From: an uncultured Glaciecola sp.
GTDB taxonomy: Bacteria > Pseudomonadota > Gammaproteobacteria > Enterobacterales > Alteromonadaceae
NCBI GenBank assembly: GCA_947496235.1
Contig: CANMCE010000002.1
Location: forward strand, 248,001 to 312,000
DNA length: 64,000 nt
Direction: 5' to 3'
Part shown: positions 1-64,000 of the stretch, piece after piece
How positions within the stretch are numbered: the first letter of the stretch is position 1
Layout of the letters: the number at the start of each line of letters is the position of its first letter
Position numbers and translations under genes: made by a program
The notes under the pieces: generated by a model
Seen by the model: only the letters and a program-made list of their open reading frames with translations
What the model was told of the DNA's origin: nothing
Database searches by the model: none

Positions 1-2
1 TT

Positions 3-803
3 GGCAAACAAGTATTTTTCGATAAAGTGGCATTTCGTATCGTGGGTGTATTTGATGATTTTGATTATCACGTTAAATTTTACGACTTAACCAATGGTGC
101 TTTTAATCAAAATGAACAGGTATTTATTCCCTTTTCCCTGATAGAACCTTTAGAAGTTAACAATTGGGGTAATACCAATGGTTGGAAGTATGAAGATATA
201 AGATCCTTTCAAGACAAACTTAACTCGGAATTAGTTTGGCTACAATTCTGGGTGCAATTAGATTCTCCTGAAGAAGTCACCTCATATAAAAACTTTTTAA
301 CCAACTATTTAACCGAGCAAGCAACCCTAGGCCGATTCGAACGCCAAGACGTGCATTTTGACCTAAAAAATGTGATGCAATGGCTGGATTACAACAATGT
401 AGTCACTGAGGATAATAGAGTAGTTGTGGGTTTAAGTTTTTTATTTCTGGCAGTTTGTGTGGCAAATATTGTTGGCTTGTTACTTGGTAAGTTTTTAAAA
501 CGCGTACCAGAAGTGGGAGTGCGCAGAGCCTTAGGCGCCAGTAAACGCCAAGTGTTTATGCAGCATTTGGTAGAGGTATCGCTGTTAGGGCTTATCGGAG
601 GAACTTTGGGGATAGCCATCGCTCAACTCGGATTATGGGGCGTGAGGTCAACCTATAGCTACTATGACGCTTTGGCTACTATGGATTTGAGTATGTTTTT
701 AGCTGCGCCTTTAATCGCTATTTTAGCATGTATTATAGCTGGGCTTTACCCTGCTTGGTTGGTTTGCAATACCAACCCTGCTTACTGCTTGAAAACGCAA
801 TAA
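3..803 (+). CDS. ABC transporter permease, MacB/FtsX family (5' end missing)
   Basis: The reading frame is open right back to the window edge, with codons for GKQVFFDK before the GTG at 27, so the gene starts outside the window and 27 is not its start. What remains is the end of the periplasmic MacB-type core domain followed by three membrane helices (about residues 135-160, 185-215 and 225-250 counting from 27). The loop signature VGVRRALGASKRQVF, typical of FtsX-like permeases, lies before the second of these helices. It ends 10 bases before the next permease, and the two presumably form a heterodimer. The ATPase is not visible and may lie upstream. Transported substrate unknown; such pairs export lipids, peptides or antibiotics, or act as mechanotransmitters. 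Family assignment is firm. Confidence 0.88.
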   Translation, partial: GKQVFFDKVAFRIVGVFDDFDYHVKFYDLTNGAFNQNEQVFIPFSLIEPLEVNNWGNTNGWKYEDIRSFQDKLNSELVWLQFWVQLDSPEEVTSYKNFLTNYLTEQATLGRFERQDVHFDLKNVMQWLDYNNVVTEDNRVVVGLSFLFLAVCVANIVGLLLGKFLKRVPEVGVRRALGASKRQVFMQHLVEVSLLGLIGGTLGIAIAQLGLWGVRSTYSYYDALATMDLSMFLAAPLIAILACIIAGLYPAWLVCNTNPAYCLKTQ

Positions 804-813
804 GGAAGTAAAA

Positions 814-2031
814 ATGTTAGATATTAAACCCACCATCAGCGCATTACGACGTTCTAAAGCAGGCGCTTTTTTGTTGTTGATTCAGATTGCAATTGCAACT
901 GCCATTGTGAGTAACGCGTCATTTATCGTGTATGACCGCGTACAATATATTTCTCAAGATACAGGATATCCAGAAGATGAAGTGTTTTCATTTTCACTAA
1001 ATACCTTTGGAGATGTTGAAGACTTATCGCAACAAATGGAACAAACAGAACAGCTGCTGCGGAATATGCCCGGTGTGATAGATGCAGTCTACGTGGATAG
1101 TGTGCCTTTAAGTGGCAGTGGATCCGCTAGCTCTTTTGCTAACTTACCACGCGACCAAAATGAACAAGAAAACTATCGTGAAGTTCGCGCGGCCTATATA
1201 GGCGCAGATGAACACATTTTTGAGGCCCTAGGCGTGGAAATAGCAGAAGGCCGAGGCTTTCTTCCCAGCGATGTGATTGTTACCAATACTCGAGCAGATT
1301 TACCACCAGTTGCTATTGTAAGCCGATCGTTTTTAGATGAAATGTTTCCTGAAGGTGACGGCTTAGGTCAACATATTTTCACTGGCAATATGGGTGCTCA
1401 AATTATAGGTGTGGTAGAAAAGATGAAAGGACCATGGCTGAAAGACTCACGCCCAGATAATTTGCTTTTGATCCCATATGCAGAAGCCAGTGTGTATCAA
1501 AACTTTATTGTGCGAACTAAAGCTCAAGACAGATCTGAGGTTATAGGCAAAATAGAGGACTTATTGTTAGAACAATATAATGAAAGAGTGATTATCAATT
1601 TACGCGGCATGGATGAATCCAAAGCAAGATACAATGCCGCAGACTTACTCATGGTGCGTATGCTAATAGTACTAATGGTAATCCTGGTATTGGTCACAGC
1701 CCTAGGCATATTTGGTTTAACCGTATTTAATATTAGCAAACGGACCAAACAAATTGGTACAAGAAGAGCCTTAGGTGCTAGAAAATCAGCCATAGTACGC
1801 TATTTTTTAGTAGAGAATTCATTGGTTTGTGTACTTGGATTAGCGGTAGGAATTACTGGCGCTATAGGTTTGGGTCATTTCTTAATGACAGAATATTCGT
1901 TACCAAAATTAAGTTTGTATTATGTAGTTGCGACTGCTATTGGGGTGTTTATAATCAGTTTACTGTCAGTGTTAATACCGGCAAACAAGGCCGCTAACAT
2001 ATCGCCAAGCATAGCAACCCGAACAATTTGA
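814..2031 (+). CDS. ABC transporter permease, MacB/FtsX family
   Basis: A 405-residue permease with the MacB layout: a first membrane helix at about 18-40, a periplasmic core of about 240 residues, then three helices between about 285 and 400. The signature IGTRRALGARKSAIV precedes the third helix, matching the loop in the preceding permease. An AAGGAAG ribosome site stands 4-5 bases before ATG 814. It probably pairs with the upstream permease as a non-identical dimer. The two-component genes that follow after 16 bases suggest that the transporter and its regulation form one unit, as in other Alteromonadales loci of this type. Substrate cannot be told from sequence. Confidence 0.9.
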   Translation: MLDIKPTISALRRSKAGAFLLLIQIAIATAIVSNASFIVYDRVQYISQDTGYPEDEVFSFSLNTFGDVEDLSQQMEQTEQLLRNMPGVIDAVYVDSVPLSGSGSASSFANLPRDQNEQENYREVRAAYIGADEHIFEALGVEIAEGRGFLPSDVIVTNTRADLPPVAIVSRSFLDEMFPEGDGLGQHIFTGNMGAQIIGVVEKMKGPWLKDSRPDNLLLIPYAEASVYQNFIVRTKAQDRSEVIGKIEDLLLEQYNERVIINLRGMDESKARYNAADLLMVRMLIVLMVILVLVTALGIFGLTVFNISKRTKQIGTRRALGARKSAIVRYFLVENSLVCVLGLAVGITGAIGLGHFLMTEYSLPKLSLYYVVATAIGVFIISLLSVLIPANKAANISPSIATRTI

Positions 2032-2047
2032 TGTGAATTAACTTTTT

Positions 2048-3379
2048 ATGGACAAAATTCTCATAGTGGATGACACGCCAGCGGTGTTACAAGCACTATC
2101 GCTGGCGCTTGAGATTCACGGGTACGATGTAATTACGACTACTTCGCCCAGTGAAGCGGAAAAACTAGTGGATCAACTCAGGGTTGCCTTGGTTATTCAG
2201 GATATGAACTTCACCCGAGATACCACGTCTGGTGAAGAAGGTCGTGAACTCTTTTATCGATTACGCAAAATCAACCCTCATTTGCCGATCATTTTAATCA
2301 CCGCTTGGACAGACTTAGAGCAAGCGGTCGAATTAGTAAAAGCGGGTGCAGTGGATTACATAGCTAAACCCTGGGACGACCAAAAGCTGGTCAACACAGT
2401 GGCAAACCTAGTTGAACTGGGTAAAAGCAAACAGCAGCATGAAAAAATTCTCCGTCAGGTGGAGGGCGTAAAAGATAGCCAAAGTGCAGCGCAATCAGTT
2501 GGTTTGATATATCAAAGTACAGCCATGCAACGTACGGTAGACATGGCAATTCAAGTTGCAAAAGCAGACATTTCGGTATTGATTACAGGCCCTAACGGTG
2601 CAGGTAAAGAAAAAATCGCAGAATTGATTCATGCTGAATCCTCTTTGGCAAATCGACCTTTTGTCAAAGTTAACTGTGGTGCATTACCCGCAGATTTAAT
2701 TGAAGCTGAATTGTTCGGCGCTGAAGCTGGAGCTTATACAGGCTTAAATAAGACCCGTATCGGGCGTTTTGAGGCAGCCAATGGCGGCACACTTTTCTTA
2801 GATGAAATTGGTAATTTATCTTACGAAGGACAAACAAAGCTGTTGCGAGTGTTGCAAACTGGTGAATTCGAGCGTTTAGGATCTGTTGCGACCCAGAAAA
2901 CAAAAGTAAGAGTAATAAGTGCGACTAATGCGAACTTACCAGAAGACATCAGAGCGAATAAATTTCGAGAAGATCTCTACTACCGTTTAAATGTGATTGA
3001 AATACCGTTAGCACCTTTGGCTAAGCGGGTGGATGATATCATGCCTTTAGTCGCCTTTTTCCTGCCCAAACGGGATATTAGTTTAGGGGCAGAAAAAGCA
3101 TTGCTTGAATATCCTTGGCCGGGAAATGTGAGAGAGCTGGAAAATGCTTGCAAGCGAGTGGCGGTAATGAAGCCTACAGGGATTATAGAAGCTTCAGATT
3201 TCGTGTTAATGGATCTTACAAGCGAGCATCATAAAGTTCCAGCTCAGGAGCCAGATAAACAGGCATTGGAAGATGCAATGCGTGAACATCAAGGTGTTAT
3301 AGCTCGAGTTGCTCGACAATTTGGTCTAAGCCGGCAAGCGCTGTATCGACGGCTAAATAAATTTGGAATCGAGTATTAA
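2048..3379 (+). CDS. sigma54-dependent response regulator, NtrC family
   Basis: A 443-residue activator with three domains. The receiver is at 1-120: acidic pair D8-D9, phosphoacceptor D52, T85 and K107. The AAA+ sigma54-interacting domain is at about 145-370, and a Fis-type helix-turn-helix ends the protein (about 400-443). Walker A reads GPNGAGKE instead of the common GESGTGKE, and Walker B is GGTLFLDEIG. The sigma54 contact loop reads GAYTGL where the consensus is GAFTGA; the key T-G is kept. It overlaps the kinase gene by one base (TAATG), so the two are translationally coupled and form a cognate pair. It probably activates the transporter operon or envelope-stress genes; targets are unknown. 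Confidence 0.93.
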   Translation: MDKILIVDDTPAVLQALSLALEIHGYDVITTTSPSEAEKLVDQLRVALVIQDMNFTRDTTSGEEGRELFYRLRKINPHLPIILITAWTDLEQAVELVKAGAVDYIAKPWDDQKLVNTVANLVELGKSKQQHEKILRQVEGVKDSQSAAQSVGLIYQSTAMQRTVDMAIQVAKADISVLITGPNGAGKEKIAELIHAESSLANRPFVKVNCGALPADLIEAELFGAEAGAYTGLNKTRIGRFEAANGGTLFLDEIGNLSYEGQTKLLRVLQTGEFERLGSVATQKTKVRVISATNANLPEDIRANKFREDLYYRLNVIEIPLAPLAKRVDDIMPLVAFFLPKRDISLGAEKALLEYPWPGNVRELENACKRVAVMKPTGIIEASDFVLMDLTSEHHKVPAQEPDKQALEDAMREHQGVIARVARQFGLSRQALYRRLNKFGIEY

Positions 3380-4683
3380 TGGGGCTTAGGCTAGCGCACA
3401 AACTCACAATGACAGTTACTCTTTGTAGCCTGATCGTTAGTGTAGCTATTTTATACATTTCTTCCTTGGATCTATGGATTTGCGTTTTATTACTGCTGGC
3501 CGTGGTTGTCTTCTCGAGTGCTCTAGCGGCTTATTTTCTGCGGGATCTTAATAGTGGCATAGATGCATTAGAGTTAGGTTTACTCAATCTCAAAGATGGT
3601 GAATACTCCACGAGTTTAGCGTACAAAAAAGACGATGAATTTGGTGAGCTTTGCTCGCTATACAATGCAACGTCAGAAAAATTACGCGCCGAGAAACATT
3701 GGCTATATCAACGAGAATTACTGCTGGATAAGATTACCCAAAGCTCGCCGGAAGTGCTTATTTTACTAAATAACAAACGCCAAATCGTGTTTAGTAATTA
3801 CGCTGCTAAGCAGTTTTTTAAAACCAAAACTGGCTTAGAAGGCGTGCTAATCGATGATTTAGTGCAAGGGACGCCAGTTGGGGTGAAAGAAATTTTCAAC
3901 GGTATGCAAGATGGTCTTTTCACCATGTCGTGGGAACAACAAGATAGCCAAACCTGGTATCTTACGACAGGTGAATTCAATCTAAATAATCAGCCACATA
4001 GATTGTATATTCTAAAGCAAATGACAAGAGAAATGAGTCGTCAAGAAGTGGCAGTGTGGAAGAAGGTCATTCGCGTTATCAGTCATGAATTAAATAATTC
4101 TCTTGGCCCCATAAGTTCTATGCTCAACAGTGGAAAGTTACTGGCGGGCAACGTTGAAGATGAAAAGCTCTCAAGAGTTTTTAGTACCATAGATGATCGT
4201 ATTCAGCACTTGTGTGATTTTGTGCAAGGCTATGGCAAGTTTGCCAAATTGCCCGAACCTAAGCTTCAAACAATTGACTGGCAGAGTTTCACTCAGTCTC
4301 TTGGGCAACAATGGCAATTTAGCCTAGAAGGTGACACTAATTTAGTTCTTTACGCGGATCCTATTCAGCTAGAGCAACTCATGATTAATTTGATTAAAAA
4401 TGCCCATGAGTCTGGCTCACAAATCAAGGACATTGTGGTTAGCGCTTGGAATGTGGAACAGCAAGTGGTGATCAGCGTAAAAGACAAGGGTAAAGGGATG
4501 GGGGAATCAGTGCTAAACAACGCGTTATTGCCTTTTTATTCCACCAAACCTTCTGGCACAGGTCTTGGCCTTGCCTTGTGTCGGGAAATAGTAGATGCTC
4601 ATCATGGTCAAATTGCCCTGAGAAATAGGCCAGAAACCGGCTTAGAGGTAAGAATATCTTTGCCATTGCAAAAACAAGGCTAA
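3379..4683 (+). CDS. sensor histidine kinase, NtrY-like
   Basis: A 434-residue membrane kinase. Two helices at about 10-30 and 33-53 leave almost no periplasmic loop, so the signal is probably sensed in the membrane or cytoplasm. A HAMP-like stretch (about 55-105) and a PAS-like region (about 115-215) follow. The H-box is RVISHELNN with H236. The N-box is LIKNAHESG, the G1 box DKGKGMG and the G2 box GTGLGLAL. The H-box-to-G-box layout and the NtrC partner place it with NtrY-type kinases. The small extracytoplasmic part resembles intramembrane-sensing kinases that watch a neighbouring ABC permease, which fits the operon; that role is inference. Confidence 0.92.
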   Translation: MGLRLAHKLTMTVTLCSLIVSVAILYISSLDLWICVLLLLAVVVFSSALAAYFLRDLNSGIDALELGLLNLKDGEYSTSLAYKKDDEFGELCSLYNATSEKLRAEKHWLYQRELLLDKITQSSPEVLILLNNKRQIVFSNYAAKQFFKTKTGLEGVLIDDLVQGTPVGVKEIFNGMQDGLFTMSWEQQDSQTWYLTTGEFNLNNQPHRLYILKQMTREMSRQEVAVWKKVIRVISHELNNSLGPISSMLNSGKLLAGNVEDEKLSRVFSTIDDRIQHLCDFVQGYGKFAKLPEPKLQTIDWQSFTQSLGQQWQFSLEGDTNLVLYADPIQLEQLMINLIKNAHESGSQIKDIVVSAWNVEQQVVISVKDKGKGMGESVLNNALLPFYSTKPSGTGLGLALCREIVDAHHGQIALRNRPETGLEVRISLPLQKQG

Positions 4684-4758
4684 AATAAACAAGGCATTTG
4701 CAAGGTCTGATTAAATAGATCAATACATAATTAATTTATAAAAAGAGCTCAAATAATT

Positions 4759-5433
4759 ATGCAGCCTCATGAAAACAGCCCTTTAGACGATTTTATTGAA
4801 TACCCCGAAAAAGTGATGCAGCAGCGCAGTGCAGATTTTCTTGCGCAAATGCGGCGTCGCCATAGTGTGCGAAGTTTCAGCGATCGACCTGTATCTCGAA
4901 CTGTCATTGAAAATTGTATTTTAACCGCAGGTTCCGCGCCAAGCGGCGCAAATCACCAACCTTGGCATTTTTCAGCCATTCATTCTGAATCAGTCAAGCG
5001 TCAGATCAGAGAGCGAGCCGAAGCTCACGAGCGAGAGTTTTATCAAGGCAGAGCAGGTGAGCAATGGCTAAAAGATCTTAAGCCATTAGGTACAGACGCT
5101 AATAAATCATATTTGGAAACAGCCCCTTGGCTGATAGCTGTGTTTAGCCAGAAAACTGGTGAGCTCGAAGGAGAACAGAAACGTCAGAACTACTATGTTC
5201 ACGAATCTGTTGGCATTGCGGTAGGCATGTTAATTACGTCTCTACATAACGCTGGACTTGCCACCTTGACTCACACCCCAAAACCCATGAATTTTCTCAC
5301 CCAAGTGTGCCAGCGACCAGACAACGAACGAGCCTACATGCTAATTATTGCAGGCTATCCAGCAAAGGATGCGAGCGTTCCTGAACATGCACGTAAGAAA
5401 AAATCCTTAACGGAAATCGCTAGTTTTTTATAA
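4759..5433 (+). CDS. iodotyrosine deiodinase-like nitroreductase-family flavoprotein
   Basis: A 224-residue FMN protein of the nitroreductase fold. RRRHSVRSF near residue 32 and TAGSAPSGANHQPW near 56-69 are the usual FMN-contact segments. Beyond generic nitroreductases it keeps the substrate lid of iodotyrosine deiodinases: by my recollection of the human enzyme, its E157, Y161 and K182 align with E91, Y95 and K116 here, with the same spacing and the same conserved W, DL, L and YL around them. The C-terminal VP-x3-RK stretch also matches. Expected activity is reductive dehalogenation of halogenated tyrosines or related phenols, plausible in a marine organism. It stands alone between a kinase gene and an amidohydrolase gene. 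Family firm, substrate inferred. Confidence 0.85.
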   Translation: MQPHENSPLDDFIEYPEKVMQQRSADFLAQMRRRHSVRSFSDRPVSRTVIENCILTAGSAPSGANHQPWHFSAIHSESVKRQIRERAEAHEREFYQGRAGEQWLKDLKPLGTDANKSYLETAPWLIAVFSQKTGELEGEQKRQNYYVHESVGIAVGMLITSLHNAGLATLTHTPKPMNFLTQVCQRPDNERAYMLIIAGYPAKDASVPEHARKKKSLTEIASFL

Positions 5434-5542
5434 CTAGCAAATGTTTCAAGCATAGCGATTTTTTCACCAATATACCTAAAGGCTTATTCACCACCGACTA
5501 ACTGACTGCTATACTGACTAGAAAATAAAAATAGGATTCACC

Positions 5543-6811
5543 ATGCGCCCTTTTTCTCTTATCAATTTAATTGGCCTGTTATTCAGCGCTGCAGTATTTG
5601 CCAACCCTCAATATATAAAGGCTGACGCATTAATAGATGTTACTAATGGCAAAGTAATAAAATCGCCTTTAGTCGAAATCAGTGAAGGCAAAGTAGTAGC
5701 TGTTACTGCATCAAAAGATGTTCCAGAAGGCGCAGATGTTATTGATTTGTCTGGCCACACCTTGTTGCCAGGTCTAATGGATATGCATGTGCATCTAACT
5801 TCTGATGCAAATGAGCACGGCTATAAACGCTTGAATGCCTCTTTACCTCGTACTACTTTGAAAGGTGTTGGATTTGCCGAGAAAACCTTATTAGCCGGCT
5901 TTACCACTGTGCGAAACGTTGGCGCCCCCGGATTTGCTGATGTGGCATTAAGAGATGCTATCAATGATGGTGAGCTAGTAGGCCCACGCATGTTTGTTGC
6001 TGGTCGTTCAATCGGCGTAACCGGTGGTCATTGTGATAACAACTTGTTGCCTTTTGAGTATGGTGTAAAGTCTGATGGTGTTGCTGATGGTCCTTGGGCT
6101 GTACGTGAGAAAGTAAGAGAAAATATAAAGTTCGGCGCTACGGTAATTAAATTCTGCGCTACAGGCGGCGTATTGTCTAAAGGCACGAAAGTAGGTGTGC
6201 AACAGTTTACCTATGAAGAAATGGAAGCCCTAATTGATGAAGCCCACATGCGCGGATTAACAGTGGCAGCTCACGCTCACGGGTTAGAAGGTATCAAATC
6301 TGCCATTAAAGCCGGAGTGGATTCAGTTGAACATGCCAGTTTTATCGATAAAGAAGCGATTAAATTAGCCAAAGAAAAAGGTACTTATTTATCCATGGAT
6401 ATTTACGTTACAGAATATATCCTGGGTGAAGGCGAAAAAGCAGGGATCTTAGAAGAAAGTTTAGCTAAGGAGCGCACTGTAGGTAAAACTCAGCGCGCGA
6501 ATTTTGAAAGTGCAGTTAAAGCTGGAGTAAATATGGTGTTTGGTAGTGATGCTGGTGTTTATCCTCATGGCGATAATCCCAAGCAATTTGCTCGTATGGT
6601 TAAGTTTGGTATGACGCCATTACAAGCTATTCAAGCAGCGACTATTAATCCGGCAAAACTACTTAAGCAAGACAAAATCTTAGGTAGTGTGAGCGAAGGA
6701 AAGATTGCGGATATTATCGCAGTTAAAGGAAACCCCTTGAAAGATATTGAATTACTTGAGAAAGTTGTCTTTGTAATGAAAGAAGGGCAAGTTTATAAAC
6801 AACCTGAATAA
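5543..6811 (+). CDS. secreted metal-dependent amidohydrolase (Xaa-Pro dipeptidase/imidazolonepropionase-like)
   Basis: A 422-residue protein with an N-terminal signal peptide (cleavage near residue 20, after VFA). It has the full metal-site set of the amidohydrolase superfamily. H82 and H84 lie in MHVHL, K203 (the likely carbamylated lysine) in VIKFCATGG, H244 and H246 in AHAHG, H264 in SVEHASF and D336 in FGSDAG. Related periplasmic enzymes cleave Xaa-Pro dipeptides or other amide bonds. Secretion suggests peptide scavenging, shared with the prolyl oligopeptidase further right. Ribosome site AGGAT precedes ATG 5543. It is followed by an inverted repeat at 6819-6869. Exact substrate unknown. 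Confidence 0.9.
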   Translation: MRPFSLINLIGLLFSAAVFANPQYIKADALIDVTNGKVIKSPLVEISEGKVVAVTASKDVPEGADVIDLSGHTLLPGLMDMHVHLTSDANEHGYKRLNASLPRTTLKGVGFAEKTLLAGFTTVRNVGAPGFADVALRDAINDGELVGPRMFVAGRSIGVTGGHCDNNLLPFEYGVKSDGVADGPWAVREKVRENIKFGATVIKFCATGGVLSKGTKVGVQQFTYEEMEALIDEAHMRGLTVAAHAHGLEGIKSAIKAGVDSVEHASFIDKEAIKLAKEKGTYLSMDIYVTEYILGEGEKAGILEESLAKERTVGKTQRANFESAVKAGVNMVFGSDAGVYPHGDNPKQFARMVKFGMTPLQAIQAATINPAKLLKQDKILGSVSEGKIADIIAVKGNPLKDIELLEKVVFVMKEGQVYKQPE

Positions 6812-6818
6812 ATTTACA

Positions 6819-6869
6819 AGACCCTTTTAATTTAACTAGTAGCGCTAGAGTAGTTTTTTAAAAGGGTCT
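6819..6869 (+). repeat. 12-bp perfect inverted repeat between amidohydrolase and deacetylase genes
   Basis: AGACCCTTTTAA at 6819-6830 is repeated as its exact reverse complement at 6858-6869, with 27 bases between. The right arm carries the only purine-rich segment (AAAAGGG) that could serve as ribosome site for the gene starting at 6875, so folding would hide it. No run of T follows the right arm, so this does not look like an ordinary Rho-independent terminator. It may be a translational switch, an operator, or a stabilising 3' structure for the amidohydrolase transcript. Confidence 0.6.
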
Positions 6870-6874
6870 CAGTG

Positions 6875-7639
6875 ATGCAAAAACACAGTATTGGATTTAT
6901 TCTTAGCATTTTACTTTGTTCTTGTGCGATCAATGCAGAAGAACAAAGAACCTTAGAACATACACAAAAATTGGCTGTCAGCTTGAGTTATGACGACGCG
7001 CTAAACAGCCAATTAGATACAGCCATTCCCCAATTGGACAAACACCAATTTAAAGCATCTTTTTATTTACTGCCGCGTTCCGAAGCTTTTGCTAATCGTA
7101 TCGAAGAATGGCGTGCTGTGGCTGCAAATGGTCATGAATTAGGCAATCATTCACTGTTTCATGGCTGTCGTGGCAGTAAGCCTAATCGCGACTGGGTAAT
7201 TCCATTTACAGACCTTGATAAACGCAGCGTTGAAGAATTGCGTATGGAAATAGCGGTCGCAAATAGTCTTTTACAATCTTTAGATGGAAAAACTCACAGA
7301 ACCTTAACCTTGCCATGCGGTGATCTCTTAGTGGGAGGAGAGCCACTGTTGCCCGCAGTGGAGCAAATGTTTGTTGGAGTGAAGGGGCAAGGCGTAGAAC
7401 AAGGCACTGAAATACTGCATGCGCCTAGTGAAGTCGACGGTAAAACGCTCATCAGCTATGTGCAAAATGCCAAACCTGGCACCAAGATCGTGAGTATTTT
7501 ATTTCATGGAATAGGCGGTGATCATCTAGCGGTTTCTGAACAAGCTCACGCAGAGCTGTTGCAGTTCTTGGCAGACAATCAAGATAAATATTGGGTCGAC
7601 TCTTACGTTAATATCATGCAAAAAATTCAACAGCCTTAA
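6875..7639 (+). CDS. exported polysaccharide deacetylase-like (NodB) protein
   Basis: 254 residues from ATG 6875; a GTG directly before it (6872) is less likely. A signal peptide ends near residue 21 (CAINA). The NodB fold is recognisable by the N-terminal LSYDDA segment (acidic pair for metal) and by HELGNHSLFHGC, which gives the H-x3-H metal ligands in NHSLFH. These enzymes remove N- or O-acetyl groups from chitin, peptidoglycan or other glycans; some members use other substrates. It lies 60 bases after the amidohydrolase on the same strand and is probably cotranscribed. It converges with an isochorismatase-like gene only 4 bases away. Substrate unknown. Confidence 0.85.
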   Translation: MQKHSIGFILSILLCSCAINAEEQRTLEHTQKLAVSLSYDDALNSQLDTAIPQLDKHQFKASFYLLPRSEAFANRIEEWRAVAANGHELGNHSLFHGCRGSKPNRDWVIPFTDLDKRSVEELRMEIAVANSLLQSLDGKTHRTLTLPCGDLLVGGEPLLPAVEQMFVGVKGQGVEQGTEILHAPSEVDGKTLISYVQNAKPGTKIVSILFHGIGGDHLAVSEQAHAELLQFLADNQDKYWVDSYVNIMQKIQQP

Positions 7640-7643
7640 CGAC

Positions 7644-8183
7644 CTATTTTATCAGTTGTAAAATTGCTTTGAAATGTGGTGAACGGCAATCACCCACGAG
7701 TTCATATAGACAGGTTTCAATACCTGTTATCTCAATCTGTTTTTGCATGAGCTTTTGTAAGGCTAATTGTTTATTCTCCAATGTACGAGACGACACACAT
7801 TCATTCACCACTTGTACCTTTACTCCTTTTTCATGTAACCCTACGGCAGTTTGATAAACACAAATATGAGATTCAATGCCGCATAATAGCCAGTTTTGTT
7901 TATTATGGAATTCTATTGCGTCAATAAACTCTGGTGTATCGCATGCGTTAAAAGTGTATTTCGTTATCGGTTTGTAGTTGCTCAGCGCTTTATTAAGCTT
8001 CTTGCTGGTAGGGCCTAAGCGTTCAGGATTTTGTTCCAACCAAATAATCGGAAGCCCTAGAATTTTCGCACCTTCAACAAAGTCGACACAGTTATTGATT
8101 AAGGCATCGCTTTCATACACCAAGTTCGCCAATTTCCCTTGAATATCAATTAGCACAACACCAGTGTCATCTAAATTCAACAT
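7644..8183 (-). CDS. isochorismatase-family cysteine hydrolase
   Basis: The open frame extends to 8216, but ATG 8183 is preceded by GGGAGGGG at ideal spacing and gives a normal 179-residue protein, so I take that start. The family triad is visible: D13 in VLIDIQ, K75 in ITKYTF and C108 in GIESHICVYQ. The sequence resembles the YcaC/isochorismatase-like hydrolases that act on amides, for example nicotinamide or ureido compounds. Isochorismate cleavage itself is unlikely, since no siderophore genes are nearby. It faces the deacetylase gene tail to tail and is divergent from the cupin gene. Function within the family cannot be settled. Confidence 0.88.
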   Translation of the reverse strand: MLNLDDTGVVLIDIQGKLANLVYESDALINNCVDFVEGAKILGLPIIWLEQNPERLGPTSKKLNKALSNYKPITKYTFNACDTPEFIDAIEFHNKQNWLLCGIESHICVYQTAVGLHEKGVKVQVVNECVSSRTLENKQLALQKLMQKQIEITGIETCLYELVGDCRSPHFKAILQLIK

Positions 8184-8291
8184 AAAATCCCCTCCCAAAA
8201 GCCAGTTGTATGCCAAGAATATTTCACTAAAATTAGGCTTTATTGATGTTATTCTCGTAGCAGTAAAGCAAATTATTTAGCGAGCAAATAC

Positions 8292-8975
8292 ATGCAAATT
8301 AATAGTGATTTTACACAACCTGTGATCATTTTACCCGAGCAATACCAATTTGTGGATTCACCACTACCTGGAGTGAGCCGCATGATGTTAGATCGCGTGG
8401 GCAAAGAAGTTGCGAGGGCTACCAGCATCGTAAAATACACTGCAGGCGCTGGTTATTCATCCCATACTCATGGAGGCGGTGAAGAAATTTTCGTATTGTC
8501 GGGCACCTTTAGTGACGAACATGGAGATTATCCAGCGGGTACTTATTTACGTAACCCCCCTGGGAGTGAACATACGCCTTTTTCCAAAGATGGTTGTACA
8601 ATTTTGGTTAAACTATGGCAATTTGCTGAAGATGATTTGCAATCTATGGTGGTCAATACCAAGATAGCCAAATGGTTACCAGGTCAAGTAGAAGGGCTAT
8701 CTGTGTTACCCTTACACGATCATGATGGGGTCAGTACTGCACTTGTACGTTGGGCGCCAAATACAGAATTTTCAAATCACACACATCCTGGTGGCGAAGA
8801 GATCTTGGTTTTGGAAGGTGTCTTTAACGACGAATATGGAAGTTATCCTGCAGGGAGTTGGATAAGAAATCCCAGATTTAGTAAACACACACCCTTTACT
8901 CAACAGCAAGGCGCGCTAATCTACGTCAAAGTTGGTCATCTAGATGCGAATTTAATGGGCGACAAGTTTTTATAG
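8292..8975 (+). CDS. tandem-cupin protein, ChrR-like
   Basis: A 227-residue protein built from two copies of a ChrR-type cupin half. Each half carries H-T-H-x-G-G-E-E-I, then YPAG, a short RNP segment and HTPF, at about residues 57-97 and 160-200. The halves are clearly an internal duplication, with most aligned positions identical. The His and Glu residues are cupin metal ligands, and both sites appear intact. ChrR cupins occur in anti-sigma factors and in stand-alone enzymes such as acetylacetone-cleaving types. There is no N-terminal zinc anti-sigma domain and no sigma factor gene here, so an enzymatic role is more likely. Substrate unknown. Confidence 0.85.
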   Translation: MQINSDFTQPVIILPEQYQFVDSPLPGVSRMMLDRVGKEVARATSIVKYTAGAGYSSHTHGGGEEIFVLSGTFSDEHGDYPAGTYLRNPPGSEHTPFSKDGCTILVKLWQFAEDDLQSMVVNTKIAKWLPGQVEGLSVLPLHDHDGVSTALVRWAPNTEFSNHTHPGGEEILVLEGVFNDEYGSYPAGSWIRNPRFSKHTPFTQQQGALIYVKVGHLDANLMGDKFL

Positions 8976-9036
8976 CGTTGATGAGTTTGTGAATTCAGCC
9001 ATTGAAACTCAATAAATAATTTTAAATTTATAAATA

Positions 9037-9076
9037 AAAACAGCTGCCTTATTCATAAAGAAAGAGCAGCTGTTTT
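9037..9076. terminator. bidirectional Rho-independent terminator
   Basis: AAAACAGCTGC at 9037-9047 pairs exactly with GCAGCTGTTTT at 9066-9076. A-tracts on one side and T-tracts on the other allow it to work in both directions. It sits between the convergent cupin gene (ends 8975) and chemoreceptor gene (ends 9093). Confidence 0.8.
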
Positions 9077-9092
9077 AGTTAAAATCTAAGGT

Positions 9093-10571
9093 TTATTTAA
9101 AACGTGACAATTGGTGTTGCAGTTGCGCTATTTGACCACCTAAACTAGAGAAGCTTTGCTCTGTATGGTCTGCACTTAATGAAAGTGCTTCTGATGTATT
9201 CGCCAGCAAGCTGGTGGATTTAGAGATCTCAGCAGAAGCTTGAGATTGCTCCCGAATTGCTTCGGCCACGGACGTCATGTTGTTGGTCACAGAACTGATG
9301 CTACTAACAACTGTATCAATAATGCGTTTAGCTGAATCTGATGAATTTGATACTTTGCCTGATTTTTCTACACAGCCCTTCATTTGTTGCACAGACACTG
9401 TAGATTCATGAATCAGGGCCGCGGTTATTTCGCTGATTTGTTCAGTGTTTTCTTTGGTGCGCATAGCCAACTGGCGCACTTCATCAGCAACTACCGCAAA
9501 ACCTCTACCGTGTTCCCCTGCGCGCGCAGATTCAATAGCAGCATTCAGCGCTAGTAAGTTAGTTTGTTCAGATATGGCTTTAATTGACGCCATAAAATCT
9601 TCAATTTGTTGGCATTTTTCCGATAGCTGAGAAATAGCGCTAGATGTACTGGTTAAATCCTGCTGTAGCGAAACAATATCACCATTGGATTCTACTACCA
9701 CGGTTTTAGCTTCAATGCTGGAATCTCTCGCATTCAAAGACAGGGTGTTGACCTCATTAGCTCTAGAAGCTACTGAGTCGTTATTTACTGTCATTTCTTC
9801 AGTAGCAGCTGCTATGGTTGCTACCTGGCCCGTAGTATCTGTACTCGCTTGTTTCACTTCTTTAGATAAGGTGCCTACTTCTTGGGAAACCTGATCAAGT
9901 ACACCTGCAACTGACTTGGTATGCTCAATGAATTCAGAAAATGCATTAATCAAGGCTTCGAATTGGCGTAAAGCCGGCGTTGAGCCAGAGGTTTTCACAT
10001 GTAAGTTGAAAGTACCCTTTTCAGCCATTATGGTGTTGACGGCTTCCGTTAGCTCTTGACCAGACGCACCATCATTTTTAGATTGAATAGCCATAAACCC
10101 AAGCACAATACCTTCTGCGATGGCAAATAATGCGTGAACGATTAGCACATAGAAGGTGAGGTATAACTCTTCAAAGATGAAAACAGGCATTCCGCTGGAT
10201 TGCATAATATAAAAACTGATATGGTGGAGTGCGACAACCGCTACACTTGAAACCACTACCGTCCAATCACGATATAAGGTGGTCATTGCCATCACTGCAA
10301 AAATTTCAAAGTGCATGTAGGTAGTACCGCCGTATTGCTGAATATGCAAAGCAGCAAATAATTGAGTTGCTATGACCGCAGCATGACAAGTAACTCGGCT
10401 GTGTTGTTGCAATTGCATCATAGCGAGAGGAAGCGCCAAGATAATAATGCCAGCAACAAGTCCAAGCATTAGGGTATCAGTAAAATACCCAATGAACAGG
10501 GTTAAAAACGCCTGAAAAAATAACACTCCTTTGTAAACTTTATGTCCCTTTTCAATCCAAGGATAAACCAT
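9093..10571 (-). CDS. methyl-accepting chemotaxis protein without HAMP domain
   Basis: A 492-residue chemoreceptor. The N-terminal third (about 15-170) is a cluster of roughly five or six membrane helices with no large periplasmic domain and no clear HAMP, so the signal is probably read in or at the membrane. The C-terminal half is the coiled-coil signalling hairpin. It contains the highly conserved tip [18 protein letters not shown], followed by [10 protein letters not shown]. It signals to CheA/CheW, which are not in the window. Transcription fits a flagellar-class FliA promoter at 10611-10637. The ribosome site AAGGT lies upstream of ATG 10571. Signal unknown. Confidence 0.93.
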
Positions 10572-10610
10572 CAGAGATACCTTATATTAAAAGTCCAAAA
10601 GCACATTTCG

Positions 10611-10637
10611 TTATCGGCGAAATGCCCTTATAAATTA
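10611..10637 (-). promoter_or_regulatory. FliA (sigma28) promoter of the chemoreceptor gene
   Basis: Read on the minus strand: TAATTTAT (10637-10630), 11 bases, then GCCGATAA (10618-10611). The -10 element is an exact match to the sigma28 consensus and the spacing is exact; the -35 element matches five of eight positions. It lies 40 bases upstream of the ATG at 10571. The -10 element also sits in a small inverted repeat (CATTTCG/CGAAATG). Motility-class control is usual for chemoreceptor genes. Confidence 0.8.
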
Positions 10638-10773
10638 GCTTTTTTTGCGAAAAAATTTAGCTGAGTCAGTTCGCTAGTAAAAAAGACGAAATAGGTTATG
10701 CTTAAAATCTTGTGATCAAGTAAACCCTTGATTAAAAACTTGCGACCTAATTTAAAAGTACAAGGAGAAAGTT

Positions 10774-11112
10774 ATGGAGTTAGGGCAATTTTCAGTAAGT
10801 CTTACCGTTAAAGATATTGCAAAATCTAAAGAGTTTTATGAAAGTTTGGGTTTTCAATGCCATCCTGAGTGCGGCGGCATTGAAGAAAAATGGTTGATAA
10901 TGCAAAAAGACACTGTGGTGATTGGTTTGTTTCAAGATATGTTTGAGCAGAACATTCTTACCTTTAATCCTAAGGATGCCCGTGCTATTGAAGCTGAAAT
11001 TAAGGCAAAAGGCTACACTATTGATTCGCCGACCTCCGGAGAATCTGGACCTACGCACTTTATGCTAAAAGATCCAGACGGTAACTTAATTATGTTTGAT
11101 CAACATTTTTAA
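10774..11112 (+). CDS. VOC (glyoxalase-like) superfamily protein
   Basis: A 112-residue single VOC-domain protein with two beta-alpha-beta-beta-beta halves. The first half begins FSVSLTVKDIAKSKEFYESLGF and the second ends LKDPDGNLIMF, both standard for the superfamily. The ribosome site AAGGAG precedes ATG 10774. VOC members include glyoxalases, dioxygenases and antibiotic-binding proteins. The metal-ligand pattern is not decisive here, so the activity is open. It converges on purT across 11 bases, where TCGAAA at 11113-11118 and TTTCGA further right could form a weak shared hairpin. Confidence 0.82.
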   Translation: MELGQFSVSLTVKDIAKSKEFYESLGFQCHPECGGIEEKWLIMQKDTVVIGLFQDMFEQNILTFNPKDARAIEAEIKAKGYTIDSPTSGESGPTHFMLKDPDGNLIMFDQHF

Positions 11113-11123
11113 TCGAAATTAAA

Positions 11124-12305
11124 TCAAGTTTCGACTTGAATTTGTTGTGCCATTCCTAACGCTTTTTCGACAGCTGCTTCTGGAGAATCTGCTCGACTTA
11201 AACACACACCCATTCGACGTCGCCCTTTAATTTCTGGCTTACCAAACAAACGAATATCTGTTTGAGGAACGCTAAGGGCTTTGTCAATTCCTTGATATTG
11301 AATACTCGTAGATTCCCCTTCTACCAACAAAGCTACAGAGGCTGATGGTCCCTTAAAGGTAATATCTGGGATCGACAGGCCTAAGAATGCCCGAACATGT
11401 AAGGCAAATTCAGATAAATCTTGGGATATAAGGGTAACCATGCCAGTGTCATGGGGACGAGGTGAGACTTCGCTAAAATAGACTTCATCCCCTTTTATGA
11501 ATAGTTCGACACCAAATAAGCCATATCCACCCAGAGCAGCTGTGACCTTATTTGCCATGGATTTTGCGTGTTTAAGCGCTATTTCGCTCATTTGTTGTGG
11601 CTGCCAAGATTCTCGGTAATCACCGTCTTCTTGACGATGTCCAATGGGTTCGCAATAGCTAGTACCGTCTTTATGGCGAATAGTGAGAAGCGTAATTTCG
11701 TAATCGAAATCAATAAATGATTCGACAATAACAGTGCCTGCGCCGGCGCGACCACCTTCTTGAGCTAATTGCCACGCTTGTTTTACATCGTCCTTGCTGC
11801 GCAATGTCGATTGCCCCTTACCCGAAGAACTCATAATGGGTTTTACTAAGCATGGAAAACCTATTTCTTCAACGGCATCTTCAAAATCATCTAAATTATC
11901 CGCAAACTTATAGGCTGAAGTCGGTAAAGAAAGCTCCTCAGCTACTAGTCTTCGAATACCTTCTCGGTTCATGGTGAGATGGGCTGCTTTGGCACTTGGA
12001 ACAACGGTAAATCCCCGCTGTTCTAGGGTAATTAATTTAGCAGTAGCTATGGCTTCAATTTCAGGAACAATAAAATCTGGTTGTTCTTGGGTAACTATTT
12101 TCTCAAGCGCCTCACCATCAAGCATTGATAAGGTATAGCTTCGGTCGGCCACTTGCATTGCCGGTGCATTTTCGTATCTATCGAGCGCTATCACTTCGCA
12201 CCCTAAGCGTTTTAATTCAATTACAACTTCTTTGCCAAGCTCGCCAGAACCGAGTAAAAGAACTTTTGTGGATGACGGAGAAAAAGGTGTGCCTAAAATT
12301 GTCAT
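11124..12305 (-). CDS. purT: formate-dependent phosphoribosylglycinamide formyltransferase 2 (PurT)
   Basis: A 393-residue ATP-grasp enzyme, almost exactly the length of E. coli PurT. It makes formyl-GAR from GAR, formate and ATP in purine synthesis, bypassing the folate-dependent PurN step. Recognisable segments, recalled from the E. coli protein, are [11 protein letters not shown] near residue 15, [11 protein letters not shown] near 155, [18 protein letters not shown] near 230 and [18 protein letters not shown] near 280. It stands alone, converging with a VOC gene. With the mes cluster further right, this is the second folate-sparing one-carbon step in the window. Confidence 0.97.
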
Positions 12306-12419
12306 TTTTGCCTATCTCTAAATTTTTGACACAAAATAGCTTAGAGATAAAATAAAATCAAAGATAAACACGCTCTTGTTGTTTGTTGTGATAGCATGAA
12401 TGAAAAAACGAGAATAAAT

Positions 12420-13025
12420 ATGCGTTTGATTCTAATCTCCACAATCACCCTTGTATTTTTACTGCTAAGTGAGCCTAGCTTTTCACGACCCGCGCCATTG
12501 GTATCTATTCCAACGCATGATGCATTTTTTCAATCTATTGCGGCACATTGTGGAAAGGCGTTTGAAGGTAAATTGAGTGTAGATACACCACCTTCAAATG
12601 GATTTACTGATAAAACCTTGGTGATGTTTGTTCGCAAGTGCACAGAATCGCGGTTGGAAATTCCTTTTTACGTAGGAGAAAACGCTTCACGTACTTGGAT
12701 CATTACCAAAACTGGCAGTGGATTAAGTTTAAAACATGATCATAGACTAGAAAATGGTGAGGATGATTCATTGACTATGTATGGCGGGCATACATTAGAC
12801 GCTGGTTATGCGCATATTCAATCGTTCCCTGCTGACGAATACTCAAAACAGTTATTCAGCCGATTGCAATTGCCTCAATCCATTGGTAATACTTGGCAAA
12901 TGTTTGTATATCCTGAGCAATTCAGTTATCGATTAACTCGCCAAGGAAGAGAATTTAGAGTAGATTTCGATTTGACCAAACCTATTGAAATACCCCCAAC
13001 ACCTTGGGGTTACGAAAAAGAATAA
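12420..13025 (+). CDS. exported protein of unknown function
   Basis: 201 residues from ATG 12420; an upstream in-frame ATG at 12396 would add eight charged residues before the signal peptide. A hydrophobic signal sequence ends near residue 22 (SFS-RPAP), so the product is probably periplasmic. The mature part has two Cys that could form a disulphide (AAHCGKAF and VRKCTES) and no membrane helix. I do not recognise the family. It lies 35 bases upstream of the prolyl oligopeptidase gene on the same strand and may be cotranscribed with it. Confidence 0.75.
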   Translation: MRLILISTITLVFLLLSEPSFSRPAPLVSIPTHDAFFQSIAAHCGKAFEGKLSVDTPPSNGFTDKTLVMFVRKCTESRLEIPFYVGENASRTWIITKTGSGLSLKHDHRLENGEDDSLTMYGGHTLDAGYAHIQSFPADEYSKQLFSRLQLPQSIGNTWQMFVYPEQFSYRLTRQGREFRVDFDLTKPIEIPPTPWGYEKE

Positions 13026-13060
13026 TCTTAATAAAAACAAAAAAGTAACAGGCAGAAAAC

Positions 13061-15232
13061 ATGAAAAAACACCTTTTAAAAGCGATACCTCTAGTTTTGC
13101 TGAGCACATTGGTAGCTTGCCAGCCAAAAACTGAGGAAGCATCAGAAGTCCCCAAAGAGAGTGAGTCAACAGTGAGTTCAAGCAAAACACAATATCCAGT
13201 GAGTAGACATGGAGAAGTTATTGATACCTATTTTGGCACTGAAGTAGCAGACCCCTATCGTTGGTTAGAAGATGATATGAGTGAGGAAACCGGTGATTGG
13301 GTAAAACAGCAAAATCAAGTAACTCAAGCATTCTTAGGTAAGATTCCTTATCGCGAAGAGATTGAAGACGTGGTGCGAGACCTTATCAACTACGAAAGGG
13401 TTTCAGCACCATTTACCGAAGGTGAATATACCTACTTTTATAAAAACGATGGCTTACAAAATCAGAGCGTTGTATATCGTCAGAAAGGTGATGCAGAAGC
13501 TGAAGTTTTTATTGATCCCAATACCTTCAGTGAAGATGGAACAGTGTCTCTAGCCGGAATGGCATTTTCTGAAGATGGTGCAAAAGTCGCCTATCAAACT
13601 TCCACTGGTGGTAGTGATTGGCGCCAAGTGTATATCATGGATGTTGAAACCAAAGAATTCATTGGGAAACCGCTTCAAGACGTCAAATTCAGTGGTTTAT
13701 CTTGGTACAAAAACGATGGATTTTATTATTCCAGCTACGACAAACCCACAGGGTCAGAGCTAAGTGAGAAAACAGATCAGCACAAACTTTATTATCATAA
13801 AGTTGGAACGCCTCAGTCAGAAGATGAAAAGGTATTTGGTCATATTGATAGCGAAAAACATCGTTATATTGGTGCCCAAGTCAGTGAAGATAATAGATTT
13901 TTGTTTGTAAGTGCAGCAAATTCCACCTCTGGAAACCGCGCTTACTTGATGGATTTAGAGGATAAAGCAGCTGGTTGGAAAACGGTTAAACAAAGCATAG
14001 ATGCAGATGTTTATATGTTAACCAGTAGCGGCGACAAATTGTTTTTAGTGACCAACGAGAACGCACCTAACACTAAGATTATTGTGGCTGATGCGAAAAA
14101 TCCAGATGTTGCAAATTGGAAAGATTTAATCGCCGAAACTGAAAATGTATTAAGCCCGAGTACAGCGGGTGGATTTCTATTTGCTGAATATATGGTCGAT
14201 GCCATTTCAAAAGTAATGCAATATGATTTGCAAGGAAACCTTGTGAGAGAAATCGAATTACCAGGTTTAGGATCTGCTGGTTCATTTGGCGGCAAAAAAG
14301 ATGCTGTAAGTACTTACTACACTTTTACCAACTACGTGACACCAACTTCTATTTTTGAGTTTAATATTGAGTCTGGTGAAACCGAATTATTCAACAAGCC
14401 AGAATTACGCTTCAACAGCGAAGATTATGTATCGAAACAAGTGTTTTACACTTCTAAAGATGGAACCAAGGTTCCAATGATAATTACTTATCACAAAGAT
14501 ACCGAGTTAAATGGTAAAAATCCCACAATTTTATATGGTTATGGTGGGTTTAATATCAGCTTAACGCCGAGCTTTAGTTCTACTGTAGCTGCATGGCTTA
14601 AACTTGGTGGCGTCTATGCTGTGCCTAATTTACGCGGTGGCGGTGAGTATGGTAAAGCTTGGCATAAAGCGGGTACGCAAATGCAAAAGCAAAATGTGTT
14701 TGATGATTTTATTGCAGCAGCTGAATACCTTATCGAAAATAACTACACTAGCAATGATTATCTAGCGCTAAGAGGCGGATCTAACGGCGGCCTGCTGGTT
14801 GGTGCGGTAATGACCCAAAGACCAGACCTAGCTAAAGTAGCCTTGCCTGCGGTTGGAGTATTGGACATGTTGCGTTATCACACTTTCACTGCCGGTGCCG
14901 GTTGGGCGTATGACTATGGTACTTCAGAGCAGAGCCCAGAAATGTTTGAGTACTTGTTAGGTTATTCACCGGTTCACAATGTAAAATCAGGTGTTGAATA
15001 CCCTGCAACGCTAATCACAACAGCAGATCATGATGATAGAGTGGTTCCAGCTCATTCATTTAAATTCGCAGCGGTACTGCAAGAACATCAAACAGGTGAT
15101 AATCCGACCTTAATCCGTATTGAAACTGATGCGGGCCACGGTGCTGGTAAACCCATCAGCAAAACCATAGAAGAGGTAGCTGATCTCTACGGCTTCACCC
15201 TATACAACATGGGCATCACCACCCTCAACTAA
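13061..15232 (+). CDS. prolyl oligopeptidase lipoprotein (peptidase family S9A)
   Basis: A 723-residue serine peptidase. A lipobox LVAC puts the lipidated cysteine at C20, followed by a Ser/Glu-rich linker. A seven-bladed propeller region spans about 75-450 and the alpha/beta-hydrolase domain about 460-720. The catalytic triad is visible: S574 in GGSNGG, D658 in ADHDDRVVP and H693 in DAGHGAG. It cleaves after proline in short peptides; the propeller filters out folded proteins. As a periplasmic lipoprotein it would process imported peptides. A hairpin directly after the stop codon (15241-15290) is its likely terminator. Confidence 0.95.
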
Positions 15233-15240
15233 AAACAAAC

Positions 15241-15290
15241 AATGGAGCCGTAGTTCATTCTCCCCAAAAATGAACTACGACTCCATTTTT
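15241..15290. terminator. hairpin copy 1 of a repeated 50-base palindrome
   Basis: AATGGAGCCGTAGTTCATT (15241-15259) pairs with its reverse complement ending at about 15288, with one mismatch in a 19-bp stem. A T-run follows. It can end the prolyl oligopeptidase transcript. An almost identical copy lies at 15709-15758, on the other side of the next gene, so it is also a repeat. Confidence 0.75.
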
Positions 15291-15300
15291 GGAGTTACCA

Positions 15301-15711
15301 GTGGCCAATGAATATTTGTTTGTTTACGGTACTCTTCTAAAATCTATAGATTCCCCCCAACACAGAAAACTTATCCAGAACGCAGAGTTTTCGAGCTTTG
15401 CAACACTTCAAGGCTTAATGTTTAACCTAGGTGATTATCCAGGTGTAATCGAATCTGATACAGAAGGTGACCAAGTGATAGGGGAGTTGTATCGAATTAA
15501 AAATAGAGAGGTGCTTTTTTCTTTCTTAGATGATTACGAAGAATGTTCAGAGCATCATGTTAAACCTCATGAGTATGTTCGAAAACTATGCCGAGTGCTA
15601 ACGTCGAAGTCAATTGTGTTAACGGCTTGGGTGTATATCTATAACCGCGATGTGACACAGCTAGAGCTAATACCAAGCGGTGATTACTATGCCTTTGCGA
15701 ATAAGAAATAA
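15301..15711 (+). CDS. gamma-glutamylcyclotransferase-like (AIG2/GGCT fold) protein
   Basis: 136 residues from GTG 15301, which has GGAG seven bases upstream; a TTG at 15289 is also open but would lie inside the hairpin. The fold signature YLFVYGTLLKS opens the protein, with GLMFNLGDYPGV and GELYRI following, as in GGCT/AIG2 proteins. Members release 5-oxoproline from gamma-glutamyl compounds, but many bacterial ones have unknown substrates. The gene is enclosed by two near-identical hairpins, so it is transcriptionally isolated and looks like a self-contained insert. Confidence 0.8.
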   Translation: MANEYLFVYGTLLKSIDSPQHRKLIQNAEFSSFATLQGLMFNLGDYPGVIESDTEGDQVIGELYRIKNREVLFSFLDDYEECSEHHVKPHEYVRKLCRVLTSKSIVLTAWVYIYNRDVTQLELIPSGDYYAFANKK

Positions 15712-15758
15712 TGGAGCCGTAGTTCATTTTTCCAAAAAAATGAACTACGGCTCCATTT
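15709..15758. terminator. hairpin copy 2 of the repeated palindrome
   Basis: Perfect 19-bp stem: AATGGAGCCGTAGTTCATT, a short A-rich loop, then the exact reverse complement and a T-run. Sequence is nearly identical to the hairpin at 15241-15290. It sits between two convergent genes and can terminate both. It includes the stop codon of the GGCT-like gene at its left edge. Confidence 0.78.
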
Positions 15759-16910
15759 TTAGTGTTTTAGGCCGAAAAGAAGTCTTAGTAGCTTTATACG
15801 CTTGGCGAGTTCGTACCCTACAAAACATCCCACTAATGTTATTGCGGTAATTAAACTTAGTTCAATCACTACAGGTAATCGATTCGGTGCCAAGTAATTG
15901 GCCACAATGATAATGAGTGTTTGGTGCAACATGTACCAAGGTAAAATAGCGGTGTTAGCGTATCTTAAAAACTGGTTAGTGAATCTAAGATAGTGGCCTG
16001 CCAAACCCACTAGCGCAAGTATCCAAGTCCAATGATTTAGTGTAAATACGCTTCCATAAAAGCTTTTCACTAACAGAGAAGTTTCAAATCTATCAGCTAA
16101 AAACGTCCAAGCACCGTGTCTATCTGCAATAATGAACGCATAACACACAACTGCTACCATGAGAAGTCGCCAGCGATGGTGAACGACGGAATCCCATAAT
16201 TTAGGGGTATATACTAAACCGTATCCTACCAAAAATACCCAAAAGTATTTAGCATGACTGTACCAATCATTTACTAAGTCATGAGTGGTTGGAAATTTTT
16301 GGCGTAATGCCAGCCATATCAGCGTTGTTGTTACTACAAGCAACGCCACAAAAACAGGTAATGAAAGCTTTTGTATAAAGCTGGACTCTACCAATCGAGT
16401 AATCGCTTTATGTATCAGCAAGAGTATGACTGAATACACAAACAAATAGGGTAAAAACCATAGATGATTCCAAGTAATAAGGCCTATTACACTTTGTTTT
16501 TCAGGGGCTAGCTGAGTATCTAGATTGTAGTATTCAGAAAGAAAGCTTAGGTAATTTTTGTCGTATCCGATGCTATGCTGCAATTCTATATACAGCTGAG
16601 GAGGCACTATAACCAGCATGCCAAAAACTAAGGGTATTAATAAGCGTTTACTTCGAATAGATAATACATTTTTCAAACCGTACTTTTGCTGAAATAACGC
16701 CAAGGACATAGCCGAAATAAAAAACAGCAAAGACATTCGCCATTGATTAAACAAAATCATTATATCTTGCAAGATCTGGCTTTGGTGTTCGCTTTTAATG
16801 TGCCATCCCCAATCAAGCACGTAAAACATACCGATGTGATAGCCGATTAAAATAAAAAAAGCCAACACTCTTAACCAATCAATATCATCTCGTCTTTCAA
16901 CTATTGTCAT
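15759..16910 (-). CDS. acyltransferase family 3 membrane protein (OpgC/OafA type)
   Basis: A 383-residue integral membrane protein with about ten helices. The N-terminal DIDWLRVLAFFILIGYHIG carries the conserved His near residue 22, and TWNHLWFL near 145 is the second family signature. Family members transfer acetyl, succinyl or other acyl groups to periplasmic glycans or lipids. GGAAG precedes ATG 16910. It is divergent from the LytTR membrane regulator across 79 bases. Such pairing hints that the regulator controls it; that is inference. Acceptor unknown. Confidence 0.88.
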   Translation of the reverse strand: MTIVERRDDIDWLRVLAFFILIGYHIGMFYVLDWGWHIKSEHQSQILQDIMILFNQWRMSLLFFISAMSLALFQQKYGLKNVLSIRSKRLLIPLVFGMLVIVPPQLYIELQHSIGYDKNYLSFLSEYYNLDTQLAPEKQSVIGLITWNHLWFLPYLFVYSVILLLIHKAITRLVESSFIQKLSLPVFVALLVVTTTLIWLALRQKFPTTHDLVNDWYSHAKYFWVFLVGYGLVYTPKLWDSVVHHRWRLLMVAVVCYAFIIADRHGAWTFLADRFETSLLVKSFYGSVFTLNHWTWILALVGLAGHYLRFTNQFLRYANTAILPWYMLHQTLIIIVANYLAPNRLPVVIELSLITAITLVGCFVGYELAKRIKLLRLLFGLKH

Positions 16911-16989
16911 TACTTCCGCTCTCCATTAATCTTGCGAAACAAATCTTGTAGTAGAATGTCTGGTCTAACTAGCCTCAGGTGACGAAACG

Positions 16990-17907
16990 GTGGAAGAAAA
17001 GGGACAAACGGTGGGAAATAGGGATGAAAAAAATACCTTTTTAACCAAATGGATCGAGCGTATTGATAAACGCCCTACGCTTTATTTCATCGTTGCAATA
17101 TTGGTGTACATGTTTATCAACAATACCATCAATGCAACTTCTGTTTGGATGGAGGTTACTAGGGATGGCGAGGCGCAAATATCCCTTTGGGAACCCTTTG
17201 TTTGGGAATATTCAAGTTTAATAGCGAATGTCATAGTGTTGCCATTTTTGATGATGTTCTGGCGGGCATATCCACTTAGGTTTGAAGCTCCACTAAAGCA
17301 GGTTGGAGCACATATTTTAGTAAGTTTGTTATACGCCATTTCACATGTTGTATTGATGGTATTACTGCGTGAGTTAATTTATTCATTGGCTAATGGCAAC
17401 TATAGCTTTGGTCCCTGGTTACGTGAATTTTTCTATGAATATCGTAAAGATGTTTGGGGCTATTTATTTGTATTGATGTTGTTCACCTTGTTTAAAATGC
17501 TATATAGCCGATTAAAAGGTGAAGCGAATTTTCTCAATGATTCACCTTCTACGAGCGATGACTCAAAACAAACAGTCAAATTTCCAGAGTATTTATTGGT
17601 TCGAAAATTAGACAAAGAGTTTTTGCTAAAGACCAATGAAATTGAGTGGATGGAGTCTTCAGGAAATTACGTCAATTTGTATAGTAATAATCGCATATAT
17701 CCCTTACGCGGCACCTTAACTGAGATGACGGATAAACTGTCATCAAAATTCACTCGAATTCACAGATCGTATTCGGTTAACCACGACGCTATTGAATCCA
17801 TCAGTTATCAGCCTAGCGGCGATGGTGAAATCACACTAAAAAATGGCCAGCAATTGAATTTATCAAGGCGCTATAAAGACGCATTTAAACAAAATTTATC
17901 TCTTTAA
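16990..17907 (+). CDS. membrane-anchored LytTR transcriptional regulator
   Basis: Up to 305 residues. The start is uncertain: GTG 16990 or GTG 17011, neither with a strong ribosome site. Four probable membrane helices (about 28-48, 75-95, 105-125 and 152-170) come first. A linker and a LytTR DNA-binding domain at about 200-300 follow, with EIEWMESSGNYVNLY and FTRIHRSYSVN as its conserved segments. There is no receiver domain, so it is a one-component membrane regulator, possibly reading a membrane signal directly. It is divergent from the acyltransferase and upstream of lemA. Its targets are unknown. Confidence 0.87.
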   Translation: MEEKGQTVGNRDEKNTFLTKWIERIDKRPTLYFIVAILVYMFINNTINATSVWMEVTRDGEAQISLWEPFVWEYSSLIANVIVLPFLMMFWRAYPLRFEAPLKQVGAHILVSLLYAISHVVLMVLLRELIYSLANGNYSFGPWLREFFYEYRKDVWGYLFVLMLFTLFKMLYSRLKGEANFLNDSPSTSDDSKQTVKFPEYLLVRKLDKEFLLKTNEIEWMESSGNYVNLYSNNRIYPLRGTLTEMTDKLSSKFTRIHRSYSVNHDAIESISYQPSGDGEITLKNGQQLNLSRRYKDAFKQNLSL

Positions 17908-17958
17908 CTAGAGCGAGTTTATCTTTGCTCATCAATTGTGTTGGTGTCTAAAAGTAAG

Positions 17959-17979
17959 ATTGTAAAATTGCGTTACAAT
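17959..17979. promoter_or_regulatory. inverted repeat upstream of lemA, possible operator
   Basis: ATTGTAA at 17959-17965 and TTACAAT at 17973-17979 form a perfect 7-bp inverted repeat around AATTGCG. It lies 82 bases before the lemA start and 52 bases after the LytTR regulator. It could be a regulator site for the lemA-M48 operon or a weak hairpin. No T-run follows. Confidence 0.4.
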
Positions 17980-18060
17980 TTTCGTTCTAGCAAAGCTATG
18001 CAGCCCCTGAATATTTTCATATACTGCATTTTCTAATGTGTACCCTACAAGGAGAGTACT

Positions 18061-18654
18061 TTGGACATTACTAGCATTATTGCCATAGTGGTTATCGTTA
18101 TTATCGCGTTCTATCTAATCAGTATCTTCAACAAATTAGTAGCGCTCAAAAACCGCTACAAAAATGCCTTTGCGCAAATTGAAGTGCAATTAAAGCGTCG
18201 TTACGACCTGATCCCTAATTTGGTCGAAACCGCCAAAGCCTACATGCAGCATGAAAAAGAAACCCTCGAAAATGTGATAGCAGCGCGTAATCAAGCATCT
18301 GCTGGTTTGTCTAAAGCCGCAGACAATATGAGTGGTGCGGCTATGCAAGATCTTGCAGGTGCAGAAGCTATGCTTTCCGGTGCTTTAGGAAGATTAAACG
18401 TAGTCATGGAAGCTTATCCTGACCTTAAAGCTAACCAAAATATGATGCAAGTAAGCGAAGAATTGAGTTCGACAGAAAATAAAGTGAGCTTTTCTCGCCA
18501 AGCGTATAATGATCAAGTCTTAGCCTACAATACTTATAAGCAAAGTTTCCCCCAGAATATGCTGGCGAATATGTTTGGCCATTCTGAAGATGCGGCTCTA
18601 CTTGAGTTCCAAGACAGTGACAAAATTCAGGAAGCACCAAAAGTAAGCTTCTAA
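18061..18654 (+). CDS. lemA: LemA family protein
   Basis: 197 residues starting at TTG 18061, which is well supported by AAGGAG at 18049-18054. One N-terminal helix (about 4-24) is followed by the long helical LemA body: KNRYKNAFAQIEVQLKRRYD, then DLIPNLVE, with SFSRQAYND toward the end. LemA proteins are membrane-attached four-helix bundles of unclear biochemical role. They are very often encoded next to M48 or Htpx-type peptidases, as here, where the peptidase gene begins 3 bases after the lemA stop. This suggests a joint role in membrane protein quality control. Confidence 0.93.
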   Translation: MDITSIIAIVVIVIIAFYLISIFNKLVALKNRYKNAFAQIEVQLKRRYDLIPNLVETAKAYMQHEKETLENVIAARNQASAGLSKAADNMSGAAMQDLAGAEAMLSGALGRLNVVMEAYPDLKANQNMMQVSEELSSTENKVSFSRQAYNDQVLAYNTYKQSFPQNMLANMFGHSEDAALLEFQDSDKIQEAPKVSF

Positions 18655-18657
18655 TTT

Positions 18658-20550
18658 ATGAATTTTTTTGAATCACAAGATAACGCCCGAACCAGCACAA
18701 AATGGTTGCTGTTTTATTTCACTATGGCGGTTGTAACGCTAATTATAGTGACCAATATTTCCATCATGGGCGTGTTCATCTATTTTGATTTACAAGGCCA
18801 ACCCTTATCTTTTGATCTCATAATGGCAAACTTCAATTGGGAAATGTTTGCTTGGATTTCACTGGGTATCTTAGCTGTGATATCAGGCGGTAGCCTGTAT
18901 AAAATGTCTTCACTTTCAGCCGGTGGGCGTGTTGTGGCGCAGTCATTGGGCGGTGAAAAAATTGATCACAACACCCAAAATCATCAACAAAAAGTGCTGT
19001 TAAACGTGGTAGAAGAAATGGCGATAGCATCAGGAACGCCTGTGCCGCCAGTCTATTTACTCAAAAATGAAAATGCAATAAACGCCTTCGCCGCTGGTTA
19101 TTCCACTGATGATGCTGTTATCGGTGTGACCCAAGGCGCATTAGATAATTTAGACAGAGCCGAACTTCAAGGGGTTATTGCCCATGAATTTAGCCATATT
19201 TTAAACGGTGATATGCGTTTAAATATGCGCTTAGTCAGCGTCTTGCACGGTATTCTAATTATCGCGCTGATCGGCTATAGAATAATGCAAACGACTAGCC
19301 ACTCCAGTCGCTCCAAAAACAACGGCAACATTGCACTTATGGGCTTGGGCTTTGTTGTTATAGGTTATACAGGCGTGTTTTTCGGGAATATTATAAAGGC
19401 TTCTGTTAGTCGACAAAGAGAATATTTAGCAGATGCGTCAGCAGTGCAATTTACCCGAGACAATCAAGGTATCGCCAACGCCCTAAAGAAGATTGGTGGA
19501 ATCAAATCTCACGGCAATCTAGAAACCTCAGAAGCCCGCTCGTTTAGTCATGCTTTTTTTGCCGACGCGATTAAATCAAAATTTGGTGGCTTGTTTTCAA
19601 CCCATCCTCCTCTAAACGATAGAATTAAAAAGTTAGATCCACTATTTAGAGGCAAATTCAAAGAGTATACCCCGACATCTTCCGGACAAAATGAGCAAAC
19701 TTCGGGCTTTGCTCCTCAACCTAGTGAAATTAATACGTCTGATATTGGAAACTTGGCTACTCAACATATTCAAACGGCTACAAACTTAATCGCTAGTATC
19801 CCAAGTGTAATTAAACCAAGATTGTATAATACCGAATCAGCAGAGTCGGCTATTTATGCATTGTTAGTAGGCAAGACCTCTAAAGATAAAGCTCTAGATA
19901 ATCAAATTGGATATTTAAAGACACAACTGCCTGAGATTCAATTTGAGGAATTCCAAACCATGCTCCCTGAATTCCAAGATCTAGCGGAAAGTTTGCGTTT
20001 ACCTGTGCTAGAAATAGCATTGCCTAATTTAAGAAGTATGTCGAAAATCAATTTTTATCGATTTGAGGAAAATCTAAAATATCTGATAAATGCTGATAAC
20101 CAGCTAGACTTATTTGAATGGACAGTCTTTTCTATCACAACTCAATATTTAAAAACTGAGTTTGAAACGGCTAGAGTACCAATTCATAGACACAAAGATT
20201 TTGCCAAGGTAGCAACAGAGTTAAATTGTTTTTTACAGCTCATATTGGATCAGTGTGTCAAGCCAGAACACCATGAAACAGTAAAACAACAAGTAAAGGA
20301 ATTGTTTTCAGTAGAGGTTTCAGGTCAAAGTAAAGATCCGTCAGGCCCTGTGTTAATAGAAGACTTTGCAGGCGCTGTCATACAACTACGCAGCTTATAT
20401 CCAAAAAGAAAAGAACAACTATTGAAAATAGCTTTCTTCATGATGACTCAAGATGACGAATACTGCCATACAGAGCAGGAGTTAATGCGTGCAATCGCCG
20501 AAACCTTAGGTTGCCCAATGCCTGTTTTTCAGACATTGAGCAAAGCTTAG
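18658..20550 (+). CDS. M48-family membrane zinc metallopeptidase with C-terminal extension
   Basis: A 630-residue membrane peptidase. Two N-terminal helices (about 15-42 and 62-82) precede the HEFSH zinc motif (H176, E177, H180), and two more helices around 195-250 lead to the third-ligand segment EYLADASAV. This HtpX-like part fills only half of the protein. The last 270 residues are a helical extension whose end (LYPKRKEQLLKIAFFMMTQDDE...) resembles TerB-like tellurite-resistance domains. The extension may regulate or recruit substrates. The gene sits directly behind lemA. Peptidase assignment firm; TerB-like end is tentative. Confidence 0.92.
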   Translation: MNFFESQDNARTSTKWLLFYFTMAVVTLIIVTNISIMGVFIYFDLQGQPLSFDLIMANFNWEMFAWISLGILAVISGGSLYKMSSLSAGGRVVAQSLGGEKIDHNTQNHQQKVLLNVVEEMAIASGTPVPPVYLLKNENAINAFAAGYSTDDAVIGVTQGALDNLDRAELQGVIAHEFSHILNGDMRLNMRLVSVLHGILIIALIGYRIMQTTSHSSRSKNNGNIALMGLGFVVIGYTGVFFGNIIKASVSRQREYLADASAVQFTRDNQGIANALKKIGGIKSHGNLETSEARSFSHAFFADAIKSKFGGLFSTHPPLNDRIKKLDPLFRGKFKEYTPTSSGQNEQTSGFAPQPSEINTSDIGNLATQHIQTATNLIASIPSVIKPRLYNTESAESAIYALLVGKTSKDKALDNQIGYLKTQLPEIQFEEFQTMLPEFQDLAESLRLPVLEIALPNLRSMSKINFYRFEENLKYLINADNQLDLFEWTVFSITTQYLKTEFETARVPIHRHKDFAKVATELNCFLQLILDQCVKPEHHETVKQQVKELFSVEVSGQSKDPSGPVLIEDFAGAVIQLRSLYPKRKEQLLKIAFFMMTQDDEYCHTEQELMRAIAETLGCPMPVFQTLSKA

Positions 20551-20555
20551 TAAGG

Positions 20556-21410
20556 TTAATTGGCGTATTTTTGCATTATGGCTGAATATTCTTCACCCGC
20601 TTTGAGGGATGTTAGCACTTGGTTAAATTGTGAAACTAGTTCAGGTTCAACAGAGCCCTTACTGAACATCACATAGATGTTGCCCGTGTTCACGGTGAAG
20701 CCGTGGGGGACTATGTAATCGCCCAACGCTTTTCGACGAATCATAGAGGCCCCGACAAAGTTATCTTCCAAGAAGGCATCAATGTCCATATCAAGCAAAC
20801 GGGCAACATTTAATTCGCCCATAATGCCGAACACGAACTGCTCTTGAATACTTTCATCGTCTAACATGGATGAAATCTTGTCGCCATAATAATAAGAGCT
20901 TACTACGCCAATTTTGCTGCCGTTTGCAATGAAACTAGCTATGTCTTCATACTTTGCCCTTTTAGCGTCGTCTTTGCGAATATACAAAGAAAACTCCTCA
21001 GTACGATATGGTTCACTGAAAAACGCAAAAGATTCTCTAGACTCAGTTTTAGAGGCGCCTAATAGCATATCAACTTCACCATTACGCAAATCTTCCAACA
21101 ACGACACCCATGTCCCTTGCCGAAAATCTACCGTGCAGCCCATATAATCGGTGACCTCTGAGATCAACTCAATATCAAGACCGCTTACCCTGTCATTTAC
21201 GTCTACATACTGATACGGCGCCCATACATCGAAACCAATAGTAAGTGAACAGGTTTGTTTGTTGGATGAAGTAGCTTCATCTTGAGAAGAGGAGGTGGTC
21301 TCTGAGGACACTATTGATGTTTGATTTTGCATGGGTTGTCCTTGATCTTGAGAGCAAGATACAAGGCCAAGAGACAACACCATGATGAACAAGCTTAAAC
21401 TGGTTTTCAT
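20556..21410 (-). CDS. periplasmic substrate-binding lipoprotein, family 3
   Basis: A 284-residue lipoprotein. The lipobox LVSC gives C19, and a Ser/Thr/Gln-rich linker reaches to about residue 55. The binding domain starts at LTIGFDVWAPYQYVD and continues with SGLDIELI and DFRQGTWVSLLEDLRNGEVDML, the standard layout of family 3 solute-binding proteins. These bind amino acids or related ligands. No permease or ATPase gene is adjacent, so it may work with a distant transporter, as a sensor partner, or as an orphan. It converges with the M48 gene across only 5 bases. Confidence 0.9.
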   Translation of the reverse strand: MKTSLSLFIMVLSLGLVSCSQDQGQPMQNQTSIVSSETTSSSQDEATSSNKQTCSLTIGFDVWAPYQYVDVNDRVSGLDIELISEVTDYMGCTVDFRQGTWVSLLEDLRNGEVDMLLGASKTESRESFAFFSEPYRTEEFSLYIRKDDAKRAKYEDIASFIANGSKIGVVSSYYYGDKISSMLDDESIQEQFVFGIMGELNVARLLDMDIDAFLEDNFVGASMIRRKALGDYIVPHGFTVNTGNIYVMFSKGSVEPELVSQFNQVLTSLKAGEEYSAIMQKYAN

Positions 21411-21507
21411 AACGATTGCCCTAACAAATTTTACAACTTTAGTGTAGTTTATAAATCAAATAAAACCACATTTAGTTAACAAAATATTAACTTTAAGGGC
21501 TATCTAT

Positions 21508-22254
21508 TTAATTTTTAAGGGCTTGATCGATCTCTGTAAGGAACTCGTTATTGTTAATTTTTCCTTCATCAAAAGCTGGAATTCGTTCTAGATCTTTAAC
21601 TTTGATATCAGAGTAAACAGCCTGATCTTTCCAACTGATATCTTGCAAATGGCTAATAGGAATCATCACTTTTTTGCCGCCAGGTAACCAATTGCGGGTA
21701 TCAATTACAATATATAGAATCGACCAAGTGTCTGCATCAACGATAAAGTCTGTGACATGGCCTTTCATGCCATCGGACTCCACTAAATCATAATGCTTTA
21801 ATTCTTTGGTTGATCTTAGATTAGGCGAGGTATCTTCAGTATCTTCTAAAGCCTCAATATCTTCTTTTTGTACATATTGTTCAGCCAAAGCGGTTGGGGT
21901 ATGAAAATCTCCCCAAAGACCTAAACCATTCCAATAATATCCGTATCCAAAAAAGTCGAACATTATTTGTTCGTATTTACGGGAGATAGGCTGGTGTTCT
22001 TCAATTGAAGGGCAATCTAATATTTGCTGTTTGCTGAGTTTGATATCCAAGGTTTCTTCTTGAGTATCGAGAAGTTTTAGTGAAACTGGTGTCACCAGTA
22101 CTTTTTTGGATAAAGGTCTCCAGCGCTGAGTATCAACATTCACATATCTGATTGTCCAGGAATCATCATCAAACAATACATCTTGTATGTGACCCAGTGC
22201 TCCATCTGTGGCATTTACATCAAAACTTAGCAGTGTTTTTAGGCTGATATTCAT
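21508..22254 (-). CDS. PRC-barrel domain protein
   Basis: A 248-residue soluble protein with two PRC-barrel units, at about residues 3-75 and 155-225. Each has the pattern of a short opening strand, G-x-V/I-x-D, then DxxxWxIxYxxxDT-xxW and xKKVxxP. GGAGG precedes ATG 22254. PRC-barrels occur in RNA-processing and photosynthetic proteins and in stress proteins, and the stand-alone two-unit type has no settled role. It is divergent from yaiL across 146 bases that contain the palindrome AAAGGAAATTCCTTT (near 22317). Confidence 0.85.
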   Translation of the reverse strand: MNISLKTLLSFDVNATDGALGHIQDVLFDDDSWTIRYVNVDTQRWRPLSKKVLVTPVSLKLLDTQEETLDIKLSKQQILDCPSIEEHQPISRKYEQIMFDFFGYGYYWNGLGLWGDFHTPTALAEQYVQKEDIEALEDTEDTSPNLRSTKELKHYDLVESDGMKGHVTDFIVDADTWSILYIVIDTRNWLPGGKKVMIPISHLQDISWKDQAVYSDIKVKDLERIPAFDEGKINNNEFLTEIDQALKN

Positions 22255-22400
22255 AACGTCCTCCGATATAACTATGAAGTAGAATACGGAAATTGTCTAA
22301 TTTGAGATTGCTGACAAAGGAAATTCCTTTAGTACGCTTTTTTAAATGAGTGATAACGTCTATTATTAGCGTTAAAAGTTGAGTTTTAAATATCGGTGTT

Positions 22401-22919
22401 ATGAGTAAATTATCCCTTCAAGAACAAATGTTGAAAGCTGGTCTAGTAAGCAATAAACAAGCGAACAAAGCTAAAAAAGGCTCCAAAAAATCGAGAACCT
22501 TAGCTAAAGAAGTAAAAGCCAGTGTAGAGGCAAAAAAAATTGCAGAACAAACACGGGCAAAAGAACTGAATAAACAGCAACAAGAACAAAAATTGGAACG
22601 AGAAATCCAAGCTCAGATAAAGCAGTTGATCGTCGCTAACAAAATTGAATTGGGTAAAGGAGACATCAAATACAATTTTACCGACGGCACAATTATTAAA
22701 AGTATTTACGTCGATGAAGCGACGCGTGCACAGTTAGTTAAAGGACTTTTAGCTGTCGCAAGATTTGAGGGTGGCTACATAGTGGTGCCCAATGTTGTTG
22801 GTAAAAAAATCAGTGAGCGCGATACCAGTGTAATGATTGAAAATAAAACGTCAGAAGAAATTCCAATTGAAGACGATCCTTATGCCGATTACGTAGTGCC
22901 AGATGATCTTATGTGGTAA
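22401..22919 (+). CDS. yaiL: DUF2058 protein, YaiL family
   Basis: 172 residues. The opening MSKLSLQEQMLKAGLVS followed by a Lys-rich stretch is the signature of the DUF2058/YaiL family, and the length is near E. coli YaiL. The N-terminal third is highly basic and helical (KKGSKKSRTLAKEVKASVEAK), compatible with nucleic-acid binding. The C-terminal part begins with NFTDGTIIKSIYVDE. The family has been described as nucleoprotein- or polynucleotide-associated; the function is not known. It is a single gene between divergent and downstream neighbours. Confidence 0.92.
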   Translation: MSKLSLQEQMLKAGLVSNKQANKAKKGSKKSRTLAKEVKASVEAKKIAEQTRAKELNKQQQEQKLEREIQAQIKQLIVANKIELGKGDIKYNFTDGTIIKSIYVDEATRAQLVKGLLAVARFEGGYIVVPNVVGKKISERDTSVMIENKTSEEIPIEDDPYADYVVPDDLMW

Positions 22920-23081
22920 GGACTTGAGCTAAAGAGCGTCACTTTAAATGGCAATTAATTTCACAGAGATTACTGCCCAGTTAATGACCAAGGTTGTAGA
23001 TTTAACTTTTTGAAAATTCGGCCGAAAATTTAGTCAGTACTCTACAACATTCTCAATCAAGGGTAATAAGTAAAAGACAAC

Positions 23082-25409
23082 ATGCATAATTTTCTAATCA
23101 CACTGATCAACAAACGAACAAGCATTCTGATTTTTAGTTGTTTACTTATTATTGTCTTAACCTCCATTGGCGCCAAGAACCTCTATTTTAGAGGTGATTA
23201 TCGGGTATTTTTTGAGCCGGATAACCCCCAACGAGTAGCTTACGAGCAGATGCAAAAAGCGTTTAGTAAAAATGAAAGTGCATCTATTGTTATTAGCGCG
23301 AAAAATGGAGATTTATTTAATCAACAAAGCCTAGCCCTAATTAAAAAACTCACCGAGCAAAGCTGGCAAACACCATTATCTTTAAGGGTCGATTCAATTA
23401 CCAATTACCAGCGGACCTATTTATATGATGAAGATCTAGTCATAGAAGATTTGGTACCTAGCACCGATAACCTCTCAACCGAAGATATACAAACCATTCG
23501 ACAGGTGAGTTTGTCTGAGCCAGAACTTATCAACAAACTGATTTCTGAAGATGGTTCAGTGGCCATGATTAATATTACGGTTCAATTACCAAACGGTGAT
23601 CAAACCAAAGAAATTAATCAAATTGGCGCGTTTTTACGGGATCTTATTCAACCTGTTATTGAGGAAAATGAAGCCCACGAAATTCGTCTTAGCGGTTTGG
23701 TAATCATGACAGATTCGTTCTTTTTAGCTGCACAAAAAGATGCCATGACCCTTTTCCCATTGATGTTTGCTATCTTTGCCTTGCTACTGACCCTTTTTAT
23801 GAAGACTTTTAAAGGGACGTTATTTACGCTCTTGATTGTGATGGTAAGCATAGCCTCAACAATGGGACTTGGCGGTTGGTTAGGCATGTTTATTAACGTT
23901 GCTACTGTGAATGTTCCTGTGATCATCATGACTCTAGCCATTGCCGATTGCGTGCACATAATTTCAAGTACTCGAAAGTTTATGGAAGATGGCTATAGTC
24001 AGCAGGAGGCTATCGGTAAATCGTTAGAAATCAACTTGAGTGCCGTTCTAATCACAAGTACTACAACAGCATTAGGCTTTTTAACCTTAAATTTCGCCGA
24101 AGTACCAGTGCTTCATGATATGGGCAATTTAGTCGCAATTGGCGTGATATTCGCCTGCGGGTTTTCAATCTTTTTACTTCCAGCGCTACTTAAGAAAGTT
24201 CAACTTCCTTTCACTGTGATTAGCCAAGAACAAAAGGCAGGGGAACCTTCTGAAAATATCTGGCACAAATATACAGTGTTCTTAACTCGATATTGCAAGC
24301 CAATATTGGTGTCTGTTACGGCTTTATTTGTTTGTTTTGGTTATTTGGCGAGTCAAAATCAGTTGAACGATATTCCTATAGATTATTTCAATAAAGGCAA
24401 TGAATTTAGAGAAGTTGCAGACTATCAACAGGAAAATTTAACAGGACTTACTACGGTAGACTTAGCCATAGATACCGGCGAAGAAAACGGCATATTCGAT
24501 CCAAAGTTTTTAGCATTTTTAGACGAATTTACATCTTGGTTAAGAGAGCAACCTGAGGTGGATCATGTTCTATCATACGCAGATATATTAAAACGTTTGA
24601 ACAAGGTGTTAAATCAAGATAACCCAGATTTTTATAGCATGCCCGAAAAGCGTACTTTAGCAGCACAATACACCTTACTTTATGAGATGTCCTTACCCTA
24701 CGGTCTTGACGTTAATAATCAGCTTGATATCAGTAAATCGAGAATTCGATTAATAGTTACCACAAAAAACTTAGGCAGTATTGCGCTTACGGATTTTGAA
24801 AGTAGAGCTAAGTTATGGGTAGCTGACAATGGAGCTGGATATACAATTAGTGGGGCAAGCATCCCCTTAATATTTGCCCATATAAGTGAATCGAACATGG
24901 ACGGTATATTAGAAGGAACTATAGTCGCTTTGTTGCTGATTTCAGTTGTTCTGTTTTTTGCGCTAAGGAATGTTAAACTGGGTGTTATCAGCTTGATACC
25001 TAATATTTTCCCTGCGGTTTTTGGTTTTGGAATATGGTATTTATTCTCTGGCACCATAAGCATGGCGCTCGCTGTGGTTATGATCATTCCGCTTGGCATT
25101 ATAGTGGATGATACTGTTCATTTTCTGGTTAAATATCAGTCAAACTTTAAACAAAGCAAAAACAGCTTAGAAGCAGTGAATTACGCGTTTAAGCACGTAA
25201 GTAAAGCCTTAATTATCACCACCATAGTACTCGCCAGCGGATTCAGTGTTCTTGGGTTGTCAGATTTCGCAATTAACTCTGAAATGGGCATATTAACAGC
25301 TACTATAATAGTACTTGCTCTAGCAATCGACCTTATTGTGTTACCGTCACTGTTGCTGTTGTTTTATCGCAATGGCTATGAACTGTCAGAAAATACATCT
25401 AAAGCATAA
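23082..25409 (+). CDS. RND-superfamily (MMPL type) exporter
   Basis: A 775-residue transporter with the duplicated RND plan. One helix is at about 12-32. A periplasmic domain extends to about 215, then five helices follow (about 220-375). The second half repeats this: helix near 405, periplasmic domain to about 610 and five helices to about 765. Compact size, no membrane-fusion partner gene and the segment IADCVHIISS are typical of MMPL/HpnN-like exporters that move lipids or hydrophobic molecules. It lies upstream of the PEP-CTERM-linked genes, but 700 bases separate it from them, so a shared role is only possible. Substrate unknown. Confidence 0.9.
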   Translation: MHNFLITLINKRTSILIFSCLLIIVLTSIGAKNLYFRGDYRVFFEPDNPQRVAYEQMQKAFSKNESASIVISAKNGDLFNQQSLALIKKLTEQSWQTPLSLRVDSITNYQRTYLYDEDLVIEDLVPSTDNLSTEDIQTIRQVSLSEPELINKLISEDGSVAMINITVQLPNGDQTKEINQIGAFLRDLIQPVIEENEAHEIRLSGLVIMTDSFFLAAQKDAMTLFPLMFAIFALLLTLFMKTFKGTLFTLLIVMVSIASTMGLGGWLGMFINVATVNVPVIIMTLAIADCVHIISSTRKFMEDGYSQQEAIGKSLEINLSAVLITSTTTALGFLTLNFAEVPVLHDMGNLVAIGVIFACGFSIFLLPALLKKVQLPFTVISQEQKAGEPSENIWHKYTVFLTRYCKPILVSVTALFVCFGYLASQNQLNDIPIDYFNKGNEFREVADYQQENLTGLTTVDLAIDTGEENGIFDPKFLAFLDEFTSWLREQPEVDHVLSYADILKRLNKVLNQDNPDFYSMPEKRTLAAQYTLLYEMSLPYGLDVNNQLDISKSRIRLIVTTKNLGSIALTDFESRAKLWVADNGAGYTISGASIPLIFAHISESNMDGILEGTIVALLLISVVLFFALRNVKLGVISLIPNIFPAVFGFGIWYLFSGTISMALAVVMIIPLGIIVDDTVHFLVKYQSNFKQSKNSLEAVNYAFKHVSKALIITTIVLASGFSVLGLSDFAINSEMGILTATIIVLALAIDLIVLPSLLLLFYRNGYELSENTSKA

Positions 25410-26124
25410 CTGATTATAATACTCACTGCTTAAATATTGTTCTAATCGTCAAATAATTTGCAAATTGCAGCGATTTTGATATTAATCAAAATAAAGAATT
25501 ACTTTTTTTTTCAAAAGTTCAAAAAAGTGATTTTATAAATAAGACGTTTGCAAAAATAATAATAATGATTAGATAAGGTAATGATACTTCAAGAAATTTA
25601 GGAAAAATCTTTGCTCTTTAATGAGGTTAATCCAAGCTCTGTAACCCAATTAAAATTTGAATTCTTCCTAAAGTGTCTCTTTTTCATCACATTTTCATAA
25701 TCGCAAAAAAAAGCGTCAAAAAATAGACTTTGGTTTAATTTTAACTCGCAATATTTATAAACATTAACAATAAAAGCGAAACTACTTAACAAATTAAACG
25801 ATGAGTTTACATGCGTATTAAATTCAACTGTCTCCTTTTTGAGACACTTTTCATAATGAAGAGAAGGTGATACGTTTTTTTTCTTAAGACGACTATTGAT
25901 TTGTAAGCGTTTTTTTATCGTAAATAAGCGACTGCTTTTGGCATGCATCTTGATTGTGCGTGCGTCGCATAGTTCGTCGGAGACGGGCTATTAGAGTCTA
26001 TATGGATATTTTACTTTTAATTTATACAAAGGGTGGTGGGTGAAAGATCAGACTTTATTACGTTTTTCTCTAAAGTTTGATTGAGCCAGTACGATTACTA
26101 TACTATTGTAAGGTAAATAACCAA
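25410..26124. other. 715-base AT-rich intergenic region
   Basis: There is no convincing gene. A minus-strand open frame at 25598-25948 has no ribosome site and an implausible composition rich in Lys, Ser, Asn and Phe. Visible structure: AAAGTGTCTC at 25670-25679 and its reverse complement at 25841-25850, a small hairpin GTCTC/GAGAC at 25830-25845, and a less AT-rich segment from 25940 to 26000. That last segment contains a -24/-12-like sequence (25939-25954) that could drive the acyltransferase gene. The region is long for this genome, so it may hold a leader RNA or a lost gene. Confidence 0.5.
25939..25954 (+). promoter_or_regulatory. possible sigma54 (-24/-12) promoter for the N-acyl amino acid synthase gene
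   Basis: TGGCATGCATCTTGAT: the -24 half matches TGGCACG in six of seven positions. The GG is followed by exactly 10 bases, but the -12 half reads TTGA instead of TTGC. It would give a leader of about 160 bases to the gene starting at 26125. It is weaker than the site at 30854 and is listed because both precede PEP-CTERM-linked genes. Confidence 0.3.
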
Positions 26125-26979
26125 ATGCGTTCAGAACAAATTCATGACTTTTGGAGCACAATTCCACATGCTTTATTTGTGGCCATAAAACATTTCAAAT
26201 CGGATAACCTAAGTAAAGTGAAAAAAGTTGTTGATGCCTATAACAAGGCGAAAGAAGCGAAGCAGTTAGCTCAGCATTTTTGCGAGTATTTTCATTCTGA
26301 AATCGCCGAATCTCAAGAAGATCTCGATAAGTGTTATCGAATCAGACATGAGGTTTATTGTGAAGAGATGAATTATCTTCCTTTGTGTGAAGATAAGCTA
26401 GAAAAAACTTCGGTCGATGAACATTCTCAGCATTATATTATTCAACATAAATACAGTCGTCATTTCGCTGGTACTGTTAGGTTGGTCTATACAGACAATG
26501 ATGAGCAGCAATTGCCAATAGAACAATTCTGCAAAGACAGCATTACCAACGAAAAATTACATCCAAACGCTTTTCCGCGAAATCAGATTTGTGAAATTTC
26601 CCGATTGGCGGTGCCAGCGAGCTTTCGCCGAAGACGTATGGATAAATTCAAAAATGCTGCAACTGGTGGCATCAACGAATATGAATATTCTGAGGAAGAA
26701 TTAAGATGTTTTCCTTTCGTCGCGATAGGCCTGTATTTGGCAGCTGGTGCTGCAGCACTGAGAACGGGAAGATATCATGTATTTGTAATGATGGAGCCAA
26801 GGCTTGCTAGAAACATGAAGTTTGTCGGTATCAAATTTAATCAGATTGGCGATACCGTAAATTACCATGGTAAAAGAGCGCCTTATTACATTGATGCAAG
26901 AATATTTAAGAAACAACTTAAAACTGCATTTAAGAATATGTTGGCGATGATTGAAGGCCAATTGTACGAAGAAAAATAA
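26125..26979 (+). CDS. PEP-CTERM/exosortase-associated acyltransferase (N-acyl amino acid synthase type)
   Basis: 284 residues from ATG 26125 (the frame is open to a TTG at 26077, less likely). The sequence fits the GNAT-type family TIGR03694, related to LuxI autoinducer synthases. CYRIRHEVYCEEMNYLP near residue 75 is the LuxI-like acyl-transfer segment, followed by AGTVRLVY, then ICEISRLAVPASFRRR and FVMMEPRLARNMKFVGIKF. Members of this family linked to PEP-CTERM loci (the FeeM group) make long-chain N-acyl amino acids from acyl-ACP. A cytoplasmic enzyme is expected. It stands 25 bases upstream of a ThiF-like gene, probably in one operon. Amino acid substrate unknown. Confidence 0.88.
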   Translation: MRSEQIHDFWSTIPHALFVAIKHFKSDNLSKVKKVVDAYNKAKEAKQLAQHFCEYFHSEIAESQEDLDKCYRIRHEVYCEEMNYLPLCEDKLEKTSVDEHSQHYIIQHKYSRHFAGTVRLVYTDNDEQQLPIEQFCKDSITNEKLHPNAFPRNQICEISRLAVPASFRRRRMDKFKNAATGGINEYEYSEEELRCFPFVAIGLYLAAGAAALRTGRYHVFVMMEPRLARNMKFVGIKFNQIGDTVNYHGKRAPYYIDARIFKKQLKTAFKNMLAMIEGQLYEEK

Positions 26980-27004
26980 ACCATGAATAAATCAGTTGTG
27001 AATA

Positions 27005-27865
27005 ATGACTAATTTTAATTATGAAAATGCTTTTTCACGTAATATAGGTTGGCTAACGCCACAGGAACAAAACCTTTTAAGAAGCAAAAAGGTAGCAGTG
27101 GCCGGCTGTGGCGGCGTTGGTGCTGAATATATCGTTTCTCTCGCCAGACTTGGCATTCAGCAATTCAATATTTCAGATTTTGACGATTATGAAGTTCACA
27201 ATTTCAATCGTCAGGCTGGGGCATTCATGTCCACTGTTGGTCGTCAAAAAGCCGATGTGATGGAACAAGTTGCTTTAGATATAAATCCCGAAAGCACTAT
27301 CCAGTCGTTCAAGGATGGCGTAAATCCAGAAAACGTAGATAGCTTTCTTGATGGCGTTGATTGCTATGTCGATGGCTTAGATTTCTTCGCCTTAGAAGCT
27401 CGAATATTGGTGTATCAAAAATGCCAAGAAAAGGGAATTCCGGTGTTTATTGCTGCACCTATTGGTATGGGCGTTGCCATGTTAAATTTCTTGCCTGGCT
27501 CTATGTCTTACGACCAGTATTTTAACTTTTCAGCAGTGGAGACATTAGAAGAAAAGCTTGTGCTCTTCATGGTTGGATTATCCCCCTCCTTAATACAGAT
27601 GAAATATCTGGTTTATCCCGAAGGAGCTAACTTCAAAGCACAGAAGACACCTTCGACAATAGCAGGTGTTAAATTATGTGGAGGAGTTGTCGCCAGTAAT
27701 GTGTTAAAATTTTTGACAAACAGAGGCGAAATTATCAAAGCTCCCTACGCTATGCACTTTGATGCTTATTTGAACAAGTTAGTTAAAACTAAATGTGCAT
27801 TTGGTAATAAAGGGCCTTTGCAACAATTGAAGTATCGCATCGCAAAATCTAAGTTAGTGCGCTAG
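27005..27865 (+). CDS. ThiF/E1-like adenylyltransferase of the PEP-CTERM locus
   Basis: A 286-residue E1-superfamily protein. The nucleotide loop is VAVAGCGGVGAEYIVSLAR (about 30-48). DFDDYEVHNFNRQAGA supplies the acidic strand end and the conserved N-x-x-R finger, and VGRQKADVM the conserved Lys. These residues suggest real adenylation activity. It lacks the usual paired CxxC zinc site of ThiF and MoeB and has no obvious rhodanese domain. No ubiquitin-like partner (a small protein ending in GG) is adjacent; the nearest is MoaD, 10 kb away. Next to an N-acyl amino acid synthase it may activate a carboxylate on that product or on a carrier. Role unknown. Confidence 0.87.
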   Translation: MTNFNYENAFSRNIGWLTPQEQNLLRSKKVAVAGCGGVGAEYIVSLARLGIQQFNISDFDDYEVHNFNRQAGAFMSTVGRQKADVMEQVALDINPESTIQSFKDGVNPENVDSFLDGVDCYVDGLDFFALEARILVYQKCQEKGIPVFIAAPIGMGVAMLNFLPGSMSYDQYFNFSAVETLEEKLVLFMVGLSPSLIQMKYLVYPEGANFKAQKTPSTIAGVKLCGGVVASNVLKFLTNRGEIIKAPYAMHFDAYLNKLVKTKCAFGNKGPLQQLKYRIAKSKLVR

Positions 27866-28007
27866 TAAGGTTTTTACTATAACAATAGCGTTGAACTTCT
27901 ATGCTTTAAATAAATCATAAAGTTTCCGCACGTTCTAGCGTTTTAAATGGTTTGTAAGTTTAAATTTAATAAAATATTTGCCTTAAGGCTCTAAGGAAAT
28001 TGGCTCT

Positions 28008-30737
28008 ATGAAATGGAACATACGTTGGATATTAATAATCGCAAGCTTAACATTAATATCTTGTGGTCAGCAGACGCCCGAAGAACTAATGAGCAGTGCA
28101 AAAGCCAACATTGAAGCTGGAGATAAAAAAACTGCAGTTGTCGAGCTGAAAGCCCTAATAGCCCAAGACACAAATAATGCGGAAGCAAGACTTCTATTAG
28201 GCAATATTTATTTAGAGTTGGGTGACTACGCAGCCTCTGAAAAAGAGCTTAGAAGAGCTGATGATCTTGGTGTTCCAAAGCGGATAGTTCTACCAAACAT
28301 TGCCAGAGCCCTTTATTATCAAGAAGATTTTGACGGTGTTATAGCTTTGTCAGGCGAAGTCGATAAAGTTTCAGATGTGGCTGCTAGTGAATCAGTCCAA
28401 CTTTTCATCTTTTTATCTAAAATTAAACTCAAAGAAAATCTGAATCAACTCATAACACCTGTTTTTGAGGATAAAAACAAAGAGTCTTTAGCTAACGCTT
28501 ACCTTCTTTTTACAAAAAATGATATTCAAGAGGCAAATACTGCTATTGCTGAATTTCCACAAGACCATGGAAATTATGCAGAATACTTATTTATCCACGC
28601 TATTATCAACGAGTTTAATCGTGATTATGATAAGGCAATTCCTAGCTACAATGCGTTATTGAATCTGCACCCAAATTATCATTTGGTCAGGTTTTTATTA
28701 ATAGATGTTCTTATCCGCACTAATCAATTAGAACAAGCTACTACAAACATTGATTATTTAATGGCATTAAATTCGGAGCAACCGATTGTCAATTTCTACA
28801 AAGCGTCAGTCGACTTTATTAACAAGGACTATGAAAATAGCTTTTTGCATTCTCAAAAAGCAAAGAACGAAGGTTTACTTGAATTACGAAACGACATCAT
28901 TCTTGGTTTAAGCGCTTTAAAACTAGGAAAACTAGAACAAGCATATGCATCAATTGAAAGAAGTGCTAAACAACTTCCAAAAACACTTGGCATACAACGA
29001 GTGTTGGCCAAATTGCAATTAGAATTAGGGCTTATTGCGGAAGCAGGTGAAACGATCGCAACATTGAAAGGGCAATCAGAGCTCGATGATGAGTTATATA
29101 ACGATGCCGCGAATGTTTTTGCTAAATTACAAGACTTTTCATTAGCCCAACAACAATTACAGATTATAAATAACACCGATGCTAAAACGCCGGATTCCAT
29201 ATTAAAAGAGGGATTGAGCAAAATAGCGGCCGGTGATTATAGCGGCGTAGATGATATTAGATTATCTATTGAGCTTGCTCCTGAAGTGATTCAAAAGTGG
29301 CTATTGCTGGCTGAGATTTATGTTAATCAAGGTAAAACAGATTCGGCATTGGCGTTAGCTCGAGCATTAGCGAATGATGAACCAGCATTAGGACTTGTTC
29401 TTGAAGGGCAAATATATGGCAAGTCGGGTAATCTAGATAAAGCACTAGCATTATTTGAAAAAGCTTATGCGTTGTCACCAGAGAAAACCCCGGTGGTCAA
29501 TAATTACGTTCGATCGCTGGTTGAATCTGAAAACTATAAACTTGCAATGGACATAGCTAAAACAGCACTGAAAGACGAGCCTAGTAATCAGATTCTGAGC
29601 GGAGAATATTTAAAAATAACAGGTGCAACTGGACTTTCCGAAGAAGACGGCCTCTTTATAGAATCCTTGGTCAAAGATAATCCTGAGCTTATACAGCCTA
29701 AGATGTTATTAGCTGCCTTCCTTCGAAAACAAGGGAAAATAGATGAAGCATTTAAGATTTTAGATGCAAAAGATAGTCGACTATCTGATATTGGACTGAT
29801 GTCACTAGGAGATATTTTTTACAATCAAGATAAATTTAAAGATGCAGAGGAAATCTACAAAAGATGGTTGCAACTTTACCCTGAGCAAGTAATGCCTTAC
29901 TTAAGACTTATTGGCACATATAGTAATCAAAAAGAATTTACTAAAGTGCGACAAACACTGAACCAAGCTTTGGCTAAGTTTCCAAATAGCGAAGCTTTGC
30001 AGCTTGCTCAAGTGCAAGACTATATTCGGAACAGGGATTATGCAGAAGCGGATAAGAAACTTAATATGCTTTCATCTTCTGGATCTAAAAACACCTTACT
30101 TCCAAAATATGTTGGAATAGTTGCTCTCAACAAAGGCGAGTATGCTAAGGCAGTTGAGAATCTTAGTTCCTATTATGAATATTCAAATGCGCTAGAGGAT
30201 GCTATCAATCTATCATCTGCGCTGGCATATAATGGACAAATAGAAAAAGGCGCGAGTCTTCTTATTGAGCAAGCAAACAGTAATCCGAATCCTTTAGCGA
30301 AATACGCAGCTGGTGAATATACTATGGTGCATAGTTTAAATAGCAAAGCTAAAGATATTTATGAAAATATATTGGCAAGCCAACCAAGCAGCTTAGTTGC
30401 TATTAATAACCTAGCCATGGTGAACATAGAACTAGGAAATAATGAAACTGCTTTGGAATATGCTCAACAGGCGAATAATTTAGCGCCCGAACATCCGTTA
30501 ATTTTAGATACTTATGGTTGGGCTCTTTATAAGAATGGACTGTTATTAGAAGCGGAAACCACTTTAGAAATTGCATATAACAATTCGTCCAAAGACCCTT
30601 CCGTTGGTCTTCATTATGCGCAGGTCTTAATTGAAAGAAACAAAAAACAAGAAGCGCGGCAAATTCTCAATAGTTTGAATCCAAGAACGAGCTCACAAGA
30701 TACGTTGAAGAAAAAGCTTATGGAAAACTTCAATTAA
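28008..30737 (+). CDS. prsT: PEP-CTERM system TPR-repeat lipoprotein PrsT
   Basis: A 909-residue lipoprotein. The lipobox LISC gives C19. The rest is a chain of tetratricopeptide-like helix pairs from about residue 25 to the end; SAKANIEAGDKKTAVVELK is the first, and LAMVNIELGNNETALEYAQQ (near 805) is one of the clearest. Length and N-terminal sequence fit the family TIGR02917 (PrsT), which occurs almost only in genomes with exosortase and PEP-CTERM proteins. It is probably anchored in a periplasm-facing membrane leaflet and serves as a scaffold for export or surface assembly. Upstream lie the acyltransferase and ThiF genes; downstream is a PEP-CTERM substrate. Confidence 0.9.
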   Translation: MKWNIRWILIIASLTLISCGQQTPEELMSSAKANIEAGDKKTAVVELKALIAQDTNNAEARLLLGNIYLELGDYAASEKELRRADDLGVPKRIVLPNIARALYYQEDFDGVIALSGEVDKVSDVAASESVQLFIFLSKIKLKENLNQLITPVFEDKNKESLANAYLLFTKNDIQEANTAIAEFPQDHGNYAEYLFIHAIINEFNRDYDKAIPSYNALLNLHPNYHLVRFLLIDVLIRTNQLEQATTNIDYLMALNSEQPIVNFYKASVDFINKDYENSFLHSQKAKNEGLLELRNDIILGLSALKLGKLEQAYASIERSAKQLPKTLGIQRVLAKLQLELGLIAEAGETIATLKGQSELDDELYNDAANVFAKLQDFSLAQQQLQIINNTDAKTPDSILKEGLSKIAAGDYSGVDDIRLSIELAPEVIQKWLLLAEIYVNQGKTDSALALARALANDEPALGLVLEGQIYGKSGNLDKALALFEKAYALSPEKTPVVNNYVRSLVESENYKLAMDIAKTALKDEPSNQILSGEYLKITGATGLSEEDGLFIESLVKDNPELIQPKMLLAAFLRKQGKIDEAFKILDAKDSRLSDIGLMSLGDIFYNQDKFKDAEEIYKRWLQLYPEQVMPYLRLIGTYSNQKEFTKVRQTLNQALAKFPNSEALQLAQVQDYIRNRDYAEADKKLNMLSSSGSKNTLLPKYVGIVALNKGEYAKAVENLSSYYEYSNALEDAINLSSALAYNGQIEKGASLLIEQANSNPNPLAKYAAGEYTMVHSLNSKAKDIYENILASQPSSLVAINNLAMVNIELGNNETALEYAQQANNLAPEHPLILDTYGWALYKNGLLLEAETTLEIAYNNSSKDPSVGLHYAQVLIERNKKQEARQILNSLNPRTSSQDTLKKKLMENFN

Positions 30738-30853
30738 TAATTGATTAAATGTTGTCAGCATTTTTAACACTTTGGTATTAAATAAAAATTGTCAGATCGA
30801 CATGATGGGTTTATGTTGTTGATATATAAAGGTAAAAAATTTATTTCAGAAGT

Positions 30854-30869
30854 TGGCATCCTATGTGCA
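30854..30869 (+). promoter_or_regulatory. sigma54 (-24/-12) promoter of the PEP-CTERM protein gene
   Basis: TGGCATCCTATGTGCA: GG at 30855-30856 and GC at 30867-30868 are separated by exactly 10 bases, and TGGCA and the TGCA end follow the sigma54 consensus. A start about 12 bases further on would give a leader near 37 bases before ATG 30917. Sigma54 control through PrsK/PrsR is known for PEP-CTERM genes in other genomes; those regulators are not in this window. Confidence 0.7.
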
Positions 30870-30916
30870 TTGTTAGTAAGTGAGATTCACCAAACAGTTA
30901 TTTTAAGGAAAAACTA

Positions 30917-31837
30917 ATGAACAAATTATTTAAAACATGTATTGCAACTGCAATCATCGCAAGCTCAAGTGTAGCTATGGCAAGCAACGTATACATAAAC
31001 CTTGCTAACAACAGCTATGATACTAACAGATTTATTGGTTCTGCAGACGCTGACACAGCAACTGGCCAATTTACTGAATTAGGTTTCAGCCAGTTATGGG
31101 CTACTTCAATTTATGATTTAAACCCAGATATGTCATTGGCTGGCACTGTAACAGATACTAACATTACTGCCGACTTAGCTGCTGCTGGTATCCCTGGCGG
31201 TCCTTACAATTCAATCGACGGATCAACTAGTTCTTCTTTGGTTTCTCCAGATTGTGCTTTAGGTCAATGCGACATTGATGCTCTTAGCCCACTTGTACCG
31301 CCTTTAGGAACAGATAACGAAGGTTTCTTACAAACTTGGGATATCCAAGTAGAGTATTCATTGACTGCAAACTTAACGCCTGCAGGTCCTCAGTATTACA
31401 CTGGTTACATTGAGTTTTTCTTCAACGATTTACTTAATGATGCGAACGACCGTTCAATCATGCTTGCTGAAGTAACAGGTTCTAGCATTGAAGCTGCAAA
31501 TCTTAACATCTTTTTTGACATCGTTTCAGCTGAGCTAGGCTTCTTCTTCGTTGAAGACGATTACGGCAACTTCCAAGACGCTGGGCAATTAGCTCTTGAT
31601 GCTGTAACAAGCGATGATTATGCGAAGTTGAACCTAGATACTAACGTTGACCCAGACGGTGATACTCCAGTAATCCCTACTGCTAGCGATTTATTTGTTA
31701 CTTCTTCAGGTCAAGCTGCACGTCAGTCTGGTTTGGACGGAAGTATCGCTGCTAGTCTAGTTCCAGAGCCTAGCATGTTAGCGCTTCTTGGACTAAGCAT
31801 CATTGGTTTTGGCGTAGCTTCACGTCGTAGAAAATAA
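30917..31837 (+). CDS. PEP-CTERM sorting-domain protein (choice-of-anchor F-like)
   Basis: A 306-residue exported protein. A signal peptide ends near residue 22 (VAMA-SNVY). The mature protein is acidic and rich in Asp, Asn, Ser and Thr, as expected for a surface or matrix protein. The C-terminus is a textbook PEP-CTERM tail: V-P-E-P at about 283, a hydrophobic helix (LALLGLSIIGFGVAS) and an RRRK end. An exosortase cleaves near PEP and the protein goes to the surface or the exopolysaccharide. The N-terminal region resembles the choice-of-anchor F group, which I recall less surely. AAGGA precedes ATG 30917; a sigma54 promoter and a strong terminator frame it as a single-gene unit. Confidence 0.9.
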   Translation: MNKLFKTCIATAIIASSSVAMASNVYINLANNSYDTNRFIGSADADTATGQFTELGFSQLWATSIYDLNPDMSLAGTVTDTNITADLAAAGIPGGPYNSIDGSTSSSLVSPDCALGQCDIDALSPLVPPLGTDNEGFLQTWDIQVEYSLTANLTPAGPQYYTGYIEFFFNDLLNDANDRSIMLAEVTGSSIEAANLNIFFDIVSAELGFFFVEDDYGNFQDAGQLALDAVTSDDYAKLNLDTNVDPDGDTPVIPTASDLFVTSSGQAARQSGLDGSIAASLVPEPSMLALLGLSIIGFGVASRRRK

Positions 31838-31856
31838 GACCTCGTTTGGTGAATCT

Positions 31857-31886
31857 GAAAAACCGGCCTAATGGCCGGTTTTTTCT
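31857..31886 (+). terminator. Rho-independent terminator of the PEP-CTERM protein gene
   Basis: AACCGGCC (31861-31868), loop TAAT, then GGCCGGTT (31873-31880) and a T-rich run. The stem is a perfect 8 bp with strong GC content, 23 bases after the stop codon. Confidence 0.92.
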
Positions 31887-32421
31887 TTTTGTACAGATCG
31901 TCAAATCTTTTTACACTTTTCAACATTGATCAAATTCATAAAAACAACACATCCTTTTGGTTAAATCTGGCCAAATTTGATCATTCCTGATCACTCAAAC
32001 TTTCGTTTAGCATGCCAGATAGTTAAAAAATCTATTTCTCAAATAGATGTATCAGTCCAAATATTTAAACAACCATTTGTGTAAAATAGTTAACCTATTT
32101 TAACTATTTCTTTGGTAGCAAAAGTTGCGGCGGTCTGGAAATAAGATCCTTAACTAGATAGAAAATTCGCGGTAACCACAAAAAGAATGTCGGTAACAAC
32201 TGGAAATGCAACAAGCTACTTTGGGGGATACTTAATATGTGGCTAATTCGTCCAGAGATTAAAGACCGCTATAATACATCATTAGGTTTTTGCATAGCTT
32301 TGTTTGGAGGACTATTGAATCAATCATTGCACGTTAGCACTATTACATTCAACAAATTAAAGCATAACTGATAGCAGTATTTATCATCGATAACTAAGCT
32401 TAATGCTCGAAGAATATTGCT
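31887..32421. other. 535-base intergenic region without a clear gene
   Basis: Nothing convincing is coded here. The left half has several TGATCA-like words (around 31926, 31979 and 31990). On the plus strand a short frame from about 32161 to 32371 is open without an ATG until about 32237; that ATG has a GGGGGA upstream and would give a 44-residue peptide with one hydrophobic stretch. I do not recognise it. It could be a gene remnant or chance. Confidence 0.4.
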
Positions 32422-33663
32422 CTATTTGGATAAACCAGTATGTAATGCAGTTCTATACGCTGAAATCGCTGGTATGAAAGCAATAAAGCATGTCACCAAC
32501 ATAACAATAGCGAACAAGATAAAAGTATTTGCATGAAAAATATTGGTATCGATGAATAGACCAAAATGCTCGCTTAAATAGCTGCTACTCAAATGTAGCC
32601 CTAACCAAACAACTAATAAAGCCAAGACAGCGCCAGTGAAAGCTAACAATAAAGCTTCAATTTGAATCATGCCAAATATGACCAATGGACCCGCTCCAAT
32701 TGCTCTTAAGACTGCAAATTCATGATGGCGTTCGCGCATGCTGGCTAGCAACATTGTTGAAAGCCCAAGAATGGAAGCGATGAGAATCATAAAAGCTATG
32801 ACCAGTAATAAGTTCTCTACCATGCCTATGAGTTGCCAAAGTTCATTCAAAGCTACACCGGGGATAATTGCAGATAAGGCTTCTTTTTCGTAAGTATTTA
32901 CCTTGCGTTGAATTTGCAATGAGGCTATTGGGGATGATAGGCCTAAAAATACCGCGTTTATTCCAGATTCAGGTAAATCTACGTGCTGCTTGTTGTTGTA
33001 AGCTTCTACAACCTTGGATAACGCTGTTTTAGAGAGGTGTACAGCATTTAAACCCTGCAAACTCACGTGTATAGTTTGATCCACTGGCGTTCCCGTGGAC
33101 TTTAAGATTCCAGTAACGTGAAATGGCGCTTGATCATGATGACTAAAACTGACATGACCCGTTCCGTGGGATAAGACAATCTTATCACCTACCTTGTAAT
33201 TATTTTCGGCGGCAACATCGGCGCCTACAACCGCACCAAAAATATCATTAAATACGTCCCCCGAGCTAAAAGTTAGAGGTTGCTTGTTACCATATTTGTA
33301 ATGTTCAAAATAATCTTTAGTTGTCCCTATAACGGAGTGTCCGTGATGGGAATCACCTAAGGAAATTGGCGCGCTCCACGCAACCATCGGATTACTTTTC
33401 AACTCTTGATAGCTTTCCCAACTCATGACATTAGATGCGCTACCTACCCGAAAAACTGAATACAGTAATACATTAATTTGTCCTGTACGTGCGCCAACGA
33501 TTAAATCAACGCCTGAGATGGTGCGGTTAAAGCTATTTTTTGCCTCTAATCTGACGTGTTCAACGGTTATTAATAAAGCCACGCTGATAATGATGGACAA
33601 AAGGGTTAGGATGACGGAACTAGATCGACTTTTTAAACTTTCAAAAGCAAGTTTAACTAACAT
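32422..33663 (-). CDS. ABC transporter permease, FtsX/MacB family (ZrgC-like?)
   Basis: A 413-residue permease with the MacB plan: one N-terminal helix (about 15-37), a large periplasmic domain to about 280 and three helices to the end, with RHHEFAVLRAIGAGPLVIF as the FtsX loop. The periplasmic domain carries a His-rich stretch, SHGTGHVSFSHHDQAPFH near 165-182, and DSHHGHS near 104. From memory, this resembles the permease of the Vibrio zinc-uptake locus zrg, but the zinc-binding DUF2796 partner is not next to it. It overlaps the ATPase gene by 11 bases. Permease firm; metal link tentative. Confidence 0.88.
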   Translation of the reverse strand: MLVKLAFESLKSRSSSVILTLLSIIISVALLITVEHVRLEAKNSFNRTISGVDLIVGARTGQINVLLYSVFRVGSASNVMSWESYQELKSNPMVAWSAPISLGDSHHGHSVIGTTKDYFEHYKYGNKQPLTFSSGDVFNDIFGAVVGADVAAENNYKVGDKIVLSHGTGHVSFSHHDQAPFHVTGILKSTGTPVDQTIHVSLQGLNAVHLSKTALSKVVEAYNNKQHVDLPESGINAVFLGLSSPIASLQIQRKVNTYEKEALSAIIPGVALNELWQLIGMVENLLLVIAFMILIASILGLSTMLLASMRERHHEFAVLRAIGAGPLVIFGMIQIEALLLAFTGAVLALLVVWLGLHLSSSYLSEHFGLFIDTNIFHANTFILFAIVMLVTCFIAFIPAISAYRTALHTGLSK

Positions 33664-34339
33664 TGGGCATAACTCCCTGATTTAGTTCTGTAAAATTTAC
33701 TCTAGTGTGAAAATATTTGGCGAGGGTTTTATCATGGCTTACAAAAATCAATGTACAACCGAAAGTTTGAGTTAAGGATACTAAGAGTTGCATAAAGCTA
33801 TCTCTTGCATCTTCATCTAGGGCTGAGGTCGGTTCGTCTACAATAAGCAGTTCTGGCTTGTTTATTAAAGCTCTGGCAATAGCTACTCGTTGTTGTTGCC
33901 CCACACTTAACTGACTTGCTTTTCTATTGAATATATCTACGGATAATTGCAGTTCGGTTACAAGATGTGATATTTCATCTTTATTTACTCTAGTACCACT
34001 GAACTTGGTCGCTAGCAGTAGATTATCGAGCACGCTTAGATAATGAATTAAATTGAATTGTTGAAAAACTACACCTATATGCTGGGCTCTAAATTTGTCT
34101 CGCTGACGGTTTTTCAATTTTGAAAAATCTTCGCCTAAGAGTCTTATTTCTCCGGCGGTTGGCTTTAAAACGCCCGCCAAAAGGTTAAGTAATGTACTTT
34201 TGCCACAGCCCGAAGGTCCATAAAGAAAAATACCTTCCCCTTTGTTAAGCGTCCAATCCTTAATATCTATTACGAATTGCGCAGACTGGGAGTAGGTATA
34301 ACACAGATCTGTAACTTGTACGGCAGGTACTGGCGGCAT
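33653..34339 (-). CDS. ABC transporter ATPase, LolD/MacB type
   Basis: A 228-residue ATPase. Walker A is GPSGCGKST (about 38-46), the Q-loop VVFQQFNLIHYL, the signature LSVGQQQRVAIARAL and Walker B LLIVDEPTSALD, with the switch His in FVSHD. It is complete and belongs to the LolD/MacB/YbbA class that drives FtsX-type permeases, consistent with the overlapping permease gene downstream. Together they form a two-gene transporter or membrane mechanotransducer. It is divergent from the serine hydrolase gene across 218 bases, in which I found no clear operator. Confidence 0.94.
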   Translation of the reverse strand: MPPVPAVQVTDLCYTYSQSAQFVIDIKDWTLNKGEGIFLYGPSGCGKSTLLNLLAGVLKPTAGEIRLLGEDFSKLKNRQRDKFRAQHIGVVFQQFNLIHYLSVLDNLLLATKFSGTRVNKDEISHLVTELQLSVDIFNRKASQLSVGQQQRVAIARALINKPELLIVDEPTSALDEDARDSFMQLLVSLTQTFGCTLIFVSHDKTLAKYFHTRVNFTELNQGVMPNVS

Positions 34340-34557
34340 AACTGGTAACTTTATCCTAGAGTAAATAATCGAATTTTAGAATTTATGATAGCATCCTAAC
34401 TAAGGATACTGACAGTTTAATTCTTAGTTGACCTATACCCTTTTTGTCATTTCCACCGATACGATTAGGTAGAAAAACACAAAAAAATGAACAAAAATAG
34501 GTAAATTTCCGGTCAAGTGTCGGTAAACAACGCTAGCAAAAAGGGGAAAAAAGTAAA

Positions 34558-35715
34558 ATGAAATTCGGGAATTTGTTTTTACTGCCTTTCTTAACATTTC
34601 TACAATTTTCAGCCCTAGCTCAAGGTATTACAGATCTAAAAGATATTAATACAGCACTAACCGAAAAAGCGTTTTCAGGTAATCTTATCATTGCCCAAGG
34701 GGGGCAAATAGTATTTCAACAACAATATGGAATTGCCAATCGAGAACAAAAAATTGCTTATGATAAGGATACAGTGTTTGGTATTGGTTCGGTAACAAAA
34801 CAGTTTGTTGCAACGGCCATTCTTAAATTGCAGGAGCAAGGGAAGCTATCCGTCAATGACACCCTAGAAAGCTTCTTTGATAATGTGCCAGAAGATAAAA
34901 AGGCAATCTCGGTACATCACCTTTTGACCCAAAGTTCGGGATTCATGGCGAATTTTGATAAGGAGCCTTTATATGGCTTGATGCCTCATTCGTCATTACC
35001 TCAAAGAGCTTTTGATACCAAGCTAGTGTTTTCACCTGGCGAAAGTTATGCCTATTCGAATATTGGATATAGCCTACTTGCCAGAATTATTGAAAAAGTC
35101 AGCGGTCAAAATTGGGAGGCTTATATTCGACAAAATATTCTATTGCCAGCCGGTTTGAGCTATACAGGGTACAGGCTTCCTAAATATGAGCGCAATAAAC
35201 TAGCAATTAATTACGGAGCCGATCAGAATGCGTTCCAGCGCATGTTTAAAATAAAGGCGAAAAGTAAAAGTGTCGGACATTCATTATCCCATTTGTTGAA
35301 AAAACCTGGAGAAAGATGGTTCGAGGGCGCGGGTGGTTTTCTTTCAACGCAAGATGATATGTTTAAATGGTATTTAGCTATACGTGATCAACAGGTTTTA
35401 ACCGAACAAAGCTGGAATCTTATGCATTCTCCCCATGTTAAGGAGAATCCAGAGCAGAACTGGTTTTATGGGTACGGTTGGGCAATTACTGAATTGAATG
35501 AGCATGACCGTATTACTCACAATGGCTCAAATGGTTATAACTTTGCTGAATTTAGCTATTTCCCAGATTTGGATTTGTTTATTTTTGTTTCTACGAACGA
35601 TATCGATAACTATCCAGAAGAAACCATTAACAGCATATACAAATTTATTGTTGCAAAAAATAATAGTCCGGAAGTTGCAATACAGAGTGCTTCAGCTAGA
35701 GATCGGCTTTATTAA
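34558..35715 (+). CDS. exported serine hydrolase, class C beta-lactamase-like
   Basis: A 385-residue protein with a signal peptide (cleavage near residue 22, ALAQG). The catalytic S-x-x-K motif is GSVTKQ (S78, K81) and the Y-x-N motif is AYSNIG near 165. The third box appears as THNGSNGY near residue 320. Such enzymes include esterases, D-aminopeptidases, penicillin-binding proteins and true beta-lactamases; sequence alone does not separate them. There is no AmpR-type regulator, so a housekeeping hydrolase is more likely than resistance. Its last 20 bases overlap the convergent acyltransferase gene. Confidence 0.87.
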   Translation: MKFGNLFLLPFLTFLQFSALAQGITDLKDINTALTEKAFSGNLIIAQGGQIVFQQQYGIANREQKIAYDKDTVFGIGSVTKQFVATAILKLQEQGKLSVNDTLESFFDNVPEDKKAISVHHLLTQSSGFMANFDKEPLYGLMPHSSLPQRAFDTKLVFSPGESYAYSNIGYSLLARIIEKVSGQNWEAYIRQNILLPAGLSYTGYRLPKYERNKLAINYGADQNAFQRMFKIKAKSKSVGHSLSHLLKKPGERWFEGAGGFLSTQDDMFKWYLAIRDQQVLTEQSWNLMHSPHVKENPEQNWFYGYGWAITELNEHDRITHNGSNGYNFAEFSYFPDLDLFIFVSTNDIDNYPEETINSIYKFIVAKNNSPEVAIQSASARDRLY

Positions 35716-36772
35716 TTTTTTTTCTTAGATTACCAACATTGGTTAAGGTTTTGAGCTGGTTCTTTATAACGGGTTCTGCAAATTTGGCGATTAAATAACT
35801 AACAGTTGATAGCCCGCTTAAAACGACCAATGGTGCTAAGAGCGCCACGTCGGGGTCGACAAATTTACCAAGTTTAATGACAGAGGCTACGAGCATGTTT
35901 TCATGTATTAAATACAGTGGATAACTAATAAATCCAAAAAAGAGTAGAAACCTAGTTGCCAATATCTTTTGAATTACAGGTGAGATTAGGCTTGTGGCGA
36001 ACAGAGCTACCAAAAATAACAAAACGAAAAACTTGTCAGTTTGGCCTGCAGATGTTGTTACAGAGGCGAGTATTCCTACTGCTAATGCAATTGCAAAATT
36101 ATACTTTTTGTTGTCAATCATAAAACGATAAAAAAAGCATCCAGAGGCAAACCAACCAAAGTGTTCAAGTGAGTAAAATGGAATACGCCATCGAATAGGT
36201 TCTAGCCATTGTAAGTCTGAAATAATCGGCATTTGGGTGATAGATACAGCAAATAGGTATGCGCCGAAAATAAACCAAGGAAGTTTATCTTTGCTAATAA
36301 AGAAATAACAAACGGCTGCAAATAGATAGAACTTAACTTCAACATAAATTGACCAATAGGCGCCTTCTAATGGACTAAAAGCTAACCCTGTCCACCACCC
36401 GAGCCAGTCTGGATCTATTAATGTTAAGCCGGGTAATATATCTGTGAATTCTGGTTGGCCCGCAGGGCGTTCGATAAAAAAGGATGCAGTGAAATAAGAC
36501 AATAAGCTACAGATCAACATTGCAGGAAATAAACGAAGCCAACGCTTTTTTATAAAGGTTAATGCGCCGGAACTTCTCTCTAGCGTCATATATATTACAA
36601 AACCAGAAAGAAGGAAAAATAGCTGGACGCCAGTATTACCGAAAGTAAAAAAAATAACGCTTTGCCATTTATCGCCATAAGGCACAATTTCACTCCACCT
36701 AGCGTAGGAGTGATAAAAGAACACCAACAGTATGGCTAAGCCTCGTAAACCATCAAGGTGATTAATTCGCAA
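35696..36772 (-). CDS. acyltransferase family 3 membrane protein
   Basis: A 358-residue membrane protein with about ten helices. MRINHLDGLRGLAILLVFFYH places the conserved R and H of the family in the first helix, and GNTGVQLFFLLSGFVIY and EGAYWSIYVEVKFYL follow, as in OafA/YrhL-type O-acyltransferases. These acetylate or otherwise acylate sugars of lipopolysaccharide, capsule or small molecules at the membrane. It overlaps the convergent serine hydrolase gene by 20 bases. It is a different subfamily from the acyltransferase at 15759. Acceptor unknown. Confidence 0.9.
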   Translation of the reverse strand: MRINHLDGLRGLAILLVFFYHSYARWSEIVPYGDKWQSVIFFTFGNTGVQLFFLLSGFVIYMTLERSSGALTFIKKRWLRLFPAMLICSLLSYFTASFFIERPAGQPEFTDILPGLTLIDPDWLGWWTGLAFSPLEGAYWSIYVEVKFYLFAAVCYFFISKDKLPWFIFGAYLFAVSITQMPIISDLQWLEPIRWRIPFYSLEHFGWFASGCFFYRFMIDNKKYNFAIALAVGILASVTTSAGQTDKFFVLLFLVALFATSLISPVIQKILATRFLLFFGFISYPLYLIHENMLVASVIKLGKFVDPDVALLAPLVVLSGLSTVSYLIAKFAEPVIKNQLKTLTNVGNLRKKINKADL

Positions 36773-36888
36773 GTTGTCGTCCTTTTTAACTCTTATCTGT
36801 TATTTATCGGTAGTGAATAATAAATCCTAATACCAGATTCCGCATTTAGGCAAACTTCATACTGATATCTGAGGCTTATTTTTGTTCT

Positions 36889-37311
36889 CTAACTCTTAAT
36901 TCCAGCTTCAACCCATCGTGTTCCTTGATTGGTTGTTTCCTTTTTCCAAATGGGTACACGAGTTTTCAAATAGTCCATAATATAACTTGCAGCTTGAAAA
37001 GCTTGCTCTCTGTGTTGAGAAGAGACGCCAACAAAAACTATTTGGTCGTTAACTTGCAAGTTTCCTACTCGATGAATTACCGAGACTCGGCCTAGTTGCC
37101 ATTTACTTTTCGCTTCATCAACAATGGCTGCAAGCTGTTTTTCTGCCATTTGAGGGTAATGCTCTAAGGTCATTCCAGTGATTTCATGGCCCTGATTAAA
37201 ATCTCTTACTAAGCCTACAAAAAATACAACTGCACCATCCGTTGGGTTGGCATCAGTGAGTTTGTTATATTCCACACCGACATCGAAATCTATCTGTTGA
37301 ATTTTGATCAT
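36889..37311 (-). CDS. moaE: molybdopterin synthase large subunit MoaE
   Basis: 140 residues, the usual MoaE length. Recognisable segments: NPTDGAVVFFVGLVRDFNQG near residue 20-40, the central VIHRVGNLQVND and the C-terminal VPIWKKETTNQGTRWVEA, with the active-site Lys pair in WKKE. MoaE with MoaD converts cPMP to molybdopterin by adding two sulphurs. It is the last gene of moaB-moaC-moaD-moaE and starts 3 bases after the moaD stop. Confidence 0.96.
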   Translation of the reverse strand: MIKIQQIDFDVGVEYNKLTDANPTDGAVVFFVGLVRDFNQGHEITGMTLEHYPQMAEKQLAAIVDEAKSKWQLGRVSVIHRVGNLQVNDQIVFVGVSSQHREQAFQAASYIMDYLKTRVPIWKKETTNQGTRWVEAGIKS

Positions 37312-37314
37312 TAT

Positions 37315-37563
37315 TTAGCCGCCAGTCACTGGAGGGAAAAAGGCAACCTCGTCATTATCTTTTACAATGGTCGTAGGACTCACAATTTGATGATTTACCG
37401 CACAAAGAAGCTGCTTATCTTGAAAAATATCAGCCCAATCGGAGTGAGTATTAACTATTTCTTCAGCAACCATTTTTACAGTTAAATTTTCACGCGCCTC
37501 TATGCTTAAGTTAGTAACTCCTAACTGTTCACGCAGACTTGCAAAAAAGCAAATTTGAATCAT
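37315..37563 (-). CDS. moaD: molybdopterin synthase sulphur-carrier subunit MoaD
   Basis: 82 residues from ATG 37563, which overlaps the moaC stop in ATGA; the frame is open for nine more codons upstream, but these lie inside moaC. It has the ubiquitin-like beta-grasp fold, and the C-terminal FFPPVTGG carries the terminal Gly-Gly that MoeB adenylates and that becomes the thiocarboxylate. MoeB is not in the window. The ThiF-like protein at 27005 is a distant relative of MoeB but belongs to the PEP-CTERM locus. Confidence 0.95.
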   Translation of the reverse strand: MIQICFFASLREQLGVTNLSIEARENLTVKMVAEEIVNTHSDWADIFQDKQLLCAVNHQIVSPTTIVKDNDEVAFFPPVTGG

Positions 37564-38051
37564 ATGGCATTCACCGAGGGATGTTTCCAATCACCAGTTT
37601 TGCCACCAGTTTTTGTGAGTACTTTGATACCTTCAATACGCATCGCAGGATCTGATGCTTTGCACATGTCAAAAAGCGTCAGTGCAGTTACACTGACAGC
37701 CGTTAATGCTTCCATTTCAACGCCCGTTTTGCCATTTAGCTTGCACATAGCTTGAATTCTTAATCTTTGTTCAGATTGCTCAACAAAAATATCTACATCA
37801 ACTTTGCTTAACATTAGAGGGTGACATAAGGGAATCAAATCACTGCATCTTTTTGCACCCATAATGCCGGCTATTTTCGCTGTGGTAATAACATCGCCTT
37901 TTTTATTTTGTTGCTCGTTCAACTGATCGATGGTTTTGCCCGACATATAAATAAAGCCTTCAGCCACAGCCACACGCTGAGTTTGTTCCTTGTCGCCCAC
38001 GTCGACCATGTTTACCTCACCCTTTTGATTAACATGGGTTAATTGAGTCAT
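37560..38051 (-). CDS. moaC: cyclic pyranopterin monophosphate synthase MoaC
   Basis: 163 residues, typical for MoaC. It turns the MoaA product (3',8-cyclo-7,8-dihydro-GTP) into cPMP. Visible signatures: MVDVGDKEQTQRVAVAEG near the start, LIPLCHPL in the middle and EMEALTAVSVTALTLFDMCKA, with the catalytic DMCK-type motif. Start ATG 38051 overlaps the moaB stop by one base, and the gene ends in a four-base overlap with moaD, so translation of the whole operon is coupled. Confidence 0.97.
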   Translation of the reverse strand: MTQLTHVNQKGEVNMVDVGDKEQTQRVAVAEGFIYMSGKTIDQLNEQQNKKGDVITTAKIAGIMGAKRCSDLIPLCHPLMLSKVDVDIFVEQSEQRLRIQAMCKLNGKTGVEMEALTAVSVTALTLFDMCKASDPAMRIEGIKVLTKTGGKTGDWKHPSVNAI

Positions 38052-38557
38052 TATTGATGCTTCTTAGTGATATGTTCGACAAAATTGCAAGGTCTATTAT
38101 TACTATCAAGTTGTGGCGCAATAAGTTTCCAACCGTCTTTACAAGCGCCTGTAGAACCCGGTAAGCAAAAAATTACCGTTTGGTTGGCAAACCCAGCAAA
38201 GACACGTGATTGGATAGTTGAGGTGCCAATAGTCTCAAAGCTTTGTGCTCTAAATAATTCACCAAAACCATCTACATCTTTATCAAAAAGTGGCTTGATA
38301 GCTTCAGGTGTTACATCAGCTGGAGTAAAGCCGGTACCGCCAGTAGTCACAACGCAATGAATATTTTCATCGGCTATCCATCGACTCACAATTTCACGTA
38401 ATTGATAGATATTGTCTTTGACTATGCTTCTTTCATACACCTGATGTCCATCAGCTTCCACTGCGGTGACCAAATAGCCTCCACTAGTATCGGTGTCTAT
38501 AGTTCTGGTATCTGAAATGGTAAGAATAGCGATTTGAAGACTTGTCTTAGCGGACAC
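38051..38557 (-). CDS. moaB: molybdopterin adenylyltransferase-like protein MoaB
   Basis: 168 residues of the MoaB/MogA fold. [17 protein letters not shown] opens the protein; [18 protein letters not shown] is the molybdopterin-binding signature, and [12 protein letters not shown] follows. In E. coli MoaB's role is not essential, whereas MogA adenylates molybdopterin; here it may supply that function. First gene of moaBCDE, divergent from moaA across 126 bases. That spacer is too short and too plain to hold the Moco riboswitch. Confidence 0.94.
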
Positions 38558-38683
38558 AAGGGTTCCTTTAATTATGTAGAAAGTTTACGCATTAGTTATG
38601 AATAGTAACAAATCAGTCTGGAATGCAAAATAGGCTAGTGTAATATAGTACCTGAGCTTCATTTGAGTAGAGATAATACAATA

Positions 38684-39655
38684 ATGCTAACAGACAATTT
38701 TGGCAGGCGATTCGAATATTTACGAATGTCGATAACCGACGTTTGTAATTTTCGTTGCAACTATTGTCTACCAAATGGTTACCAATGTGATAGTTCACGC
38801 GAGTTTCTTTCTTTAGATGAAATTAGCACTTTGCTGCAAGCTTTTGCCCAGCTAGGTACTAAAAAAGTGAGGATTACCGGCGGTGAACCCTGTTTGCGAA
38901 AAGATTTGGTCGAGATTGTCAAAATCGCTAAGAATACCCCTGGAATAGAGCGAGTTGCTATGACCACCAATGGGTTTAATTTAGAAAACAAAATTGAATC
39001 CTTGGTAAATGCAGGTCTTGATGCTTTGAATTTAAGCTTAGATAGCCTAGATCCACGGATGTTTACCGCTATTACAGGATCTACCCAACACAGCAAGATT
39101 TTATCTGGATTAAATAAAGCCGCAGAGATGGGAATATCATCTATTAAGATAAATGCAGTGTTATTGAAACAATATAATCCAAACGTTTTATCTGAATTTC
39201 AACACTGGCTTAAAGATAAGCCCTTTTCGGTACGCTTTATAGAGTTAATGCAAACCGGGGATAATTTATCTTTTTTTGAGCGGAATCATCTCAGTGGAGA
39301 GCAACTTAAGCAACAATTGTTATCGGAAGGTTGGCAACTGTGCATTCGTAGCAAGCTTGATGGGCCTGCTCAAGAATTTTCGCACCCTGATTATGCTGGC
39401 CGCATTGGTTTAATAATGCCTTACAGTAAGGATTTTTGTAAAAACTGCAATCGACTAAGAGTATCCGCATTAGGTAAATTGCATTTATGTTTATTTGCGG
39501 AACAAGGCATTGAACTTCGCCGATATCTACAAATGCAAGACGTGGACGCCACTGTATCAGCAATTCAATCCGCTATGACGGATAAAAAAATTAGTCATGA
39601 ATTACAGCAAGGATTTACCGGCGCAACTACCCATCTCGCCATGCTTGGCGGCTAG
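38684..39655 (+). CDS. moaA: GTP 3',8-cyclase MoaA (radical SAM)
   Basis: 323 residues from ATG 38684 (a TTG at 38663 is open but less likely; the chosen start matches the start region of known MoaA). The SAM cluster is C21-x3-C25-x2-C28 in CNFRCNYC. The second cluster lies in FCKNCNRLRVSA and LHLCLF, and the protein ends in the functionally important Gly-Gly (LAMLGG). It performs the first committed step of molybdenum cofactor synthesis. It is divergent from moaBCDE, so both promoters share the 126-base spacer. Confidence 0.96.
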   Translation: MLTDNFGRRFEYLRMSITDVCNFRCNYCLPNGYQCDSSREFLSLDEISTLLQAFAQLGTKKVRITGGEPCLRKDLVEIVKIAKNTPGIERVAMTTNGFNLENKIESLVNAGLDALNLSLDSLDPRMFTAITGSTQHSKILSGLNKAAEMGISSIKINAVLLKQYNPNVLSEFQHWLKDKPFSVRFIELMQTGDNLSFFERNHLSGEQLKQQLLSEGWQLCIRSKLDGPAQEFSHPDYAGRIGLIMPYSKDFCKNCNRLRVSALGKLHLCLFAEQGIELRRYLQMQDVDATVSAIQSAMTDKKISHELQQGFTGATTHLAMLGG

Positions 39656-39764
39656 CCCTGTTTTAGTCGATAATTAAATTATATTTTCAAACAATACAAT
39701 GGCATACCAATCGAATGTTAATCATTGGTTAAAACTTGTTGCGGCATTCCAATTCTGCGTATAT

Positions 39765-39788
39765 ATTGCTGTATAAATATACAGCAAT
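39765..39788. promoter_or_regulatory. LexA (SOS) box upstream of a VOC gene
   Basis: CTGTATAAATATACAG at 39769-39784 matches CTGT-N8-ACAG exactly, with an AT-only spacer, and it extends to a 10-bp perfect inverted repeat (39765-39774 with 39779-39788). It lies 72 bases before the VOC gene ATG and 113 bases after moaA. This is the gammaproteobacterial LexA operator consensus. The alternative is a moaA terminator, but no T-run follows. Confidence 0.6.
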
Positions 39789-39855
39789 AATAGAGATGTC
39801 TAATTTCAACAAAAGGACGCAGTGCTCTTACTTTTAACTATAAAGGAGTGTAAAA

Positions 39856-40239
39856 ATGGAAATGAAAAATCCCGTAGGTTGGTTCGAGATATATGTCGAC
39901 GATATGGATAGAGCGAGTGAGTTTTATAAAAGTGTTTTTAATGTCTCTTTTGAGCCATTAGCAGATCCCACCAATGAAAACTTTAAAATGATGATGTTCC
40001 CGTCATGTATGGATACCTACGGGGCTTCCGGTGCCTTGGTCGAAGTTGGTGATGTTAAGGCTGGTGGGAATTCCACCATTGTGTATTTCTCATGCGATGA
40101 TTGCGCTGTTGAAGAATCTCGTATTGAAGCTGCTGGCGGTAAGGTAGAGCGCAGTAAAATGTCTATTGGAGAGCATGGATTTATAGTGCTTGCTTTTGAT
40201 ACTGAAGGAAACATGATCGGGTTGCATTCGATGCAGTAG
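39856..40239 (+). CDS. VOC (glyoxalase-like) superfamily protein
   Basis: A 127-residue single-domain VOC protein. PVGWFEIYVDDMDRASEFYKSVF opens the first half, and VLAFDTEGNMIGLHS closes the second. AAGGAG precedes ATG 39856. Proteins of this subtype are often described as glyoxalase/bleomycin-resistance-like, without known substrates. The upstream LexA box suggests DNA-damage induction, which would fit a protein that binds or detoxifies a DNA-damaging compound; that is inference. Confidence 0.84.
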   Translation: MEMKNPVGWFEIYVDDMDRASEFYKSVFNVSFEPLADPTNENFKMMMFPSCMDTYGASGALVEVGDVKAGGNSTIVYFSCDDCAVEESRIEAAGGKVERSKMSIGEHGFIVLAFDTEGNMIGLHSMQ

Positions 40240-40289
40240 TATCTTGCCCTGGTAAGCAATATTTAACGATTTCTGAATCCGCTAATATG

Positions 40290-41168
40290 CTACCCCGTCA
40301 TCCTGAGTAAGTGCTTGGCGGGGACTTCTTGCTTTAGGAATTCTAAAAGTGCTTGAGCCGCTGGCGAAATTGAAGCCTGTTTCTCTATCATTATCTGTGT
40401 TTGCACGGCAGGTAATGGAAATTGTGGTAATAAAACTTTTAGACCGCCATTTTTAACATGGCTTTGAATTAAAAAGTCGGGTAATACCGCAATTCCAACA
40501 CCTTGACTGGTTAGGTCTAATAATGTCTGAACATCTTCAATCATGAGTTTCCAATTTAGATCAAGGCTTTGTTCACCAATAACAAGGGGTGTAATACTCT
40601 TGGATTGCAATAAAAAGGGTAGGTTAGCAATATCCTCAGATTGAGTTACTTGGTTAAATTTAGCCAGTAAACTAGGTGCTGCCACTAGCCAATGGCGAAC
40701 CAAGGTTAGTCGATGCATATCGTACTCTTTGGCGTCATGAGCTTGAGTACTGATCTTAACGTCAAATTTAGATGTTGTTAGCGAGCCGGCAGTTTGAAAG
40801 CTGATGTTTATAGCATTGTATTGTTGTTGAAATGACTGGACATAGGGAAGTATCAGGTGTTGCATATAATTTTCGTCACAACAAAGCTCGACAGTGCCCT
40901 GTATCTCGTTAGATGGCGTATTTATGCTAGATTCAACTTCTAGTGCTTGTTTGATTGATTGACGACTAATTGCAAATAAGCGTTGACCTTCAGCTGTCAA
41001 AGAAAACGATCTTGTTGAGCGCTTTATCAGTATGATGCCTATACGTTTCTCAAAATCTGAAAATCGACGGCTTAATGTAGCCTTAGGTAAGCCTAAAGAT
41101 TCTGCTGCACGAGAAAAGTTACCCAGCTCTGCGATGGTAACGAAAATAGCCAAGTCATCGAGTTGCAT
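40290..41168 (-). CDS. LysR-type transcriptional regulator
   Basis: 292 residues. The winged helix-turn-helix spans residues 1-60 (MQLDDLAIFVTIAELGNFSRAAESLGLPKATLSRRFSDFE region), and a ligand-binding domain with two lobes covers about 90-285. The PKATLSRR recognition helix and the short ligand domain are typical of the AaeR/CrgA-like LysR group. It is divergent from the pirin gene with about 100 bases between, so the pirin gene is the most likely target, as in many proteobacterial LysR-pirin pairs. Ligand unknown. Confidence 0.92.
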   Translation of the reverse strand: MQLDDLAIFVTIAELGNFSRAAESLGLPKATLSRRFSDFEKRIGIILIKRSTRSFSLTAEGQRLFAISRQSIKQALEVESSINTPSNEIQGTVELCCDENYMQHLILPYVQSFQQQYNAINISFQTAGSLTTSKFDVKISTQAHDAKEYDMHRLTLVRHWLVAAPSLLAKFNQVTQSEDIANLPFLLQSKSITPLVIGEQSLDLNWKLMIEDVQTLLDLTSQGVGIAVLPDFLIQSHVKNGGLKVLLPQFPLPAVQTQIMIEKQASISPAAQALLEFLKQEVPAKHLLRMTG

Positions 41169-41268
41169 CTGTGTTCCATATATGGAATTAAGTTGTATTA
41201 TTTTTACGCTAATTTTGATGGTTTAACAAGGGTTGCCAAAATTTTCAGAACAATTAAATAGGTATTTT

Positions 41269-42090
41269 ATGAAGTTTACAGCGCCTTTTGGCTATCATCC
41301 TATGCAGCATGGTGCGGCTTTCGATGCTAAGCAGTACAATGTTAGACAAGCTGGATTAACGACATCCCCAGTGTTAAACATAGACTGGTTCAAAATGACC
41401 GAGCCCACATTTCCACCGCATCCACATGCTGGGTTTTCTGCTATAACTTATCTTTTTCCCGACAGTCCGGGTGGCTTTATAAATAAAGATAGTCAGGGGT
41501 ATGTAGGGGATATCTTGCCTGGTGATATGCATTGGACAATGGCGGCGTCCGGTATAGTGCACGATGAGATTCCCATTGAGAATGGCGTTATGGTCGAAGG
41601 TTTTCAAATATTTATGAATCTTCCAGAAGAGCATCAATTATTGCCGGCGAAAGCTTTTCGTATCAAAGCAGAAGATATGTTAATTGAGAAATCCTCTAGT
41701 GGTTATTTACGTTTTGCGATAAAGGGTAATGAGAATAAGGGGGAATCCTTAATCCCATTCAATGCACTTATTGGTGAAATGGTGTTTACCGAGACCGGGG
41801 AATTATCGGTTGAAGTACCCGCTTGTCACTCTGGACTTTTAGTTGCTCTGAATGGAGACTTTAGCGTTTCAGACAAAAACATTAGCGAATTCAACGCTAT
41901 CGGATTTGAAAGTGCTGGCACGGAAACCCTTAAAGTACAGGCTAACGGCGGGACTAAAATCGCCATTGTAGCAGGGGATATTATGACGCAACCGGTATTT
42001 CATTATGGTCCGTTTATTATGTCCAGTAAGGCCAAGCTAATTGACCGCATTGAAGCCTACAATAGGGGAGAATTTGGAAAAATAGAGTAG
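41269..42090 (+). CDS. pirin family protein
   Basis: 273 residues from ATG 41269; the frame is open to a TTG at 41233, but family members start near the chosen Met. The metal-site pattern of pirins is present: FPPHPHAGFSAITYLF (H-x-H plus later His) and GDMHWTMAASGIVHDEIP, where the cupin His and Glu ligands lie. Bacterial pirins act as quercetinase-like dioxygenases or as redox-sensitive protein partners. The C-terminal cupin lacks clear metal ligands, as usual. Divergent from its probable LysR regulator. Confidence 0.88.
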   Translation: MKFTAPFGYHPMQHGAAFDAKQYNVRQAGLTTSPVLNIDWFKMTEPTFPPHPHAGFSAITYLFPDSPGGFINKDSQGYVGDILPGDMHWTMAASGIVHDEIPIENGVMVEGFQIFMNLPEEHQLLPAKAFRIKAEDMLIEKSSSGYLRFAIKGNENKGESLIPFNALIGEMVFTETGELSVEVPACHSGLLVALNGDFSVSDKNISEFNAIGFESAGTETLKVQANGGTKIAIVAGDIMTQPVFHYGPFIMSSKAKLIDRIEAYNRGEFGKIE

Positions 42091-42164
42091 CACATTCGGC
42101 AAAGCTCTCTTTCTTTACGTATTTTTGGTAGCATCCTTATATTCAGACTTTAGATAATGTTTTT

Positions 42165-43580
42165 ATGGATTTTAAAACCAAGTTTACTGCTATTCGTCAT
42201 TACTCTACTCACAAACAATCTCCGAAGGAAATCGGGAGTTTAGAAAGAGTATTCGAAAGTGATCGCGGAAGAATATTAAACTCAGCCGCAGTAAGGCGTT
42301 TACAACAAAAAACTCAGGTTTTTCCATTAGAGCGTAACGCAGCAGTTCGTAGCCGTTTAACTCATTCCATAGAGGTGATGCAGGTCGGGCGATACATCAC
42401 AAGGACCATTTTCGACCTACTTAGTAGCAAGCAAAAAGACGAATTTGGACTAACAGGCTTGGAGCGTATTTTTGAAACAGTTGTGGAGATGTCTTGTTTA
42501 TTACACGATGTTGGGAATCCGCCGTTTGGGCATTTTGGTGAAGACACAATTCAAGAATGGTTCTCAGATAATATTGATAATCTAGCACAAAAAGCGCAGG
42601 TAACATTGAGTGAAAGTCAGCGCCGAGATATTTGCCATTTTGAAGGGAATGCACAGGCGATTCGCATTATTCATTCACTGCAACAATTAAATCTTACTTT
42701 TACTCAAATAGCTGGGGTTCTGAAATATACCAGAGTCGCTAGTGAGCCTAAGCCAGCTGATAATTATTTAGCAAAGAAGCCTGGCTATTATTTGTCTGAA
42801 ACATCTCTCATTAATGACATTCAAACGCAGTTAGATATTCAGCCAGGTTGTCGTCACCCGGTAGCCTATATTATGGAAGCCGCAGATGACATTGCTTATT
42901 GCATTGCAGATATTGAAGATGCGGTTGATAAAGGCATTATGAGTTTGCCTGTGGTTTCTGAAAAACTTAAACAGCACTACAGAAAAATTGCTGTTGAATT
43001 TAGCATAGATGCTGATGTCATTGATGAGCATATTGATAGAGCCCTGTTAAAAGCTCAAAAAAACAAAATTGTTGCTAGCAGTACCTATTTTATTTCTTTA
43101 CGCGTTGGCTTACAGACGTTAATGGTCACTCATGCCGCTAATAGGTTTATTGATAACATTCAAGCTTGTTATCACGGAAATTTCAACGAGGCATTGCTAG
43201 AAGATAAAAGCCTTGCCCATGCTGTTTCAAAAACCCTAAAAGAAGTTGCTTTAGAATATGCATTTAGCCATCCTGAAGTTGAAAATAGCGAACTTCAGGG
43301 GCACCATATAATCTCTTCACTGCTAAACAAATACGCGAGATTATTAACGCTGACAGAAGAGAAATTTGCTACTCTTTTCGATGGTAAGACATCCCATGCG
43401 GTTGAAAAACGGCTTTTGAATAAGCTGGCTAAAAAGCACGTAAATGCTTACAAACTTGCTTCGGCAGCACACCCTGAACATGAGTTTTATTATCGCTGCC
43501 GCATGATTCAAGATAACATTAGTGGTATGACAGATGACTTTGCTTACGATGAATATCGAGCGCTTTATGTGGCGAATTAA
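42165..43580 (+). CDS. dgt: dGTP triphosphohydrolase
   Basis: A 471-residue HD-domain enzyme. SDRGRILNSAAVRRLQQKTQVFPL and RSRLTHSIEVMQVGR near residues 30-75 and the HD motif LLHDVGNPPFGHFGE near 110-125 are standard for the Dgt family. The later VAYIMEAADDIAYCIADIEDA supplies the final metal Asp. The enzyme splits dGTP into deoxyguanosine and triphosphate, limiting dNTP pools; some homologues defend against phage. Length is close to E. coli Dgt (about 505). It converges with the MFS gene across 15 bases. Confidence 0.94.
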   Translation: MDFKTKFTAIRHYSTHKQSPKEIGSLERVFESDRGRILNSAAVRRLQQKTQVFPLERNAAVRSRLTHSIEVMQVGRYITRTIFDLLSSKQKDEFGLTGLERIFETVVEMSCLLHDVGNPPFGHFGEDTIQEWFSDNIDNLAQKAQVTLSESQRRDICHFEGNAQAIRIIHSLQQLNLTFTQIAGVLKYTRVASEPKPADNYLAKKPGYYLSETSLINDIQTQLDIQPGCRHPVAYIMEAADDIAYCIADIEDAVDKGIMSLPVVSEKLKQHYRKIAVEFSIDADVIDEHIDRALLKAQKNKIVASSTYFISLRVGLQTLMVTHAANRFIDNIQACYHGNFNEALLEDKSLAHAVSKTLKEVALEYAFSHPEVENSELQGHHIISSLLNKYARLLTLTEEKFATLFDGKTSHAVEKRLLNKLAKKHVNAYKLASAAHPEHEFYYRCRMIQDNISGMTDDFAYDEYRALYVAN

Positions 43581-43595
43581 TGCGTAGCCAATTGA

Positions 43596-44999
43596 TTAGC
43601 TACTTGAAGATGAAGCAGTTAACTCTTCTCTTCGTCCTCTGAAAGAGGATAAAACTGTCGCTAAAACTACGAAGATCAATGACATCTTTAACGCTAAAGC
43701 CACAGTGAGCATTAATTCATCGCTCGTTTGTTGGGAAATTACCCTATCTCCCAAGTAATAGTGCAACATTAAATTGACTATACTCATTCCCAGTAAATTG
43801 CCCACTGTACGAGATAAATTCATTGACGCGGAGGCAACCCCAACTTCGTTTTTGGAAACAGCTCCCATAATGGCGCTATTGTTTGGTGTAGAGAATAAGC
43901 CAAATCCCAATCCGATTAAAACAAGGGCAGTACCAACGTGCATGGCGGAAGTTGTGGTGTCGATTTGATTCATCAAAATAAAGCCACTAGCAACTATCAT
44001 GCAGCCTAAGGTTGCAATTACTCTTGGCTGAAAGCGATCGGAAAGTTTACCGGCAATAGGCGCCATAATCGCCATGGCTAATGCTTGTAGGAGTAATATT
44101 TTACCCGCATGAGCTGGGGTGAAACCCTTGATATATTGCAGATACAAGCTCATCAAAAATACTATCGCAAAATTACTTCCATACATAAAAAATGAGGTAG
44201 CTAAAGACAGGCTGAAAACCCTACTTTCTTTAAACATTTGAACACGTATAAGCGGTTGAGCGCTTTTACTTTGATGCAGTATGAAGATGGCTATAAAGAT
44301 TAGTGACAGTATACTAACGAATATGCCCAGAACACTTGGCAGTTTACTTAAGCCGTACACTAAGGCTATGGAAAATGCGCCAAAAAGCAGTGTGCCTTTA
44401 TAATCAAATTTGTCGGGGATATCGTTCTTCCATTCGCCTTTTAACGAAAAGTGAATCACGATAAGCAGTACAACCACCAAGGGAACCTGAAAATAAAATA
44501 CTGCACGCCAACTTATCACTTCAGTAAGATAGCCACCAATAGCAGGCGCCATGGTTAATCCTACATACACACATGCTGCTACTATGCCTAAAGCACTACC
44601 TCTCTTATGAGCGGGTACTACTGAGGTGACGATGGCGATCCCAGTACCAAATATCATAGACCCAGCCAAGCCTTGAATAAATCGCCAAAACAAAATCAAA
44701 TCGATATTGTTCGCCATTCCAGACATAAGCGCGGCAAAGGCGTTTAATGCTAATCCTGCAACATAAAACCGTTTTCGCCCATAGTTATCGGCTAATTTGC
44801 CCGCAGGTAGCATGAAAGCGACATTGCTCAATAAATAGATGGTAGGTAGCCAACCTACTTTGGCGGCATCTGCATGTAAATCACTAGCTAATGATGGAAT
44901 GGCAACATTCACAGCAGCCATTCCCATGGGGGCGATAAGATAACCACTACATACTACGAGTAACGCAATTGCTGTGGTTGATAAAGATAACTTGTTAAT
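43596..44999 (-). CDS. MFS drug-exporter-like transporter, apparent ATT start
   Basis: The first ATG (44927) lies inside what should be the first membrane helix. In the same frame, 24 more codons upstream encode INKLSLSTTAIALLVVCSGY and LIAP, which restore the helix. The extension begins at an ATT codon (44999) with AAAGG nine bases before it, and a stop codon lies a few codons further up. With it the protein has 467 residues and about 12-14 helices, with GKLADNYGRKRFYVAGL as the loop 2-3 MFS motif and GLAGSMIFGTGIAIVTSVVP nearby. It resembles DHA-type multidrug exporters. If ATT is not used, a 443-residue form would miss helix 1. Confidence 0.82.
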   Translation of the reverse strand: MNKLSLSTTAIALLVVCSGYLIAPMGMAAVNVAIPSLASDLHADAAKVGWLPTIYLLSNVAFMLPAGKLADNYGRKRFYVAGLALNAFAALMSGMANNIDLILFWRFIQGLAGSMIFGTGIAIVTSVVPAHKRGSALGIVAACVYVGLTMAPAIGGYLTEVISWRAVFYFQVPLVVVLLIVIHFSLKGEWKNDIPDKFDYKGTLLFGAFSIALVYGLSKLPSVLGIFVSILSLIFIAIFILHQSKSAQPLIRVQMFKESRVFSLSLATSFFMYGSNFAIVFLMSLYLQYIKGFTPAHAGKILLLQALAMAIMAPIAGKLSDRFQPRVIATLGCMIVASGFILMNQIDTTTSAMHVGTALVLIGLGFGLFSTPNNSAIMGAVSKNEVGVASASMNLSRTVGNLLGMSIVNLMLHYYLGDRVISQQTSDELMLTVALALKMSLIFVVLATVLSSFRGRREELTASSSSS

Positions 45000-45026
45000 G
45001 AGGAAAAACCTTTAATTTTGAGGCCG

Positions 45027-45692
45027 TTACCACGGCAGTTGTTCACCATTTGTGTGAACGAAAATTCCTGTTGTTTGTAAACTTAATTCATCCATGCGTT
45101 CTATTAATCCAGCCGCAGACTCGTCAGCATCTATTAATCCGTTTTTATTCGTCATATCGGTTCGAACATAGCCAGGATGAAGTAGTGCAACTGCAATACC
45201 ATCTTCTTTGAGGTCAATACTTAAGCATTTTCCTACCATGTTCACCGCGGTTTTTGACACTCGGTAAGCATAATTATCAGAGCTGGTGTTGTCCTCAATT
45301 GAACCTACTCTAGAACTAACTATACCCACTTTGCTTCCGGAATTCAGTAAGGGTTTTAGGGCTAAAATACTTCGCAAAGGACCTAAAGTATTAACATTAA
45401 AATGTTCTAGCATTTTAGCCATGTCAATTTGTGGGAATTGGTCTGATTCTAAAATACCTGAGTTATGTATAAGAATATCAATTTGTTCAAGAGGTATTCG
45501 ATCGGCCAACTGTTGCATACTGCCATCATTGTCTACTTCGACATCTTCAACAATACGACAACCCACATTCTTAAGCGCTTGACTGGCTTTACGACATAAG
45601 GCGACGACTGTGTATCCTTTCCCTTGATACTGACGGGCAAATTCTAACCCAATTCCTCTGTTGGCACCAATAATAACCACTCTTTGTGACAT
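45027..45692 (-). CDS. short-chain dehydrogenase/reductase
   Basis: A 221-residue Rossmann-fold oxidoreductase. VVIIGANRGIGLEFARQY near the start is the NAD(P)-binding TGxxxGxG-type motif, with a basic residue after beta-2 (LCRKAS) favouring NADP. ILIHNSG is the NAG-type stabilising segment. The catalytic S and Y-x-x-x-K are in IVSSRVGSI and YAYRVSKTA. It resembles C-factor-like SDRs. It precedes the MFS gene by 27 bases on the same strand and may be cotranscribed. Substrate unknown. Confidence 0.91.
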   Translation of the reverse strand: MSQRVVIIGANRGIGLEFARQYQGKGYTVVALCRKASQALKNVGCRIVEDVEVDNDGSMQQLADRIPLEQIDILIHNSGILESDQFPQIDMAKMLEHFNVNTLGPLRSILALKPLLNSGSKVGIVSSRVGSIEDNTSSDNYAYRVSKTAVNMVGKCLSIDLKEDGIAVALLHPGYVRTDMTNKNGLIDADESAAGLIERMDELSLQTTGIFVHTNGEQLPW

Positions 45693-45792
45693 GTTTCCTC
45701 CATCTAAAAAATGTAATACCTGAATCAGTCTAATAGATAATTCAATACGCAGGAAATGGCGTTATAGGTTTTAAAAACTCAAGAAAAAAGGA

Positions 45793-46875
45793 TTACTTTT
45801 TTGCTAAATAATCCATCAGATCGGAAATTAACCAAAGCATAGGGGCATGGCCGTGAAGGTCTCCATCAACGCGAGGGCGCTCTAGATAATATTCTTGTTG
45901 TTTAGATTGTCCTGTGCCAACGCATATGTTGCTTAGTTTTCCCTGTTCATTAATTTGAGAAATAAGTGCTTGCCAAGCTTGATTTACAACTGGCAGATAG
46001 GTTTTTTGATCTAGGATATTTTGTTGGATACCCACTAATATAGCCCAAGCGAACATAGCGGTCGCTGAGCTTTCCTCCCAACTATCAGGGTTGGTCAGTA
46101 GTTGCCTCCACATACCTGACGGGGCTTGAGTGTCAGTTAGCGTTTTTACCATACGAAGATAACTTTGAGTAATGGCCTTGTAATTTGGGTGCTGTGGAGG
46201 CAACTCTGTTAATAATTCAGCGATCCCCGCAGCAACCCAACCATTACCGCGCCCCCAGAAATGAGGTGCCTCAGGTCCGTGCCAAAACAAGCCATTTTCT
46301 CGTTGGATTTTTTGCAAATAAGCCACAGTATTTAACGCAGCTTTGTCTAAATACTGCGTATCTTGAGTAACTCTGAAGGCTTGTACTTGGATAGCATTGA
46401 TCATGTAAATATCATCAATCCAAAAACGGCTTTGAGAGGTTAAACCCGTAGGTAGGGGATTGTCCCATTGCGCATCTGCTAACACTAGACCTTGATGCTT
46501 TAAGGTAGCATCGCCAGTAACTCTATATATTTGCAAAGGGACTATTCCGATAACACTGCCGTCTACATGGTGATAGCCCGCTAAAGTATTAAAATCTGGA
46601 ATTTCGTTATATTTGGTGTGTAACGCATTGAGTCTAACATCATCATTTAATTGCTCAGCTACCTGCAAAGCACCATAAACCGTCACCGCTTCAGCGTAGT
46701 GAAATCCATTAAATACATCACTTGCATACCACATCAATGACTCTCTGGCTAAGAGGTCATCAATGAATAAGCGTCCCACTTTCTCTAATTGTTGTTCAGA
46801 GGGCAAAGCTAAACTTGCTAGTGTGTGTCCAGTAAAACACAAGTATAACAGTGTCGTAATGAAGAGTTTATTCAT
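45793..46875 (-). CDS. exported glycoside hydrolase, GH105/GH88-like (unsaturated uronyl hydrolase)
   Basis: A 360-residue exported protein (signal peptide ends near residue 20, TLASL) with an (alpha/alpha)6-barrel pattern. WIDDIYMINAIQVQAF near 150 provides the family's catalytic Asp, and FWHGPEAPHFWGRGNGWVAAGIAELL near 205 carries the conserved HG and WGRGNGW segment. GH105 and GH88 enzymes hydrate and remove the unsaturated uronic residue left by polysaccharide lyases acting on rhamnogalacturonan, ulvan or similar algal glycans. No lyase or SusC/D-type genes are adjacent, so it is an isolated part of a polysaccharide pathway. Family good, substrate open. Confidence 0.86.
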   Translation of the reverse strand: MNKLFITTLLYLCFTGHTLASLALPSEQQLEKVGRLFIDDLLARESLMWYASDVFNGFHYAEAVTVYGALQVAEQLNDDVRLNALHTKYNEIPDFNTLAGYHHVDGSVIGIVPLQIYRVTGDATLKHQGLVLADAQWDNPLPTGLTSQSRFWIDDIYMINAIQVQAFRVTQDTQYLDKAALNTVAYLQKIQRENGLFWHGPEAPHFWGRGNGWVAAGIAELLTELPPQHPNYKAITQSYLRMVKTLTDTQAPSGMWRQLLTNPDSWEESSATAMFAWAILVGIQQNILDQKTYLPVVNQAWQALISQINEQGKLSNICVGTGQSKQQEYYLERPRVDGDLHGHAPMLWLISDLMDYLAKK

Positions 46876-46980
46876 GGCGCAAAGACAATGTCCTATTGGT
46901 CTATGGGCGAGGCCTGAACTAATATTAGCACTTATCTAAATAGTCGCAATTGTGGTTCTGTTAAGGCGGAATGGCTGGTT

Positions 46981-47004
46981 AAAAAAAGCGGCCATTACGG
47001 CCGC
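46981..47004 (-). terminator. Rho-independent terminator of the beta-helix lipoprotein gene
   Basis: On the minus strand GCGGCC, loop GTAAT, GGCCGC, then seven T. Perfect 6-bp all-GC stem, 28 bases past the stop of the gene ending at 47032. Confidence 0.92.
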
Positions 47005-47031
47005 AAGCTCAGGGTTTCAAATTAGGAGAGG

Positions 47032-47709
47032 TTATTCGTCTATTTTGTTCACAACTTTTTGCATTAATGAATCGTCAGCAAACTCGAAATTTACTTCGTG
47101 ATAAATTACAATTTCACCGTTGACAGTAGAACTGCTATCGATAGTGAGTGTAGGAGACTTGTTTCTCCACGATGAATTATTATTGTTCCAATGAAAAATA
47201 ATGTCACCCTCAATAACGGTGCCTTTGCTTAAGGTCAAATTGCCATTAACTGATTCTAAGTTACCACCAACAGTAACCCCATCTAAATCAACAGTGCCAT
47301 TAACTGTAATTATATCGCCGTCAATTTCGCTACCGGAACTTATGTCGATTTTTCCGTTTACGGACTCAACACTTTTGCTAATTTTAGCGCCTTCGCCGAT
47401 GGTAATTTTGCCGTTTACTGTGGAGACTTCTTCCGCCGTAAGGTTTTCACCAATATCGATTTTACCGTTAACACTCGAAATCTCTTCGGCCGAAACATTG
47501 TCACCCACTGACACTTTTCCATTTACACTTGATATTTCGTCAGCTTTCGCGCCATCAGATACACTGACTTTTTTGTTAACAGTAGTATAGCTTGATTTTT
47601 CAGAGTGCTTTTCATGTGCGTTTACGTGCACCACACAACCCGTAACCATAAATAATGTGACAATGCTGGTAATGAAAGCGAAGACGGGTTTCTTAGTTTG
47701 TTTAATCAT
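47032..47709 (-). CDS. repeat-built (polymer-forming/beta-helix) lipoprotein
   Basis: 225 residues from ATG 47709, which has AAGGAG seven bases upstream; ten codons upstream are open but lack this. The lipobox MVTGC gives C25. After a His-rich linker come about six repeats of 17-19 residues, each with a V-N-G core: SSVNGKVSVGD, SSVNGKIDIGE, STVNGKITIGE, ESVNGKIDISS, ITVNGTVDLDG and ESVNGNLTLSK. They predict a right-handed beta-helix like polymer-forming bactofilin or DUF4097-type proteins. It may assemble on the outer face of the cell envelope. Function unknown; the terminator just beyond marks a single-gene unit. Confidence 0.83.
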   Translation of the reverse strand: MIKQTKKPVFAFITSIVTLFMVTGCVVHVNAHEKHSEKSSYTTVNKKVSVSDGAKADEISSVNGKVSVGDNVSAEEISSVNGKIDIGENLTAEEVSTVNGKITIGEGAKISKSVESVNGKIDISSGSEIDGDIITVNGTVDLDGVTVGGNLESVNGNLTLSKGTVIEGDIIFHWNNNNSSWRNKSPTLTIDSSSTVNGEIVIYHEVNFEFADDSLMQKVVNKIDE

Positions 47710-48003
47710 TTGGTTCTCCTTGAGCCAGTGGTAAAACATTTAGCTTTTTGTATTTTCTTTTAGAATTTTGAATTAGCATTTTGAGTGCCATATTTAAATA
47801 CTTAATAAAAACAGTTAGTTAAAAAAATTAAGATATTTAATAAGGCTAATGGGTTAGTAAGATTCACCAGAAAATAGCCAGTTTCTTAATTCTTTCGTTC
47901 AGATATCTGTAAGTCGCAAGTTAGATTGTAAAAGTTTACATTCACTTAAAATTAATTATCTGGAAGTAGCCGTTCGCACCTTACAAACTCGGTAAACCTG
48001 ATT

Positions 48004-48017
48004 TATTGTCGACAATA
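48004..48017. promoter_or_regulatory. operator 1 of the methylcitrate operon
   Basis: TATTGTCGACAATA, a perfect 14-bp palindrome, identical to the one at 48066-48079 with 62 bases between centres (close to six helical turns). It is the likely site of the GntR regulator encoded just downstream. Confidence 0.78.
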
Positions 48018-48065
48018 GTCGTAAACCAGTAGATAAAATTTGCATAATTTTCATTTTAGGTCTAG

Positions 48066-48079
48066 TATTGTCGACAATA
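48066..48079. promoter_or_regulatory. operator 2 of the methylcitrate operon
   Basis: Second exact copy of TATTGTCGACAATA, ending 21 bases before the chosen gntR start. The shorter core TTGTCGACAA occurs again inside gntR at 48212-48221. Spacing on one face of the helix suggests cooperative binding or looping and autoregulation. Confidence 0.8.
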
Positions 48080-48100
48080 AAAATCCAATCGAATTTCTTT

Positions 48101-48763
48101 ATGACTGAATTTGATACTGTGGTCACCAGCGCCGATAAGGTGTTTACTTCGCTTCGCAAGGAAATTGTGGAAGGAGATGTGGGTGCAGGCGCAAAACTCA
48201 GTGAAGCTGAATTGTCGACAAAATATGGTGTGAGTCGAGCTGTTGTTCGTGAAGCCATTAATCGCTTGGTCAGTATCAACATAGTTGAACGTAAAGCTAA
48301 TGTCGGTGCAAGAGTAGTCTCGTTAACACTTCAAGGATTGGTCGAGCTTTATCAAGTCAGAGAGGCATTAGAAGGAATGGCTGCGCGCCTTGCCGCTCAG
48401 AACATGACAGACCTCGAAGTAAAAGCTCTGCAATCATTAATTGATAGCCATTCAGACAAAGTTGTCGATGGACAACGTTACTATCAAGAAGCTGGCGACG
48501 TCGATTTTCATTATCAAATCGCCAAAGGCAGTCATAATCAATATTTGTTTTACATGCTAACCAATAGCATTTACCACTTAGTAAGAATGTATCGCGTACA
48601 GCTTGGAATGGCCGGACCCCGCGTGAGTACAGCTTATGCCGAGCACAAACATATAGTGCAAGCTATCGGCAATAGAGATCAGGAATTAGCAGAAATGCTG
48701 ATGCGTCGACATATTCTTTATTCTCGAAATAACATTGAACGAAAACTTGAGGAATCCCAATGA
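48101..48763 (+). CDS. GntR-family regulator of the methylcitrate operon
   Basis: 220 residues from ATG 48101; a TTG at 48068 is in frame but falls inside an operator. The FadR-type winged helix spans about 15-75 ([27 protein letters not shown]), and the FCD helical effector domain about 90-215, with [13 protein letters not shown] and conserved His/Asp ligands. It overlaps prpB by four bases (ATGA) and heads the operon. It likely senses 2-methylcitrate or a related intermediate and represses the operon through the palindromes upstream. GntR control of prp genes, rather than sigma54 PrpR, is usual in Alteromonadales-type genomes, as far as I recall. Confidence 0.92.
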
Positions 48764-49638
48764 CTCCAGGTAAAAAATTTAGGCAAGCTCTTGTCGATAA
48801 CAAACCGCTGCAAATTGTTGGAACAATAAACGCTTATGCAGCCATGATGGCACAAAAATTAGGCCACCAAGCAATTTATTTATCTGGTGGTGGAGTTGCC
48901 AATGCATCATACGGATTACCCGATTTAGGCATGACGTCACTTAATGACGTTATTGTTGACGTGCAACGCATCACCTCAGCCTGTGATTTGCCTCTGTTAG
49001 TCGATATCGATACGGGCTGGGGCGGTGCTTTTAATATAGCCAAAACCATCAAAGATATGGAAAAAGCAGGTGCTGCAGCTGTGCATATGGAAGATCAAGT
49101 AGCACAAAAACGTTGTGGCCACAGACCAAACAAAGAAATTGTGTCTACTGCTGAAATGGTCGATCGAATTAAAGCTGCTGTTGATGCTAGAACTGACCCA
49201 GATTTTTTTATCATGGCGCGCACAGACGCTTTTGCTCAAGAAGGGTTAGAAAAGTCTATTGAACGTGCAAAAGCATATGTAGCAGCAGGTGCAGACGGTA
49301 TTTTTGCTGAAGCCATCCAAACGGAAGAACATTATCGTGCATTTTCTGAGGCGCTAGATGTGCCAATTTTGGCTAACATCACAGAGTTCGGTAAAACCGA
49401 ATTATGGAACGCCAAAGAACTAGGTGAATGGGGTGCGGCAATGGTCCTTTATCCATTAAGTGCATTTAGAGCAATGAATAAAGCTGCTGAAACGGTTTAT
49501 CAAGCAATTTTACGAGACGGCGACCAAAAAGCGGTTGTAGACACTATGCAAACACGCATGGATTTATATGACTATCTTGGCTATCACGATTACGAGAACA
49601 AGCTAGATGAGTTGTTCGCTGAAGGCAAAAATAAGTAG
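48760..49638 (+). CDS. prpB: 2-methylisocitrate lyase PrpB
   Basis: A 292-residue enzyme of the ICL/PEP mutase fold, typical PrpB length. It cleaves 2-methylisocitrate to pyruvate and succinate, the last step of the methylcitrate cycle. Visible signatures: [17 protein letters not shown] near residue 38, [10 protein letters not shown] with its metal Asp, and [19 protein letters not shown] with the catalytic K-R-C-G-H segment. GAGG precedes ATG 48760, which overlaps the gntR stop. Confidence 0.97.
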
Positions 49639-49685
49639 ATCGCAGTTTTAAAACATAATTACACATAACAGATTTGGAGAAAATC

Positions 49686-50807
49686 ATGGCTAAAGTACTA
49701 AGTGGTGCAGGACTTCGAGGACAGGTCGCGGGTAAAACAGCATTATCTACCGTAGGCGTGTCTGGTTCAGGCTTAACTTATCGTGGATATGACGTAAAAG
49801 AATTGGCGGAAAAGTGTGAGTTCGAAGAAGTTGCGTATTTAATCACTAAAGGTAACTTACCCACCCAGCAAGAATTGACAGAATATAAAGCTAAACTTAA
49901 GAGTTTGAGAGGCTTACCACAAGCGCTTAAAGAAGTTTTGGAGCGCATTCCAAAAGACGCACATCCGATGGATGTGATGCGTACGGGTTGCTCAATGTTG
50001 GGTAACTTAGAAACTGAAAAAGATTTTTCTGAGCAGCAAGAAATTACTGAGCGCATGCTAGCTTGTTTCCCATCTATCATTTGTTATTGGTATCGTTTCT
50101 CTCATGACGGCGTGCGTGTAGATGTTGAAACCGACGACGATTCTATCGGCGGCCATTTCTTGCATCTGTTACATGGTAAAACCCCAAATGCATTACACGA
50201 AAAAGTGATGCACGTATCTCTTATTTTGTACGCTGAACATGAATTTAACGCATCGACCTTTACGGCGCGTGTTTGTGCTTCTACGCTTTCAGATATGCAT
50301 TCATGTATTACTGGCGCGATTGGTTCATTACGTGGACCTTTACACGGTGGAGCAAACGAAGCTGCAATGGATATGATTGAAAAATTCTCGTCTCCGGAAA
50401 ATGCTGAAGAAGAAATGATGGGCATGCTTGAGCGTAAAGAGAAGATCATGGGCTTTGGACATGCCGTTTATTCTGAGTCTGATCCACGTAACGAAATCAT
50501 TAAAGGTTGGTCTAAAAAACTATCTGAAGATGTGGGAGATACTGTACTTTATCCAGTGTCTGTGCGTTGTGAAGAAGTTATGTGGCGTGAGAAGAAACTC
50601 TTCTGTAATGCTGATTTCTTCCATGCGTCTGCATATAACTTTATGGGTATTCCAACCAAATTATTTACCCCTATTTTTGTTATGTCTCGCTTAACTGGAT
50701 GGGCAGCTCATGTTATGGAACAACGTGCGGATAACCGAATTATCAGACCTTCTGCAGAATATACAGGTGAAGAATTACGCCCAGTTCCAGCTATCAGCGA
50801 CCGATAA
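49686..50807 (+). CDS. prpC: 2-methylcitrate synthase PrpC
   Basis: 373 residues from ATG 49686 (GGAG seven bases upstream); four in-frame codons before it are open. A citrate-synthase fold: SGSGLTYRGYDVKELAE near the start, GSLRGPLHGGANEAA in the middle with the catalytic His, FGHAVYSESDPRNEII and the C-terminal Asp/Arg region NADFFHASAY. It condenses propionyl-CoA with oxaloacetate. Gene order prpB-prpC-acnD-prpF and the PrpC-type length separate it from GltA. Confidence 0.97.
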   Translation: MAKVLSGAGLRGQVAGKTALSTVGVSGSGLTYRGYDVKELAEKCEFEEVAYLITKGNLPTQQELTEYKAKLKSLRGLPQALKEVLERIPKDAHPMDVMRTGCSMLGNLETEKDFSEQQEITERMLACFPSIICYWYRFSHDGVRVDVETDDDSIGGHFLHLLHGKTPNALHEKVMHVSLILYAEHEFNASTFTARVCASTLSDMHSCITGAIGSLRGPLHGGANEAAMDMIEKFSSPENAEEEMMGMLERKEKIMGFGHAVYSESDPRNEIIKGWSKKLSEDVGDTVLYPVSVRCEEVMWREKKLFCNADFFHASAYNFMGIPTKLFTPIFVMSRLTGWAAHVMEQRADNRIIRPSAEYTGEELRPVPAISDR

Positions 50808-50823
50808 TCACTAGGAGTCAACA

Positions 50824-53424
50824 ATGACAACGACCAATTACGAGTATCGAAAACCTTTACCCGGTACTCAATATGATTATTTTGATACAGAAGCCGCAGT
50901 AAACGCCATCGAACCCGGTGCTTATGCGCAACTACCTTACACTTCAAAAGTGTTGGCAGAAAATTTGGTTAGACGTTGTAGCCCTGAAAATTTAAAGGTT
51001 AGTCTAGAGCAGCTTATTTATCGTCGCAGAGATTCAGACTTTCCATGGTTTCCTGCTCGAGTGGTTTGCCATGATATTCTTGGTCAAACGGCACTGGTTG
51101 ATCTAGCCGGTTTACGCGATGCGATCGCCGAAAAAGGTGGTGATCCAGCAAAAGTAAATCCTGTAGTGCCTACGCAGCTAGTAGTAGACCATTCTCTTGC
51201 TGTAGAGCACGCAGGTTTTGAAAAAGATGCGTTTGAGAAGAACCGTGCCATTGAAGATAAGCGAAACGAAGATAGATTCCATTTTATTAATTGGACCAAG
51301 ACTGCCTTTGAAAACGTTGATGTAATACCTCAAGGTAATGGTATTTTGCATCAAATTAACCTTGAAAGAATGTCACCAGTTGTGCAGATTCGAGATGGCG
51401 TGTGCTTCCCGGATACCTTAGTGGGCACCGATAGCCACACCCCCATGGTAGATGCCTTAGGTGTTATTTCTATAGGCGTTGGTGGTTTAGAAGCTGAAAG
51501 CGTGATGCTTGGTCGAGCTTCGTATATGAGATTACCAGATATCGTAGGGGTGGAAGTGACTGGTAAACCAGCGCCCGGTATTACTGCGACTGATATCGTA
51601 TTAGCGTTAACCGAGTTTTTACGCAATGAAAAAGTGGTTTCAACCTACTTAGAATTCTACGGTGAAGGTACTCAACATCTAACTCTAGGCGATCGCGCGA
51701 CGATTTCTAACATGACACCAGAGTATGGTGCGACAGCTGCAATGTTCTATATCGATAAACAAACTATCGATTACTTGACGTTGACAGGCCGTGATGACGA
51801 ACAAGTTAAGTTAGTAGAAGCTTACGCAAAACATACTGGTTTATGGGCTGATAGCATGACTAAGGCTAAATATGAGCGAGTACTTACTTTCGATTTAAGT
51901 AGTGTTTGCCGAAATATGGCAGGTCCTTCAACCCCCCATAACCGAGTAGCAACAGCTGATCTCGGCAACAAAGGAATTGCTAAACCTTTTGAGATGCCGG
52001 CTAATGATGCCATGCCAGACGGCGCAGTCATTATTGCCGCCATTACAAGCTGTACCAATACTAGTAATCCACGCAACATGATAGCCGCTGGTCTGATTGC
52101 TCGTAACGCAAATAAATTGGGTTTGACTCGCAAGCGCTGGGTGAAAACATCTTTGGCTCCGGGTTCTAAAGCAGTTAAATTATATTTAGAAGAAGCTAAC
52201 TTGTTACCAGAATTGGAACAACTTGGCTTTGGTGTTGTGGCCTTTGCTTGTACTTCGTGTAATGGAATGAGTGGTCGCTTAGATCCTGTCATTGAACAAG
52301 AAATCAAAGATAACAATATCTATTCGACTGCAGTATTGTCTGGTAACCGTAACTTTGACGGGCGTATTCATCCTTACGCAGACCAAGCTTTCTTAGCATC
52401 TCCTCCGCTTGTAGTAGCTTATGCAATCGCAGGGTCAATTCGTTTTGATATTGAAAAAGATATCTTGGGTCATGATAAAGACGGTAACCCAGTGACCTTA
52501 AAAGACATCTGGCCAAGCGATGAAGAGATTAATGCCGTTGTTGCACAGTCAGTTAAACCTGAGCATTTCCGCAAGGTTTATGAGCCAATGTTCGACATTA
52601 AATTAAAAACGGATGAAAAGTCTGATCCACTATACGAGTGGCGCGAAATGTCAACTTACATTAGACGTCCGCCGTATTGGGAACAAGAATTTGCCAGCGA
52701 ACCTTCATTGAAAGGTATGCGTCCTTTAGCTGTGCTAGGTGACAATATCACCACTGACCATTTATCACCATCAAACGCTATTATGGCAAGCAGTGCAGCA
52801 GGTGAATATCTTGCAAAAATGGGCTTACCAGAAGAAGACTTCAACTCTTATGCCACTCACCGAGGTGATCACTTAACTGCGCAACGCGCAACTTTCGCTA
52901 ATCCGAAATTGTTGAACGAGATGGTCACTGACGAAGACGGTAATGTGGTACAGGGCTCTCTGGCACGTGTAGAACCTGAAGGTGAAACTGTTAGAATGTG
53001 GGAAGCCATTGAAACTTACATGAACCGCAAGCAGCCGTTAATAATTATTGCTGGTGCAGATTATGGGCAAGGCTCTTCAAGAGACTGGGCTGCTAAAGGT
53101 GTACGTCTTGCAGGCGTAGAAGCCATAGTGGCCGAAGGTTTTGAACGTATTCACCGCACCAACTTGATTGGTATGGGCGTTCTACCTTTAGAGTTCAAAT
53201 CTGGCGTAACAAGAAAAACCCTTGGTATTGACGGCACAGAAACCTTTGATGTGATCGGTGAGAAATCACCAGGCGCAACCTTGTCCTTAGTGATCAACAA
53301 GAAAACTGGCGAGCAATTAACTGTGCCCGTTACTTGTCGTTTAGATACTGCGGAAGAAGTCAGTATTTATGAGGCTGGCGGTGTGCTTCAACGCTTTGCT
53401 CAAGATTTCTTGGCAGCGAGCTAA
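50824..53424 (+). CDS. acnD: 2-methylcitrate dehydratase AcnD (Fe/S-dependent)
   Basis: An 866-residue aconitase-family enzyme. Cluster cysteines are in AAITSCTNTSNPRNM and FACTSCNGMSG; LVGTDSHTPMVDALGV and the C-terminal DYGQGSSRDWAAKGVRL are standard aconitase segments. Acting with PrpF, it dehydrates 2-methylcitrate to 2-methylaconitate, replacing the PrpD enzyme of enterobacteria. AGGAG precedes ATG 50824. It is followed 10 bases later by prpF, its obligatory partner. Confidence 0.97.
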   Translation: MTTTNYEYRKPLPGTQYDYFDTEAAVNAIEPGAYAQLPYTSKVLAENLVRRCSPENLKVSLEQLIYRRRDSDFPWFPARVVCHDILGQTALVDLAGLRDAIAEKGGDPAKVNPVVPTQLVVDHSLAVEHAGFEKDAFEKNRAIEDKRNEDRFHFINWTKTAFENVDVIPQGNGILHQINLERMSPVVQIRDGVCFPDTLVGTDSHTPMVDALGVISIGVGGLEAESVMLGRASYMRLPDIVGVEVTGKPAPGITATDIVLALTEFLRNEKVVSTYLEFYGEGTQHLTLGDRATISNMTPEYGATAAMFYIDKQTIDYLTLTGRDDEQVKLVEAYAKHTGLWADSMTKAKYERVLTFDLSSVCRNMAGPSTPHNRVATADLGNKGIAKPFEMPANDAMPDGAVIIAAITSCTNTSNPRNMIAAGLIARNANKLGLTRKRWVKTSLAPGSKAVKLYLEEANLLPELEQLGFGVVAFACTSCNGMSGRLDPVIEQEIKDNNIYSTAVLSGNRNFDGRIHPYADQAFLASPPLVVAYAIAGSIRFDIEKDILGHDKDGNPVTLKDIWPSDEEINAVVAQSVKPEHFRKVYEPMFDIKLKTDEKSDPLYEWREMSTYIRRPPYWEQEFASEPSLKGMRPLAVLGDNITTDHLSPSNAIMASSAAGEYLAKMGLPEEDFNSYATHRGDHLTAQRATFANPKLLNEMVTDEDGNVVQGSLARVEPEGETVRMWEAIETYMNRKQPLIIIAGADYGQGSSRDWAAKGVRLAGVEAIVAEGFERIHRTNLIGMGVLPLEFKSGVTRKTLGIDGTETFDVIGEKSPGATLSLVINKKTGEQLTVPVTCRLDTAEEVSIYEAGGVLQRFAQDFLAAS

Positions 53425-53434
53425 GGTGATTAAT

Positions 53435-54604
53435 ATGGCTTTTGCACCTCAAATTAAAGTACCTGCCACCTATATGCGAGGTGGCACTAGTAAAGGTGTG
53501 TTTTTTATTCTCAATGACCTCCCCGAAGCGGCCCAGACTCCTGGGCCAGCGCGCGATAATTTATTATTGCGCGTAATCGGAAGTCCTGATCCCTATGAAA
53601 AGCACACTGATGGTATGGGGGGCGCGACTTCTAGTACCAGTAAAACGGTTATCTTGAGTAAAAGTGATAAACCAGGCCATCAAGTGAATTACCTGTTTGG
53701 TCAGGTTGCCATTGATAAACCCTTTATCGATTGGAGTGGAAACTGCGGGAACTTAACTGCAGCGGTAGGTGCTTGTGCTATTGAAAATGGCCTTGTAGAT
53801 GCTGACTTAATTCCACAAAACGGTATTTGTGAAGTTCATATTTGGCAACAAAATATCGAGAAGACCATTATTGCACATGTGCCAATTACAGACGGTAAAG
53901 TGCAGGAAACCGGTGATTTCGAATTGGATGGTGTCACTTTTCCTGCGGCTGAGGTCAAAATTGAGTTCGTTGATCCTGCGGATGGGGAGGGAGCAGTTTT
54001 CCCTACTGGCAATCTAGTTGATAAGCTTGAAGTACCAGAGATTGGTGAGTTTGATGCAACCTTTATCAATGCAGGGATTCCAACCATTTTCCTAAAAGCT
54101 GAGCAGTTGGGCTTTACTGGTTATGAGTTGCAACCTGCTATTAATGGCGATGCTGAAACGCTGACAAAGTTTGAAGTGATTCGTGCTTATGGTGCTAAGC
54201 AGATGGGATTAATAAGCAATATTGAAGAAGCCGCTGCTCGTCAGCATACGCCCAAAATAGCGTTTGTGGCTGGCCCTGGCGAATATGTTTCATCCAGTGG
54301 AAAGACTGTCACTAGCGATTCCATTGATTTGTCTGTAAGAGCATTATCTATGGGCAAATTGCATCACGCAATGATGGGAACTGCTGCTGTTGCAATTGCT
54401 ACTGCGGCTGTTATTCCTGGTACATTAGTAAATCAAGCTGCCGGTGGTGGAGAACGTGATACAGTCACTTTTGGACACCCGTCTGGTACATTGACTGTGG
54501 GGGCAAAAGCCTCTTTGGTTGATAACCAATGGCAAGTTAAAACTGTAAGTATGAGTCGTTCAGCTCGCGTGCTTATGGAAGGCTTTGTAAGAGTCCCTGG
54601 ATAG
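53435..54604 (+). CDS. prpF: 2-methylaconitate cis-trans isomerase PrpF
   Basis: 389 residues from ATG 53435, preceded by AAGGTG; the frame is open for 22 further codons, but these overlap the acnD end. YMRGGTSKGVFF near residue 12 and WSGNCGNLTAAVGACAIE near 100 are PrpF hallmarks of the diaminopimelate-epimerase-like fold. It isomerises the AcnD product to cis-2-methylaconitate so that the cycle can proceed. Last gene of the operon; it converges with acpH across 2 bases. Confidence 0.97.
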   Translation: MAFAPQIKVPATYMRGGTSKGVFFILNDLPEAAQTPGPARDNLLLRVIGSPDPYEKHTDGMGGATSSTSKTVILSKSDKPGHQVNYLFGQVAIDKPFIDWSGNCGNLTAAVGACAIENGLVDADLIPQNGICEVHIWQQNIEKTIIAHVPITDGKVQETGDFELDGVTFPAAEVKIEFVDPADGEGAVFPTGNLVDKLEVPEIGEFDATFINAGIPTIFLKAEQLGFTGYELQPAINGDAETLTKFEVIRAYGAKQMGLISNIEEAAARQHTPKIAFVAGPGEYVSSSGKTVTSDSIDLSVRALSMGKLHHAMMGTAAVAIATAAVIPGTLVNQAAGGGERDTVTFGHPSGTLTVGAKASLVDNQWQVKTVSMSRSARVLMEGFVRVPG

Positions 54605-54606
54605 TT

Positions 54607-55194
54607 TTAAAGTTGTTCCGCTACGCCTTGTGCGTAGCGGCTTAGCTCTGGGTATAACGACAAAAACGCCTCTTCAAACTGTTCTGTGTTATCCTGTAAG
54701 TGCACTTTAGCTTTATCCACAAAAGCCACAGGTCGACTCAGACGCTTTTCAATTTGATGACAAGCTCGAATCACTGATGAAAATTCTTGGTAGTCCGATA
54801 ACCACTGATGCTGCAATAATCCTTGGCGCACTTGATTAAAACGACCATCTAAGGATACCTCGGTAGTTCTTAATTCTTGATAAAATTTATCTAACATAAG
54901 ATGCAGATCAGGTGTATTAAACTTGTGCCAAAATTGACATAACAGATGGTCAAAATGCACGTCGATAACTAGGCCTGAAAAGCGCCGTATATCCTGAGGA
55001 AAACACTCTTTTAATCCCATTACAGCAGCGTGGTTATCGGTATAGGAATCAATTTTTCTATGTAAGACTATGCCCTTGCGTAAGTGTTCTGGATACGCAG
55101 TTAAATCGCTTCCCTTTACAAAATCTCCTAAAAAATTTCCTAGCAGGCTGGTACCCGTTGAATGGGCAATGTGAATGTGGGCAAGATAGTTCAA
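54607..55194 (-). CDS. acpH: acyl carrier protein phosphodiesterase AcpH
   Basis: A 195-residue protein of the DUF479/AcpH family. MNYLAHIHIAHSTGTSLLGNF opens it, and LGDFVKGSDLTAYPEHLRKGI, LHRKIDSYTDNH and VIDVHFDHLL follow; their Asp and His residues form the HD-like metal site. It removes 4'-phosphopantetheine from ACP. The final codons form a perfect 9-bp hairpin (54618-54640), which faces the end of prpF. No other lipid gene is nearby. Confidence 0.93.
   Translation of the reverse strand: MNYLAHIHIAHSTGTSLLGNFLGDFVKGSDLTAYPEHLRKGIVLHRKIDSYTDNHAAVMGLKECFPQDIRRFSGLVIDVHFDHLLCQFWHKFNTPDLHLMLDKFYQELRTTEVSLDGRFNQVRQGLLQHQWLSDYQEFSSVIRACHQIEKRLSRPVAFVDKAKVHLQDNTEQFEEAFLSLYPELSRYAQGVAEQL
54618..54640. 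terminator. hairpin within the acpH 3' end, downstream of prpF
   Basis: CCGCTACGC (54618-54626), loop CTTGT, GCGTAGCGG (54632-54640): a perfect 9-bp GC-rich stem, inside the last codons of acpH and 14 bases after the prpF stop. No T-run follows on the plus strand, so it may protect the mRNA end or work with Rho rather than act as a simple terminator. Confidence 0.5.
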
Positions 55195-55509
55195 TTTGAA
55201 CCTTGTACTGACAGCTGTGTTGTTAATTGTAGCATGTTTATTAAGCGCAAAATCTTTCCATAATCAGTATTTAAGAGAAATGGAATTTTTCCAACTTATC
55301 ATATTCATTATACGATTTATCAAATTTATTCATATGGGCTTAAAAAAAGGTGTTCAAATTTTTTACATTTTTATTCTCATAGTACCTTTTTTTGAAATAA
55401 CCTATTGAAATATATGAAATATTATTTTGGCGTGATTTTTGTATATAGAATAATTGATACTAGATATTAGCGTATCTTTTCCAATAAAATATTCAAAAGG
55501 AGTCAAAAT
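55195..55509. other. 315-base AT-rich region ahead of a PEP-CTERM-like gene
   Basis: No credible gene. A TTG-initiated frame (55196-55408) is hydrophobic but lacks a ribosome site and sits on the divergent promoter area of acpH. From 55427 there is a -24/-12-like sequence. The rest is A/T-rich and plain. Confidence 0.5.
55428..55443 (+). promoter_or_regulatory. possible sigma54-type promoter of the second PEP-CTERM-like gene
   Basis: TGGCGTGATTTTTGTA: GG is followed by exactly 10 bases, and the -12 half reads TTGT instead of TTGC. The -24 half matches TGGCACG in five of seven positions. It would give a leader of roughly 55 bases before ATG 55510. The weak -12 half keeps this tentative. Confidence 0.35.
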
Positions 55510-56205
55510 ATGCTTGGAAAATTCTCAAAACTACTCGCAGTTGCTGTAACTAGCTTAACTGTCAGTAGTGTTTCTCATGCAGCTATAATAAATCTTACTG
55601 CTACTGCTGATGGGGATGTTCAAACTTTCGGTGGTGATTCAGTCAATACTACAAGCAATCGAATCGCAATTACTCAATCAGGTGGTCTGATTCGAAATGG
55701 TATTTTTGAATTTGATTTATCCGCTGTTGATGATGGTGCAACCATTAATTCTGTTACCTTTAGTGTAATGGCTACACGCTTTGTTTCAAATACCCCCAGT
55801 AATCCGACATCTGCAGTTCACCTATTTGGTTATAATGGTGATGGGGTGGTTAACATCGATGATTACGATGCTTCTGCAACACAAATCTATAGCTCTACCG
55901 TACCAACCGGTGGTGTTGATGGAGATTTATTTAGCTTCACATTAACAGATTTTGCGCCAGTAGCTGACGCTCTATTAGGTAATTTATTTACCATTAGATT
56001 TGAAACAGACAGTTTCGCGTCATTCAATTTTGCATCAATCGATGACACTTCGTTTGATTACCTTTTCCCTTCATTATCAATTGATTATACGGTGTCGCAA
56101 ACTAATCCAAACCCTAACCCTGATCCAGTATCAGCGCCAGCAATGGCAGGCTTCTTAAGCTTAGCTTTGGGTGGAATTTTCTTGCGTAATCGCAGAAAAG
56201 CATAA
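55510..56205 (+). CDS. PEP-CTERM-like sorting-domain protein (V-S-A-P variant)
   Basis: 231 residues. A signal peptide ends near residue 24 (SHA-AIIN). The mature part is rich in Asp, Asn, Ser and Thr and begins INLTATADGDVQTF, with a fold like the DNRLRE/TGF-propeptide type beta-sandwich seen in surface proteins. An N-P repeat linker leads to a tail reading VSAP, a hydrophobic helix (MAGFLSLALGGIFL) and RNRRKA. The tail has the three-part plan of PEP-CTERM, with V-S-A-P where V-P-E-P is usual; such variants occur in Alteromonadales. AAGGAG precedes ATG 55510. It is 24 kb from the main PEP-CTERM locus. Role unknown, probably surface or matrix. Confidence 0.83.
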   Translation: MLGKFSKLLAVAVTSLTVSSVSHAAIINLTATADGDVQTFGGDSVNTTSNRIAITQSGGLIRNGIFEFDLSAVDDGATINSVTFSVMATRFVSNTPSNPTSAVHLFGYNGDGVVNIDDYDASATQIYSSTVPTGGVDGDLFSFTLTDFAPVADALLGNLFTIRFETDSFASFNFASIDDTSFDYLFPSLSIDYTVSQTNPNPNPDPVSAPAMAGFLSLALGGIFLRNRRKA

Positions 56206-56231
56206 ACGTAAAACAAGTCAAATAGGCCCAC

Positions 56232-56255
56232 TAACATGCGGGCTTTTTGTTGCGC
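56232..56255 (+). terminator. weak terminator after the PEP-CTERM-like gene
   Basis: GCCCAC, short loop, GCGGGC then five T. One mismatch in the stem. It lies between the convergent PEP-CTERM-like and carboxylesterase genes. Confidence 0.5.
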
Positions 56256-56289
56256 TACATAAAATTTTTTAGGTGAATATACAAAGCTA

Positions 56290-57780
56290 TTACTGTAAAA
56301 CGGCTTTTACTCGTTGCAAATAACTTTGTTTAAGCAGGCTAAGCTTTTCTTCTCTCACGGTTTTTGCTTGCTCAATTTGGTTGCCAATAATTAGCCAGTT
56401 TTCGTCATCACTGCTAACTTGCTCCCAAACAGGTAAACCCTTTCCATTAGGGTTGCCAGTTTCTATAAAATTGCGCCAATAACTTTGCATTATTTGTTGA
56501 GAGCGATTTTTTGCTGGATAGAATATGGCACCAACCTCATTTCCATGGCCTGCTCCGGGAGCATCTTGTGGGCTAATTGAATAGAAATAACGATACCCAG
56601 CAGCAGATGAATTTTGCATAGCTGATGTTGTTATCATGCCTGCCAATACATAACGTAAATCACCGAATAAGTGTTGATAAGACAGCGACTTTACACTTGG
56701 ATTAGCCAACCCGTAGGCGGATCTTACTTGCTCTAACTGTTGACCTAACAAGGCTTCCATGCGAGCCGGTTGAACGCCAGAATAAGGGTAAACGCTGCCA
56801 TCATAACTATTTCCGCCACTAATGTAGGGCACGGCGTGTTGTTTACCTAGTAAAAATAAAACCCCGGGTTCTTCTGCTAGGGTCACACCATCAATAACAG
56901 GTAAGTGGAAGCCCGAAATTGCGTTGACTAAAGCAGAAGGTGAGATTGCTTTTAATTCGGCCACACTTAGGTCATTGATAGATTTATCTGTAGCTTGTTG
57001 AATCAAATCATTTGCTAAAACATGAGCATTGGCGCTTTCCGGTAAAGCGGGAACCGCAGGAGTGCGAGGAAATGGCCAAGTGCCATAACCGCTCTGAGCT
57101 ATAGCACGATGGAATAAACCTTGGCTTTTTGGTGTGACCATCAACATCTGAATTGCCATACCGCCAGCAGAACCGCCCGCTATTGTAACGCGGTCAGCAT
57201 CGCCACCAAATTTGCCAATGTTAGTTTGTATCCAGTTCAGTGCAGCGACCATGTCCATTAAACTATAGTTAGCACCAGCGCCTGAATCTATTTTAGGGTG
57301 AGAAAGAATGCCTAAAGCACCAAGACGGTAGTTAAAAGAAACCAATACTAGATCTTGGTTTACCCAATGTTCTATTACTTGATCATTCAAATCACCAGAA
57401 CCGCTTACATAGCCACCACCATGAATCCAAACTAATACCGGTTTTTCGTCCTTCTTAGTAAAATTGCTGTTGGTAAATACATTAATAAACAAACAATCCT
57501 CACTATGAAATAATTGATTGCGTTGTGGACAAGATGAGCCGAAGGAGGTAGCGTCTATAGGCGCACTAAATTTTTCTATAGCTGTCGGTGGTTGCCAGCG
57601 TTTTTCACCTACCGGTGGTTGTGCATAAGGTATACCTTTAAAACTAGCAACCATAGATTTCTTTTCCCCAACGACTATTCCATTTTCTATTGCTACTTCA
57701 ACGCATTCAGCACCGAGGGAAATAGAAATTATCAAAATCAATATAACCGGCAAAAGACAAAATCTTTTTAAAATACTCAT
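56290..57780 (-). CDS. exported carboxylesterase, type B
   Basis: A 496-residue alpha/beta-hydrolase with a signal peptide (about 1-23). FKGIPYAQPPVGEKRW near residue 50, EDCLFINVFTN and VWIHGGGYVSGSGDL (oxyanion hole) are type-B signatures. The nucleophile is in GGSAGGMAIQ, the Asp/Glu and His further on, with GAGHGNEVGAIF carrying the likely catalytic His. Substrates are carboxylic esters; the natural one is unknown. It stands alone, converging with the PEP-CTERM-like gene and followed upstream by the metR/mes cluster on the same strand. Confidence 0.93.
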   Translation of the reverse strand: MSILKRFCLLPVILILIISISLGAECVEVAIENGIVVGEKKSMVASFKGIPYAQPPVGEKRWQPPTAIEKFSAPIDATSFGSSCPQRNQLFHSEDCLFINVFTNSNFTKKDEKPVLVWIHGGGYVSGSGDLNDQVIEHWVNQDLVLVSFNYRLGALGILSHPKIDSGAGANYSLMDMVAALNWIQTNIGKFGGDADRVTIAGGSAGGMAIQMLMVTPKSQGLFHRAIAQSGYGTWPFPRTPAVPALPESANAHVLANDLIQQATDKSINDLSVAELKAISPSALVNAISGFHLPVIDGVTLAEEPGVLFLLGKQHAVPYISGGNSYDGSVYPYSGVQPARMEALLGQQLEQVRSAYGLANPSVKSLSYQHLFGDLRYVLAGMITTSAMQNSSAAGYRYFYSISPQDAPGAGHGNEVGAIFYPAKNRSQQIMQSYWRNFIETGNPNGKGLPVWEQVSSDDENWLIIGNQIEQAKTVREEKLSLLKQSYLQRVKAVLQ

Positions 57781-57853
57781 ATATACCTTTAGTTGTTAAA
57801 TGCCAATCGATGTTGTATTCATTTAAACCTTAATATGAAAAAAATAGAGAGAC

Positions 57854-58738
57854 TTACATTGTACATTTTGCTTGTGAGATAAAGTCTGACAAATAATCAG
57901 TACTTTGTTCATCTTTTCGGATGCCAACATATATTTGCTTGTTAATTCCAGATTCACCGAATTTAACACTTTTTATCGGCATGCTGTTAGCGTATTCCTT
58001 TACTAGCCATCCAGGTAAGGCACAGACTCCTCGTCCGGCGGCTACCATTTGCAGCATGATTTCGGTGGTTTCTATAATTTTGTGTTTTTTAACCGAGCAT
58101 TTTGCAGGATTTAGAAATTGACTAAAAATATCTAAACGCATTGGCTCAACCGGGTAACTGAATAAAACTTGATCGCTAAGCTGATTTGGTAAAATATATT
58201 CGTAATTTGCCAATTCATGATTGTCAGAAACGACTAGGCGATGTTCATAGTCAAATACCGGGATATACTCAATTTGCGGTTTAAAAAGCGGATCCGGTGT
58301 TATCAATATATCTATTTCATAGCTTAATAATGCCCCTAACGCGCCAAACTGAAACTCTTGTTTAACATCTATATCAATGTCCGGCCAACGTTCTAGGTAA
58401 GGTTGAACGACACGCAATAACCACTGGTAACATGGGTGGCATTCCATACCTATATGCAGTGAACCCATCTCACCGTTTGCAATTTGTTTTAACATTAGTT
58501 CAGTATGTTGAAACTGTGGTAAAACTCTATTGGCTAAATTTAAAATGCGCTCTCCGGCTGGTGTAAGCCTTAGGTTTCGCCCCTCTTTTTTCCATATGGA
58601 AATATTTAAAAGATTTTCTAATTTTTTAACGCTATGGCTTAGTGCTGATTGAGAAAGGTGCAGGGTTTCGGCCGCTTTTGTTAAAGAGCCTTGCTGTTTT
58701 ATCGCAGAAAGTATTTCTAAGTGGGATCTTTCTAACAT
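57854..58738 (-). CDS. metR: LysR-type methionine regulator MetR
   Basis: 294 residues. The winged helix (residues 1-60, GSLTKAAETLHLSQSALSHSVKKLE region) is followed by MECHPCYQWLL near residue 98, which matches the homocysteine-sensing start of the MetR effector domain. MetR activates methionine synthesis genes with homocysteine as co-effector. It is the last gene of the mes cluster on this strand. TGAGAAAATATCA at 58767-58779, directly upstream, is a two-mismatch MetR-like site that may serve autoregulation. It is separated from mesD by 104 bases with an imperfect inverted repeat (about 58787-58837), a possible partial terminator. Confidence 0.9.
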   Translation of the reverse strand: MLERSHLEILSAIKQQGSLTKAAETLHLSQSALSHSVKKLENLLNISIWKKEGRNLRLTPAGERILNLANRVLPQFQHTELMLKQIANGEMGSLHIGMECHPCYQWLLRVVQPYLERWPDIDIDVKQEFQFGALGALLSYEIDILITPDPLFKPQIEYIPVFDYEHRLVVSDNHELANYEYILPNQLSDQVLFSYPVEPMRLDIFSQFLNPAKCSVKKHKIIETTEIMLQMVAAGRGVCALPGWLVKEYANSMPIKSVKFGESGINKQIYVGIRKDEQSTDYLSDFISQAKCTM

Positions 58739-58842
58739 CTATTTCTCCGAAACCGCAGGTCAATCATGAGAAAATATCATAAAAAAGGGAAATTAGAGTA
58801 ATTTTATGCATGGAAAACTATCTCCCTAAATTCCCTTTGGTT

Positions 58843-59874
58843 TTACAACAAAGCGAGTTCCTTTCTGACGATGCTTGCCCCAGCACTCAAGGCTTGCAAT
58901 TTTTCTTTGGCGACAGTCCTTGATAAAGGGGCCATACCGCAATTGGTGCAAGGATAGAGTTTGTCTGCATCCACAAATTTAAGGGCTTTTCGGATTGTAT
59001 TTGCAACTTCATCTGGGGTTTCAATTTTATTAGTTGCAACGTCAATGGCACCCACCATTACCTTTTTACCTCGTATAAGTTCAAGTAATTCTAGTGGAAC
59101 ATGTGAGTTGTGACATTCTAAAGAAATGATATCGATATTCGATTTTTGAAGTTTAGGAAATACTTCTTCATATTGTCGCCATTCGTTCCCCAAAGTTTTT
59201 TTCCAATCGGTATTGGCTTTTATGCCATATCCGTAACAAATATGAACAGCAGTTTCACATTTTAAGCCTTCTATTGCCCGCTCCAGACAAGCGATTCCCC
59301 ATTCATTCACATCGTCAAAAAAAACGTTAAAAGCTGGTTCATCGAATTGAATAATATCTACGCCTACGGCCTCTAGTTCCTTAGCTTCTTGATTTAATAT
59401 TTTGGCAAACTCCCACACGAGTTTTTCACGACTCTTATAATAATCATCATACAAGGTATCAATCATGGTCATTGGACCTGGTAATGCCCATTTAATAGGC
59501 TTGTTGGTTTGACTACGTAGAAATTTTGCATCTTCGATGAAAACAGGTCGTTGTCGACTTACAGCACTTACAACTGAAGGCACACTAGCATCATACCGGT
59601 CACGTATACGAACTGTTTTACGCTCTTCAAAATCGACGCCGCTTAAATGTTCAATAAAGGTAGTTACAAAATGTTGACGTGTTTGCTCACCATCACTAAC
59701 AATATCAATGCCTGCTAATTGTTGCTCATGAAGGGAAAGGCAGAGCGCATCGTATTTGCCTTCTAACAGACTATTTTGTTCAAGTTTCCAAGGTGACCAC
59801 AAGGTTTCAGGTTCCGCTAGCCATATGGGTTTAGGCAAACTTCCGGCGGTAGATGTAGGTAAAAGAGTATTCAT
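58843..59874 (-). CDS. mesD: core-MetE methionine synthase, MesD type
   Basis: A 343-residue protein equal to the C-terminal catalytic half of MetE; the N-terminal folate-binding half is missing. Zinc ligands are visible: H211 and C213 in VHICYGYG, E253 in SLECHNSH and C312 in CTNCGM. GVDIIQFDEPAF contains the homocysteine-binding Asp. Core-MetE proteins beside DUF1852 were described as MesD, a methionine synthase that does not use methyl-folate, needs MesX and oxygen, and has an unknown methyl donor (Price and colleagues, from memory). It follows mesX by 27 bases, in one operon. Confidence 0.92.
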   Translation of the reverse strand: MNTLLPTSTAGSLPKPIWLAEPETLWSPWKLEQNSLLEGKYDALCLSLHEQQLAGIDIVSDGEQTRQHFVTTFIEHLSGVDFEERKTVRIRDRYDASVPSVVSAVSRQRPVFIEDAKFLRSQTNKPIKWALPGPMTMIDTLYDDYYKSREKLVWEFAKILNQEAKELEAVGVDIIQFDEPAFNVFFDDVNEWGIACLERAIEGLKCETAVHICYGYGIKANTDWKKTLGNEWRQYEEVFPKLQKSNIDIISLECHNSHVPLELLELIRGKKVMVGAIDVATNKIETPDEVANTIRKALKFVDADKLYPCTNCGMAPLSRTVAKEKLQALSAGASIVRKELALL

Positions 59875-59901
59875 TATTTTTCTTTGCTTATTTTATAAAT
59901 T

Positions 59902-60879
59902 TTACAGGGTGCAAGTAGAGGAGAACTGCTTAAGCAACTGCTGGTATGGCTTAATGAAATTTTCTTCAGCGAACTTACCTTGGACTTTTGCTAATTGGCT
60001 ACGCTCATCTCTGTCGTATACAATTTGCGTTAATGAATGGTCAGCATTTTTAAGATTCGGCTGATAACACTGACCCGCAACTGCGTTTGCGTTATAAATT
60101 TCAGGGCGATATATCTTTTGAAAGGTCTCCATTGTGCTGATAGTACTTATCAGTTCAAGATTGCTATAGTCGTTTAACAGGTCACCGAAAAAGTAAAAAG
60201 CCAATGGTGCAACACTGTGAGGAGGCATAAAGTACCGTACTTGTAAGCCCATCTTCTTAAAATACTGTTCCGTTAATGAAGATTCATTTGCCAAATATTC
60301 ATAGCCTAATATAGGGTGATGATTTTCCGTTCGATGGTATGTTTTATTGTCAGATACACTCAAACAAATTACCGGTAACTTACGAAAATTTTGTTGGTAA
60401 CTGGCAGAGTGAACAAAGGCTTTAAATAATTTACCGTGTAAATCTCCGAAGTTTTCAGGGATACAGAATTGAGGTTTGTTCTTATTGTGATTTAACAATA
60501 CAACACTAAAATCGTAGTCGCGAACATAGGAAGAAAAATTGTTGCCAACTATACCTTCACTACGTTCTTGGGTCTTATGATCTAAAATATTGGTTTTTAA
60601 TATTTCGATGGATGGAAATCGTTGACCACTGCCTTGAACGTCAATATCTACCGAAATAATGTCTAACTCCACTGAGTAACGATCACCTTTGGGATTATCC
60701 CAACTCGCCAATGCATTGAACCGACTGTCAATCATAGTTAGTGCATTACGCAAATTTTGTTGACGACAACTACCCCTTGCTAAGTTTGCAAAGTTTGTGG
60801 TTATTCGCGTACTTTTTGATGGTTGATAATTCTCATCAAAACGCAGACTATTAACGGTGAAATTAAGTTCTTTTTGCAT
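59902..60879 (-). CDS. mesX: DUF1852 protein MesX, partner of MesD
   Basis: A 325-residue cytoplasmic protein of family DUF1852. No signal peptide or membrane helix. MQKELNFTVNSLRFDENYQPS opens it; recognisable central segments are VGNNFSSYVRDYDFSVVLLNHN and YEYLANESSLTEQYF, with RYFMPPHSVAPLAFYFFGDL after. Its biochemical role is unknown; it is required for MesD-dependent methionine synthesis in the systems described. It precedes mesD in the same operon and has a perfect MetR box 107 bases upstream. Three His-bearing segments might bind metal, but I see no known fold signature. Confidence 0.92.
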   Translation of the reverse strand: MQKELNFTVNSLRFDENYQPSKSTRITTNFANLARGSCRQQNLRNALTMIDSRFNALASWDNPKGDRYSVELDIISVDIDVQGSGQRFPSIEILKTNILDHKTQERSEGIVGNNFSSYVRDYDFSVVLLNHNKNKPQFCIPENFGDLHGKLFKAFVHSASYQQNFRKLPVICLSVSDNKTYHRTENHHPILGYEYLANESSLTEQYFKKMGLQVRYFMPPHSVAPLAFYFFGDLLNDYSNLELISTISTMETFQKIYRPEIYNANAVAGQCYQPNLKNADHSLTQIVYDRDERSQLAKVQGKFAEENFIKPYQQLLKQFSSTCTL

Positions 60880-60954
60880 GGGTTGAAATCCATCATCTTA
60901 GTAAAAATTGTGCAAAATTAGTTGATAGACGGACGTTATACGTGAATATTGATA

Positions 60955-60998
60955 TGAATAAAATTGACTTAAATTCATTAATCAATGAACAAAATTCA
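60955..60998 (-). promoter_or_regulatory. MetR boxes upstream of mesX
   Basis: TGAACAAAATTCA at 60986-60998 is an exact TGAA-N5-TTCA MetR site. A second, TGAATAAAATTGA at 60955-60967, has one mismatch. The pair lies 76-119 bases upstream of the mesX ATG and after the flavin reductase stop, placing the main promoter of mesX-mesD here under MetR control. Confidence 0.75.
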
Positions 60999-61012
60999 TA
61001 ATAGTGCTGTTA

Positions 61013-61636
61013 TTAAGGTCTAGGCATAAAAAAACGATTTTCAGCTGATATGGTAAAATAATCACCTGGTCCACCTGCGCGTAATACCGGGTCGGCAAGG
61101 TGAGTTTGGAAAACACCTTGTTTAATCAGCGTTGGGGCAATGTGTACACCAACCACTTCTCCCAATACCATCCATGTTTCAAGATCATTTTGTTGAGAAT
61201 CTTGTAATTGAATGATTTGTGTTTTCTTACATTCCATTACCACTGGACTGGCAGCAACATGCGGCACTGAAATTTCATTCGAAGCTCGTTTTTTTAAATC
61301 TGCAAGGTCAAATTCATCTACTTCAGGTTCTACCGCCTGACAGGTTTTATTCATAGCTTCAGCCAGCTCGGCACTGACCAAATTCCAACAAAATTCTCCA
61401 GTTTCTTGGATGTTCCTAACAGTATCTTTGTAGCCAATACTAGAAAACCCAAGAATGGGTGGGGTATAGTTAAACGCGTTGAAAAAACTGTAGGGTGCTA
61501 GATTAACTTGCCCTTTGCTATCCATACTGGAAATCCAACCAATAGGTCGAGGAGCAATAATCGAATTAAAGGGATCATGTGCTAAACCATGACCTTGAGA
61601 TGGTTGGTAATAGTGGTGATAATGTTGTTTGTTCAC
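61013..61636 (-). CDS. flavin reductase-like FMN-binding split-barrel protein
   Basis: 207 residues from GTG 61636, which has AAGGG seven bases upstream. PFNSIIAPRPIGWISSMDSKGQVNLAPYSFF near 23-52 is the flavin-site signature of the flavin reductase-like family, and GVFQTHLADPVLRAGGPGDYF is typical of the C-terminal part. Such proteins reduce FMN with NAD(P)H and feed two-component oxygenases, or act as flavin carriers. It follows a DUF6471-like gene by 10 bases, and the MetR box and mesX lie downstream. A role in supplying reduced flavin to the oxygen-dependent MesX/MesD step is attractive but inferred. Confidence 0.9.
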   Translation of the reverse strand: MNKQHYHHYYQPSQGHGLAHDPFNSIIAPRPIGWISSMDSKGQVNLAPYSFFNAFNYTPPILGFSSIGYKDTVRNIQETGEFCWNLVSAELAEAMNKTCQAVEPEVDEFDLADLKKRASNEISVPHVAASPVVMECKKTQIIQLQDSQQNDLETWMVLGEVVGVHIAPTLIKQGVFQTHLADPVLRAGGPGDYFTISAENRFFMPRP

Positions 61637-61646
61637 AGATAAACCC

Positions 61647-61970
61647 TTACTGCTTTTTGGCGATTTTTTTTACCGAGCGTTCGTAGCATTCTTTAATCTC
61701 ATTGAGATTTACCTGTTGATCGCAAATTAACATAATTTGTAGTAACAGTTGGCCGTCCACCGTGCCTTGGCTAAATTTAGAACGTAGGTTAGTAGTTTTT
61801 TGCCGAACGTTAAAGTTTTCCCAGAGTTTCTCAGACAGTTCCTCATGATCTATGCCCGCTCTTTTGATAAATGCCGGTAGCCAAGTTTTGAGCGTCTCTT
61901 TCCACTCAAGCTTGCTTACAACTAAAAGCTCTTCCATTTCTTGTGTAATGTTTGGATCTTTCTTTGGCAT
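61647..61970 (-). CDS. small helical protein, DUF6471-like
   Basis: A 107-residue protein without signal or membrane helix. The central WKETLKTWLPAFIKRAGIDHEELSEKLW and TTNLRSKFSQGTVDGQLLLQIM match the pattern I associate with DUF6471, a helix-turn-helix-like domain, but I am not certain. It is first in the gene set leading to the flavin reductase and mes genes, and it is divergent from yjfI. It could be a small regulator. Function unknown. Confidence 0.7.
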   Translation of the reverse strand: MPKKDPNITQEMEELLVVSKLEWKETLKTWLPAFIKRAGIDHEELSEKLWENFNVRQKTTNLRSKFSQGTVDGQLLLQIMLICDQQVNLNEIKECYERSVKKIAKKQ

Positions 61971-62115
61971 TGAATTAACTAGCAGTCACTGGGTAATTAA
62001 TATAGTGTATAGAAATAGCAAAAGGAATCAATTAAAATTTAAAATATTTAATTTTTATTGATAATATTAAATTATTGCGCTACATTAAATTCAACTCCGT
62101 GGAAAGGAAATCGTT

Positions 62116-62568
62116 ATGAGTTGGACTATAGACACAATAAATCAAGCTCTACAGGACAGTCAGTTTTATCAAAAGTATTTGGTAAAGCCTGAGCTGAGAG
62201 CCGCTTCTTTATTGCTAACATTCGAAAGTTACGGAGATTTACCCGTAATTTTGGCGGTCAGTGACAAACAAATGTTAATAGAGGTAGCGCTTGTAGAGCG
62301 TGATGAATTTAGCAACCCAGCTGAAATCGACTATCGATTATTGACCACCCACAAATATTTACCACTAAGCACAATTGCCATAGAAAAAATTAATGGCGTT
62401 GACTGGTATGTGCTATTTGGCGCATTGTCCACGGACAGCAACCTTGAGTTAATTGCTGAAGAATTATTTGCTTTGGTGCAAAACACTTTCAGTGTCATTG
62501 ATGCTTTAGAGCCACATTACAAGTTTAATAAACAAATTCCCCAAGCAGAACAAGGAGTCATGAAATGA
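62116..62568 (+). CDS. yjfI: YjfI-family protein (DUF2170)
   Basis: 150 residues of the YjfI/DUF2170 family, cytoplasmic. MSWTIDTINQALQDS opens it, with LLTFESYGDLPVILAVSDKQMLIEVALV in the middle and LSTDSNLELIAEELFALVQNT later. AAAGGA precedes ATG 62116. In E. coli and others, yjfI precedes the PspA-like gene yjfJ. Here the next gene overlaps it by four bases (ATGA). Function unknown but tied to PspA-type membrane maintenance. Confidence 0.9.
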   Translation: MSWTIDTINQALQDSQFYQKYLVKPELRAASLLLTFESYGDLPVILAVSDKQMLIEVALVERDEFSNPAEIDYRLLTTHKYLPLSTIAIEKINGVDWYVLFGALSTDSNLELIAEELFALVQNTFSVIDALEPHYKFNKQIPQAEQGVMK

Positions 62569-63254
62569 ACATATTTAGTAAGTTATTCAGTGCATTAAAA
62601 GGCGGGGCTAACGAAATGGGTGAAGCAGTTGTAGACGCCAATGCCATTCGAATTTTTGAACAGGAAATCAGAGAAGCAAAAGCGGATTTGGCAAAAGCAA
62701 AAGAAAGTGAAATTTCTTTAGTGGCCTCAAAGAAACAAAATGAAGCCAAAATCACCCAACTAGAAAAGCAAATTGAGGAATATGAGTCACATGCTTCAGC
62801 AGCTTTGGAAAAAGGAGATGAAGCGCTAGCTCTGGAAACCGCTGGTCATATTGCAAAACTTGAGTCTGACAAGGCAACAACAATGGAAAGTGTTAGTCAA
62901 TTTAGCAGCCATTGCGACAAGATAAGAGCTCAAATAGTCAAAACTGAGAATCAAATTAAAGAAATGGAAAGTCAATTAAGCCAAGTAAAAGCGACTGATT
63001 CAGTACACAAAGCACAACAATCCATTCATAGTAATCTGAACTCTGGATCATCATCAGTGGCATCAGCGAAAGAGAGTCTTGAACGAATTAAAGAAAAACA
63101 GGCTGACTTTGAGGCCAAGCAAGCGGCAGCGGAAGAATTGGAAACGGCCAGTTCTTTAGATCAAAAGTTAAAAGAAGCGGGAATTAAAACCTCTGGTAAA
63201 AGTGCTGAAGATGTTTTGGCTGCAATAAAGGCAAAGAAGGCAAGTGCTAAATAG
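62565..63254 (+). CDS. PspA/IM30-family membrane-stress protein (YjfJ-like)
   Basis: A 229-residue, almost entirely coiled-coil helical protein. MNIFSKLFSALKGGANEMGEAV is the amphipathic N-terminal helix that binds membranes, and heptad-rich helices cover about 30-190. Family members (PspA, Vipp1, ESCRT-III relatives) polymerise on damaged membranes. AAGGAG lies seven bases before ATG 62565, which overlaps the yjfI stop. The set YjfI-PspA-YqiJ-flotillin is a known grouping for membrane homeostasis. Length and context favour the YjfJ-type branch, not the PspF-controlled PspA. Confidence 0.9.
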   Translation: MNIFSKLFSALKGGANEMGEAVVDANAIRIFEQEIREAKADLAKAKESEISLVASKKQNEAKITQLEKQIEEYESHASAALEKGDEALALETAGHIAKLESDKATTMESVSQFSSHCDKIRAQIVKTENQIKEMESQLSQVKATDSVHKAQQSIHSNLNSGSSSVASAKESLERIKEKQADFEAKQAAAEELETASSLDQKLKEAGIKTSGKSAEDVLAAIKAKKASAK

Positions 63255-63304
63255 TTAGCTAAAGATAAAACGTCTATTGCTCTTTCAAGCTTACAGGAAT
63301 TTCT

Positions 63305-63958
63305 ATGATTGAGTTTTTATTGAGTGACGCAAATACCCTATATACGGTGGCAATATGCATAGTGATAGGGCTTGGCTTAGTTGAAGGTCTCGCAATGATT
63401 TTCGGCCTAAGTATTGGTGCGCTGTTTGATGGCATATCTCCGATAGATATGGATTTTGAACTGGAAGCTGAAATATCGTCGGGAGGATTAACTGGAATAC
63501 TAGGTTGGTTAGCCCTGAATCGCTTGCCATTGATGATTTGGTTTGTGTTATTTATGACTTGTTTTGGTCTTTCTGGCTGGACTGCGAATTACTTATTCGG
63601 AAGCCTGTTTGGAGTGCTACTGCCGACATTAATTAGTTTTCCAGTTGCATTGGCGGTAGGGCTTACCCTAACAGGAAGAATAGGTAAACGATTGGCTAGG
63701 TTTATGCCCAAAAATGAAAGCTCAGCGATAAACACTGACACCTTTGGAGGCCGAATTGCGACAATTACCTTAGGGACAGCTCGCGTTGGTTCACCAAGCG
63801 AAGCGAGCTTTGTGGATAGCTTTAAACAAAAACACTACGTAATGGTTGAGCCAATAGAAAACGGACAAGAATTTCACGTTGGGCAGCAAGTAGTATTGGT
63901 GGAAAAAGGACCTAACAGTTGGTTGGCAACAAATATGGAAGCATCCACGGAAAGTTAG
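63305..63958 (+). CDS. yqiJ: YqiJ-like membrane protein with OB-fold
   Basis: 217 residues. Three membrane segments (about 12-38, 67-90 and 95-118) are followed by a soluble C-terminal domain of OB/NfeD-like type (FGGRIATITLGTARVGSPSEA, then VGQQVVLVEKGPNSWLA). This layout fits YqiJ, which is normally encoded directly before a flotillin (YqiK). AGGAA precedes ATG 63305. The final bases of the window (AGGAAAGGAG at 63991-64000) look like the ribosome site of the next gene, expected to be the flotillin. The product probably organises membrane microdomains with PspA. Confidence 0.88.
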   Translation: MIEFLLSDANTLYTVAICIVIGLGLVEGLAMIFGLSIGALFDGISPIDMDFELEAEISSGGLTGILGWLALNRLPLMIWFVLFMTCFGLSGWTANYLFGSLFGVLLPTLISFPVALAVGLTLTGRIGKRLARFMPKNESSAINTDTFGGRIATITLGTARVGSPSEASFVDSFKQKHYVMVEPIENGQEFHVGQQVVLVEKGPNSWLATNMEASTES

Positions 63959-63990
63959 TATGACACAAAGTTGTCATTAAGAAGATAAAT

Positions 63991-64000
63991 AGGAAAGGAG
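63991..64000 (+). promoter_or_regulatory. ribosome binding site of a gene beyond the right edge
   Basis: AGGAAAGGAG ends the window. Before it is a short inverted repeat (TGACA/TGTCA, 63961-63976). The next gene is expected to be the flotillin partner of YqiJ, from neighbourhood logic only. Confidence 0.6.

Follow-up and report, generated by a model that had tools for sequence, protein, structure and literature searches.

The window analyzed here, a stretch of 64,000 nucleotides (G000:C2:248001-312000) from a 4.4 Mb gammaproteobacterial genome, contains two adjacent genes that encode a putative N-acyl amino acid synthase (NAS) and a ThiF-like adenylating enzyme (hereafter ThiF), and that sit among components of a PEP-CTERM system:

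23082..25409, + strand: MMPL/HAE3-type exporter (PF03176, TIGR00921), possibly a lipid exporter; its membership in the module is uncertain
26125..26979, + strand: NAS, acyltransferase of the TIGR03694 type, 284 aa (TIGR03694, 232 bits; PF21926, 40.8 bits)
27005..27865, + strand: ThiF/E1-like adenylating enzyme of the PRK08223 family, a predicted N-acyl amino acid cyclase, 286 aa (NF006077, 386 bits)
28008..30737, + strand: PrsT, the TPR-repeat protein of the XrtA/PEP-CTERM system (TIGR02917, 450 bits, cut-off 312)
30854..30869, + strand: sigma-54 (-24/-12) promoter-like box, TGGCATCCTATGTGCA, matching at 9/10 scored positions, 47 bases 5' of the PEP-CTERM gene
30917..31837, + strand: PEP-CTERM protein of the body family that we call PEPX (PF07589/TIGR02595 tail; body profile)
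31857..31884, + strand: likely intrinsic terminator closing the cluster (12-pair stem with T tail, by consensus match only)

The open reading frames of NAS and ThiF are both intact and separated by 25 bases, as the initial annotation had it; an alternative in-frame TTG start at 26077 would extend NAS by 16 aa. The MMPL exporter gene ends 715 bases upstream of NAS, and ThiF is followed by PrsT after 142 bases. PrsT and the PEP-CTERM protein adjoin the pair and the exosortase of the genome is encoded on another contig (C3; PF09721, 235 bits), which together make up the gene set of an XrtA/PEP-CTERM system. Both the sigma-54 motif and PrsK/R/T have been described by Haft et al. 2006 (PMC1569441). 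In related loci, the -24/-12 box precedes 78% of the PEP-CTERM genes, versus 1% in mononucleotide-shuffled sequence. No such box precedes either gene of the pair in the window, and among relatives it was found before 0/77 NAS genes and 1% of ThiF genes. Since NAS-ThiF thus lacks the box that the PEP-CTERM gene carries, the two probably form separate transcription units. A candidate sigma-54 box before NAS, at 25939, was rejected: it reads GA for GC, the window-wide count of such candidates is no higher than chance and the relatives do not have it. A structure model of the PEP-CTERM protein (pLDDT 75) found no credible match in the PDB. Elsewhere in the window, at 18061-20550, a LemA family gene comes directly before the gene of a membrane protease that shows an HExxH motif (M48/HtpX-like, by eye), an ordinary pair.

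The first protein of the pair matches TIGR03694, named 'PEP-CTERM/exosortase system-associated acyltransferase', far above the cut-off of 112 bits, and more weakly the FeeM profile PF21926. By these matches it would be the N-acyl amino acid synthase that the acyl-oxazolone pathway calls for; a phmmer search against the PDB returned no match. The second protein (P0002) matches the ThiF profile PF00899 with 134 bits, and its best family is NCBIfam PRK08223 (NF006077, cut-off 266), which carries the title 'hypothetical protein' and no functional name. Three further profiles match it, namely PRK14851 (260 bits), PRK14852 (203 bits) and Rv1355c/TrzS (61 bits). The PRK14851 profile spans 679 positions, the last 350 of which match a separate nitroreductase encoded by G139, the closest relative in our sample of the class. 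Judged by the PRK14851 and Rv1355c scores and by the ThiF tree described below, the protein belongs to the same family as the oxidase-fused ThiF cyclases. Its nearest relatives are from Alteromonadaceae.

The E1-like signature of PF00899 is present in full, with the GxGGxG nucleotide loop, a motif of the N-x-x-R-Q type and the adenylation lysine and aspartate, and the residues R12, G34, G36-G39, D58, D60, N66, N68-R69-Q70, K82 and D126 are invariant across 51 proteins. An AlphaFold2 model built with 51 sequences in the alignment reached a pLDDT of 94.5, and its closest solved folds are AclA of Tenacibaculum (9egb), ThiF and MoeB, at a Z of about 26-27 and about 20-22% identity, matches within 1 Z being counted as tied. 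Sequence-profile searches of the PDB ranked TcdA first (E 1e-23), followed by ThiF and MoeB. Such likeness of a modeled fold to TcdA, ThiF and MoeB does not by itself fix the substrate. In E. coli, the E1-like TcdA/CsdL (tRNA ct6A dehydratase) carries out an ATP-dependent intramolecular cyclization of a carboxylate with no ubiquitin-like partner; TcdA, however, acts on tRNA, and the host genome carries a TcdA-type protein of its own besides ThiF.

The shared superfamily and fold, with ThiF and MoeB structures aligning at a Z of about 26, would suit an enzyme that activates a ubiquitin-like sulfur carrier of the MoaD/ThiS type. Nevertheless, we consider this role extremely improbable and have rejected it. 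The CxxC...CxxC zinc site is absent from ThiF and present in the MoeB/ThiF-type protein that the same genome encodes separately, next to the TcdA-type protein; no gene for a ubiquitin-like carrier was seen among the flanking ORFs that were read; and the ThiF family is tied to NAS and nitroreductase genes, including in the form of nitroreductase fusions. The initial annotation had described a TIGR03694/FeeM acyltransferase next to an E1-like enzyme with intact nucleotide-site residues and no zinc site, and this description stands.

For the same annotation, a pairing of the two families found only here would have counted as a refutation, and the pair is clearly not unique to this genome. Across 369 genomes of the class, NAS co-occurs with ThiF in 30/40 genomes that have ThiF versus 18/329 that do not (p 3e-23), a TIGR03694 match being missing in 10 of the 40. 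We also examined 75 further loci that belong almost entirely to the same family: 54 of them have NAS immediately upstream of ThiF, 62 have PrsT no more than 10 kb away from ThiF, and 60 have a PEP-CTERM ORF no more than 5 kb away. The postulated link of the acyltransferase to PEP-CTERM systems was likewise supported, and members of the ThiF family occur almost exclusively in genomes that encode an exosortase. An exosortase is encoded in 38/40 ThiF genomes versus 82/329 others of the class (odds ratio 57, p 1e-18), and in 73/73 versus 43/75 among 148 genomes of the family (p 7e-12), all these co-occurrence tests counting genomes as independent. Five congeners found in the family search have the exosortase and no ThiF; the module is thus patchy within the genus.

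Published systems offer a close parallel. In M. tuberculosis, TyzA acylates Tyr or Phe, the ThiF homologue TyzB uses ATP for ring closure of the resulting N-acyl amino acid, and the ring is desaturated by TyzC, a nitroreductase-superfamily oxidase that depends on flavin (PMC10404671). TrzAS, like Tyz a system of M. tuberculosis and relatives, is the Trp counterpart, in which a ThiF-oxidase fusion cyclizes N-acyl Trp with ATP, and OxzAB of Pseudoalteromonas rubra is the founding acyl-oxazolone case (PMC12856293). When the oxidase domain of TrzS is mutated or O2 is limited, the cyclized saturated intermediate accumulates (PMC12856293), and cyclization is therefore independent of the oxidase. Like these systems, the window combines an N-acyltransferase with a ThiF-like, predicted ATP-dependent cyclase that matches the Rv1355c-family and PRK14851 profiles, and an MMPL gene lies near its pair just as an mmpL gene lies near tyz. 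Unlike them, the genome has no flavin-dependent oxidase, the acyltransferase is of the TIGR03694 type and the neighbors are PrsT and a PEP-CTERM protein. Hence there is published precedent for the proposal that the E1-like enzyme targets the carboxylate group of an N-acylated amino acid (PMC10404671, PMC12856293). The accompanying idea of an undescribed pathway has to be given up, as acyltransferase, ThiF-like cyclase and oxidase are already known together from the acyl-oxazolones (Oxz, Tyz, Trz).

A second group of known systems comprises the producers of the N-acyl dehydrotyrosines thalassotalic acid, kyonggic acid and stieleriacine, in which genes for NAS, ThiF and a nitroreductase likewise occur together; no oxazolone was detected in these producers, and the role of ThiF was called enigmatic (PMC12479983). 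The Thalassotalea gene set of NAS, ThiF and nitroreductase is that of G139; the window shares the first two and lacks the third. As to the surroundings, a link between NAS and PEP-CTERM/exosortase systems was published in 2011 by Craig, Cherry and Brady, as cited in PMC7293339, where a PEP-CTERM gene is also noted in the S. maiorica cluster. With this TIGR03694-based link the window has both the acyltransferase family and the PEP-CTERM neighborhood in common. The gene table of the Rubrivivax PEP-CTERM EPS locus lists a UBA/ThiF protein without comment (PMC3684757). In the literature searched, which did not include the 2011 paper itself, we found no mention of the ThiF partner, of its oxidase-less variant or of a switch in PEP-CTERM family.

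One unusual point of the window is the missing oxidase. G139, whose ThiF is 66% identical, has an operon NAS-ThiF-nitroreductase, and neither its flavin-dependent oxidase nor a ten-sequence profile built for this protein found a match in the host genome. Four other nitroreductase-like proteins are encoded there; none adjoins the pair and none matches the oxidase profile at E 0.01. The nitroreductase-superfamily oxidase of the acyl-oxazolone pathway is thus lacking both as a separate and as a fused protein. Twelve further genomes with a single-domain ThiF, when searched as a whole, likewise gave no full-length oxidase match, some of them yielding only partial profile hits, 22-31 residues long and scoring about 17-23 bits.

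The two-gene form of NAS and ThiF with no oxidase is both common and recurrent. Among 120 ThiF loci (40 from the class-wide genome sample and 80 named loci), the oxidase is separate in 42, fused in 30 (L072 included) and absent nearby in 41, where absence for the named contigs means no oxidase within 3 kb rather than in the whole genome. In the ThiF tree, fused, separate and oxidase-less rows interleave, so that they make up a single family. The oxidase-less state changes 21 times; supported branches force at least 8 of these changes, and one clade with 100% support unites eight oxidase-less rows that come from several families. In the 75 further loci, 55 have no oxidase near ThiF. It is difficult to reconcile this distribution with a degenerate remnant, in which the oxidase would have been lost, NAS and ThiF would have become functionless and their adjacency to PEP-CTERM genes would merely record the history of the locus. 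The absence of the module from five congeners speaks for such decay in that the module must often have been gained and lost. However, both genes are intact, the catalytic residues of ThiF are unchanged in oxidase-less members too, the oxidase-less clade extends over several families and oxidase-less loci are the majority in the further set; we therefore hold decay to be very unlikely. Two minor observations concern the tree itself. Four divergent, long-branched ThiF rows at its edge (L058, L059, L060 and L061, from genomes G107, G066, G296 and G122) may differ in activity, and the identical ThiF-nitroreductase proteins of L139 and L141, filed as Gallionellaceae and Methylophilaceae, suggest either a binning error or a very recent transfer.

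By analogy with the characterized homologues, we think it rather likely that the pair makes an N-acyl amino acid and cyclizes it to a saturated oxazolone. The substrate, ring closure, export and role that we infer for it would be as follows. NAS, going by its family, would link an amino acid, through its amino group, to a long acyl chain. To judge by its characterized homologues, ThiF would then use ATP to adenylate the carboxylate left free in this N-acyl amino acid; intramolecular attack of the amide oxygen on the adenylate would yield a lipid with a saturated 5(4H)-oxazolone (azlactone) ring. Because the desaturating flavin oxidase is absent, the product would be this reactive saturated oxazolone, or a product of its hydrolysis or transfer, and not a stable conjugated oxazolone. 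Finally, as the gene linkage suggests, the product would be exported and would probably act alongside the PEP-CTERM/PrsT system, at the cell surface or in the matrix of the biofilm. The pair would thus cover the first two steps of Oxz, Tyz and Trz with the defining oxidase missing, and we therefore class it as a variant of that pathway rather than count it among its members.

Several points count against this explanation. Ten of the 40 ThiF genomes in the class sample give no TIGR03694 match that would account for the acyl donor, and the N-acyl dehydrotyrosine producers yielded no oxazolone (PMC12479983). Azlactones racemize and hydrolyze readily, and a saturated azlactone would be an odd end product. 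It is conceivable that the oxazolone is an intermediate only, either because the enzyme racemizes the N-acyl amino acid or converts it in some other way, or because an unrelated oxidase encoded elsewhere desaturates the ring. Besides the lability of azlactones, the lack of detectable oxazolones in the ThiF-carrying N-acyl dehydrotyrosine producers (PMC12479983) and the four other nitroreductase-like proteins of the genome would agree with this. Nonetheless, those four proteins neither match the oxidase profile nor adjoin the pair. We know of no racemase precedent in the ThiF-like family and regard an intermediate-only role as unlikely.

With respect to export of the saturated oxazolone that we favor as the product, many related loci contain an exporter, either MMPL or a LolCDE-like ABC transporter, along with a periplasmic protein resembling LolA (LolA16/LolA19) and a conserved outer-membrane-like protein, OMPf3, of about 520 aa with no NCBIfam match. 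This set lies near ThiF in L040, L045, L059, L065, L066, L116, L123, L140 and others, and its recurrence suggests, as a lead only, that the lipid leaves the cell by way of these proteins. MMPL genes themselves occur in 13/40 ThiF loci of the class sample, 10/80 named loci and 2/75 further loci. In the window, MMPL is present upstream and no LolA-like or OMPf3 protein was seen near the pair; the upstream MMPL gene recurs in only 2/12 congeners.

The partner protein of the PEP-CTERM system varies from locus to locus, and it does so together with the oxidase. A single PEP-CTERM family beside all ThiF genes, which a first profile seemed to indicate (93/120 loci), was dismissed: the matches were driven largely by the sorting tail, and with the tail removed only 20 loci match, the remaining ones being accompanied by other PEP-CTERM families. 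So defined, the PEPX body family is found at 16/41 oxidase-less loci versus 0/72 oxidase-bearing loci of the first set (p 9e-9), a member in L072, 5.5 kb from the fused ThiF, being left out as non-adjacent. Another family, C1, likewise mostly oxidase-less, comprises 20 proteins, of which 16 are at oxidase-less loci, 2 at loci of undetermined state and 2 are exceptions. In a held-out test, the frozen models were applied to the 75 new loci, 68 of which were kept after near-identical ThiF proteins had been removed. PEPX was present at 19/51 oxidase-less versus 0/17 oxidase-bearing loci (p 0.0017), and PEPX or C1, the latter having been picked after the first set was seen, at 23/51 versus 0/17 (p 0.0003). 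Pooling both sets gives 35/92 versus 0/89 for PEPX. Phylogenetically independent pairs on well-supported branches yielded 3 for, 0 against and 6 ties for PEPX, which is not significant, and 6 for, 0 against and 3 ties for PEPX or C1 (median p 0.03). The PEP-CTERM family thus co-varies with the oxidase state in a manner that is consistent and reproduced but weakly controlled for descent.

This co-variation is the main reason, along with the loss of the oxidase, why we retain a model in which the adenylate or the saturated azlactone is an acyl donor to the PEP-CTERM protein, the exosortase product or the exopolysaccharide. Also in favor of a lipid tag of this kind are the loss of the stabilizing desaturase in a stable lineage (the fully supported clade of eight) and the frequent position of a PEP-CTERM gene beside ThiF: in the first 120 loci, 37/103 motif-positive PEP-CTERM genes lie within 500 bases of it, the counts falling with distance. 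On the other hand, the neighboring PEP-CTERM protein family has no conserved acceptor or nucleophile residue apart from its sorting tail, ThiF is predicted to be cytoplasmic whereas PEP-CTERM proteins are exported, the sigma-54 box marks the PEP-CTERM genes and not those of the pair, and the independent pairs, while never contradicting the co-variation, are few. To our knowledge such a transfer has no biochemical precedent. The initial proposal that PEP-CTERM proteins or their matrix are tagged was therefore not borne out, the known reaction being intramolecular and a conserved acceptor residue being absent, and we consider tagging quite unlikely. Similarly speculative, and no more likely than an intermediate-only role in our estimate, is the broader notion that the reactive saturated acyl-oxazolone or acyl-aminoacyl adenylate of the oxidase-less pair modifies or partners a specific PEP-CTERM family, the partner switching with the desaturase. 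If this were true, the chemical component that the exosortase system has so far lacked would be an acyl amino acid lipid, with a bearing on what exosortases attach PEP-CTERM proteins to and on why acyl amino acid synthases occupy such loci.

A defined enzyme pair statistically tied to exosortase genomes, with a companion PEP-CTERM family that differs with the presence of the desaturase, makes a chemical role of acyl amino acids or oxazolones in this surface system testable, and the analysis singles out a common form of ThiF with no oxidase. As a separate observation, four oxidase-less loci (L105, L191, L219 and L223) carry, directly 3' of ThiF, 3-5 tandem PEP-CTERM proteins of one family.
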